DNA from: Prevotella sp.
GTDB taxonomy: Bacteria > Bacteroidota > Bacteroidia > Bacteroidales > Bacteroidaceae
Assembly: GCA_017483805.1 (NCBI GenBank)
Contig: JAFUUL010000108.1
Coordinates: 1-39,473, forward strand
DNA length: 39,473 bases
Direction: 5' to 3'
Positions 1-39,473 of the stretch are shown here, in pieces. The notes under the pieces were generated by a model that saw only the letters and a program-made list of their open reading frames with translations, did no database searches and had not been told where the DNA came from. The stretch's first letter is position 1; the number at the start of each line of letters is the position of its first letter. The position numbers and the translations under genes were made by a program.

Positions 1-53
1 AGAAATTGATGCCAGGTCTTTTCGTAACGGGCATCGGCTGTCAGTAATTCCAT
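1..53 (-). CDS. Start of an unidentified protein (partial, runs off the window)
   Basis: Only the first 17 codons are present, reading MELLTADARYEKTWHQF from an ATG at 53. The call rests on a consensus promoter at 86-93 placed 32 bp upstream of this ATG. Too little sequence is left to name a family. It is divergent from the PfkB-like gene starting at 231, so the 54-230 interval is a shared regulatory region. Confidence 0.5.
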   Translation of the reverse strand, partial: MELLTADARYEKTWHQF

Positions 54-85
54 TATTTGCACAATCTGTCTATAAAGTGAATGCA

Positions 86-93
86 CAAAGGTA
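86..93 (-). promoter_or_regulatory. Bacteroidetes -7 promoter element (TACCTTTG) of the partial minus-strand gene
   Basis: On the minus strand this reads TACCTTTG, an exact TAnnTTTG match. Transcription would start near 80 and leave a leader of roughly 25-30 nt before the ATG at 53. Confidence 0.6.
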
Positions 94-135
94 ATCACTC
101 TTTAGATTGTATGCAATATGTAAAAGCGGATACGC

Positions 136-165
136 TTACGTAAACAACGCAAATACGGTGGCAAA
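136..165 (+). promoter_or_regulatory. Candidate LytTR-type operator between divergent promoters
   Basis: GGTGGCAAA at 157-165 is identical to a 9-mer at 1108-1116 in front of the two-component operon. It lies 39 bp before the -7 element at 205, against 38 bp at the other site. A weak second half-site, TTACGTAAA at 136-144, sits 12 bp upstream. Nine-base direct repeats with a 12-base gap are the layout known for LytTR regulators such as AgrA. Assigning the site to the nearby response regulator is inference. Confidence 0.35.
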
Positions 166-204
166 CAACGATGGGCATAGTGACCGTGTATGGAAATAAT
201 GTCG

Positions 205-212
205 TATCTTTG
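205..212 (+). promoter_or_regulatory. Bacteroidetes -7 promoter element (TATCTTTG) of the PfkB-like gene
   Basis: Exact TAnnTTTG match 18 bp before the ATG at 231. It excludes the longer in-frame start at 171, which would lie upstream of the promoter. Confidence 0.65.
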
Positions 213-230
213 CACCCAAACAATCTGGGT

Positions 231-854
231 ATGGAAGATAGGGTAGTTATGGTTGCTCACAAGCAGTCGGCCTTTGCACGGCATATCAACTTGCTGGGGT
301 TTGCCCTGAAAGAGATAAAAGAGTCTGCCAAGAAAGATAACAGGTGGGCAGCCGTTTATTGGGACCAGGCTTCGATGAGCGATTTTGTTGAAAGAAACAA
401 AATTGTCAATCATTTGTTGAATACACCTGTCGGATGTACCCAGATCTTGGACTTCAACATAAACGGGATTGGCACAACAAAGGAGCGCCTCATCAGAGAA
501 TCCTTGACCTACTGTGACCTGCTGAGAATAGGGAAAGAGGAACTGTCGGCACTCTGCCACCTTCTGGGAATCGAGACCAACAGTTTGTTTGACAGTTGCT
601 TTGAACTGATGGCCAGGTTCAGCATTAAGACACTCATTGTCAGCCACGGCAACTTTGGAAGCCATGTCTTCCATGGTAATGCCGTTTCAGAGAAATGGGG
701 ACATCTCTCTTTCGGCGCGTGCTCAAAAGAAGAGGCAGAGGGAGCCTTTCTGGCTGCCTATTTTGCCGCTTCACAAGGATCGGAAAGTGTTTTCACCGAT
801 TACCACAAACAGGCACTGGAATACCTAAAGCGTGTCTGTAGACCTCAATGTTAA
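231..854 (+). CDS. Truncated PfkB-family (fructokinase-like) protein lacking the catalytic motif
   Basis: This 207-residue protein resembles the C-terminal two thirds of Bacteroidetes PfkB fructokinases, which are usually about 290-300 residues. Residues 72-113 (ILDFNIN, then SLTYCDLLRIGKEELSALCH) match the family's segment normally reading 'IFDINLR' and 'SL..CNVLKINDEEL'. The N-terminal sugar-binding half, including the conserved GG motif, is absent. The C-terminal signature, normally DTVGAGDSFTAAF with the catalytic Asp, has become SFGACSKEEAEGAF at 160-173, so the general base and anion hole are lost. The start at 231 is chosen because a consensus promoter lies just upstream. It may be a regulatory or scaffolding relative, or a decaying gene. 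The frame is intact. Family membership is fairly sure; loss of kinase activity is inferred. Confidence 0.65.
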   Translation: MEDRVVMVAHKQSAFARHINLLGFALKEIKESAKKDNRWAAVYWDQASMSDFVERNKIVNHLLNTPVGCTQILDFNINGIGTTKERLIRESLTYCDLLRIGKEELSALCHLLGIETNSLFDSCFELMARFSIKTLIVSHGNFGSHVFHGNAVSEKWGHLSFGACSKEEAEGAFLAAYFAASQGSESVFTDYHKQALEYLKRVCRPQC

Positions 855-893
855 TGTTATCCTGACAACAACCTGATTACCTCATGCAAGGCT

Positions 894-928
894 GCTAACT
901 ACTAAGATTTACTAATCACTAACTACTA
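894..928 (+). repeat. Short tandem repeat with 7-bp periodicity (CTAA motif)
   Basis: CTAA recurs five times with offsets of 7, 10, 7 and 7 bp (CTAACTA, CTAAGAT, then CTAATCA, CTAACTA, CTAACTT). It lies about 40 bp after the PfkB-like stop codon. The heptamer period is shared with three other loci in the window. Confidence 0.5.
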
Positions 929-1086
929 ACTTGACATATCTTAACGTCTTTGTGTAAGGCTTTGTGAGTGCAAAGATAATGCAATTTCGGATGGCAAGAG
1001 CGTCCACACTTTCTTTTATCGACTTTTGAAATACGCAAACGATTTCTCCTGCAATACCATTGTTTGCACGACAAAAAGCCCCATTT

Positions 1087-1116
1087 GGCGGCAAACGGAC
1101 ACAAAAAGGTGGCAAA
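1087..1116 (+). promoter_or_regulatory. Candidate LytTR operator: GGYGGCAAA direct repeat, 12-bp gap
   Basis: GGCGGCAAA (1087-1095) and GGTGGCAAA (1108-1116) are separated by exactly 12 bp, giving a 21-bp period, and end 38 bp before the -7 element of the kinase gene. This matches the known architecture of LytTR response-regulator sites and suggests autoregulation of the kinase/regulator operon. Confidence 0.5.
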
Positions 1117-1154
1117 TGCTCACCGCGAACCGATGTTTTTCACTTTTTTTTGCT

Positions 1155-1162
1155 TACCTTTG
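1155..1162 (+). promoter_or_regulatory. Bacteroidetes -7 promoter element (TACCTTTG) of the LytS-type kinase
   Basis: Exact TAnnTTTG match only 6 bp before the ATG at 1169, so the mRNA would be leaderless or nearly so from that start. An in-frame ATG at 1178 would give a leader of about 10 nt. Confidence 0.65.
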
Positions 1163-1168
1163 CAGCAG

Positions 1169-2191
1169 ATGAACAGGATGCAGAGACACATTGACTGGGG
1201 GGGCTGTCTGGTGATGATCCCATTGATGACCTTCATTTTCCCCGTTGGCCGGTGGGTACATGAAAGGCCGTCGTACACAGTTCTGCTCGTCGGGTTCGTG
1301 TATCTGACTTATTTTCTTGTCCGCAAATTCATCATGCCGTTGTTTTTCCAAGGCCAACGCATGCGGGGCCTTTCGCTTCTGATTTTCCTCGGTTTACTGG
1401 CCGGCTTGTTCGCACTGACTTTTTACCACGAAGGGTGGCCGTTTTACCATCTGGCGCAGATTTATCCCAATGTAGAACTGGCAAAGGTGCAGATGAGCCA
1501 GCAGCGCATCTGGCTGGCATTCATGACGATAGTTCTGTTTGGAGCCGTCATCGGACTGCATGAGGAAGTCATCCGCCAAAGCCTGCATAGGCAGGCCATA
1601 CAGCATGAGCGCGACCATGCGGCACTGGCCATGTACAGGGCACAACTGAACCCGCATTTCCTATACAATACGCTCAACTCGCTGTACGGGCTCATCGTTA
1701 CCCACAACGACCGCGCCGAACAGGCCTTTGTGCAGTTTACCGAACTGACTCGCATGATGACCGCATATTCAGGAAAGGACAGCATTGCCATAGAACAGTC
1801 GCAGCAGTTTCTGCGCGACTATATCGCCTTGCAGCAACTGCGCCTGAAACCAGAAATCAGTGTCTCGTTCGCCTACTGCAGCGATGCCCCTGAGGCACGG
1901 ATTGCCCCTATGATACTCTTCACGTTTGTTGAGAATGCACTGAAACACGGTACGCAGGGCATTTCCTCCGGCCAGATTATCTTCCGACTGGAAGTTGCCA
2001 AAGGGGTGCTGACCTTCGTGGCCGAGAACCCGATGGGCATGGCACCCAAAGAAAAAACCTGCGGCACGGGGCTAGCCAACTGCCGCAAACGCCTTGCACT
2101 GCTCTATCCAAACCGCTATACACTAAACATCTCACACGACAATGGACACTACCTTGTTCATCTGACCATTCAACTATCAGAACCAACATGA
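1169..2191 (+). CDS. LytS/YesM-type membrane sensor histidine kinase
   Basis: The 340-residue protein has four predicted membrane segments in its first 130 residues (about 14-30, 37-53, 67-84 and 114-130). A His_kinase domain of the LytS/YesM class follows. The phospho-acceptor is His163 in QLNPHFLYNTLNSL, the N box is ENALKHG (255-261) and the glycine box is CGTGLANCRKRL (298-309). There is no separate periplasmic sensor domain, so the stimulus is probably sensed in or at the membrane. It should phosphorylate the LytTR regulator whose ATG overlaps its stop codon (ATGA, 2188-2191). The start at 1169 is preferred because upstream in-frame starts precede the promoter; 1178 is possible. The ligand is unknown. 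Confidence 0.88.
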   Translation: MNRMQRHIDWGGCLVMIPLMTFIFPVGRWVHERPSYTVLLVGFVYLTYFLVRKFIMPLFFQGQRMRGLSLLIFLGLLAGLFALTFYHEGWPFYHLAQIYPNVELAKVQMSQQRIWLAFMTIVLFGAVIGLHEEVIRQSLHRQAIQHERDHAALAMYRAQLNPHFLYNTLNSLYGLIVTHNDRAEQAFVQFTELTRMMTAYSGKDSIAIEQSQQFLRDYIALQQLRLKPEISVSFAYCSDAPEARIAPMILFTFVENALKHGTQGISSGQIIFRLEVAKGVLTFVAENPMGMAPKEKTCGTGLANCRKRLALLYPNRYTLNISHDNGHYLVHLTIQLSEPT

Positions 2192-2859
2192 AAGCAATTG
2201 CCATAGACGATGAGCCTATTGCGCTCAGCATTATTAAAGAATTCACGGGGCGACTGGGCAATATCCAACTGCAGACCTTCACCAACCCTGCTGCCGGAAT
2301 GGCTGCCGTCACAGAGCAACAGCCCGACTTGTTGCTGCTCGACATCCGGCTGGGCACGGCCGATGGTGTCTCGCTGGCCCGCCGACTGCCTGCTACCACC
2401 AGCCTCATCTTTACAACGGCCTACACAGAATATGCCCTTGACGGCTTCGAGGTGGGGGCTGTCGACTACCTGCACAAGCCTTTCTCGTTTGAGCGCTTCA
2501 GGAGCGCCATCACGAGGGTACGGGAGCGACACCCCGTACCGTCCTGCATCACCCTGAAGGCTGACTATAAGAATGTGATCATCCCCTTGGCCGACATCCT
2601 TTATATCGAGGCAATGGACAACTATGTGCGGATACATCTTACCGGCAATCGCCATCAGATGTCGAAGACCACGCTGACCTCACTGCTCGCCCTGCTGCCT
2701 CCTCAGCAGTTCATCCGCATTCACAAGTCATTTGTCGTATCGGTCGCTCAGATTGACAGTTTCACCCATCAACGGGTCTTCATCAAAAACATAGAAAGAC
2801 CCCTGCCCGTCGGACGCAATTTTACCGATGGAATCAGACAATTAAACAAAGAAGAATAA
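2188..2859 (+). CDS. LytTR-family response regulator
   Basis: A 223-residue AlgR/AgrA/LytR-type regulator. The receiver domain (about 1-115) has the acidic pair Asp7-Asp8, the phospho-acceptor Asp52 in LLLLDIRL and the conserved Lys97 in YLHKPFS. The LytTR DNA-binding domain (about 118-220) starts at ITLKADYKNVIIPLADILYI and contains the typical FIRIHKSFVV stretch. It overlaps the kinase gene by 4 bp, so the two are translationally coupled. The 9-bp direct repeats upstream of the kinase are a plausible binding site. The gene ends 21 bp from the convergent argB stop. Confidence 0.92.
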   Translation: MKAIAIDDEPIALSIIKEFTGRLGNIQLQTFTNPAAGMAAVTEQQPDLLLLDIRLGTADGVSLARRLPATTSLIFTTAYTEYALDGFEVGAVDYLHKPFSFERFRSAITRVRERHPVPSCITLKADYKNVIIPLADILYIEAMDNYVRIHLTGNRHQMSKTTLTSLLALLPPQQFIRIHKSFVVSVAQIDSFTHQRVFIKNIERPLPVGRNFTDGIRQLNKEE

Positions 2860-2880
2860 ACAAGAGTATACGCCAGGCCA

Positions 2881-3669
2881 TCAGCAGATGACGGTGCCGT
2901 GGCGACCGTCGATGGCGGTGGCACTGGTGATGATGACGCGGCTGACGCCAGCATCGATGGCGGCGAGGGCATTCTCAACCTTGGGCAGCATGCCGCCGCT
3001 GATGGTGCCGTCGGCACGAAAACGCAGGAAGTCCTGACGGGTGATGGTGGGGATGACGCTGGCATCATCGTCGGCATCGCGCAGCACGCCGGGCTTCTCG
3101 AACGCGAAGATGAGGGTCACGTCGTAGAGGCCAGCCAGGGCCTTGGCGGTCTCGCTGGCCATGGTGTCGGCATTGGTGTTGAGCATATGGCCCTGACCGT
3201 CGTGGGTCAGCGGGGCGATGACGGGCACGATGTTTTGTTCGATGAAACCGGCCAATTTTGCACCGTCGGCTTTGTCTACATCGCCCACCCAACCGAAGTC
3301 TACGCCGTCCTTCAGGGGACGCTTGTGGGAACGGATGATGTCGGCATCGGCACCGGTCAGTCCGAGGGCGTTGATGCCGCAGGCCTGCAGACGGGCGACG
3401 AGGTTCTTGTTGACCAGTCCGCCGTAGACCATCGTGACGACTTCGAGCATGGCGCTGTCGGTGATGCGGCGTCCGCCCACCATCTGTGTCTCGATGCCCA
3501 GCGATGCGGCCACCCGGGTGGCGCGCCGGCCTCCGCCGTGCACCAGTATCTTCGGGCCCTCGATGGCGGAGAAGTCACGGAGCAACTGCGTGAGTTGTGC
3601 CTCGTCCTCGACGACGGCACCGCCCACCTTGACGATGGTGAGTCCCTTATTCCAAATAGGTGTATCCAT
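2881..3669 (-). CDS. argB: Acetylglutamate kinase (arginine biosynthesis)
   Basis: ArgB phosphorylates N-acetylglutamate in the second step of arginine synthesis. From the ATG at 3669 it has 262 residues, a normal length. Visible amino-acid-kinase features are the Lys-Gly-Gly nucleotide-binding start (TIVKVGGAVV), the loop ILVHGGGRRAT, NTNADTMASETAKAL for substrate binding, and GGMLPKVENALAAIDAG near the C-terminus. A GTG at 3678 would add three residues but overlaps speA further. The ATG already overlaps the end of speA by 23 bp, which implies coupling. It is the last gene of topA-aroK-speA-argB and links arginine supply to the arginine decarboxylase upstream. Confidence 0.9.
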   Translation of the reverse strand: MDTPIWNKGLTIVKVGGAVVEDEAQLTQLLRDFSAIEGPKILVHGGGRRATRVAASLGIETQMVGGRRITDSAMLEVVTMVYGGLVNKNLVARLQACGINALGLTGADADIIRSHKRPLKDGVDFGWVGDVDKADGAKLAGFIEQNIVPVIAPLTHDGQGHMLNTNADTMASETAKALAGLYDVTLIFAFEKPGVLRDADDDASVIPTITRQDFLRFRADGTISGGMLPKVENALAAIDAGVSRVIITSATAIDGRHGTVIC

Positions 3670-5539
3670 AAAGTCCACTTCTGTAATTACTCAAAAACTC
3701 CTTGCCTTCCTCCAGGGTGATCTTGCCGGCCTTGACACTCTTGGTGACCCACACCTCGAGTTGGCGCACCAGTTTCTTGGGGTCGTACTGCACGTAGTCG
3801 AGCACCTCGGCCACGGTCTCGCCGTCGAAGATTTGGTCGATGTGGTAGTGACCGTCCTTGACGCTGATGTGGACGGCGGTGGTGTCGCCGAAGAGGTTGT
3901 GCATGTCGCCCAAAATCTCCTGATAGGCTCCCACGAGGAAGACGCCCAGATAGTAGTCCTCGTTCTTGCGGAGGGCATGCACGGGCAGCGAGTGGGAGTT
4001 GTGGCGGTTGGTGACGAAGGAGGCTATCTTGCCGTCGCTGTCGCAGGTGATGTCCTGGATGGTGGCATTGCGGGTGGGCCGCTCGTCGAGGCGCTGGATG
4101 GGCATGATCGGAAATATCTGGTCGATGGCCCACGAGTCGGGCAGCGACTGGAAGAGCGAGAAGTTGCAGAAGTACTTGTCGGCCAGCAGTTTGTCGATAT
4201 TCATCAGTTCCTCGGGGATGTGCTTCAGGTTCTTGGCCAGGGCGTTGATCTCATGGCAGACACTCCAGTACATGGCCTCAATCTCGGCGCGCGTCTTCAG
4301 GTCTACGATGCCGTGGCTGAAGAGGTCGAGCACCTCTTCGCGGATCTGCTCGGCGTCGTGCCAATCCTCCAGCACGTTGCGGGGCGAAAGGTTATCCCAG
4401 ATTTCGTAGAGGTCCTTCACCAACTGATGGGAGTTCTCGTCGGGCTCAAACTCCTCGGGCATCTCGGGCAGCGAGGCCGTCTCGAGCACGTCGATGACAA
4501 GCACGGAGTGGTGGGCATCCAGCGAGCGTCCGCTCTCGGTGATGATGTTGGGATGGGGGATGCCGTTCTTGTTGGCAGCATCGACGAAGGTGTAGATGCA
4601 GTCGTTGACATACTCCTGAATGCTATAGTGGACCGACGACTCGCTGCTGGGCGAGCGGGTGCCGTCGTAGTCGACGCCCAGTCCGCCGCCACAGTCGACG
4701 AAGTCGACGTTGTAGCCCATCTTGTGCAGTTGGATGTAGAACTGCGAAGCCTCGCGCAGGGCGGTCTGTATGCGGCGTATCTTGGTGATCTGCGAGCCGA
4801 TGTGGAAATGGATGAGGCGCAGACAGTCGCGCATGTCCTTCTTGTCGAGCAGTTCGAGGGCTTCGAGCAGTTCGGCACTGGTGAGTCCGAACTTCGAGGC
4901 GTCGCCGCCGCTCTCCTCCCACTTGCCGCTGCCGCTGGAGGCCAGTTTGATGCGGATGCCGATGTTGGGGCGTACACCCAGTTTCTTGGCCTCGCGGGCA
5001 ATGAGGTCCAGTTCGTTCAGTTTCTCCACGACGATGAATATCTGCTTGCCCATCTTCTGTGCCAGCAGGGCCAGTTCGATGTAGCCCTGGTCCTTGTAGC
5101 CGTTGCACACAATGATGGAGTCGCTCTGGCACTGCACGGCGATGACGGCGTGCAGTTCGGGCTTCGAGCCGGCCTCGACGCCGAGGTTGAACTTGCGGCC
5201 GTGCGAGATGATCTCCTCTACCACGGGCTGCATCTGGTTCACCTTGATGGGGTAGACCACGTAGTTCTCGCCCCGGTAGTCATACTCCTGGGCCGCCTTC
5301 TTGAAGCAACTCCAGGTCTTCTCGATGCGGTTGTCCAGAATGTCGGGGAAGCGCAGCAGCACGGGCGGCGTGACGTCGCGCAGCGACAGTTCGTCCATCA
5401 CTTCGCGCAGGTCGATCTGCGTCTGGTCCTTGCAGGGTGTCACGTAGACATTGCCGGCGTCGTTGATGCCGAAATAACTGGTGCCCCAACCGTTGATGTT
5501 ATACAGTTCACGGGCGTCGTCAATGGTCCATTTCTTCAT
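3647..5539 (-). CDS. speA: Biosynthetic arginine decarboxylase
   Basis: SpeA converts arginine to agmatine with PLP and Mg2+, opening the agmatine route to polyamines. The 630-residue protein is of normal family length. The PLP-binding lysine is Lys99 in VVYPIKVNQMQPVVEE. The fold-III substrate region includes HFHIGSQ and VDCGGGLGVDYDG, and the C-terminal region contains the conserved CHEINALAKNL and EELMNIDKLLADKYFCNFS. The ATG at 5539 is shared with the aroK stop codon (ATGA), so this start is firm although the frame stays open further upstream. It overlaps argB at its 3' end. Confidence 0.95.
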   Translation of the reverse strand: MKKWTIDDARELYNINGWGTSYFGINDAGNVYVTPCKDQTQIDLREVMDELSLRDVTPPVLLRFPDILDNRIEKTWSCFKKAAQEYDYRGENYVVYPIKVNQMQPVVEEIISHGRKFNLGVEAGSKPELHAVIAVQCQSDSIIVCNGYKDQGYIELALLAQKMGKQIFIVVEKLNELDLIAREAKKLGVRPNIGIRIKLASSGSGKWEESGGDASKFGLTSAELLEALELLDKKDMRDCLRLIHFHIGSQITKIRRIQTALREASQFYIQLHKMGYNVDFVDCGGGLGVDYDGTRSPSSESSVHYSIQEYVNDCIYTFVDAANKNGIPHPNIITESGRSLDAHHSVLVIDVLETASLPEMPEEFEPDENSHQLVKDLYEIWDNLSPRNVLEDWHDAEQIREEVLDLFSHGIVDLKTRAEIEAMYWSVCHEINALAKNLKHIPEELMNIDKLLADKYFCNFSLFQSLPDSWAIDQIFPIMPIQRLDERPTRNATIQDITCDSDGKIASFVTNRHNSHSLPVHALRKNEDYYLGVFLVGAYQEILGDMHNLFGDTTAVHISVKDGHYHIDQIFDGETVAEVLDYVQYDPKKLVRQLEVWVTKSVKAGKITLEEGKEFLSNYRSGLYGYTYLE

Positions 5540-6063
5540 AACTTCAGTAGTTCGCGAATCTTTTCTATGGTTATCTTGATTTTCTCGTAGTTGTCCATCA
5601 GGCTGACATCGAGGGTGTATTGCGCCTTCGAGTAGAAGGGCTCGCGCCGCTCCAGTTGCTCGTGTATGAAGGCGATGAGTTCGTCGGGCGTCTTGCCCTT
5701 CAGCAGGGGGCGCTCGGTCTTGCCCATCAGCAGGTGGCGGTAGAGCACCTCGGGCGTGGCCTTGAGGTAGATGACCTGTCCCTGCTGGTTCATGTAGTCG
5801 ATGTTGTCGAAGAAGCAGGGTGTGCCGCCGCCGCAACTGATGATGACATCCTCGAACTCGGCCACCTCGTGCAGCATGTTGTACTCTATCTTGCGGAAGG
5901 CCTCTTCGCCTTGCTCGGCAAAGAGTTGGGCCACCGTCTTGCGCCGCCGGCTCTCAATGTACCAGTCGAGGTCGTAGAAGGGGATGCCCAGTTCCTTCGA
6001 CAGGGCCTTGCCGACGGTGGTCTTGCCGGCTCCCATGTAGCCTATCAGGATGATGCGCTGCAT
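5536..6063 (-). CDS. aroK: Shikimate kinase
   Basis: A 175-residue shikimate kinase, which phosphorylates shikimate in the chorismate pathway. The P-loop is GYMGAGKTT at residues 8-16. The shikimate-binding residues are visible as DLDWYIE (31-37), FRKIE (56-60) and the CGGGTP loop (77-82). The LID region carries KTERPLLKG. It starts 12 bp after the topA stop and its stop overlaps the speA start by 4 bp, so it is embedded in the same transcript. Confidence 0.95.
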   Translation of the reverse strand: MQRIILIGYMGAGKTTVGKALSKELGIPFYDLDWYIESRRRKTVAQLFAEQGEEAFRKIEYNMLHEVAEFEDVIISCGGGTPCFFDNIDYMNQQGQVIYLKATPEVLYRHLLMGKTERPLLKGKTPDELIAFIHEQLERREPFYSKAQYTLDVSLMDNYEKIKITIEKIRELLKL

Positions 6064-6075
6064 AACTCTCTCTCC

Positions 6076-8408
6076 CTATTTCTTCTGCTTCTCGATGACG
6101 GCCATGCACTCGTCGTAGGTCAGGTCCTTGGCTTTGTCGTGCATCGACTTGGGCAGGCGGTAGTTCTGTCCGTCGTAGGCCAGATAGGGGCCATAGCGAC
6201 CGTTGAGCACCTCCAGTTTGGCATCCTCGCCGAAGGTCTTCAGGTGCTTCTGCGACTCCTGCTTGCGCTTCTCCTCGATGAGTCTCACGGCATCGGCGAT
6301 GCTGATGCTCATGGGGTCGGTGCCCTTGGGCAGCGAGGTGTAGAGTTTCTTGTGGAGCACGTAGGGGCCGAAGCGGCCGGCACCCACGGTGACAGGCTCG
6401 CCCTCGTATTCGCCCAGCATGCGGGGCAGTTTGAAGAGGTCGAGGGCCTGCTCCAGCGTGATGGTCTCCAGGCTGAGTTCCTTGGGCATGTGGGCAAACT
6501 GAGGTTTGTCCTTGTCCTCGGCTGTGCCTATCTGCACCACGGGGCCGAAACGTCCAATCTTCACGAAGACGGGCTTCCGGGTCTTCGGGTCGATGCCCAA
6601 CTGACGCTCGCCGGCCTTGTGCTCCGAACGGGCGTTGAGCGTGGCTTCGACGGTAGGCTCGAAGTCCTTGTAGAATCCCTTCATCATCTTGTTCCACTGC
6701 TGCTTGCCCTCGGCAATCTTATCGAAGTCCTGCTCCACCTTGGCAGTGAAGTTGTAGTCCATGATACTGGGGAAATGCTCCATCAGGAAGTCGTTGACCA
6801 CGATGCCGATGTCGGTGGGCAACAGTTTGCCCTTGTCGCTGCCAATGGTCTCGGTGCGATATTTCTGGGTGACCTGCTTTCCCTTCAGGGTGATGACCAG
6901 GAACTTGTGCTCCTCACCCTTCTTGTCGCCCTTCACTACATACTCGCGCTGCTGAATGGTAGAGATGGTGGGGGCGTAGGTGGAGGGTCGGCCGATGCCC
7001 AGTTCCTCCAACTTATGGACGAGCGAGGCCTCGGTGTAGCGCTGCGGGCCCTGGCTGGTGCGCTCGATGGCAGAAATCTCACGGCGTGTCAGTTCCTGTC
7101 CCTTCTTCAGCGGGGGCAGCACGTGGATGAACTCGTCGCGGCTCTCCTCTTCGTCATCCACCGACTCGCGATAGACTTTCAGGAAGCCGTCGAACTTGAC
7201 CACCTCGCCCTGGGCGATAAATTGAAGATTGAAGATTGAAGATTGGCGTCCGTCAAGTTGTCTTCAATCTTAATGACTGCCGTCGTCTTCTCTATCTCGG
7301 CATCGGCCATCTGCGAGGCGGCGGTGCGCTTCCAGATGAGTTCGTAGAGGCGCTTCTCCTGCGACGTGCCGTCGATGGTGGTATTCTCCATGTAGGTGGG
7401 ACGGATGGCCTCATGGGCCTCCTGTGCTCCCTTGCTGCTGGTGTGATACTGGCGCACCTTGCTGTACTCGGCACCATAAAGGCGGGTGATCTCCTCCTTG
7501 GAGGCATTGATGCAGAGGCCCGACAGGTTGACCGAGTCGGTACGCATGTAGGTGATCAGACCGTTCTCATACAGATGCTGTGCCACCATCATGGTCTGGG
7601 TGACGGTGAAGCCCAGTTTGCGGGCCGCCTCCTGCTGCAAGGTCGACGTGGTGAAGGGGGGCGCTGGCGTGCGCTTCAGCGGTTTTTTCTGGATGGACTC
7701 CACGGTGAAGGTGCTCTCCTTGCACTGCTCGAGGAACTGCTCTACCTCCTGCTCCGTCTTGAAGCGGGTGCTCAGCGTGGCCTTCACCTCCGACTGAGAG
7801 CCGTCGGCATTGGTGATGCCAAAGACGCCGTTGACGCTATAGTAGGTCTCGCTCTGGAAGCCCTGTATCTCGCGCTCGCGTTCCACAATTAATCTGACGG
7901 CCACGCTCTGCACACGTCCTGCCGACAGGGCGGGCTTCACCTTGCGCCACAGCACGGGCGAGAGTTTGAAGCCTACCAGGCGGTCGAGCACGCGGCGGGC
8001 CTGCTGGGCGTTCACCAGATTCATGTCCAGTGTACGCGGATGCTCGATGGCCGCCAGGATGGCCGGCTTGGTGATTTCGTGGAACACGATGCGCTTGGTC
8101 TTCTGTTCGTCCAGTCCCAGCACCTCGCACAGGTGCCATGAGATGGCTTCTCCCTCGCGGTCCTCATCGGATGCGAGCCACACCTGACCGGCTTTCTGGG
8201 CCTGGCTGCGCAGGTCGCTCACCAGTTTCTTCTTCTCCTCCGGAATCTCGTATTCGGGTTCCAGAGTCTTGTCGTCGATACTCAATTCACGCTTCTTCAG
8301 GTCGCGGATATGCCCGTAACTGGACATTACCTTATAGTCGGCACCAAGGAACTTCTCAATGGTCTTGGCCTTGGCAGGCGACTCCACGATGACTAAATTC
8401 TTCTGCAT
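6076..8408 (-). pseudogene. topA: DNA topoisomerase I, reading frame shifted within a 7-bp tandem repeat
   Basis: TopA relaxes negative supercoils. The first half (8408 to 7179) contains the Toprim motif (LVIVESPAKAKTIEKFLG, and DEDREGE) and the active-site tyrosine in ITYMRTDS. The second half (readable from 7203 to 6076) continues with VKFDGFLKVYRES, RPSTYAPTISTIQQREYV and two C-terminal Topoisom_C repeats (GRFGPVVQIG; GRYGPYLAYDG). The halves are in different frames. The break lies in three copies of AATCTTC (minus strand, 7221-7241). Removing two copies, or adding one, joins KIEDNLTDANLQ to FIAQGEVVKFDGF in frame and gives a normal length of about 773-780 residues. The frame-1 product ends at 7179 after 409 residues. 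A GTG at 7203 could restart translation of the rest. Start chosen at MQKNLVIVES, 48 bp below a consensus promoter. Confidence 0.85.
7221..7245 (-). repeat. Heptamer tandem repeat inside topA (ATTGAAG, 3.6 copies)
   Basis: Plus-strand ATTGAAG occurs at 7221-7227, 7228-7234 and 7235-7241, followed by a partial ATTG. An 11-bp inverted copy (TCTTCAATCTT, 7261-7271) lies 18 bp away and pairs with 7232-7242, or with 7225-7235 in another register. The unit is not a multiple of 3, so gain or loss of units changes the topA frame. Confidence 0.9.
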
Positions 8409-8456
8409 GTCTCTTTTTATTGTTGCTTTAATTCTGTACTCAATCGTTTGGGGGTG

Positions 8457-8464
8457 CAAAAGTA
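8457..8464 (-). promoter_or_regulatory. Bacteroidetes -7 promoter element (TACTTTTG) of the topA operon
   Basis: Minus-strand TACTTTTG matches TAnnTTTG and lies 48 bp before the topA ATG at 8408. It is the only evident promoter for topA-aroK-speA-argB. Confidence 0.6.
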
Positions 8465-8505
8465 CGCAAAAAGTTTGCTTCCACCTTATATATATAGAAG
8501 ATTTT

Positions 8506-9033
8506 TTATTTTCTTAACGATTCGGCCAGGAATTTGGTGACGCCTTGGCGGATGCTCCAGAGCCCGAAGCGCTCCGGATTCACCTCTTTCAGAGGCAGCC
8601 AGAAGAGGTCGGCGGCATCGTCGGCAGCCATCGGCTCCACTCTGCTATCGACACTGGCCCTGTAGAACATATCGAGCGTGTGGATGGTCATGCCGGAGTA
8701 GACATAGAGGTTGGGGATGGAGAAAAGATAGTGCACCTGTCCGATGGCGATGCCTGTCTCCTCGCCGATTTCGCGAATCATGCCTTCCTCGCCCGTCTCG
8801 TCCATGTCGACAAAGCCTCCGGGCAGGTCAAGCGTGCCCTTGGCCGGCTCCTTGCCCCTGACTACAACCAGCAGTTCATCCCTGTCGTTCAGGATAAAGG
8901 CGGCCGTGGCCGAAGAGGGGTTGGCATAGTAGGTGAAGCCGCAGTCGCGGCACTGCTTGCTCTTCACGTTGTGGATCTCGAACGCCCTGCTGCCGCATAC
9001 GGGACAGAAGGCAAATTTGTCTAATGGATGCAT
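8506..9033 (-). CDS. Nudix hydrolase with N-terminal zinc ribbon
   Basis: A 175-residue Nudix protein. A zinc ribbon is formed by Cys10/Cys13 (FCPVCG) and Cys28/Cys31 (CRDCG). The Nudix box is complete at residues 73-95: G73, E79, then REIGEETG from Arg87. Zinc-ribbon Nudix enzymes of this type (NudC-like architecture) act on NAD(H), nucleoside diphosphate derivatives or RNA caps, but the substrate cannot be told from sequence. The start is set at 9033 because a longer in-frame start at 9066 would lie upstream of the promoter element at 9054-9061. Confidence 0.88.
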   Translation of the reverse strand: MHPLDKFAFCPVCGSRAFEIHNVKSKQCRDCGFTYYANPSSATAAFILNDRDELLVVVRGKEPAKGTLDLPGGFVDMDETGEEGMIREIGEETGIAIGQVHYLFSIPNLYVYSGMTIHTLDMFYRASVDSRVEPMAADDAADLFWLPLKEVNPERFGLWSIRQGVTKFLAESLRK

Positions 9034-9053
9034 GATTCTGTAATTTTTGGGTG

Positions 9054-9061
9054 CAAAGATA
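9054..9061 (-). promoter_or_regulatory. Bacteroidetes -7 promoter element (TATCTTTG) of the Nudix gene
   Basis: Minus-strand TATCTTTG 20 bp before the ATG at 9033. It is divergent from the promoter at 9084-9091, leaving only 22 bp between the two elements. Confidence 0.6.
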
Positions 9062-9083
9062 CGCATTTATCGGAAAAAATGCT

Positions 9084-9091
9084 TAACTTTG
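9084..9091 (+). promoter_or_regulatory. Bacteroidetes -7 promoter element (TAACTTTG) of the secreted esterase gene
   Basis: TAACTTTG matches TAnnTTTG and lies 25 bp before the ATG at 9117. Confidence 0.6.
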
Positions 9092-9116
9092 CCATCGAAA
9101 TTCAAAAACAGACTCA

Positions 9117-9929
9117 ATGAAGCGTATTATTTCCTTACTGCTAGTATTGCTCATGACAATGACGATTTCTGCCCAAAAAGTGATAGACATTTGGCCCAAC
9201 GGCGCCCCCAACAAGAATGGCGACGACCAGGACAAGGCCCAGTTGACCGTATTCCTGCCCGATGCCAAGAAGGCCACAGGACGGGCCGTGGTGGTATGTC
9301 CCGGTGGCGGCTACGGCCATCTGGCCATGGAGCATGAGGGCACCCAGTGGGCCCCGTTCTTCAATCAGCAGGGCATCGCCCTGTTCGTGCTGAAATACCG
9401 TATGCCCCACGGCAACCGGGAGATGCCCATCAGCGATGCCGAGGAGGCCATGAAGATGGTGCGCCGCAATGCCGAGGCCTGGCACGTGGACACTCGGCAG
9501 GTGGGCATCATGGGCTTCTCGGCAGGCGGCCATCTGGCATCTACCATCGCCACCCACTCGAAGGGCGACGCCAAGCCCGACTTCCAGATCCTGTTCTATC
9601 CAGTCATTACGATGGATCCCAGTTATACCCACAAGGGTTCGATGGTCAACTTCCTGGGCGATAAGCCGAAGAAGAACCTCATTCAGGAGTTCAGCAGCGA
9701 CCTGCAGGTATCGCATCAGACACCTCGCGCCTTCCTGGCCCTGAGCGATGACGACACTGCCGTGCTGCCGGCCAATGGTGCCAACTACTATATGGAATGC
9801 TACAAGCACGACGTGCCAGCCACCATCCATATCTACCCGTCGGGCGGCCACGGCTGGGGCTATCGCGACACGTTTGCCTTCCACATCGAGATGCTGCTCG
9901 AACTGAAGGCCTGGCTGGCTAGTTTCTGA
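9117..9929 (+). CDS. Secreted alpha/beta-hydrolase, probable acetyl or feruloyl esterase
   Basis: A 270-residue protein with a Sec signal peptide (about 1-19, cut after SAQ). It has the alpha/beta-hydrolase fold of Bacteroidetes carbohydrate acetylesterases. The oxyanion loop is CPGGGYGHLAMEHEG (61-75), the nucleophile is Ser135 in GFSAGGH, an Asp cluster sits at 211-213 (SDDDTAV) and the catalytic His is His245 in PSGGHGWG. Related proteins deacetylate plant cell-wall sugars, so a role in hemicellulose use is likely; the exact ester is not predictable. Its end overlaps the convergent CapA-like gene by 11 bp. Confidence 0.85.
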   Translation: MKRIISLLLVLLMTMTISAQKVIDIWPNGAPNKNGDDQDKAQLTVFLPDAKKATGRAVVVCPGGGYGHLAMEHEGTQWAPFFNQQGIALFVLKYRMPHGNREMPISDAEEAMKMVRRNAEAWHVDTRQVGIMGFSAGGHLASTIATHSKGDAKPDFQILFYPVITMDPSYTHKGSMVNFLGDKPKKNLIQEFSSDLQVSHQTPRAFLALSDDDTAVLPANGANYYMECYKHDVPATIHIYPSGGHGWGYRDTFAFHIEMLLELKAWLASF

Positions 9930-10830
9930 TGTAGGGTACGCATCGGCGAATGTCCACAGGGATGGTCTTCGCCACGACAGAGTCTGCCGTGATGGTCAGT
10001 TGCACCATCGCGGCAGTGCTGTTGATGGGCTTCTGCTGGTCGAAGATAAAGTTGCCGATGCTGTAGTAGACAGGTTTTCCATGATAATACTCCACACTCT
10101 GCAAGGTGTGGGTGTGGTGGCAGACAAGGGCGTCGGCACCGGCCTGAATCAGCCGGTGGGCATCCAGACGCTGACTGGGAACGGGCCGAAGAGTGTGTTC
10201 GCCGCCCCAGTGGAGCGAGACAATGATCACGGCTGAGGGGTCGGCCTGCTTGAGCCGTCGGACACGGGCCACCAGTGCATCCATGGACTCCTGACTGACG
10301 CAAGGACGGTTCGCCAGATAGGCAAAGTTCTCCAGTGCCAGGCGCAGCGAGGCTACCAGCCACACGTTTCTGGGCTTATCGGTCAACAGGACTGGCCGAG
10401 CAGCGGCAGCCATCGTCGAGTCGGCACCGACAGGGGTCATGCCTGCCCTCAGGATGTTGCGGCGGGTGTCCATCAGCCCTTCCCTACCCTGGTCGATGCT
10501 GTGGTTATTAGCCAGGTTCAAGTGAGTAAAACCGTGCCGTCTGAGCACCGACAGCCATTCGGGCTCGCCGCGGAAGATATAGAGTTTCTGTACGGGAGCC
10601 TTGACCTTGGTGGCGGGACACTCCAGATTGCCCACCACCACATCAGAGGAACGGAACACAGAGTCGACCGCCCCTGAGAAGAGGTAGTCGGCTCCGTGAC
10701 GGGTGATGACCGTCCTGACGCCCCTATCCAACAAGATGTCGCCAGTGAAGACAATTCGGGCGGCGGTCTGTCCGTAAAGGGCGGAGAGGGCGGAAAGGCT
10801 AACAGCCAGTGCTATAAAAAACGCTCTCAT
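9919..10830 (-). CDS. CapA-family metallophosphoesterase-like protein (PGA_cap domain)
   Basis: A 303-residue exported protein with a signal peptide ending near LSALYGQ. The core matches the CapA/PgsA family (bacterial capsule synthesis PGA_cap): FTGDILLDRG at the start, VVGNLECPA, FTHLNLANNHSIDQG, VSLHWGGEH and CHHTHTLQSVEYYHGKPVYYSIGNF. These His/Asp/Asn positions form the metallophosphoesterase-like site. The family is linked to poly-gamma-glutamate synthesis in Bacillus, but most Bacteroidetes members have no proven role. An ATG at 10845 is also possible; the start at 10830 directly precedes a hydrophobic signal sequence. Its 5' end overlaps the DUF3160 gene by 32 bp, so the two are co-transcribed. 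Confidence 0.85.
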   Translation of the reverse strand: MRAFFIALAVSLSALSALYGQTAARIVFTGDILLDRGVRTVITRHGADYLFSGAVDSVFRSSDVVVGNLECPATKVKAPVQKLYIFRGEPEWLSVLRRHGFTHLNLANNHSIDQGREGLMDTRRNILRAGMTPVGADSTMAAAARPVLLTDKPRNVWLVASLRLALENFAYLANRPCVSQESMDALVARVRRLKQADPSAVIIVSLHWGGEHTLRPVPSQRLDAHRLIQAGADALVCHHTHTLQSVEYYHGKPVYYSIGNFIFDQQKPINSTAAMVQLTITADSVVAKTIPVDIRRCVPYIRN

Positions 10831-13210
10831 TGTCGACGGGGGCATTGTCGAGAGGCACGATGACGGGCTGCATCCACTGGGGCACGCCCTCTCGCGGATG
10901 CTCCTCCAGATACTGCTGCCACTCCTCGTCGTTCAGACGCTGTTCGTTGATTGGACGCTTAAACTCACGATAGGAGAAAACGGCACCACGCATCAGATGC
11001 AGATAGCCGCCGATATCGACAATAACATAGATTTCATCGGCATCGCCTATGGCCTCGAAGAGGATGCTCTTGTTGGGATTGTTGTCGGCATTGGCCGTAT
11101 AGACATCGGCCACCAGGGCCACCTTGCGATCAGGACCTTGTATGGCATCCCAGTCCCAAAGTTCGTGCTCGGCATCACGCAGCAAGTCAAGGGAGATGTT
11201 CTCAATAGTGGCACCGACATATTTCAGTTGATCGTACTCCTCATCAAGCAGCACCTCGCCGTTCAGTTCCTTCTTGCTGACAGCCAGGAAAAACTCTGCC
11301 TCTTCCCGCAGACGGTCGTTGGCGGTTTGGATCTTTTCGTTCATCAGTCCATGTTTCTTCAACAGATTCTCGGTCGTAGACAACAGGTCGATGGTTTTCT
11401 GCCAGAAAGCAATGTTTGGTTCCACATAGCCTTTCACCACAGGATCAGGAGGACCACCACCGCCACACTCGGCTCCAAAGGGCTGCTTGGCGTAGAGAAT
11501 GGCATCGTGCTTCAGTTCAGTCCATGAGGCCAGGACGGCATTCAGCGACTTGCGATCCCATTCATCGGTCAACATAAAATAAGGAGCACCCTGGCTTTTC
11601 TCTGTCAAGATTTTCAAGGCTGACAGCCACTGCACGGATGCATTCTCATTCCAGTCGATGGAATCCATGCGCTGCTTCATGCGTTTCAATGCGGGCTCGT
11701 AGCCATTCCAATGATTAGTTTCGCCCATTTCATCGAACAAAATCCTTTCGGCAGGAGCCACGCCCATAGCCGCCAGGACATCGAGTCCCTTGGGCACGTC
11801 ACGCTTCGTCTCTTCCGAATCGTAGTCGACCATCTCCTGCAAGACCTCGGCATCAGGCTGATAGCGCTGGGGCATGAGGTTGATCTTGTACTGACCGGAA
11901 TAACTGAACTTGGGCTTGATGCGGGTCTGCTGTTCGGCCACTGCCTCCACCCGTTGGCGAAGAACCTGCATCTTGTTGGCATTGCAGATGTCTTCACTCT
12001 CCAGAACGCCTGTCTCGTTGGCTATTTCGGCCACCTGCAGGATGCTGATGTTATCTGGCTGTCCCATCAGGTAGGTCATCGGCACGGTAATACGCTCATA
12101 CAGCCTTCTGGCCTTGTCATTGCGGTTGAGCCATTGCGACAGCAGGACGGCCCGACCCAGTTGAGCAGCATCATCCGTACGGAAAGGCACAGTCTGCAGC
12201 CACATCATGGTGCGGAAATAGTGTTCCAGACGTGCGTTACGGGTGTAGTGGCCACGGGGTTTGAAGAGACTGTAGGCAAACGTAGCATCAGTATATCCCA
12301 GGAAGTCGGAAAGATCGTCTTGGCTGTTCATGATTTTCGTTATCTCGTCCCGTGCTGACTTATTGAAGAAGCCCATATGGTGCTTCCCGTCCAGATTGAG
12401 GGCCACGGCAAAATAGTCGCATAGCCATCGGGCACCCTCAGCCACTTGTGGCTGGTCAGTCTGGGCCTGCACGAACATAGCACTATAGCCTTCCTGACAG
12501 AGCATGTCGACCAGTGTGTCCATCTGATGTTCCTCCACTTCGCGCAACATACAGTCGAAATAGAGATGATAGAGTTGCAGATAGAGGTCGGTGGTGACAA
12601 ACGACGGGAACTCGTGGTAATCATTCTGCTCGTAGACATGGAACAACTGCCGGTGGCGGGCGGGCACGATGGCAAAGCCGTTGTTGCCCAGATGCTCATA
12701 GAGTCTGGCATCCATCGAGTCGATCAGGGCTGGATTGTAGATATTCTCCATATTCACCCGACCGCTGGCAGGCTTGAAGTTCTGGGCCTGCAATTCTTCT
12801 ATGCGCGCCGTAATCCGATCTACGAAGGCCTGCTGCTCTGCAGTGTAGGTCAACACTTCGGGTTTGATGTCACCATAGTAGTTGTCACGATAACTCTTGC
12901 TTTCATCGTAATCTGAGTGGTTGAAGAACTCTTCATTGTCATCGAAAGTCCACATCAGCGAGTCGTACCAGGTAGTCGACCCGTAGATGCTGCGCAGATA
13001 GGAGTCACGGAAGGGATAGCCTTTCTGGGCCGCAAAGGCATTGCGCAGGATGTTCAGGTCACTCAGCCGCAGATGCGAGATGCCCATCTGCAGGTCGATG
13101 TCTTTGTTCAGGCTTTCCACGTCGAGTTGGGTCACGGCGATGGGTTGCTGCGGTGCCGTTGCACAGGCGGCCAGCAGTCCTGCAATGAAGAATAGCAAAA
13201 TCTTTTTCAT
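10799..13210 (-). CDS. DUF3160-domain lipoprotein
   Basis: An 803-residue predicted lipoprotein with lipobox LLAAC (Cys16). Most of the protein matches DUF3160, a large family of unknown function in Bacteroidetes and other anaerobes. Recognisable parts are FPSFVTTDLYLQLYHLYFDC and the C-terminal DVYTANADNNPNKSILFEAIG stretch followed by a repeat-like VIVDIGGYLHLMRGAVFSY. No catalytic motif is known. It follows the start-less gene by 3 bp and overlaps the CapA-like gene, forming an envelope-directed operon with the TlpA-like lipoprotein. The function is not established. Confidence 0.8.
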   Translation of the reverse strand: MKKILLFFIAGLLAACATAPQQPIAVTQLDVESLNKDIDLQMGISHLRLSDLNILRNAFAAQKGYPFRDSYLRSIYGSTTWYDSLMWTFDDNEEFFNHSDYDESKSYRDNYYGDIKPEVLTYTAEQQAFVDRITARIEELQAQNFKPASGRVNMENIYNPALIDSMDARLYEHLGNNGFAIVPARHRQLFHVYEQNDYHEFPSFVTTDLYLQLYHLYFDCMLREVEEHQMDTLVDMLCQEGYSAMFVQAQTDQPQVAEGARWLCDYFAVALNLDGKHHMGFFNKSARDEITKIMNSQDDLSDFLGYTDATFAYSLFKPRGHYTRNARLEHYFRTMMWLQTVPFRTDDAAQLGRAVLLSQWLNRNDKARRLYERITVPMTYLMGQPDNISILQVAEIANETGVLESEDICNANKMQVLRQRVEAVAEQQTRIKPKFSYSGQYKINLMPQRYQPDAEVLQEMVDYDSEETKRDVPKGLDVLAAMGVAPAERILFDEMGETNHWNGYEPALKRMKQRMDSIDWNENASVQWLSALKILTEKSQGAPYFMLTDEWDRKSLNAVLASWTELKHDAILYAKQPFGAECGGGGPPDPVVKGYVEPNIAFWQKTIDLLSTTENLLKKHGLMNEKIQTANDRLREEAEFFLAVSKKELNGEVLLDEEYDQLKYVGATIENISLDLLRDAEHELWDWDAIQGPDRKVALVADVYTANADNNPNKSILFEAIGDADEIYVIVDIGGYLHLMRGAVFSYREFKRPINEQRLNDEEWQQYLEEHPREGVPQWMQPVIVPLDNAPVDNESVFYSTGC

Positions 13211-13213
13211 AGG

Positions 13214-13624
13214 TCAGAAATATTTAAGAGCGGTTTCTTGATCTGTATCTTTGATGAGCAGGCGGTCAAAGACCATTCCGAAGTCTTGCCACCGATAGTC
13301 TGTTACGCCAAAATGACCGATTCCATCGGTCTCCAGTGCTCTCACCTTGCCATCCGTGAAGCGGAAGTCGATGAGTGTTCCGCCCAGTCGGGAGCCCAGC
13401 CATAGGGGGCGTACCTTCGTGCCGTCGACCAGTTTAAAGATGAAGATGCGCCGACCCACTTCGGGGTGGAAACGGGTGCTCTTCGTCACGCCCACTATTG
13501 CATCCTCACGACCGTCGCCATCCACATCGCCTGTCTCGAAGCGATAGACGGGATAAGGCAGTCGCCAGTCATTCTTGTGTCCCGCTCTTGCTATGGCAAG
13601 CGAACAAGTTCGAGCGGGCGGCAA
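13214..13624 (-). pseudogene. Small acidic-repeat protein gene lacking a normal start (5'-truncated)
   Basis: The conserved core reads NDWRLPYPVYRFETGDVDGDG, then RFHPEVGRRIFIFKL, VRPLWLGSRLGG and DFRF. It resembles a Bacteroidetes family often mis-named 'nuclear receptor-binding factor 2', which I recall next to DUF3160 genes. Homologues normally carry an N-terminal signal peptide. Here the frame is open back to the tlpA stop (TGA at 13697-13699) without any ATG or GTG. The only usable codon is a TTG at 13624, and no signal peptide is encoded. The missing 5' part coincides with a 118-bp hairpin-rich element (13581-13698). Either the gene was truncated when that element arrived, or it is translated from an unusual start. 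The stop is 3 bp before the DUF3160 ATG. Confidence 0.55.
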
Positions 13625-13698
13625 GCAACCCTCGGTCGAGCGCAGCCAGTAGAGGCTGTCGGACTCCCTTTCCAGAAGGAAGGGCGAAGGATCCCTTC
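13581..13698. repeat. 118-bp run of consecutive hairpins with a perfect three-way junction
   Basis: CCCGCT (13581-13586) pairs with AGCGGG (13613-13618) and encloses two adjacent stems, CTTGC/GCAAG (13587-13600) and CGAAC/GTTCG (13601-13612), with no unpaired joining bases. It is followed by CTCG/CGAG (13631-13640), CAGCC/GGCTG (13643-13658), CCCTTTCC/GGAAGGG (13666-13684) and GAAGG/CCTTC (13686-13698). It fills the space between tlpA and the recognisable part of the next gene. It looks like a dispersed GC-rich hairpin element or a structured intercistronic RNA. Confidence 0.55.
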
Positions 13699-14830
13699 AC
13701 AGGTAACCCTTGATGGTCTTTTCCAAGTCGTCAATTTGTGACGAGCGCTTCTGCAGCGTATTGTTGCGATCGATGAGGAAGTATTCGGGCACGGCCTGCA
13801 CATTATACCTCAGGGCCGACTGGCCTGTGGGGTCATAGACACTGATCCAGGGCAGGGCTTGTGTGGCCTGCTTCCACAGGTGTTCGTCGGCATCGATAGA
13901 CACCTGATAGATTTCCAGGCCTTGCGGGTGGTACTTATCGTATAGTTCGCGCATCTCCAGGATGCGGGCTGCCGACTCCTTCATGCTGAAGGCGTGGAAA
14001 TCGAGCAGCACGACCTTTCCCTTCAGTTCCGTCAGCGTACGGACCTGACCTTTGGCGTCAGTCAGTTCCAGGTCAAGCACACCGCTATCCACTATTCTGC
14101 TCTCATCGATGGCCATCTGTTCGCGGGCCGTAGCGATGCGGTTGTCAGTCAAGCCTTTCATGGCTGTGTTGTGCAGATGCTTTGCGCGGTCGGATTCAGG
14201 ATAGAACGTATCCCAACTGGTGGCTACGGCGGCAAAGACCCTCAGGTCTTCAGGGTTCTGGCGGTCGTAGATGTTCTGGCCGCCCAACGTGAGGAACAAT
14301 GCATAGTAGGCGTAGGCCGACGAGGGGGACGCGTAGATGTAGTTGAAGGTGATGTCCTCCTTGAAGTGTTGCACCATCCGGTTCAACGAGTCGCCTATCT
14401 CCTCGCGGCCCAGTCCACTGCCCAGGAGGGTCTGCACTCCCTGCTGCAGTGCCTGCTGCTTCAGGGCCAGTTGGCGAATCTTCTCACAGTTCTCCGAGCC
14501 ACTTACCTCATAGTTGGCACCCATGCCCGGCTGACGGGCCGTGATGCTGATGGTTTCAGTCGAGTCGATGCTGAAGTTGATGCTCTGTCCCTCCAGTGTC
14601 AGTTGGTAGAAGTCGGGAGTGGCAGGAGACTTGGCACGGAACTCGAAGTTGCCGTCTTCGCCCAGTCGCACGCTGTCCAGTATCACGGTTCCCCCCAGTG
14701 TCTTGTTCTGCAAGCAGAGGGTTTTGTCTTGGGCGCCCTCTATGGTGCCCTTCACGGTGAAGGTGTTTCCTTCGTTGTCGCAGGCTGTCAGAGCCAGGGC
14801 GACAAGTGCTATCAGTCCTATTTTTTTCAT
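13697..14830 (-). CDS. TlpA-like thioredoxin-fold lipoprotein (DUF4369) without CXXC
   Basis: A 377-residue lipoprotein with lipobox ALTAC (Cys17). An N-terminal DUF4369 beta domain (about 22-120) precedes a helical linker and a C-terminal AhpC/TSA-type thioredoxin fold (about 240-377). The usual active site WCxxC is replaced by LLDFHAFSMKESAAR, which has no cysteine. The cis-Pro region is present as VPEYFLIDRNN. It therefore cannot act as a dithiol oxidoreductase and is more likely a binding or structural envelope protein. It is the first gene of the operon, 33 bp below a consensus promoter. Confidence 0.85.
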   Translation of the reverse strand: MKKIGLIALVALALTACDNEGNTFTVKGTIEGAQDKTLCLQNKTLGGTVILDSVRLGEDGNFEFRAKSPATPDFYQLTLEGQSINFSIDSTETISITARQPGMGANYEVSGSENCEKIRQLALKQQALQQGVQTLLGSGLGREEIGDSLNRMVQHFKEDITFNYIYASPSSAYAYYALFLTLGGQNIYDRQNPEDLRVFAAVATSWDTFYPESDRAKHLHNTAMKGLTDNRIATAREQMAIDESRIVDSGVLDLELTDAKGQVRTLTELKGKVVLLDFHAFSMKESAARILEMRELYDKYHPQGLEIYQVSIDADEHLWKQATQALPWISVYDPTGQSALRYNVQAVPEYFLIDRNNTLQKRSSQIDDLEKTIKGYL

Positions 14831-14862
14831 ATCTTGATGTTGTTGTTTTCTGATTCTGGGTG

Positions 14863-14870
14863 CAAAGGTA
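14863..14870 (-). promoter_or_regulatory. Bacteroidetes -7 promoter element (TACCTTTG) of the TlpA-like/DUF3160/CapA operon
   Basis: Minus-strand TACCTTTG 32 bp before the ATG at 14830, divergent from the pnp promoter. Confidence 0.65.
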
Positions 14871-14936
14871 CAAAAAATAAATCATAAAAAATAGTAAATA
14901 TTGCTCCTTTTATTCTTTTATTTATATAATAATGAG

Positions 14937-14944
14937 TACCTTTG
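14937..14944 (+). promoter_or_regulatory. Bacteroidetes -7 promoter element (TACCTTTG) of pnp
   Basis: TACCTTTG within an A/T-rich stretch, 48 bp before the pnp ATG at 14993. The AT-rich leader could carry autoregulatory structure, but no clear stem was found. Confidence 0.65.
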
Positions 14945-14992
14945 CGCCCGCATTTTTGCAATTTTTTATTTTATTAGATGTTTTAATACAAG

Positions 14993-17359
<2,367 letters not shown>

Positions 17360-17380
17360 GAGAAGCCGACATGATACGAT

Positions 17381-17417
17381 AAAGGCTCCGCACCCGTTGA
17401 TGGGATGCGGGGCCTTT
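17381..17417 (+). terminator. Rho-independent terminator after pnp
   Basis: AAAGGCTCCGCACCC pairs with GGGATGCGGGGCCTTT across the loop GTTGAT, with small mismatches, and a T run follows. It lies 22 bp after the pnp stop. Confidence 0.85.
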
Positions 17418-17506
17418 TTCTGTCATTCCTGTTGACCTACGATAATATTTTGGGGGATGCGAAAAAATAATTGGGTCATGGGTGAGGAGATTTCATAATT
17501 GTTTTG

Positions 17507-17514
17507 TAACTTTG
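17507..17514 (+). promoter_or_regulatory. Bacteroidetes -7 promoter element (TAACTTTG) of the IMP cyclohydrolase/mre operon
   Basis: TAACTTTG 47 bp before the ATG at 17562. No other promoter is evident before rodA, so the whole purine/rod-shape cluster may start here. Confidence 0.6.
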
Positions 17515-17561
17515 CAGCCTGATTGTGTTATAGCGTTATAATGTAAAGAGTATTTTTAGGT

Positions 17562-18155
17562 ATGTCAGAAGTGAAGAAAATCAAGACAGCCCTCATCTCA
17601 GTGTTCCATAAGGACGGCTTGGATGAGTTGCTGAAGAAACTGAATGAAGAAGGCGTGAAGTTCCTGTCGACGGGAGGTACGCAGAAGTTTATTGAAGAGC
17701 AGGGATATCCCTGCCAGAAGGTGGAAGACGTGACCACCTATCCTTCTATCTTGGGCGGCCGCGTGAAGACGTTGCACCCCAAAGTGTTCGGAGGCATCCT
17801 TGGCCGCCGCGACAATGAGGGCGACCGCGACCAGATGGCCCAGTATGAGATTCCTGAGATTGACCTGGTCATTGTGGATCTCTATCCCTTTGAGCAGACA
17901 GTGGCCAGTGGTGCCTCTGAGGCTGACATCATCGAGAAGATCGACATCGGTGGTATCTCTCTGATTCGCGCCGGAGCCAAGAACTTCAAGGATGTGGTCA
18001 TCGTGCCCTCAAAGGCTGAATACAGCGTGCTGCTCGATATCCTGAACAAGAAGGGCGCACAGACCGACATTGAGGATCGTCGTATGTTTGCTGAGCGTGC
18101 CTTCGGTGTGAGTTCTCACTACGACACGGCCATCCACAGTTGGTTTGCAAAATAA
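17562..18155 (+). CDS. purH: Single-domain IMP cyclohydrolase (PurH N-terminal half only)
   Basis: This 197-residue protein equals the N-terminal MGS-like IMP cyclohydrolase domain of PurH, which closes the purine ring of FAICAR to make IMP. Conserved segments are FLSTGGTQKFIEEQG, LGGRVKTLHPKVFGGIL, DLVIVDLYPFE and IDIGGISLIRAGAKN. The usual bifunctional PurH has about 510-530 residues with a C-terminal AICAR transformylase domain. Here the frame stops at the exact domain border, after HYDTAIHSWFAK, and mreB starts 30 bp later, so that domain is not present downstream. The formyl transfer must be encoded elsewhere or be missing. I use purH for the homologous domain; it is not the bifunctional enzyme. 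It heads the mreBCD-mrdA-rodA cluster. Confidence 0.88.
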   Translation: MSEVKKIKTALISVFHKDGLDELLKKLNEEGVKFLSTGGTQKFIEEQGYPCQKVEDVTTYPSILGGRVKTLHPKVFGGILGRRDNEGDRDQMAQYEIPEIDLVIVDLYPFEQTVASGASEADIIEKIDIGGISLIRAGAKNFKDVVIVPSKAEYSVLLDILNKKGAQTDIEDRRMFAERAFGVSSHYDTAIHSWFAK

Positions 18156-18185
18156 AGAGTAAATCGTCAAATTGTAATCATTAAG

Positions 18186-19208
18186 ATGGGATTTTTTAGT
18201 TTTAGACAAGAACTGGCCATGGACCTTGGCACGGCTAACACGATCATCATCAGCGATGACAAGATCGTGGTTGACGAGCCTTCGGTGGTTGCGCTCGACC
18301 GCCGCACGGACAAGATGATTGCCGTGGGACAGCAGGCCAAGATGATGTATGAAAAGACACACGACAACATACGCACCATCCGTCCGCTGCGCGACGGCGT
18401 GATTGCCGACTTCTCTGCCTGTGAGCAGATGATGCGTGGACTGATTAAGATGGTGCACACTGGGCGTCACTTCTTCTCACCCTCACTGCGCATGGTCATC
18501 GGCGTGCCCAGCGGCTCGACCGAAGTCGAACTGCGTGCCGTGCGCGATTCTGCCGAACATGCCGACGGACGTGATGTCTATCTGATCTTCGAGCCGATGG
18601 CTGCTGCCATTGGTATCGGCATCGACGTGGAGGCTCCCGAGGGCAACATGATTGTCGACATCGGCGGCGGTACCACCGAGATTGCAGTTATCTCGCTGGG
18701 CGGCATCGTGTCGAACAGCAGCATCAAGGTGGCAGGTGATGACCTGACGGCCGACATTCAGGAGTATATGTCACGCCAGCACAACGTGAAGGTTTCGGAG
18801 CGCATGGCTGAGCGTGTGAAGATCAATGTGGGCTCGGCACTGACCGACCTGGGCGACGACGGTCCTGAGGACTATGTGGTGCATGGCCCGAACCGCATCA
18901 CGGCCCTGCCCATGGAGGTGCCTGTGTGTTATCAGGAGATTGCCCACTGCTTGGACAAAACGGTGGCTCGCATCGAGTCGGCCGTGCTGTCGGCACTGGA
19001 GAACACGCCGCCTGAGTTGTATGCCGATATCGTGAAGAACGGTATCTACCTGACGGGTGGCGGTGCCCTGCTGCGCGGTCTGGACAAGCGTCTGACTGAC
19101 AAGATCAACATCCCCTTCATCGTGGCCGAGGATCCCTTGCACTGTGTGGCCAAGGGTGCCGGCATCGCCCTGAAGAACGTGGATCGTTTCTCGTTCCTCA
19201 TGAGATAG
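18186..19208 (+). CDS. mreB: Rod-shape-determining actin homologue MreB
   Basis: MreB forms membrane-bound filaments that position the cell-wall elongation machinery. The 340-residue protein has the actin-fold signatures: phosphate 1 MDLGTANTII (12-21), phosphate 2 IVDIGGGTTEIAVISLGG, and the adenosine region YLTGGGALLRGLD. The start MGFFSFRQELAMDLG resembles the usual short membrane-binding amphipathic beginning. It lies 30 bp after the cyclohydrolase gene and 1 bp before mreC. Confidence 0.97.
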   Translation: MGFFSFRQELAMDLGTANTIIISDDKIVVDEPSVVALDRRTDKMIAVGQQAKMMYEKTHDNIRTIRPLRDGVIADFSACEQMMRGLIKMVHTGRHFFSPSLRMVIGVPSGSTEVELRAVRDSAEHADGRDVYLIFEPMAAAIGIGIDVEAPEGNMIVDIGGGTTEIAVISLGGIVSNSSIKVAGDDLTADIQEYMSRQHNVKVSERMAERVKINVGSALTDLGDDGPEDYVVHGPNRITALPMEVPVCYQEIAHCLDKTVARIESAVLSALENTPPELYADIVKNGIYLTGGGALLRGLDKRLTDKINIPFIVAEDPLHCVAKGAGIALKNVDRFSFLMR

Positions 19209-19209
19209 C

Positions 19210-20082
19210 ATGCACAACCTGCTGGCTTTTCTCACCAAGTACTACCACTGGCTGCTCTTCCTCTTGCTGGAAGTGGTCAGTGGTGTGTTGCTGTTCAGTT
19301 ACAATAGTTATCAGGGCAGCACGTGGATATCCTCTTCCAATGCGGTGGTGGGAAAAGTCTATGAATGGGAGTCAGGGCTTGAGCAGTACTTTTCGCTCAC
19401 GGCGCGCAATGAACAACTCTCAGAGCGCAATACGTTCTTGGAACTGGAGGTGGGACGGCTGCGCCAGCAGATGGTTGACCAGGGTGCCGACTCGACAGAG
19501 TTGGAGCGTCAGGAGATGGCCTACATCAACCAGTTTGAGTGGATGCCGGCTAAGGTAGTGTCGAATCAGGTGAACAGCCTTGACAACCTGATGACCATCA
19601 ACAAAGGCAAGGCCGACGGCGTAGAAGCCGACATGGGTGTGGTCAGCGGCACGGGCTTGGTGGGTGTGGTCTATCAGGCCAGCGAACACTACTCGGTGGT
19701 GCTGCCCCTGTTGAACCGTCGCTCGCGCATCAGTTGCAAGATCCGCGGTCGGGGCTACTTCGGCTACGTGACCTGGAACGGTGAGAACCCCATGCGGGCA
19801 CTGGTGGAGGACATTCCCCGCCATGCTCGTTTCGAGAAAGGCGACTGGCTGGAGACCAGCGGCTTCTCGGCCATTTTCCCCTCAGGCATCTCGGTGGGAA
19901 AGATCGTCGATGTGGAGGACTCCCCCGATGGTATGTCCTACAGGTTGCATATCCTGTTGTCCACCGATTTCTCCACGCTTCGCGATGTGTGTGTCATTAC
20001 CGATAAGAGCATGATTGAGCGTATGCACTTGGAGAAAGCGGCGCTCGACTCGCTCGAACAGTATAATTCCAGTAATCGTTAG
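19210..20082 (+). CDS. mreC: Rod-shape-determining protein MreC
   Basis: A 290-residue bitopic periplasmic scaffold of the elongasome. A membrane segment lies near residues 14-33 (LLFLLLEVVSGVLLFSY). A coiled coil follows around 60-105 (RNEQLSERNTFLELEVGRLR) and then the beta-barrel MreC domain, including VVSNQVNSLDNLMTINKGK, GVVSGTGLVGVVYQ and DWLETSGFSAIFPSGISVG. It sits 1 bp after mreB and 6 bp before mreD, indicating tight coupling. Confidence 0.94.
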   Translation: MHNLLAFLTKYYHWLLFLLLEVVSGVLLFSYNSYQGSTWISSSNAVVGKVYEWESGLEQYFSLTARNEQLSERNTFLELEVGRLRQQMVDQGADSTELERQEMAYINQFEWMPAKVVSNQVNSLDNLMTINKGKADGVEADMGVVSGTGLVGVVYQASEHYSVVLPLLNRRSRISCKIRGRGYFGYVTWNGENPMRALVEDIPRHARFEKGDWLETSGFSAIFPSGISVGKIVDVEDSPDGMSYRLHILLSTDFSTLRDVCVITDKSMIERMHLEKAALDSLEQYNSSNR

Positions 20083-20088
20083 GCTGCT

Positions 20089-20586
20089 ATGATGATGGAT
20101 TCGCTTCGCCGCTTGTTGCTGCTGGTGCTTTTCTGCTTGTTGCAGGCCTTGGTGTTCAACCGCATCAGGATAGACCATTGCATCATGCCGTTGTTCTATG
20201 TCTATTTCGCCATCATCTTCCCCAGGAACTATCCCAAGTGGGCTTCACTGCTGTGGTCGTTCCTGATGGGATTGGGCATCGACACCTTCTCCAACACGCC
20301 TGGACTGGCCTCTGCCAGCATGACGCTGGTGGCCGTCGTCCAGCCCTATCTGTTGGAACTCTTCCTGCCCCGCGATGCCGAAGAAAACATCAAGTGCTCG
20401 GCCAAGTCTCTCGGCACAGGCAACTTTGTGGCCCTGGCCTCCATCCTGGTGGTCATCTATTGTGTGGTGTTCTTCACGCTCGAGTCGTTTAGTTTCTTCA
20501 ACTGGCTCAACTGGCTGGAGAGTATTGGCGGCAGCGCGGTGCTCACTCTGATTTTGGTATTTACGTTTGAGAGTGTCAGAAAGTAA
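20089..20586 (+). CDS. mreD: Rod-shape-determining membrane protein MreD
   Basis: A 165-residue, strongly hydrophobic protein with five or six membrane segments, normal for MreD. The stretch FPRNYPKWASLLWSFLMGLG followed by IDTFSNTPGLASASMT is typical of Bacteroidetes MreD. It contacts MreC and PBP2 in the inner membrane. The assignment rests on size, topology and position between mreC and mrdA. Confidence 0.9.
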   Translation: MMMDSLRRLLLLVLFCLLQALVFNRIRIDHCIMPLFYVYFAIIFPRNYPKWASLLWSFLMGLGIDTFSNTPGLASASMTLVAVVQPYLLELFLPRDAEENIKCSAKSLGTGNFVALASILVVIYCVVFFTLESFSFFNWLNWLESIGGSAVLTLILVFTFESVRK

Positions 20587-20589
20587 GCG

Positions 20590-22437
20590 GTGAAGGAGCA
20601 CGGAACAGAATATCGCAAATATGTGATTGGTGGCGTGGCGGTGCTCATTGTCACCATTTACATCATTCGCCTCTTCACGCTCCAACTGATGAGCGATGAC
20701 TACAAGAAGAATGCCGACTCGAATGCGTTCCTCAAGAAAATAGACTATCCCTCGCGAGGCATCATCACCGCCCGCAACGGCGAACTGATGGTCTACAACC
20801 AGCCTGCCTACGACATTATGGTGGTGATCAACGAGGCCAAGCACCATCTGGACACCCTTGAACTCTGCCAGACGCTCGACATCACCCGCGAGGACTTCGA
20901 CAATCGCATGGCGGCCATCAAGGACCGCTCGAAGAATCCCGGCTACTCGCCCTTCACGCAACAGGTATTCATGAACCAACTGTCGGACGAGGAGTTCAGT
21001 ATGTTTCAGGAGAAAATCTATCGCTTCCCCGGCTTCTACGTGCAGAAGCGCAGCATCCGCCAGTATGAATATCCCTATGCCGCCCATGTGCTGGGCGACG
21101 TGGCAGAGGTGTCGCAGGGCGAGATAGAGGAGGATGACTACTACCAGCCCGGCGACTACATCGGCAAACTGGGTGTGGAGCGCTCCTACGAGAAATACCT
21201 GCGCGGCGAGAAAGGCGTGCAGATCCTGCTGCGCGATGCCCATGGACGCATACAGGGCAGTTACCGCCATGGCGAACTGGACCACTCGCCAGTGCCGGGC
21301 AAGAACCTCACGCTGGGCATCGACCTGAAACTGCAGGCTCTGGGCGAGCGGCTGCTGGAAGGGAAGATTGGCTCGGTAGTGGCCATCGAACCCAAGACGG
21401 GCGAGGTGCTCTGCATGGTCAGTTCTCCCAGTTACGACCCCCGCATCATGGTGGGCCGCAAGCGTTCGAAGAGTCAGCGCGAACTGGGTCTCGACGCCTG
21501 GAAGCCACTGCTCAACCGCTCCATCATGGGCCAGTACCCGCCGGGGTCTACCTTTAAGACCACGCAGGCACTCACCTTCCTGACCGAAGGTGTCATCACC
21601 AGCCAGACAGCCTATCCCTGCTACCACGGTTTCGTGTTCAAAGGCCTGCGCGTAGGCTGCCACGGACATGGCTCGCCACTGCCGTTGGTTCCCGCCATCT
21701 CCACCTCGTGCAATGGCTACTTCTGCTGGGGACTCTACCACATGATTAACAATAAGGAGAAATACGGCACGGTGCAGGTGGCCATGGACACGTGGCGCGA
21801 CTATATGGTCAGCATGGGTTTCGGCTATCAGTTGGGTGTCGATTTGCCTGGTGAGAAGCGTGGACTGATTCCCAATTCTCAGTTCTACGACAAGGCGTAC
21901 AAGACATGGAACGGCCTCTCTATCATCTCCATTGCCATCGGACAGGGTGAGGTGAACGCCACACCGCTGCAGATTGCCAACCTGGGGGCAACCATCGCCA
22001 ACCGCGGATGGTTCATCACGCCCCATGTGGTGAAAAGTATCGAGGGAGCCCAACTGGACAGCATCTACACACAACGCCGCTACACAAAGGCCAGTCGCGA
22101 GGCCTACGACTATGTGGTCAGCGGTATGCGCTCGGCGGCACTCGGCGGCACCTGTAAGGCACTGGCTCACTACGACTTCATGCCTTGCGGCAAGACGGGT
22201 ACGGCCCAGAACCGCGGTCACGACCACTCGGTGTTCATGGGCTTTGCCCCGATGGACGACCCAAAGATTGCCGTGGCCGTCTATGTGGAGAACGGCGGAT
22301 GGGGAGCCACCTATGGCGTGCCCATCGGCGGGCTGATCATGGAACTATACATAAATGGTGAACTCTCGGAGGCCTCGGAGAAGAAAGCCACCGATATACA
22401 GAACAAACGTATCAACTATGGCTCTGAAAGCAGATAA
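20590..22437 (+). CDS. mrdA: Penicillin-binding protein 2 (elongasome transpeptidase)
   Basis: PBP2 cross-links peptidoglycan during elongation. The 615-residue protein has an N-terminal anchor (about 12-34), a dimerisation/pedestal domain beginning with DYPSRGIITARNGELM, and a transpeptidase domain. The active-site motifs are Ser320-x-x-Lys323 in PPGSTFKTT, Ser373-Cys-Asn375 (STSCN) and Lys535-Thr-Gly537 (CGKTGTAQ). The start is a GTG at 20590, 3 bp after mreD. The last 20 bp overlap the rodA start. Confidence 0.95.
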   Translation: MKEHGTEYRKYVIGGVAVLIVTIYIIRLFTLQLMSDDYKKNADSNAFLKKIDYPSRGIITARNGELMVYNQPAYDIMVVINEAKHHLDTLELCQTLDITREDFDNRMAAIKDRSKNPGYSPFTQQVFMNQLSDEEFSMFQEKIYRFPGFYVQKRSIRQYEYPYAAHVLGDVAEVSQGEIEEDDYYQPGDYIGKLGVERSYEKYLRGEKGVQILLRDAHGRIQGSYRHGELDHSPVPGKNLTLGIDLKLQALGERLLEGKIGSVVAIEPKTGEVLCMVSSPSYDPRIMVGRKRSKSQRELGLDAWKPLLNRSIMGQYPPGSTFKTTQALTFLTEGVITSQTAYPCYHGFVFKGLRVGCHGHGSPLPLVPAISTSCNGYFCWGLYHMINNKEKYGTVQVAMDTWRDYMVSMGFGYQLGVDLPGEKRGLIPNSQFYDKAYKTWNGLSIISIAIGQGEVNATPLQIANLGATIANRGWFITPHVVKSIEGAQLDSIYTQRRYTKASREAYDYVVSGMRSAALGGTCKALAHYDFMPCGKTGTAQNRGHDHSVFMGFAPMDDPKIAVAVYVENGGWGATYGVPIGGLIMELYINGELSEASEKKATDIQNKRINYGSESR

Positions 22438-23887
22438 GAATCCCGGACTGCTCCTCTCACTCGACTGGTGGACCATCCTCATCTACATAGCCCTGCTGAC
22501 CTTCGGCTGGGTGAGTGTCTGTGGCGCCAGTTACACCTATGGTGATACCGACCTGCTGTCACTGTCCACACGCTCCGGCATGCAGGTGGTGTGGATTGGC
22601 ACATCGCTGCTATTGGGCCTGGTGCTCATCCTGCTCGACGACCGTTTCTACGGCACCTTTGCCTACGTCCTCTTTGGCGTCATGCTCCTGCTGCTCTTCG
22701 CCACCATCTTCAATCCGCATTCCATCAAGGGTTCCCGATCGTGGCTGGTACTGGGACCGCTACGCCTGCAACCGGCAGAGTTCGCCAAGTTCACCACTGC
22801 CCTTGCACTGGCCAAGTTTATGGACAAATATGGCTACAACATCCATAAGGTGAAGGACCTGCTCATCACGCTGGCCATCATCTTCGTGCCGATGCTCTTC
22901 ATCGTGGGACAACGCGAGACGGGTTCGGCACTGGTCTATCTGTCGTTCTTCCTGATGCTCTATCGTGAGGGAATGACCGGCAGCGTGCTGTTCACGGGTG
23001 TGGCGATGGTCCTCTATTTCGTTATCGGCATCCGCTATGCTGAGCCACTGCTTTTCGGCACGCCCACCTCAGTGGGTAAGTTTGTTGTCTTCGTGCTGAT
23101 ACAATTGTTCACGACGGGAATGATTGGCATCTACTGCAAGGACTGGCGCGAGGCCCTTAGTGCATTGGGGCTCTGTCTGGGCGTCACGCTGTTGTGCCTG
23201 TTGTTCTCGCTCTATGTCATTCCTTTCGACCTGTTTTGGGTGCAGGTGAGCATCAGCGTGCTGCTGGTGGGCTATCTGGTTTGGAGGGCCATCAGTTCGC
23301 AGGTGAAGAACTACATCTGGATAGCGGGCTTTGCTGTGGGTTCCATCCTCTTCTTCAGTTTTGCCGACTATGCGCTGAACAATGTGCTGGAGAAGCACCA
23401 GCGTACTCGCATCAATGTGCTTCTGGGACTGGAGGATGACCTGAAGGGCGCCGGCTACAACGTGCACCAGAGCGAGATAGCCATCGGCTCGGGCGGACTG
23501 GAGGGCAAGGGATTCCTGAACGGTACGCAGACCAAGTTGAAGTATGTGCCGGAACAGGAGACCGACTTTATCTTCTGCACCGTGGGCGAGGAGGAAGGCT
23601 TCGTGGGAGCCGCTGGTGCATTGCTGCTGTTTCTGGCGCTGATTCTGCGCCTCATCCATCTGGCAGAGCGGCAGGTGTCAGCCTTCGGACGTGTCTATGG
23701 CTATTGTGTGCTGTCCATCTTCCTGTTCCATGTCTTCATTAATGTGGGCATGGTGCTGGGCCTGACCCCTGTCATCGGCATTCCGTTGCCGTTCTTCTCC
23801 TATGGCGGCTCGTCGCTGTGGGGATTCACCTTCCTTCTGTTCATTTTCCTGCGCATCGATGCTGGCCGCCATCGGGTGAACGACTAA
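22418..23887 (+). CDS. rodA: Peptidoglycan polymerase RodA (SEDS family)
   Basis: RodA is the glycosyltransferase partner of PBP2. The 489-residue protein is polytopic, with GSRSWLVLGPLRLQPAEFAKF near the start and the SEDS C-terminal signature TPVIGIPLPFFSYGGSSLWG. Between these lies an enlarged central region (roughly residues 170-300) with extra membrane segments, which appears usual for Bacteroidetes RodA but is longer than the 370-residue E. coli protein. The catalytic-loop Asp region is in GFLNGTQTKLKYVPEQETDF. The start at 22418 gives the best N-terminus and overlaps mrdA by 20 bp; an earlier in-frame start at 22355 would add an Arg-rich segment lying wholly within mrdA. Confidence 0.93.
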   Translation: MALKADKNPGLLLSLDWWTILIYIALLTFGWVSVCGASYTYGDTDLLSLSTRSGMQVVWIGTSLLLGLVLILLDDRFYGTFAYVLFGVMLLLLFATIFNPHSIKGSRSWLVLGPLRLQPAEFAKFTTALALAKFMDKYGYNIHKVKDLLITLAIIFVPMLFIVGQRETGSALVYLSFFLMLYREGMTGSVLFTGVAMVLYFVIGIRYAEPLLFGTPTSVGKFVVFVLIQLFTTGMIGIYCKDWREALSALGLCLGVTLLCLLFSLYVIPFDLFWVQVSISVLLVGYLVWRAISSQVKNYIWIAGFAVGSILFFSFADYALNNVLEKHQRTRINVLLGLEDDLKGAGYNVHQSEIAIGSGGLEGKGFLNGTQTKLKYVPEQETDFIFCTVGEEEGFVGAAGALLLFLALILRLIHLAERQVSAFGRVYGYCVLSIFLFHVFINVGMVLGLTPVIGIPLPFFSYGGSSLWGFTFLLFIFLRIDAGRHRVND

Positions 23888-23893
23888 AGGCTA

Positions 23894-24364
23894 CTACTGC
23901 GCCGTGAGCGTGAGGCCTACGTCGCTGATGCCCGTCAGATATTCCCTCTTCATGTTGTGGCGGATATTGACGAACAGCGTTTCGCCACTCAGCAATGTGA
24001 TGGTGCTCAGGGGTATGTCGTACTGAAAGCGGCTGACGCCCTTGCCTAGGGGAATGCCATCCTCACTGATCAGCGCTATGTCGAGGGTGTCGCAGCGCAA
24101 CGTGCCTGAAGGCATGGCCTCCTGTTCGACGATGAGCGACACGCTTGTAAAGGGGAAGTCGAGATTGGCCCGCACGCCAAGCATCTCGCTGAAACTGCTT
24201 TCCTCGTCGACAGGCCCGAGCGCAAACTGGATGGTATCTTCGCGCCCCCAGCCGTCGAGGGATACCGGTTCATAGTGGCTGAAGGCCGCCTTTTGCCGGC
24301 AGCCTGCAAGCACCATGATAGTCAAACCCAGAACGACCGCTGTCCAACTATTCCTTAGGCTCAT
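23894..24364 (-). CDS. gldH: Gliding-motility-type lipoprotein GldH
   Basis: A 156-residue lipoprotein with lipobox VLAGC (Cys22). The pattern FSHYEPVSLDGWGREDTIQF, then an all-beta body ending in MKREYLTGISDVGLTL, matches GldH, first defined as required for gliding in Flavobacterium johnsoniae. Non-gliding Bacteroidales keep it, so its role here is probably general envelope biology. It overlaps the upstream ricT gene by 17 bp and converges on rodA with a 6-bp gap. Confidence 0.85.
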   Translation of the reverse strand: MSLRNSWTAVVLGLTIMVLAGCRQKAAFSHYEPVSLDGWGREDTIQFALGPVDEESSFSEMLGVRANLDFPFTSVSLIVEQEAMPSGTLRCDTLDIALISEDGIPLGKGVSRFQYDIPLSTITLLSGETLFVNIRHNMKREYLTGISDVGLTLTAQ

Positions 24365-25583
24365 TCTTCGCTTCGCTCTTCGTCTGTTGTTCCTGCTGCT
24401 TCTGGTGTTTCTTTTCCCTGTTGCGCGGGGCTTCGCTGTTGCGTGGCGATTCGCTGCCTGGCGCGGCCTGCTGCTGGGGCTTTTTCTTCTTCTTTTTCTT
24501 CTTGCTCTTGTCGAAGCGGGTGATGCTGTCGCCGGCCAACAGGTCTACGGGGCCTTCCTGCTTCTTCTGCTGCTGCAGGCTCTCGTCCTGCAGCCCTGCA
24601 GGCTTTTCGCCGCGGCGGTTCATCTCAATGATCTGCTTGGCCCGCTCTGCCGTGATGGTCTCCAGGTTGGCGGCAATGCGCTTGTCGGTAGAATAGGTGA
24701 TGAAGCCGCCCAGTATGTCGGCCTTGAAGTAGAAGTAGTCGGCATCCAGTGTCTGCAGCACCACCTCGCGGCTGGGCAGTTTGCGGCCGTGCTCGATGTA
24801 GTCGTCCACCTCGTAGTTCAGACAGCACTTCAACTTGGCGCACATACCAGCCAGTTTCTGCGGGTTGAGCGAGATGTCCTGATAGCGGGCGGCACCGGTG
24901 GAGACGCTCACAAAGTTCTTCATCCACGTGGCGCAGCACAGTTCGCGGCCGCAGGGCCCCGTGCCACCAATGCGTCCGGCCTCCTGGCGGGCACCGATCT
25001 GCTTCATCTCGATGCGCACATGGAAGGCAGCGGCCAGATCCTTGATCAGTTGGCGGAAGTCCACGCGCTCGTCGGCAATGTAGTAGAATATGGCCTTCTG
25101 TCCGTCGCCCTGATACTCCACGTCGCCAATCTTCATCTTCAGGCCCAGACCCTTGGCTATCTCGCGACTCTCAATCATCGTGGCGTGCTCACGGGCCTTG
25201 GCCTCGTGAAACTTGTCCATGTCCACCTGGCGGGCCAGGCGGTAGATGCGCTTGATGTCGTCGGCACTCTTCAGGTTGGCCTTCTTGATCTGCAGGTTCA
25301 CCAATCGGCCGGTCAGCGTCACCACGCCGATGTCGTGCCCCGGGCTGGCCTCTACGGCTACGATGTCGCCCTTCTTCAGGGGCAGGTTGTTCACGTTGTG
25401 GTAGTAGCCCTTGCGGGTATGCTTGAACTGCACCTCCACCAGGTCGGTGGTCTCGGTGTTGCCCGGCACGTCGGCCAGCCAGTCATAGGTGTTCAGTTGG
25501 CGGTCCTGACGTCCCACGGCAGCGCGGCACAGTCCTCTGTCGCAGCCGGTCCTTATCTCATAGGTTCTTTGTTTCTCTTCCAT
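24348..25583 (-). CDS. ricT: PSP1/RicT-family protein with poly-lysine tail
   Basis: A 411-residue protein of the PSP1 (YaaT/RicT) family. In Bacillus RicT belongs to a complex acting with RNase Y on RNA maturation; a similar role here is only inferred. The PSP1 core spans about residues 45-300, with the conserved cysteine clusters TGPCGRELCCATWMKNF and AKLKCCLNYE that could bind a metal cluster. The tail beyond about 340 is disordered and very basic, including nine lysines in a row before PQQQ and a Gln/Lys/Glu-rich end. It starts 5 bp after holB and overlaps gldH, so it is inside one operon. Confidence 0.85.
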   Translation of the reverse strand: MEEKQRTYEIRTGCDRGLCRAAVGRQDRQLNTYDWLADVPGNTETTDLVEVQFKHTRKGYYHNVNNLPLKKGDIVAVEASPGHDIGVVTLTGRLVNLQIKKANLKSADDIKRIYRLARQVDMDKFHEAKAREHATMIESREIAKGLGLKMKIGDVEYQGDGQKAIFYYIADERVDFRQLIKDLAAAFHVRIEMKQIGARQEAGRIGGTGPCGRELCCATWMKNFVSVSTGAARYQDISLNPQKLAGMCAKLKCCLNYEVDDYIEHGRKLPSREVVLQTLDADYFYFKADILGGFITYSTDKRIAANLETITAERAKQIIEMNRRGEKPAGLQDESLQQQKKQEGPVDLLAGDSITRFDKSKKKKKKKKPQQQAAPGSESPRNSEAPRNREKKHQKQQEQQTKSEAKNEPKE

Positions 25584-25588
25584 ATATA

Positions 25589-26722
25589 TTATTTCTGTAA
25601 TAGCAATACAATCACTTGCAGGGCGAAGTCGAAGAACACGATCTTCGCATTGGCGTTCTGCCCGATGTCGCGGATGGCACGGTTGGCCAGGTCGTAGAGT
25701 TGCAGCACGTTGGCCTCGTTGATGAAGCGGGCGAAGTTGCGGGCAAAGTTCTCCTCCTCCTGCGTCATGTAGCAGAGGTCAGCCTGCTGAAAGTTGTACA
25801 TGAAGTTCTCGCGCACCATCCGGAGGAAGAACTCCAGGAAGCGCTTCTGCTTCTCGCGGCCGAAGGAGGCCATGCTCTCGCTCCATTTACGAATTTCCTT
25901 CACGTTGCGCTGATAGGCCAGTCGCATCAACAGGATGAACAGGTCGAGGAACTGCTCGTTCTCGCTGCCCACCTGCAGGGCCTGCAGGGCTTTCATCCAC
26001 GAGCCGTTGACCATACGGCTGATGCGCCGGGCCGACTCCTCGTCGATACCGCGCCGTTCAACCAGGGCCTGCCGGATGGTCTCGTCGGGCAGTTTCTTCA
26101 CGTCGACGCGCTGCACGCGGCTGCGGATGGTCTCCAGCAGTTTGTCGGGTTCCTGGCATACCATCAGGAAGACGGTCTGCGTGGGAGGTTCCTCGATGAG
26201 TTTCAGCAGTTTGTTGGCGCACTCGATGTTCATGCGCTCCGGCAGCCAGATGATGCTCACCTTGTAGCCGCCCTGACTCGACTTCAGCGACAGTTTCCTG
26301 ACCAGTTCGTCGCTCTCGCCGGCGGTGATGATGGCCTGCTGGTTCTCCGCGCCGATGGCCGTCAGCCACTGGTCGAGCGTGAAGTAGGGCCCCTGCATGA
26401 TCAGTTCGTGCCACTCGCGGGCAAAGTCGTCACTCACGGGCTTATGGTCTGCCCCCATCGACGGCAGTTTGATGGTGGGATAGGTAAAGTGCAGGTCGGG
26501 ATGCTCCAGTTTGCGCAACATGGGCGACTCCTGGTTGTCCGGAAAGACCGAGTTGTCCGGTTTCCTGTCCAGCAGATAGCACCCGAAGGCCACGGCCAGC
26601 GCCAACTTGCCCACGCCCTGCGGTCCGCAGAGCATGATGGCGTGGGGCAGGCGGTCTTCGCTGACCATCTGCACCAGGCGCTGCTGCACCTCCTCCTGTC
26701 CTATCACCTCATTGAACGTCAC
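25589..26722 (-). CDS. holB: DNA polymerase III delta-prime subunit
   Basis: A 377-residue clamp-loader subunit. The N-terminal AAA+ region has GQEEVQQRL and a Walker-A-like GPQGVGKL (33-40). The conserved ECANKLLKLIEEPPTQTVFL marks DnaX/HolB family members, and TIRSRVQRVDVKKLP is the sensor-1/linker stretch. The zinc cysteines of other delta-prime subunits are not seen. The start is a GTG at 26722, directly downstream (9 bp) of the metF stop; the heptamer repeat 26723-26750 abuts it and replaces any normal ribosome-binding site. Confidence 0.88.
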   Translation of the reverse strand: MTFNEVIGQEEVQQRLVQMVSEDRLPHAIMLCGPQGVGKLALAVAFGCYLLDRKPDNSVFPDNQESPMLRKLEHPDLHFTYPTIKLPSMGADHKPVSDDFAREWHELIMQGPYFTLDQWLTAIGAENQQAIITAGESDELVRKLSLKSSQGGYKVSIIWLPERMNIECANKLLKLIEEPPTQTVFLMVCQEPDKLLETIRSRVQRVDVKKLPDETIRQALVERRGIDEESARRISRMVNGSWMKALQALQVGSENEQFLDLFILLMRLAYQRNVKEIRKWSESMASFGREKQKRFLEFFLRMVRENFMYNFQQADLCYMTQEEENFARNFARFINEANVLQLYDLANRAIRDIGQNANAKIVFFDFALQVIVLLLQK

Positions 26723-26750
26723 TCTTAATTCTTAACTCTTAATTCTTAAT
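26723..26750 (-). repeat. Heptamer tandem repeat at the metF/holB junction (TCTTAAT, 4 copies)
   Basis: Plus-strand units TCTTAAT, TCTTAAC, TCTTAAT and TCTTAAT are contiguous. The array encodes the last residues of MetF (LRIKS), contains its stop codon (26732-26734) and ends at the holB GTG. Its unit length matches the repeats in topA, in the TonB receptor gene and after the PfkB-like gene. Confidence 0.9.
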
Positions 26751-27697
26751 TTCTTCACGATTTCCACCACCGACTCTACGGCACCCACCGTATAGAAGTG
26801 GATGTCGTTCACGCCGCGGTCGTAGAGTTCGCGGCACTGCTGCGTCGTCCACTCGATGCCCAGTCGGCGGGCGTCCTCGTCGGTGTGGCATTTCACTATT
26901 TCGCGGGCCAGCGGCTCGGGTATATCACAGTGGAACGTGCGGGGCACCACCGTCAGTTGGCTCAACTTAGCCATCGGCTTGATGCCGGGAATGATGGGGA
27001 TGGTGATGCCCATCTGACGGGCCCGCTCCACAAACGAGAAGTATTTCTCGTTGTCGAAGAACAACTGGGTCACGGCATACTGCGCCCCCAGTTGCTGCTT
27101 TTCCAGCAGATACTGCATGTCGCGCTCCAGGTTGGGGGCCTCCTCGTGCTTCTCCGGATAGCAGGCAACGCCGATGTCGAACCGCGGGCCGGGGTTCTTG
27201 ATGGGCGAGCCGTCGGCAAAGAAGCCCTCGTTGAACCGCTGCACCTGCCGAATCAGATCGGTGGTGTGGGCGTGTCCGCCAGGCGTCGGCTTAAACACGC
27301 GGTCGTCCTTGGCCTTGTCGCCGCGCAGCAGCAACAGGTCGGTGATGCCCAGAAACTGCAGGTCGAGCAGTTCGTACTCGATATCCTCGACGGTGGCTCC
27401 GCTGCAGATGACGTGCGGCTGCACCGTCACCCCGAAGCGCTGCTGGATGGCAGCGGCCACGGCGATAGTGCCCGGACGGCGGCGCACGCGCTGACGCTCA
27501 AAGCGTCCGTCGCCCAGTTCCTGATAGACATACTCACTATGATGAGTGGTGATATTGATGAATGCAGGGTTCAGTTCGCACAACTTCTCAATGTCGCGAA
27601 ACAGCCCTTCCGTGCCCGTCCCTTTCAGCGGGGGCAGCACCTCAAACGAGAACTGATGCTCGTTGCTATTGTCTTTTACTAGTTTTGCTACGGCCAT
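26732..27697 (-). CDS. metF: Methylenetetrahydrofolate reductase
   Basis: MetF reduces 5,10-methylene-THF to 5-methyl-THF for methionine synthesis, using FAD. The 321-residue protein has the TIM-barrel signatures FSFEVLPPLKG, INITTHHSEYVYQ, THDLIRQV-type HTTDLIRQV, GVACYPEKHEEAPN, AVTQLFFDNEKYFSFV and IPIIPGIKPM. The ATG at 27697 is chosen because the promoter element lies at 27707-27714; a longer in-frame start at 27736 would be upstream of it. Its C-terminus is encoded by the heptamer repeat. It is the first gene of metF-holB-ricT-gldH. Confidence 0.94.
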   Translation of the reverse strand: MAVAKLVKDNSNEHQFSFEVLPPLKGTGTEGLFRDIEKLCELNPAFINITTHHSEYVYQELGDGRFERQRVRRRPGTIAVAAAIQQRFGVTVQPHVICSGATVEDIEYELLDLQFLGITDLLLLRGDKAKDDRVFKPTPGGHAHTTDLIRQVQRFNEGFFADGSPIKNPGPRFDIGVACYPEKHEEAPNLERDMQYLLEKQQLGAQYAVTQLFFDNEKYFSFVERARQMGITIPIIPGIKPMAKLSQLTVVPRTFHCDIPEPLAREIVKCHTDEDARRLGIEWTTQQCRELYDRGVNDIHFYTVGAVESVVEIVKKLRIKS

Positions 27698-27706
27698 AAT
27701 AGGATG

Positions 27707-27714
27707 CAAAGTTA
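27707..27714 (-). promoter_or_regulatory. Bacteroidetes -7 promoter element (TAACTTTG) of metF
   Basis: Minus-strand TAACTTTG only 9 bp from the metF ATG, implying a leader of a few bases. A second TAACTTTG 83 bp upstream sits in a palindrome (27768-27798). Confidence 0.65.
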
Positions 27715-27767
27715 CGAAAAGTTGAGAGCAAAACAAAAGAATTTATTCTTTTTTTTGCCGAGACGGA

Positions 27768-27798
27768 GTAACTTCGCCGATTTTATCGGCAAAGTTAC
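27768..27798 (-). promoter_or_regulatory. 31-bp palindrome with embedded minus-strand promoter element
   Basis: GTAACTTCGCCGA (27768-27780) and TCGGCAAAGTTAC (27786-27798) are inverted copies with one mismatch around the loop TTTTA. The right arm contains TAACTTTG on the minus strand (27797-27790). It could be an upstream metF promoter under an operator, or a leader hairpin. Confidence 0.45.
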
Positions 27799-27897
27799 AA
27801 AAAAAAACTTGGCAAGCGTCAGGTTTTCACATTTTTTATACCTCTACCTGCCCGTGTTTCGCCTAAAAACGCCGTCCTCGTCTGCGCAATCTGTCGA

Positions 27898-28029
27898 TTC
27901 CAGGCTTCGGAATGTTTTATTCCAAGGCCTGGAACATTTCCTTCCAAGGCCTGGAACAATTTGTTCCAAGGCTTGGAACATTTTATTCCAGGGGGTGGAA
28001 CATTTTGTTCCAAGGCCTGGAACAAACAC
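27898..28029. repeat. Six tandem 22-bp palindromic units (TTCCAAGGCCTGGAACA core)
   Basis: Units start at 27898, 27920, 27942, 27964, 27986 and 28008, each exactly 22 bp. All but the diverged first keep TTCCA, a 5-base centre and TGGAACA. Within units TTCCA pairs with TGGAA; between units GGAACA pairs with the next TGTTCC or a near match. There are no spacers. Confidence 0.92.
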
Positions 28030-28106
28030 CTGCTTCAGTCACCCAAAAACCATTTCCGGCATTTTTTGAACGAAAAAGAGCAACTTTTTTAGTGAAAATA
28101 TGTAAA

Positions 28107-28182
28107 ATCTATCACATCTATCACCACATCTGTCACCCCTCAAACCCCGATAAACACAGGGAAAGTGACAGATGTGACAGAT
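28107..28182. repeat. 9-bp repeat cluster, direct and inverted (ATCTGTCAC / GTGACAGAT)
   Basis: ATCTATCAC at 28107-28115 and 28116-28124, ATCTGTCAC at 28128-28136, then GTGACAGAT twice at 28165-28173 and 28174-28182, followed by TTTTT. The arms can form a laddered hairpin that would look like a terminator on the plus strand, though no plus-strand gene precedes it. Confidence 0.75.
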
Positions 28183-28244
28183 TTTTGAAGAAAAAAAACT
28201 TTTTGTGTGGGGCGTTCTGATGCAAAAGACGGAACTTGGTAAAC

Positions 28245-28276
28245 AATGAGGTCACAGCCTGGGCTGTGACCTCATT
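28245..28276 (-). terminator. Strong hairpin after the GH51 gene
   Basis: A perfect 15-bp inverted repeat (AATGAGGTCACAGCC and its complement) with a 2-base centre lies 16 bp beyond the GH51 stop. The following minus-strand sequence has only a short T run, so termination or 3'-end protection are both possible. Confidence 0.65.
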
Positions 28277-28292
28277 GGGATGGCGATTGGGT

Positions 28293-30299
28293 CTATTTCT
28301 GAATCTTGTACAGACGGAACGACATGGCGGGCACCTGGTCGTTGAGCGTGGTCTGCTTCTGGTCGGCCGTGCAGGCGACGGTGCCAGCCACGGGCTTGAT
28401 CTTCTCCGGCTGATCGAGCGTGTTCTCGTCGTCCATCGAACCGCTGTGGCTCAGCGTCAGCGTCGTGGCGGTGCGCTCACCCTTCATGCCCAGCAGACGG
28501 AGTGTGACGGGCTGCGACTGCTTGGAGGTGTTGACCACCTTCACGATGACCTCGCCAGTCGTCTTGTCGAACACGCTGGAGGCAAAGAGGCCGTCCTGCC
28601 CGTCGAGTCCGGCCACGGGCTGCTTGTCCATGGTCAGCGAGAGCACGTTGGTGCCTTTGTTCTGGGCATAGAGTTGCTGCACGTAGTAACTCACCGACTT
28701 GAACATACGCAGGTTGTCGTACCAGATCATGTCTGGGCGCCACTGCCAGCCGTCCACATGGGCGAAGAGGGGGGCGTAGGTGGCCATCTCCACAATGTCG
28801 GCATTGCGCTCCAGACCCGTCATGAAGGCAGCCTCGTAGAGCGAGGTCTCATAGTGGTTCCACTTCTTGCCCTTGCCGTGGCAGGCATACTCGCCGGCAA
28901 ACACCTTCGGGCCCTTGCGGTCGTAGGAGTCGTAGCGCATGGCACCACAGTTGCCGTAGCGCTCCTTGGCATCGGGCGTGGCCAGGAACCAGTTCTCAGG
29001 ACGATAGAAGTGCTCGTCCACCAGGTCGGCCTTCTGAGCACGCATGGCCTCCCAGCCCTTCTCAAATTTCTTGCCTTCGGAGTCAGGGCCGCTGGTGCCC
29101 ACAATCCGGATGTCGGGATATTTTTCGCGGACAGCCTTCACGAAGGGCTTCAGACGCTCAAAGTAGGGCTCTTCCCACTGCTCGTTGCCTATGCCGATGT
29201 ACTTCATGTTGAAAGGTTCGGGGTGGCCCATGTCGGCACGCACCTTGCCCCACTTCGAGTCAACGGGGCCGTTGGCAAACTCAATCAGGTCGAGGCAGTC
29301 GTCGATGAAGGGCTGCAGTTCGTCCATCTTGGCGTGGGCATCCAGACCGTTCTGGAACTGACAGGCCAGGCCGACGCTCAGCACGGGCAGCGGCTCGGCC
29401 TTGATGTCCTCGCAGAGTTGGAAGAACTCGAAGAAGCCGAGGCCGTAACTCTGGTAGTAGTCAGCGTAGTAGCGATAGTCGAAGGTGTCCTCCCAGCGGT
29501 TCTTGTTCAGCGGGCGGTTCTCCACCGGGCCCACCGTGTTCTTCCACTGGTAGCGCGTGTCCAGCGTGGTGCCCTCGACGATGCAGCCGCCAGGGAAGCG
29601 GAACACGCCGGGGTGCATATCCTCCAGGGCCTGAGCCAGGTCGCGGCGCAGACCGTTCTCGCGGCCTTTGTAGGTGTCGACGGGGAAGAGCGACACATGC
29701 TCCAGGCAGACGGGATTGCCGCTGGAGAGGAAGATGCGCAGGTTGGCCTTAGGCTCAGTGCGCGCCGACTTGATGGTGACGGTGTACTTCTGCCATTCGG
29801 CCGAAGTGACGTCGAGCCGCACCTCCGAGAAGTTCTGCCGCTCGTACATGGCCTGCTCATTAATAAGTTGTACGCGTATCTGCGAGTTGCCTTTCGGTGC
29901 CTTGGCCCAGACGGAGAAGCGGTACTCCTTGTCCTTCTCCACGCCAATGCCGAAGTAGCCCTCGTTCTGCAGGCCGGTGCGACGCTCGCGGTGGCCGGGG
30001 TCGCTCAGCACCACGTAGTGCGGACAACGCTCGAAGGGGCCGTCGTCCTTCAGTTCCACGTTGCCGAAGACCCGCCAGCCCATGTAGGCCTGGGGAAACT
30101 CGAACGAGCGGTTCTTGACCAGTTCGCCATAGAGGCCGCCGTCGGCAGCAAAGTTGATGTCCTCAAAGAAAAGGCCATACATGGTCGACGATACGGGAGC
30201 CCCCGCTTTCTTGGTGTTTACGTCCATCGTGTGCTGGGCCTGAGCCGCCATCGATGCCGTGAGTGTCATTGCAAGAGTGAATAGTTTCAGATTCATCAT
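28293..30299 (-). CDS. Secreted GH51 alpha-L-arabinofuranosidase
   Basis: A 668-residue exported enzyme that removes alpha-L-arabinofuranosyl side chains from arabinan or arabinoxylan. The signal peptide ends near MAAQAQ (about 22). The N-terminal region has the carbohydrate-binding-like insert seen in Bacteroidetes GH51 enzymes (about 75-210). The barrel follows with VFRFPGGCIVEG, the acid/base Glu373 in IGIGNEQWEEP and the nucleophile Glu470 in VFAGEYACH. A C-terminal beta domain ends the protein. Start codons at 30299 and 30296 are adjacent. A consensus promoter lies at 30355-30362 and a hairpin at 28245-28276. Confidence 0.94.
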   Translation of the reverse strand: MMNLKLFTLAMTLTASMAAQAQHTMDVNTKKAGAPVSSTMYGLFFEDINFAADGGLYGELVKNRSFEFPQAYMGWRVFGNVELKDDGPFERCPHYVVLSDPGHRERRTGLQNEGYFGIGVEKDKEYRFSVWAKAPKGNSQIRVQLINEQAMYERQNFSEVRLDVTSAEWQKYTVTIKSARTEPKANLRIFLSSGNPVCLEHVSLFPVDTYKGRENGLRRDLAQALEDMHPGVFRFPGGCIVEGTTLDTRYQWKNTVGPVENRPLNKNRWEDTFDYRYYADYYQSYGLGFFEFFQLCEDIKAEPLPVLSVGLACQFQNGLDAHAKMDELQPFIDDCLDLIEFANGPVDSKWGKVRADMGHPEPFNMKYIGIGNEQWEEPYFERLKPFVKAVREKYPDIRIVGTSGPDSEGKKFEKGWEAMRAQKADLVDEHFYRPENWFLATPDAKERYGNCGAMRYDSYDRKGPKVFAGEYACHGKGKKWNHYETSLYEAAFMTGLERNADIVEMATYAPLFAHVDGWQWRPDMIWYDNLRMFKSVSYYVQQLYAQNKGTNVLSLTMDKQPVAGLDGQDGLFASSVFDKTTGEVIVKVVNTSKQSQPVTLRLLGMKGERTATTLTLSHSGSMDDENTLDQPEKIKPVAGTVACTADQKQTTLNDQVPAMSFRLYKIQK

Positions 30300-30354
30300 G
30301 TTGCTTTATTTAGTTAGTAATTGATTCTGGACAGGAAAAATCCTTCTTCTCGTG

Positions 30355-30362
30355 CAAAATTA
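30355..30362 (-). promoter_or_regulatory. Bacteroidetes -7 promoter element (TAATTTTG) of the GH51 gene
   Basis: Minus-strand TAATTTTG, 55 bp before the first ATG. It is divergent from the receiver-protein promoter at 30407-30414. Confidence 0.6.
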
Positions 30363-30406
30363 GTTAAAAGTTTCAAAAGAAGCAAGGGAATGCCAAAGAA
30401 AAGCAT

Positions 30407-30414
30407 TACTTTTG
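30407..30414 (+). promoter_or_regulatory. Bacteroidetes -7 promoter element (TACTTTTG) of the receiver gene
   Basis: TACTTTTG 29 bp before the ATG at 30444. An AAAGGAG stretch at 30428-30434 is one of the few Shine-Dalgarno-like sites in the window. Confidence 0.6.
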
Positions 30415-30443
30415 TAACTAATTAACTAAAGGAGCAACTAATT

Positions 30444-30797
30444 ATGAAGAAGATTCTAGTAGCAGAAGACAACGACAGCAACTATATCCTGATGACCTAC
30501 ATCCTCAGGAAGAGTTATGAGTATGTGAGGGCCTGCAATGGTCAGGAGGCAGTAGACATGGTAGAGGCCGGCGGCATCGACCTGGTGCTGATGGACATCA
30601 AGATGCCCGTGATGGACGGGCTGGAGGCCACAAAGGCCATCAAGGAGAAGCATCCCGACCTGCCCGTCGTGGCCCTGACGGCCAATGCCTTCGAGAGCGA
30701 CCGCCAGTTGGCCATCGCGGCTGGCTGCGACGACTTCCTGTCGAAGCCCGTCAGCAGCGAGAAGTGTCTGGCGACCATTGCCAAGTTTTTAGCGTAA
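30444..30797 (+). CDS. Stand-alone response-regulator receiver protein
   Basis: A 117-residue protein made of one CheY-like receiver domain with no output domain. Key residues are Glu8-Asp9 (VAEDND), the phospho-acceptor Asp51 in VLMDIKMPVMDG, Thr79 (VVALTANAF) and Lys101 in DDFLSKPVS. The sequence is closest in style to receivers of hybrid histidine kinases. No kinase is adjacent, so its phosphodonor is unknown. It probably acts by protein contact in a phosphorelay. It precedes the small secreted protein by 16 bp. Confidence 0.92.
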   Translation: MKKILVAEDNDSNYILMTYILRKSYEYVRACNGQEAVDMVEAGGIDLVLMDIKMPVMDGLEATKAIKEKHPDLPVVALTANAFESDRQLAIAAGCDDFLSKPVSSEKCLATIAKFLA

Positions 30798-30813
30798 TGA
30801 CTTAACACGGTAT

Positions 30814-31191
30814 ATGCTTATGAAAAGATTGTTTTTCTTATTGGCGTTCATGGCAGGCCTGTTCACGGCTCATGCTGACAACTACGCCTATCTGACCTTT
30901 GAGACCACGAGCGGTGAAAAGGTGTCTGTAGAGGCATCGTCGCTCACGATCACTTTCTCTGGCACGACGCTGAACGCCGGCAGCCAGTCGTTTGCGCTCT
31001 CGAATCTGAAGAAGATGTACTTCTCGTCTGCTGACGAGACCACAGACCTCAAGGCCCTGACTGTGGCTGACTGGAGCGACGTGACGGAAATCTACGACCT
31101 GAACGGTCGGAAGGTGAGCAAAGACGGGCTCCGGAAGGGCATCTATGTGGTAAAGAGCAAAAAGGGAACCTACAAGATTGCCGTCAAGTAA
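30814..31191 (+). CDS. Small secreted protein with a sorting-domain-like C-terminus
   Basis: A 125-residue exported protein (signal peptide about 1-21, cut after AHA). After the signal it has a short beta-rich module (YLTFETTSGEKVSVEASSL, FALSNLKKMYFSS). The C-terminus reads IYDLNGRKVSKDGLRKGIYV and ends KGTYKIAVK. These two modules usually occur at the ends of large Prevotella secreted proteins, the second like the type IX secretion sorting domain. Here they make up the whole protein. A second ATG at 30820 is equally likely. It follows the receiver gene by 16 bp and ends at a strong hairpin. The function is unknown. Confidence 0.7.
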   Translation: MLMKRLFFLLAFMAGLFTAHADNYAYLTFETTSGEKVSVEASSLTITFSGTTLNAGSQSFALSNLKKMYFSSADETTDLKALTVADWSDVTEIYDLNGRKVSKDGLRKGIYVVKSKKGTYKIAVK

Positions 31192-31210
31192 GACGGCAGT
31201 ATGGCGCAAT

Positions 31211-31258
31211 AAAGGAATGGGTGTTGTAACCTTCAACAGTTACAACACCCATTCCTTT
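31211..31258. terminator. Bidirectional terminator, 20-bp perfect stem
   Basis: 31211-31230 and 31239-31258 are exact inverted copies around the loop CTTCAACA, beginning AAA and ending TTT. It separates the convergent small secreted protein gene and the GH127 gene. Confidence 0.88.
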
Positions 31259-31280
31259 GTATCGGCGAGGCCACATTTTC

Positions 31281-33707
31281 TTACCTCACGCTCCATTCGA
31301 ACAAGCCTGCCGAGTTGTCAGCGGGCAGCACAATCTCCAGGCGCAGAGCCTTTGTGCTGACAGGATCGAAATTGACGGTGCAGGCACTGCCTTTCTCGGT
31401 GGGATAGCCGTCGGCACCCTTCACCGGCTGCCACTCTCCCTGTGCATCCTGATACAGAATGCGCCACGACTGCGGAACGCGGCATCCTCCCCAGGGCCCG
31501 TCGTCGTACCAATAGACCGTTGCGCTCTGCACGGTGCTCTGCTGCGGGAATTCGTAGGTGAGCCACTCCGTAGTGCCATTCTTGGGCCACCAGTGAGTGT
31601 AGGGCACAGAACGGTCGTTCTCGTCCTTGGGCACCAGGCGGTCGTTGATGGAAGAGATGGCCGGTATCCGTGAAGAACTGCCTACCTTACTCTCGGAGGC
31701 GAGCGTTGCCGGTTGCGACGGGTTGGTGGCCTTCAGGTCTTGCGGCAGCCACACACGCATCTTGCCAGAGCCGCGATGGCACCAGGCATAGTATGGAATC
31801 AATGTCAGGCGATGGTCTGTGGTTTCCAGTTTGCCCTGTTTGTTGAAGTCGAGCGCCTGCGCATCGGTGGTCAGCGTCCAGACGGTCGTGCCTGCCACTT
31901 CTCCCTTGCCCAGAGTGAACTGCGGCTCTTGGTTAATGAGCGTTCCCATGATGTCGAAGTCGTTGTCAGGATGCTCGGCACAATAGACCAGCGGGCCACG
32001 CTCTACGCTGACCATGCCACGATCGGCCTCCACCTTGTTGTTGGCACGGACGGTGCGTGGCTCCATGTCGAAGTGGATCTGCACCTTGTCGCCTTTCTGC
32101 CATTTGCGGGAGATGGTGTAGTAGCCGTCCTCTGTGAGGCTGGCCGTTGCGTCCTGACCATTCACCTGAATGGTATAGCCTAAGCGTTTGCCGTCAGAAT
32201 ACTGGTAGAGGTTGGAGGGGACTACCTGGTTGCGCACCCAGCCCGGCACGCGAATCTTCATAGCAAACTCGCCGGCAGCGTTTCTGTCTACGCAGACGGT
32301 GATGTCGCCATTCCAGGGATAGTCTGTCGCCTGCGTCAGACTGACTTTCTTGCCCGCCACAGTCAGGTTGCTGCTGTTGGAGAGGAACAGGTTGACATAG
32401 ACATTCTTGTCCTTCACAGCATAGATATAGCCAGGCAGGGAGGGAATGAAGCGGCAGATGTTGCTGGGGCAGCAGGCACAGCCGAACCAGGGCTGGCGCT
32501 GGTGCTGGCCCATCGACTCCAGGGGATTGGGATAGAAGAAGCCGCCACCATCGAGTGAGACGCCGGATATCAGTCCGTTGTAGAGCGTGCGTTCCAGCAC
32601 GTCGTAGTATTTCGACTCACCATGCAGCAGGAAGAGACGGTAGTTCACATAGACATTGCCGATGGCGGCACACGTCTCGCAGTAGGCGCTCATGTTGGGC
32701 AACTCATAGTTGCTGCCGAAGGCCTCGCCACTGGAAGTGGCTCCGATGCCGCCGGTGATGTAGAGTTTGCGGGTGACGATATTGTCCCAGATGGCATCGA
32801 TGGCCTTGATGTAGTCCTGGTCGCCGGTGAGGGCTGCCACGTCGGCCATGCCGGCATACATGTAGGCAGCGCGCACGGCGTGTCCCACGGCCTCGTCTTG
32901 TTCTACGACAGGCTTGTGAGCCTGAGAGTATTCATGCACGATGGTGGTCTTTCCGCGGTAGTCGAGGAAGAACTTGGCTTCGTCCAGGTATTTCTTGTCG
33001 CCAGTCACCAGATAGAGTTTGGCCAGAGCCATCTCGGCTATCTGATGGCCCGGCACCACGCAAGACTGGCCGGGGTTGGGTCCCACTTCGCGGCACACCA
33101 CATCGGCATAGCGGATGGCGATGTCGAGGAACTTGCGGCTGCCCGTGGCCTGATAGTGGGCGATGGCACCTTCTACCATGTGACCCAGGTTATACAGTTC
33201 GTGGCTCAGGTCTTCCTCCTTGCTCCAGCGTTTGTCACCAGCCCATTCGTGAGGCTGTTGCGGATTCTGTGTGCGTGAAGTGTAAAGATAGCCGTCAGGC
33301 TCTTGTGCCGAGGCGATGACATCGAGCACGGAGTCGATGTACTGCACCAGTTTCTTGTCGGGGTAGGTCTGCAGGATGTAACTGGCCCCCTCAATCGTCT
33401 TGTAGGGGTCGGTGTCGTCGAAGGCCAGCCCGCCCACCTTGAACACCTTCGAGGGGTCTTTCAGGTGCTGGGCAGCATTCGAGAAGTTGGTGTAGCGTCC
33501 AGTCTCCTCACATTTGGAGAAAGCAAGCGGAATGGTCACTTTGCGACTGGCTTCTAGTCGTTGGCCCCAGAAGGTGCCCGGGGTTACTTTCACGCTGGTG
33601 AATGGCACAGGGCTGATGGGGTAACCATGCGACTGCTGTTGCTCCTTGGCTGCTGAAGCGGGCAGCATCATGGCTGCGGTCAGCGATAAGACAATAAGTT
33701 TTCTCAT
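31281..33707 (-). CDS. Secreted GH127 beta-L-arabinofuranosidase-like enzyme
   Basis: An 808-residue exported protein of GH127 (formerly DUF1680), which releases beta-L-arabinofuranose. The signal peptide ends near PASAAK. The (alpha/alpha)6 barrel spans about 35-430. The Zn-coordinating set matches the HypBA1 enzyme: Glu344 and Cys346 in CETCAAIGN, then Cys412-Cys413 in FGCACCPSN, one being the catalytic nucleophile. A beta domain and a C-terminal discoidin-like domain (from about 680, VPYTHWWPKNGTTEWLTYEF) follow. The ATG at 33707 is preferred over a TTG three codons upstream. It starts 15 bp after the GH97 stop, so the two are co-transcribed. Confidence 0.92.
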   Translation of the reverse strand: MRKLIVLSLTAAMMLPASAAKEQQQSHGYPISPVPFTSVKVTPGTFWGQRLEASRKVTIPLAFSKCEETGRYTNFSNAAQHLKDPSKVFKVGGLAFDDTDPYKTIEGASYILQTYPDKKLVQYIDSVLDVIASAQEPDGYLYTSRTQNPQQPHEWAGDKRWSKEEDLSHELYNLGHMVEGAIAHYQATGSRKFLDIAIRYADVVCREVGPNPGQSCVVPGHQIAEMALAKLYLVTGDKKYLDEAKFFLDYRGKTTIVHEYSQAHKPVVEQDEAVGHAVRAAYMYAGMADVAALTGDQDYIKAIDAIWDNIVTRKLYITGGIGATSSGEAFGSNYELPNMSAYCETCAAIGNVYVNYRLFLLHGESKYYDVLERTLYNGLISGVSLDGGGFFYPNPLESMGQHQRQPWFGCACCPSNICRFIPSLPGYIYAVKDKNVYVNLFLSNSSNLTVAGKKVSLTQATDYPWNGDITVCVDRNAAGEFAMKIRVPGWVRNQVVPSNLYQYSDGKRLGYTIQVNGQDATASLTEDGYYTISRKWQKGDKVQIHFDMEPRTVRANNKVEADRGMVSVERGPLVYCAEHPDNDFDIMGTLINQEPQFTLGKGEVAGTTVWTLTTDAQALDFNKQGKLETTDHRLTLIPYYAWCHRGSGKMRVWLPQDLKATNPSQPATLASESKVGSSSRIPAISSINDRLVPKDENDRSVPYTHWWPKNGTTEWLTYEFPQQSTVQSATVYWYDDGPWGGCRVPQSWRILYQDAQGEWQPVKGADGYPTEKGSACTVNFDPVSTKALRLEIVLPADNSAGLFEWSVR

Positions 33708-33722
33708 ATATGTCAATTGTTT

Positions 33723-35675
33723 TTATAGGTGTTCGACGATAGATAGTTTTTTAAATATGACGACGAAGCCGCCGCCGGAGGCCATGTGCAGGGTCAGCGC
33801 GTCGCCGGGGGCGCGGACTTCACGGTCAATGCGGTAGTCCTCTGCATTGTGGTTGGCGTTGATTCCGTCGATGAGCATGGTGGTGGCATAGGTTCCTTCT
33901 GAGAGGAAAGTCAGCGGCAGTTCGATGGTGCGCTGGTTCCAGTCGGTCTGTCCGCCCACATACCAGGTGTCGCCCTTGCGGCGGGCAGTGACGATATACT
34001 GCCCCAGAGCGCCCTGCAGCACGCGGGTCTCGTCCCACTCGTCGGGGATGGCAGCGATGAAACTGGTGTAGTCGGGCTCGGCCTCGTAGTTGGTGGGCGT
34101 ATCGCAGAGCATCGTGAAGGGCGAGTCGTGCACGACGTAGCAGGCGGCCTGATGGCAGCGGGTGCCCATCGACACGGGGTTCTGGTAGCACTCCACCCAG
34201 TTCTGCCTGGTGCCGTTGCGCATGGCACCGGGAGTAAAGTCGACACTGCCGGCCATCATACGGATGAATGGGAAGGTGACGTCATACTTGGGCATATCCG
34301 TATCTTTCTTAGCCCACCGCGCCTCCTCCATGCCGAACACGCCCTCATAGTTGAGGATGTTTGGATAGGTGCGGCTCATGCCTGTAGGCGCATAGAATCC
34401 ATGGTAGTCTACGAATAACTGATACTGTGCACAGGTCTTGGCCAGTCGCTCTGCCATCTCCACTGCCGTCTGGTCGTTGCGGTCGAGAAAGTCAATCTTG
34501 AATCCCCTGATGCCCATGGTCTTGTATTTCTCACAAGCCTCACGGAGATGCTCGTCCAGCACATTGAATACCGTCCACAGCACGATGCCTACACCTTTTG
34601 AACTGCCATGGTCGATCAACCGCTGCAGGTCGATGTCTGCGATAGGATTCATGATGTCGCCTCGCGACGAGTCATACCATCCTTCGTCGAGTACCACGTA
34701 GGGGATATGATTCTTGGCAGCGAAATCAATGTAATATAAATAGGTACGCGTATTAATGCCTGCCTCGAAGTCAACCCCCTTCAGGTTCCAGTCGTTCCAC
34801 CAGTCCCAAGCCACCTTGCCTGGCTTGATCCAACTGGTATCACCAATCTGATTGGGAGTGGCCAGGGCGTAAACCAGGTTGTTGACGGGCATCTGCGTGT
34901 CATCGTCGGTGATGGCCATGATGCGCCAGGGGAAGGCGCGGGGGCCGCTGCCCTTGGCAATGAATGGCTCTACATCTTTCACGTAACTCATGCCGCGCCA
35001 CTTGTAGTAGTCCATCGTCTTAGGGTAGGGCGCAAAGAGGGCAGCCATACCATCGCCGTCAGCCTTCAGGAACATACCGGGGTAGGCACGGAGATCGCTC
35101 TCGAGAATGGTCATCTTTACACTGCCCAGATCTACTGTGGCAGGCAGGAATGCCGGCAGCGGGCGGGCATCGCGGAGCAACGTCTCGTGATAGGTGTTCT
35201 GGAATGCCATGGCGAATGGCTTCTCGGCATTGGTGGTGTACGACAGCCAGGCCTTTGTCTCTTCAGGGAACGCAAAGTCGGCCTGCTCGTTGTCGATGAC
35301 ATAGTCCCCCTTGCGGGATGTCACGAAGCGATAGGCCACACCTTCATTGTAGACTCGAATCTGCAGACTCAGGTCGTTGCCCAGTTTCAGTTCGAGTTGA
35401 TGGGCCGATGCAGAGAAGCATTTTTGTCGATAGAATGGGGCATTTATGGTCTCCTGGACTACTGTCTGCCGAGCAGAGCGGATGCCCTTCGTCTCCCACA
35501 GACGGGCAGTGACTGAAGCCAGCGACTGGCCATCGCGTGACAGGCGGAGAATGGCACCATCGGCAGTAGCGACAGAAAGTCGGCCGTCGGGCGATGTCAC
35601 CACATAGTCTTTTGCCCAAGTGCTGCTGCAGACAAGAAGCAGCAAGGCAAGTGTCAGATGTTTGAGTTGTTTCAT
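33723..35675 (-). CDS. Secreted GH97 glycosidase, probably retaining alpha-galactosidase type
   Basis: A 650-residue exported protein of GH97. The signal sequence LLLLVCSSTWA could be cut by signal peptidase I or act as a lipobox (Cys16). The N-terminal beta-super-sandwich (about 22-280) is followed by a TIM barrel with WDWWNDWNLKGVDFEAG, PYVVLDEGWY and GIRGFKIDFLDRNDQ. Asp395 in KIDF occupies the nucleophile position of retaining GH97 enzymes such as BtGH97b, rather than the inverting SusB pattern. An alpha-galactosidase or beta-L-arabinopyranosidase activity is therefore more likely than alpha-glucosidase. It is followed by the GH127 gene. Confidence 0.9.
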   Translation of the reverse strand: MKQLKHLTLALLLLVCSSTWAKDYVVTSPDGRLSVATADGAILRLSRDGQSLASVTARLWETKGIRSARQTVVQETINAPFYRQKCFSASAHQLELKLGNDLSLQIRVYNEGVAYRFVTSRKGDYVIDNEQADFAFPEETKAWLSYTTNAEKPFAMAFQNTYHETLLRDARPLPAFLPATVDLGSVKMTILESDLRAYPGMFLKADGDGMAALFAPYPKTMDYYKWRGMSYVKDVEPFIAKGSGPRAFPWRIMAITDDDTQMPVNNLVYALATPNQIGDTSWIKPGKVAWDWWNDWNLKGVDFEAGINTRTYLYYIDFAAKNHIPYVVLDEGWYDSSRGDIMNPIADIDLQRLIDHGSSKGVGIVLWTVFNVLDEHLREACEKYKTMGIRGFKIDFLDRNDQTAVEMAERLAKTCAQYQLFVDYHGFYAPTGMSRTYPNILNYEGVFGMEEARWAKKDTDMPKYDVTFPFIRMMAGSVDFTPGAMRNGTRQNWVECYQNPVSMGTRCHQAACYVVHDSPFTMLCDTPTNYEAEPDYTSFIAAIPDEWDETRVLQGALGQYIVTARRKGDTWYVGGQTDWNQRTIELPLTFLSEGTYATTMLIDGINANHNAEDYRIDREVRAPGDALTLHMASGGGFVVIFKKLSIVEHL

Positions 35676-35682
35676 ATTGTGT

Positions 35683-36180
35683 TTACTTTAGTTCACTCCA
35701 CTTCGGCGGCTCGGCTCCTTGCAGGTGGCGCACAAAGAAATCGTAGCGCTTATGGTCGCCAAAGCGCTCGCCCATCGTGTGCTGTGCCCCGGTGATGACC
35801 AGCAGTTCAAAGTCCTTGCCGGCCTTTTCCAATGCATTCACCACCTGCATGGTTGAGGCGGGGTCCACATTGTCGTCGAGTTCGCCTACAACAAGCATCA
35901 GCGGGCGTTCCAGTTTGTAGGCGTTTTCCACGTTAGAACACGCCACGTAACTGCTGTCGACAGGATAGCCCATCCACTGCTCGTTCCACCAGATTTTGTC
36001 CATGCGGTTGTCGTGACAGCCGCAGGCAGCATAGGCAGCCTTGTAGAAATCGCCGTGCTGCAATACGGCAGTCAAGGCATTCTGTCCACCAGCCGAACAT
36101 CCGTAGATGCCCACGCGGTCGATGTCCATATAGGGATATTTCTCTGCCGCGGCACGAATCCACAGTTTGCGGTCTGGAAA
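35683..36180 (-). pseudogene. C-terminal remnant of an S9 (DPP IV-like) prolyl peptidase
   Basis: Recognisable from [20 protein letters not shown] (36180) to the stop at 35683. It keeps the serine nucleophile in YGCSAGGQN, the Asp region GELDDNVDP and the His in GAQHTMGE. Family members are about 700-800 residues with an N-terminal beta-propeller; only about 165 residues remain. Similarity ends at 36180, and the frame upstream has a stop (TGA) 30-45 bp further without any start. The first ATG inside is at 36129 and would give 148 residues. It lies 7 bp before GH97, so the original promoter of the S9-GH97-GH127 operon may have been lost with the 5' part. Confidence 0.8.
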
Positions 36181-36318
36181 CCTAACTCTTTCACCAATCC
36201 TCCCGATTTTGCATTTCTCTCATTTTTGATCTTCCCCGTTCTTCCTCGTTTTGCCTTTATTTTACGGTCATTCTGCATTAATTCTCCAAAATCCCTCGTT
36301 TGTTACAACCTTTTTTCG

Positions 36319-36326
36319 TAACTTTG
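36319..36326 (+). promoter_or_regulatory. Bacteroidetes -7 promoter element (TAACTTTG) of the Cys/His-rich protein gene
   Basis: TAACTTTG 9 bp before the ATG at 36336, with TTTG at 36299-36302 as a possible -33 element. It should also drive the TonB receptor 56 bp further down. Confidence 0.65.
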
Positions 36327-36335
36327 CACCCGAAA

Positions 36336-36689
36336 ATGAACAGACTGAGACTAAAGAGACATTTGGCAGCACGCGTGCTATTGACGGTATTCCTGTCGAC
36401 GCTCGCCTTGTCGGCCCTGCACCAGCATGAGCCGTGCGACGCTTCGCACGATCTCTGCGAGGCCTGCGTCCAGCACGTGTCCCACTTCGAGCAAATGGCG
36501 GTGACCCATTTCCCGATGCACGACTGCGTGCTGTGCCAGTTTGCCGGCACGAACTATCTGCCCGGTCAGGCGGTGGTGCAAGAGCCGCTGACGGTCTCAT
36601 GCCTCGACCTGTTGCCCCCTGTTGCCGTTTGGCTGAGCAGCGGCGCAGAGGGCGTCTGCCTGGGGCGTGCGCCACCCCGCTGTTTCTGA
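36336..36689 (+). CDS. Small Cys/His-rich exported protein, candidate metal binder
   Basis: A 117-residue protein with an N-terminal signal or anchor (about 8-27). The mature part is dense in His and Cys: HQHEPCDASHDLCEACVQHV, then HFPMHDCVLCQFAG, giving two CxxC pairs flanked by histidines. The end GRAPPRCF resembles the RxPP end of other small exported proteins that precede TonB receptors for metals. The family was not identified with certainty. The gene is 56 bp before the TonB-dependent receptor and shares its promoter, which suggests a periplasmic metal chaperone or sensor for the same uptake system. The start at 36336 is fixed by the promoter; the longer frame begins upstream of it. Confidence 0.7.
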   Translation: MNRLRLKRHLAARVLLTVFLSTLALSALHQHEPCDASHDLCEACVQHVSHFEQMAVTHFPMHDCVLCQFAGTNYLPGQAVVQEPLTVSCLDLLPPVAVWLSSGAEGVCLGRAPPRCF

Positions 36690-36745
36690 AGAAAAGATAT
36701 CAAGACACGAAAGTTTTTTTCAGGAACACCTTATTATAAATAGCA

Positions 36746-38815
36746 ATGAACAGAAAAACGATGATTCTGTCGTTGTTGTGCTGCGGCATGACAATGACGG
36801 CTCAGAACACATCCGACTCGACCGATGTATTCTATAAACACTTGAGACTGAACGAACTGACGGTGACCGGCGTGACGGGACAGACCCGGCTGCGCGATAT
36901 GGCGGCCCCCGTCTCGGTGGTGACGCCGCGCGAACTGCGGGCCACCACGGGTACCAATATTATAGATGCCATCAGCCACCAGCCGGGGCTGGCACAACTG
37001 ACCACGGGCAACGGCATCTCGAAGCCCATCATCCGTGGACTGGGCTACAACCGCGTGCTGGTGGTGAGCGACGGCGTCAGACAGGAGGGCCAGCAGTGGG
37101 GCGACGAGCACGGACTGGAGATTGACGACCAGGCCGTCAGCAGCGTGGAGATCCTGAAGGGGCCGGCCTCGCTGATGTATGGCAGCGACGCGATGGCCGG
37201 CGTGCTCATCATGCACAGTGCCCCACTGCCTGCCGAGGGCGAGATGGTGGGCAACGTCAGCACGTCGTACCAGACCAACAGCGGGCTCTTCGACTATTCG
37301 CTCCATCTGGCCGGACACCAGAAGAGTCTGGTGTGGAGTGCCCGCTACAGCGAGAAGATGGCCCACGAATACAAAGCCCCCATCGACGGCTATGTGCCTG
37401 GCACTCAGATGCATGAGCGGGCCGCCTCGCTGCTGTTGGGACTGGAACGGCAGTGGGGCCACAGCCACCTGAAGTGGGACTGCTTCCACCTGACGCCCAG
37501 CATGGCCGAAGGGGAGCGCGACCCGCTGACCGGCGAACTGGAGCACGACTACGACCTGAAGACCTACCACAAGCAACTTCCCTTCCAGCAGGTGAAGCAC
37601 TACAAGGCCACCTGGGACAACCTGCTGCGACTGGGCTCCAACAGTACGCTGAAGGCCATCCTGGCCTACCAGCAGAACCGACGCCGGGAGTTTGAGGACT
37701 CGTCCCAAGAGCCTGAACTCTACTTCCGTCTGCACACCGCCACCTACGACCTGCGCTATCAGTACTCAATGTCCGATACTCAATATTCAATGGGCCTGAG
37801 CGGCATGTACCAGGAGTCGGAGAATCTGGCCGAAGAGTCGCTCATCCCCGCCTATCGCCTATTCGACATCGGCGGCTACGCCACGGCCCAGCGGACACTC
37901 GACCGATGGACGGTGAGCGGTGGCCTGCGACTGGACAACCGCCATATACAGCACTACGGCAACTTCAGCGGGCTGACCGGCAGCATCGGCACCGTGTGGC
38001 ACGCCGTCACGACCGACTGCCACACGCTGAACCTCCGCCTGAACCTGGCCCGCGGCTTCCGTGCACCAAACATGAGCGAACTGGGCAGCGACGGTGTGCA
38101 TGAGGGCACGCTGCGCTACGAGATCGGCAACCCCGACCTGAAGTCGGAGTACAGTTGGCAGGCCGACTTGGGTGCCGACTACCAGGGCCACGTTTTCTCG
38201 GCGCAGGTCAGCCTCTTCCTGAACCGCATCGAGAACTACATCTTCGCCCGTCGCATCGACCAGATTGTAGACCCCGACTATCGTACTTTCTCCTACACCC
38301 AGGGCGATGCCGTGCTGAAAGGTTTTGAGGTCTCTGCCGACTTCCACCCCATCCACCGTCTGCACTTCGGCAACTCCTTCTCCTTCGTCGATGCCCGCCA
38401 GTTGCATCAGCAGGAGGACACGCGCTATCTGCCCATGACGCCCGCCCCTCGCTGGACTTCGGACCTGAAGTATGAGATCACCCACAAGGGCCAGGTGTTC
38501 AACAATGCCTATGTGGCCGTGGGGCTCGACTGCTACCTGACGCAAGACCACTACTACAAGGCCTACGACACCGAGACCCGCACGCCCTCCTACACCCTCT
38601 TCAATGCCAATGCCGGCACCGATCTCTACGTCGGCGGACGCAAGTGGGCCGAGGTCTACCTGACGGCACAAAACATCTTCAACCGTGCCTATCAGAGCCA
38701 TCTGAGCCGCCTGAAATACAGCGACGTGAATGCCGTGACCGGCCATCAGGGCGTCTACAATCCTGGGCGCAACATCGTGCTCAAGGTGGTAGTCCCCTTC
38801 ACCCTGACGGAATAG
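36746..38815 (+). CDS. TonB-dependent outer-membrane receptor, probably for a metal (ZnuD-like)
   Basis: A 689-residue receptor with a signal peptide (about 1-20). The plug domain has APVSVVTPRELRATTGTNII, ISKPIIRGLGYNRVLVVSDG and QQWGDEHGLEIDDQAVSSVE followed by ILKGPASLMYGSDAMAG. The barrel ends NPGRNIVLKVVVPFTL. There is no N-terminal carboxypeptidase-like domain, so it is not a SusC. The plug segment around WGDEHG resembles ZnuD-type zinc and copper receptors, and the neighbouring Cys/His-rich protein supports metal uptake. The metal itself is inferred, not shown. A heptamer repeat lies inside the gene at 37764-37791. Confidence 0.85.
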   Translation: MNRKTMILSLLCCGMTMTAQNTSDSTDVFYKHLRLNELTVTGVTGQTRLRDMAAPVSVVTPRELRATTGTNIIDAISHQPGLAQLTTGNGISKPIIRGLGYNRVLVVSDGVRQEGQQWGDEHGLEIDDQAVSSVEILKGPASLMYGSDAMAGVLIMHSAPLPAEGEMVGNVSTSYQTNSGLFDYSLHLAGHQKSLVWSARYSEKMAHEYKAPIDGYVPGTQMHERAASLLLGLERQWGHSHLKWDCFHLTPSMAEGERDPLTGELEHDYDLKTYHKQLPFQQVKHYKATWDNLLRLGSNSTLKAILAYQQNRRREFEDSSQEPELYFRLHTATYDLRYQYSMSDTQYSMGLSGMYQESENLAEESLIPAYRLFDIGGYATAQRTLDRWTVSGGLRLDNRHIQHYGNFSGLTGSIGTVWHAVTTDCHTLNLRLNLARGFRAPNMSELGSDGVHEGTLRYEIGNPDLKSEYSWQADLGADYQGHVFSAQVSLFLNRIENYIFARRIDQIVDPDYRTFSYTQGDAVLKGFEVSADFHPIHRLHFGNSFSFVDARQLHQQEDTRYLPMTPAPRWTSDLKYEITHKGQVFNNAYVAVGLDCYLTQDHYYKAYDTETRTPSYTLFNANAGTDLYVGGRKWAEVYLTAQNIFNRAYQSHLSRLKYSDVNAVTGHQGVYNPGRNIVLKVVVPFTLTE
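37764..37791 (+). repeat. Heptamer tandem repeat inside the TonB receptor gene
   Basis: Four contiguous 7-mers: ACTCAAT, GTCCGAT, ACTCAAT and ATTCAAT, the second diverged. They encode YSMSDTQYSM in a predicted barrel strand or loop, where a gain of three units (21 bp, 7 codons) keeps the frame. Confidence 0.65.
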
Positions 38816-38847
38816 AAAGAGTGTAAAAACGGCCCTTAAATGTAAAG

Positions 38848-38892
38848 TGCGGGTTGCAAATCAAAAGAGGCGGCCCGCATTTTATTGTTTTT
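38848..38892 (+). terminator. Terminator after the TonB receptor gene
   Basis: TGCGGG (38848-38853) pairs with CCCGCA (38874-38879), with extra GC pairing inside the loop, and is followed by TTTTATTGTTTTTT. Confidence 0.7.
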
Positions 38893-38960
38893 TATCAATA
38901 AAACGCCGCGGCGTATGCTAATAAATCATAATTCGTCGTACGTAATTCGCAGAAATTTAG

Positions 38961-38968
38961 TAACTTTG
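38961..38968 (+). promoter_or_regulatory. Bacteroidetes -7 promoter element (TAACTTTG) of pckA
   Basis: TAACTTTG 50 bp before the pckA ATG. Confidence 0.65.
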
Positions 38969-39018
38969 CAGCCGAATAAAGAGAACGCATAACATCATTT
39001 AAAACAAATAATAACAAA

Positions 39019-39473
39019 ATGGCAAAGTTAGATTTGACACAGTATGGCATCACCGGTTCGAAGGTGATTGCTCACAATCCGTCGTATGAGTTCCTCTTTG
39101 AGGAAGAAACCAAGGCTGGTCTGACTGGCTTCGACAAGGGTCAGAACACCGAACTGAACGCTGTGAATGTGATGACCGGTATCTACACCGGCCGTTCGCC
39201 TAAGGACAAGTATATCGTAGACGATGCCCAGAGCCACGACAAGGTGTGGTGGACCACTGAGGAATACAAGAACGACAACCACCCCATGAGCGAGGCTGTC
39301 TGGAAGACCGTGAAGGAGATTGCCGTGAAGGAACTCTGCAACAAGGAACTCTATGTGGTCGACGCTTTCTGCGGTGCCAACGAGGCTACCCGCCTGGCCG
39401 TCCGCTTCATCGTGGAGGTGGCTTGGCAGGCTCACTTCGTGAAGAACATGTTCATCCAGCCCACCGCTGAGGA
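39019..39473 (+). CDS. pckA: Phosphoenolpyruvate carboxykinase (ATP), 5' part
   Basis: The first 151 codons are present and the gene runs off the window. ATP-type PckA signatures are visible: [19 protein letters not shown] at the N-terminus, the substrate-binding [15 protein letters not shown] and [19 protein letters not shown]. In Bacteroidetes this enzyme mainly fixes CO2 onto PEP to give oxaloacetate for succinate fermentation while making ATP. Base usage is like the neighbouring highly expressed genes. Confidence 0.95.

Follow-up and report, generated by a model that had tools for sequence, protein, structure and literature searches.

Heptamer arrays recur in a loop of Prevotella topA, where three- and four-unit alleles from one assembly differ in reading frame

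The stretch of DNA analysed here (the window, 39,473 nucleotides) is the whole of one contig, C46, of a draft Prevotella assembly that comprises 3.63 Mb in 199 contigs and is 91.7% complete and 7.2% contaminated. Its closest topA loci among named genomes belong to Prevotella assemblies, many of which are of ruminant origin according to the assembly titles. On the reverse strand of the window, topA is spread over two reading frames. The N-terminal part (7179..8408) begins with an ATG at 8408 and runs to a stop at 7179-7181, shortly beyond an array of seven-base repeats. It comprises the Toprim domain (PF01751) and the beginning of the type IA core (PF01131, profile positions 2-267), matches TopA in the PDB, and carries the motif YMRTDS, which we take to be the TopA active-site motif with the active-site tyrosine. 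The C-terminal part (6076..7263) lies in another frame, open from 7263 to a stop at 6076-6078, and supplies a further portion of PF01131 (best segment at profile positions 276-381) along with three Toprim_C_rpt stretches. Both halves are open and conserved and together make up the architecture of a single-copy TopA, with Toprim, type IA core and C-terminal repeats. In an alignment with chain 4rul_A of E. coli TopA, the N part reaches position 418 and the C part sets in at 432, which puts the array within a short linking segment of the core, presumably the domain II hairpin. Going by its domain content, the N part is unlikely to be functional by itself, without the rest of the core.

The array itself (7221..7245, 25 bases) consists of 3.6 copies of ATTGAAG on the forward strand, or CTTCAAT on the topA coding strand, and is reported by TRF with 100% matches and a score of 50. 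Full units begin at 7221, 7228 and 7235. A preliminary description of the locus had placed three 7-bp units where the two topA frames part, and this is correct: the frames part inside the array, and the number of units sets the frame of topA. The two open frames overlap across the array by about 80 bases without encountering a stop, because CTTCAAT repeats are stop-free in any frame. Part of the array also serves as one arm of an inverted repeat. This arm, AAGATTGAAGA, is present on the forward strand in two overlapping copies (7225-7235 and 7232-7242, spanning 7225..7242), and the opposite arm, the 11-base TCTTCAATCTT, follows on the same strand at 7261..7271, so that the 18 bases of spacing noted previously do separate it from the end of the array arm at 7242. 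None of 300 letter shuffles equalled the inverted-repeat score of the window loop (p=0.003). The array exceeds chance expectation: period-7 runs of at least 11 matching bases occur 13 times in 254,565 bases of the genome and not once in a Markov control, for which the same bases were resampled once under a first-order model.

Searching the assembly at the DNA level with the junction sequence (40 of 61 candidates scored), we found a second contig, C146 (7,232 bases), which duplicates positions 52..7276 of the window in forward orientation. The two contigs differ at two single bases (4518 and 4630) and by one 7-base indel, which falls exactly in the array. C146 has four units, one of them a variant (CTTGAAG), and here topA reads through in frame: the letters of the contig give IKIEDNLTDANLQASIFNLQFIAQGEVVKFDGF uninterrupted, and its junction translates as IKIEDNLTDANLQASIFNLQFIAQGEVVKFDGFLKVY. 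The expectation that a fourth unit would join the frames is therefore realised in an actual contig, which also supports the attribution of the frame break to the array. C146 stops 31 bases past the array and is without the N-half of topA, which searches of the assembly located on C46 only. Both single-base differences change amino acids in speA (D/A and H/N) and, because of them, C146 may represent a sister strain rather than a sister cell that has switched. Whether by strain mixture or by switching, an in-frame allele of four units and an out-of-frame allele of three coexist in one assembly. Given that the intact allele beside it has four units, the three-unit allele is explained more simply by the loss of one. 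The proposal that the window gained two extra units over a one-copy ancestor finds no support, with four units in the intact allele and an unrelated loop in the closest relative found.

How does this loop look in related genomes? Of 189 topA loci fetched, three (L223, L227 and L238) yielded no junction, their topA matches lying in open frames of 784, 794 and 813 aa. The resulting loop set, which combines two overlapping sets of loci, contains 187 loci including the window and 169 unique loops. Part of it is an even draw across the genus, in which 106 of 109 loci gave the loop. Of 120 genus genomes matched for topA, 10 with no or only a partial topA match were left out. When the unique loops are divided by length, a periodicity of seven is significant (p<=0.01) in 17 of the 60 loops of at least 45 bases, window included, and each of the other periods from 4 to 12 in 0-2 of them, these p-values being descriptive as the 300 letter shuffles behind them do not keep codon structure. 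Among the 109 shorter loops, period 7 is never significant and period 6 is so in 17. The same period-7 signal (p<=0.01) is present in 9 of the 106 loops of the even draw and in none of 135 length-matched control windows from the N-half of topA (27 loci, five windows each). Counting strict arrays in 80 named loci gives a similar contrast: the loop has five (in four loci) over 4,977 bases, the remainder of topA has none over 182,220 bases, and the flanks have 19 over 284,870 bases. Most topA loops, however, have no array, and where arrays are present their units, read by eye, differ: TCACTTC in L013/L052, CTCAACT in L048, CCATTGA in L095, ACACCCA in L176, CTCAACC in L018, TCAGGAG in L033, and others besides. 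At the 3' end of topA in one relative (L065, 2452-2560), inverted heptamer arrays resemble, by eye, a terminator hairpin.

Close relatives can have very different loops. The DNA of the window's sister locus L040 is 96% identical, but its loop, of 48 bases, is unrelated; L013 and L048 have near-identical topA and different units in both arms. These contrasts suggest that loops are replaced or regrown fast. On a tree that comprises 93 topA rows and leaves the loop out, assigning an array label to 17 rows (p<=0.05) requires 13 changes, and branches with good support force at least 12 of these. With shuffled labels the mean is 15.7 changes and only 14-18 of 500 shuffles are as low as the observed value, so that the label is weakly clustered on the tree. 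Outside the genus, 24 of 29 loci from the same family gave a junction; three of these turned out to be of the same genus, and the 21 loops from other genera contain no array (lowest period-7 p=0.173). Nor is topA the sole host gene. In PrmA (ribosomal protein L11 methyltransferase), read in the best 30 of 39 genomes with a match, one loop carries a period-7 array at four of 30 genus loci (L282, L286, L292 and L304), again with units that differ between loci, while period 6 is significant in three of the 30.

The arrays are likewise not peculiar to topA or to the window genome, as each of the three sampled genomes has heptamer arrays. For the window genome, G000, the sample covers 254,565 bases (the window and 20 further stretches); exact tandem runs with 14 or more matching bases number six at period 7, nine at period 14 and five at period 21, and 0-1 at every other period from 3 to 20. 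The corresponding counts in 400,000 bases of G117 are five at period 7, two at period 18 and 0-1 at the others from 3 to 21. Allowing for mismatches, we find 19 arrays in G000, seven in G117 and three in G061 (75, 17.5 and 7.5 per Mb). On the pyrimidine-rich strand, the unit contains T.A in 28 of 29 sampled arrays, compared to 38% of random heptamers, and none of the T.A-bearing arrays has TAACTGA as its unit. Many arrays appear, by eye, to be intergenic. ATTGAAG repeats spanning 24 bases are seen again on five other contigs of the window genome, and in-frame arrays are also present there inside a GH2 gene (C120) and prmA (C60), where Pfam domains span both. Own-genome DNA searches with 40 candidates scored, out of 105 for prmA and 76 for GH2, returned no duplicate copy of either array, and so no second length. 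Another member of the same family in the window is a heptamer array with units of the TTAATTC/TTAACTC type, which TRF places at 26721..26751 (forward strand) between two reading frames; matching arrays occur at no fewer than seven further places in the genome, and no duplicate of its flanks was found in an own-genome DNA search (40 of 130 candidates scored). Two further features of the window may be recorded here: a tandem array with a 22-base unit in five copies (27898-28025; 66-base higher unit), in a region with no assigned gene, and two reading frames that seem short for the proteins they resemble, presumably a PurH-like protein (17562-18155, 197 aa) and the end of a hydrolase-like protein (35683-36129, 148 aa).

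We consider it likely that the window contains a slippage-prone heptamer array, belonging to a recurrent family, in an insertion loop of TopA, that three- and four-unit alleles coexist, and that any switching is a by-product. The frame break, in other words, is probably real and variable. According to this model, heptamer arrays whose pyrimidine-rich strand mostly reads T[CA]ANYYY would repeatedly colonise permissive places in Prevotella genomes, the TopA loop between positions 418 and 432 of 4rul_A being one of them. A process common in these genomes would seed and extend 7-base arrays, and loops would tolerate those inserts that keep the frame. From three units upward, strand slippage could then gain or lose whole 7-base units; mismatch repair is inefficient at recognising seven-base loops. 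As seven is not a multiple of three, a change by one unit would shift the frame and break the gene. The sampled population would thus comprise four-unit, in-frame alleles and three-unit, out-of-frame alleles, of which the window holds the latter. Judged from the contigs, the coexistence of the two alleles would fit what slippage is expected to produce. We infer slippage as the cause of the unit difference and the loss of one unit as its direction; cells with three units would presumably have lost TopA activity, and switching would be a by-product of the repeat process instead of a selected programme.

Imagine instead that the array is maintained as a selected ON/OFF switch of supercoiling and global expression, that is, as a case of true phase variation. 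A coding-region array with a unit that is not a multiple of three, the presence of both frames in one assembly, and the recurrence of arrays at the TopA loop would all agree with such a role. No frame shift, however, is present at the loop of any of the 186 other loci, although the search pattern behind 14 of them requires an open frame and could not have shown one, so that frequent switching is not visible across species. Other species with an array at this position are all in frame and most loops are free of arrays. TopA is, moreover, a housekeeping enzyme and not a typical switched gene, and similar arrays in PrmA imply that the TopA loop has not been specially chosen for switching. We therefore think that selected phase variation is unlikely. 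Of the earlier suggestion that topA is a phase-variable locus subject to slippage, what stands is that unit number sets the frame and that two contigs differ by one whole unit; what does not is any trace of it in relatives, which share heptamer arrays at the same loop, built from different units, but are without exception in frame. For a housekeeping gene that is in frame at every other locus read, our preferred reading of a slippage-prone loop is that of a mutational by-product restrained by selection. We note separately that in one genus genome (G111:C32:4103-5193) topA is matched in two pieces that overlap (query residues 1-131 and 145-383), which looks like a frame break at a different site.

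The evidence for two alleles comes from contigs of one assembly, 92% complete and 7% contaminated, and the three-unit contig might simply be wrong, the product of an assembly or consensus error in a population where all cells are in frame. Such an error would sit well with a draft assembly, with the in-frame state of every relative read, and with the fact that loss of TopA is usually harmful. Two observations argue against it. First, at 25 bases the array is shorter than a usual read. Second, the three-unit contig has ATTGAAGATTGGCG where C146 has CTTGAAGATTGGCG. If the former had arisen by simple assembly or k-mer collapse of the four-unit sequence, we would not expect it to possess a junction that C146 does not contain; both halves of topA are, in addition, otherwise open. 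An erroneous contig is thus conceivable but improbable.

Another scenario holds that the loop inserts are mobile palindromic elements, akin to Rickettsia palindromic elements (RPE) or MITEs, with heptamer arms as their ends, rather than products of slippage. Significant inverted repeats are indeed a feature of long loops (eight of 60) more than of short ones (one of 109). Of the eight, six have heptamer arms and two (L017/L055 and L044) are GC-rich palindromes. The L017 topA loop (G062:C46) contains a 20-mer near-palindrome, CCCTCCCTGTGAGGGAGGGG, that is present in 37 copies in G062, 33 in G000 and eight in G117, with no copies of reversed-pattern controls. The exchange of units between sister species with near-identical topA, as in L013/L048 and the window/L040, would also be in line with insertion. 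For the window, however, matches to the junction other than C146 cover the heptamers and not the spacer (40 of 61 candidates scored), units vary between species, and inverted pairing of arrays across the three genomes is not clearly above control, at four of 29 versus two of 29 for one random draw (score 12). Among the candidates scored, the window insert does not behave as an RPE- or MITE-like dispersed element; the core of the G062 insert is the one case that does. We consequently regard mobile elements as quite unlikely to account for the loop inserts at large. As to the 20-mer itself, it often occurs as inverted pairs some 40-90 bases apart, lies on contigs C13, C37, C80, C125, C138, C183 and C196 of G000, and in G062 one such pair lies within the topA loop without breaking the frame, so that topA there contains a MITE-like element.

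Returning to a slippage-prone array, it is tempting to ask whether loss of TopA might itself affect repeats. In E. coli, topA point mutants are mutators that give tandem duplications of 2-19 bp or deletions of 1-7 bp (Bachar et al. 2019, PMC6954433), changes which the available text of that study describes as independent of existing repeats. The likeness to our locus is that impaired TopA is tied to short tandem duplications and short deletions; the difference is that, in the same text, these were point mutants of a laboratory strain without a repeat array inside topA. If loss of TopA acted as these mutations do, at least as they appear in the available portion of the paper (PMC6954433), the array could be a self-referring mutator switch, where the OFF state would raise short duplications and deletions genome-wide and speed up all heptamer arrays including its own. 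Were this true, the switch would hasten change in the very array through which TopA is restored, and might account in part for the wealth of heptamer arrays in this genome. We regard this as very unlikely, and two results lend it no support: arrays near topA show no association with arrays in topA (present at two of 12 loci with a topA array and 12 of 68 without), and G061, which has a large topA insert, ranks lowest among the three sampled genomes in arrays per Mb.

That TopA is made from both frames all the same, whether ribosomes shift frame within the array or two separate halves associate, would be permitted by the stop-free overlap, but split frames are used by no relative read and we view this as highly improbable. 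Least credible of all is a fixed pseudogene whose work is done by another topoisomerase I, such as the type IA protein on contig C80: this match is 30% identical and is probably TopB, no second intact topA, a possibility raised in the preliminary description, was found in searches of the assembly's contigs (40 of 67 candidates scored in the DNA search), both halves are open and conserved, and an in-frame allele coexists.

The slippage-prone loop that we favour bears comparison with several known systems. Simple-sequence contingency loci undergo phase variation by slipped-strand mispairing, and our locus resembles them in having a repeat in the coding region, with a unit that is not a multiple of three and a unit number that determines the on or off frame. 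It is unlike them in that a seven-base unit lies in the middle of a housekeeping gene. Rickettsia palindromic elements and MITEs inside genes are palindromes inserted, with the frame kept, where a gene tolerates them, and palindromic repeat coding elements (PMC2996958) are reportedly in-frame palindromic inserts of genes as well. Heptamer inserts differ in that they have no fixed sequence, a multi-copy palindrome being shown in the G062 insert alone.

The closest parallel is offered by the heptamer direct repeats of the TAACTGA type, described from Beggiatoaceae, Cyanobacteria and some Bacteroidetes (MacGregor 2015, PMC4679880). According to the available text of that paper, they are mostly intergenic, with some inside reading frames, and the mechanism of their spread is not evident; heptameric repeats in general have been little written about, to go by an excerpt of a further paper (PMC4692102). 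Judged against the same available text (PMC4679880), in which the word Prevotella does not occur, the arrays share with TAACTGA repeats that they are dispersed, short, head-to-tail and specific to a period of seven, with T.A in the unit. They differ in having ATTGAAG as the unit here and other units elsewhere, in returning, with the frame kept, to the same internal loops of conserved enzymes across species, and in that one Prevotella array is polymorphic in length with a shift of frame. In the literature searched we found no report of heptamer arrays in Prevotella topA or other Prevotella genes, nor of an in-frame recolonised loop and a frame-switching length polymorphism of topA.

The locus would thus represent a natural case of a repeat whose unit is not a multiple of three inside a core gene of DNA supercoiling, an intact allele being present next to a broken one, in a genus where the same loops of conserved enzymes acquire 7-base arrays again and again. 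As short tandem duplications result from impaired TopA in E. coli, as far as can be taken from the available part of that study (PMC6954433), the de novo origin of tandem repeats may become testable in an organism that is rich in them.
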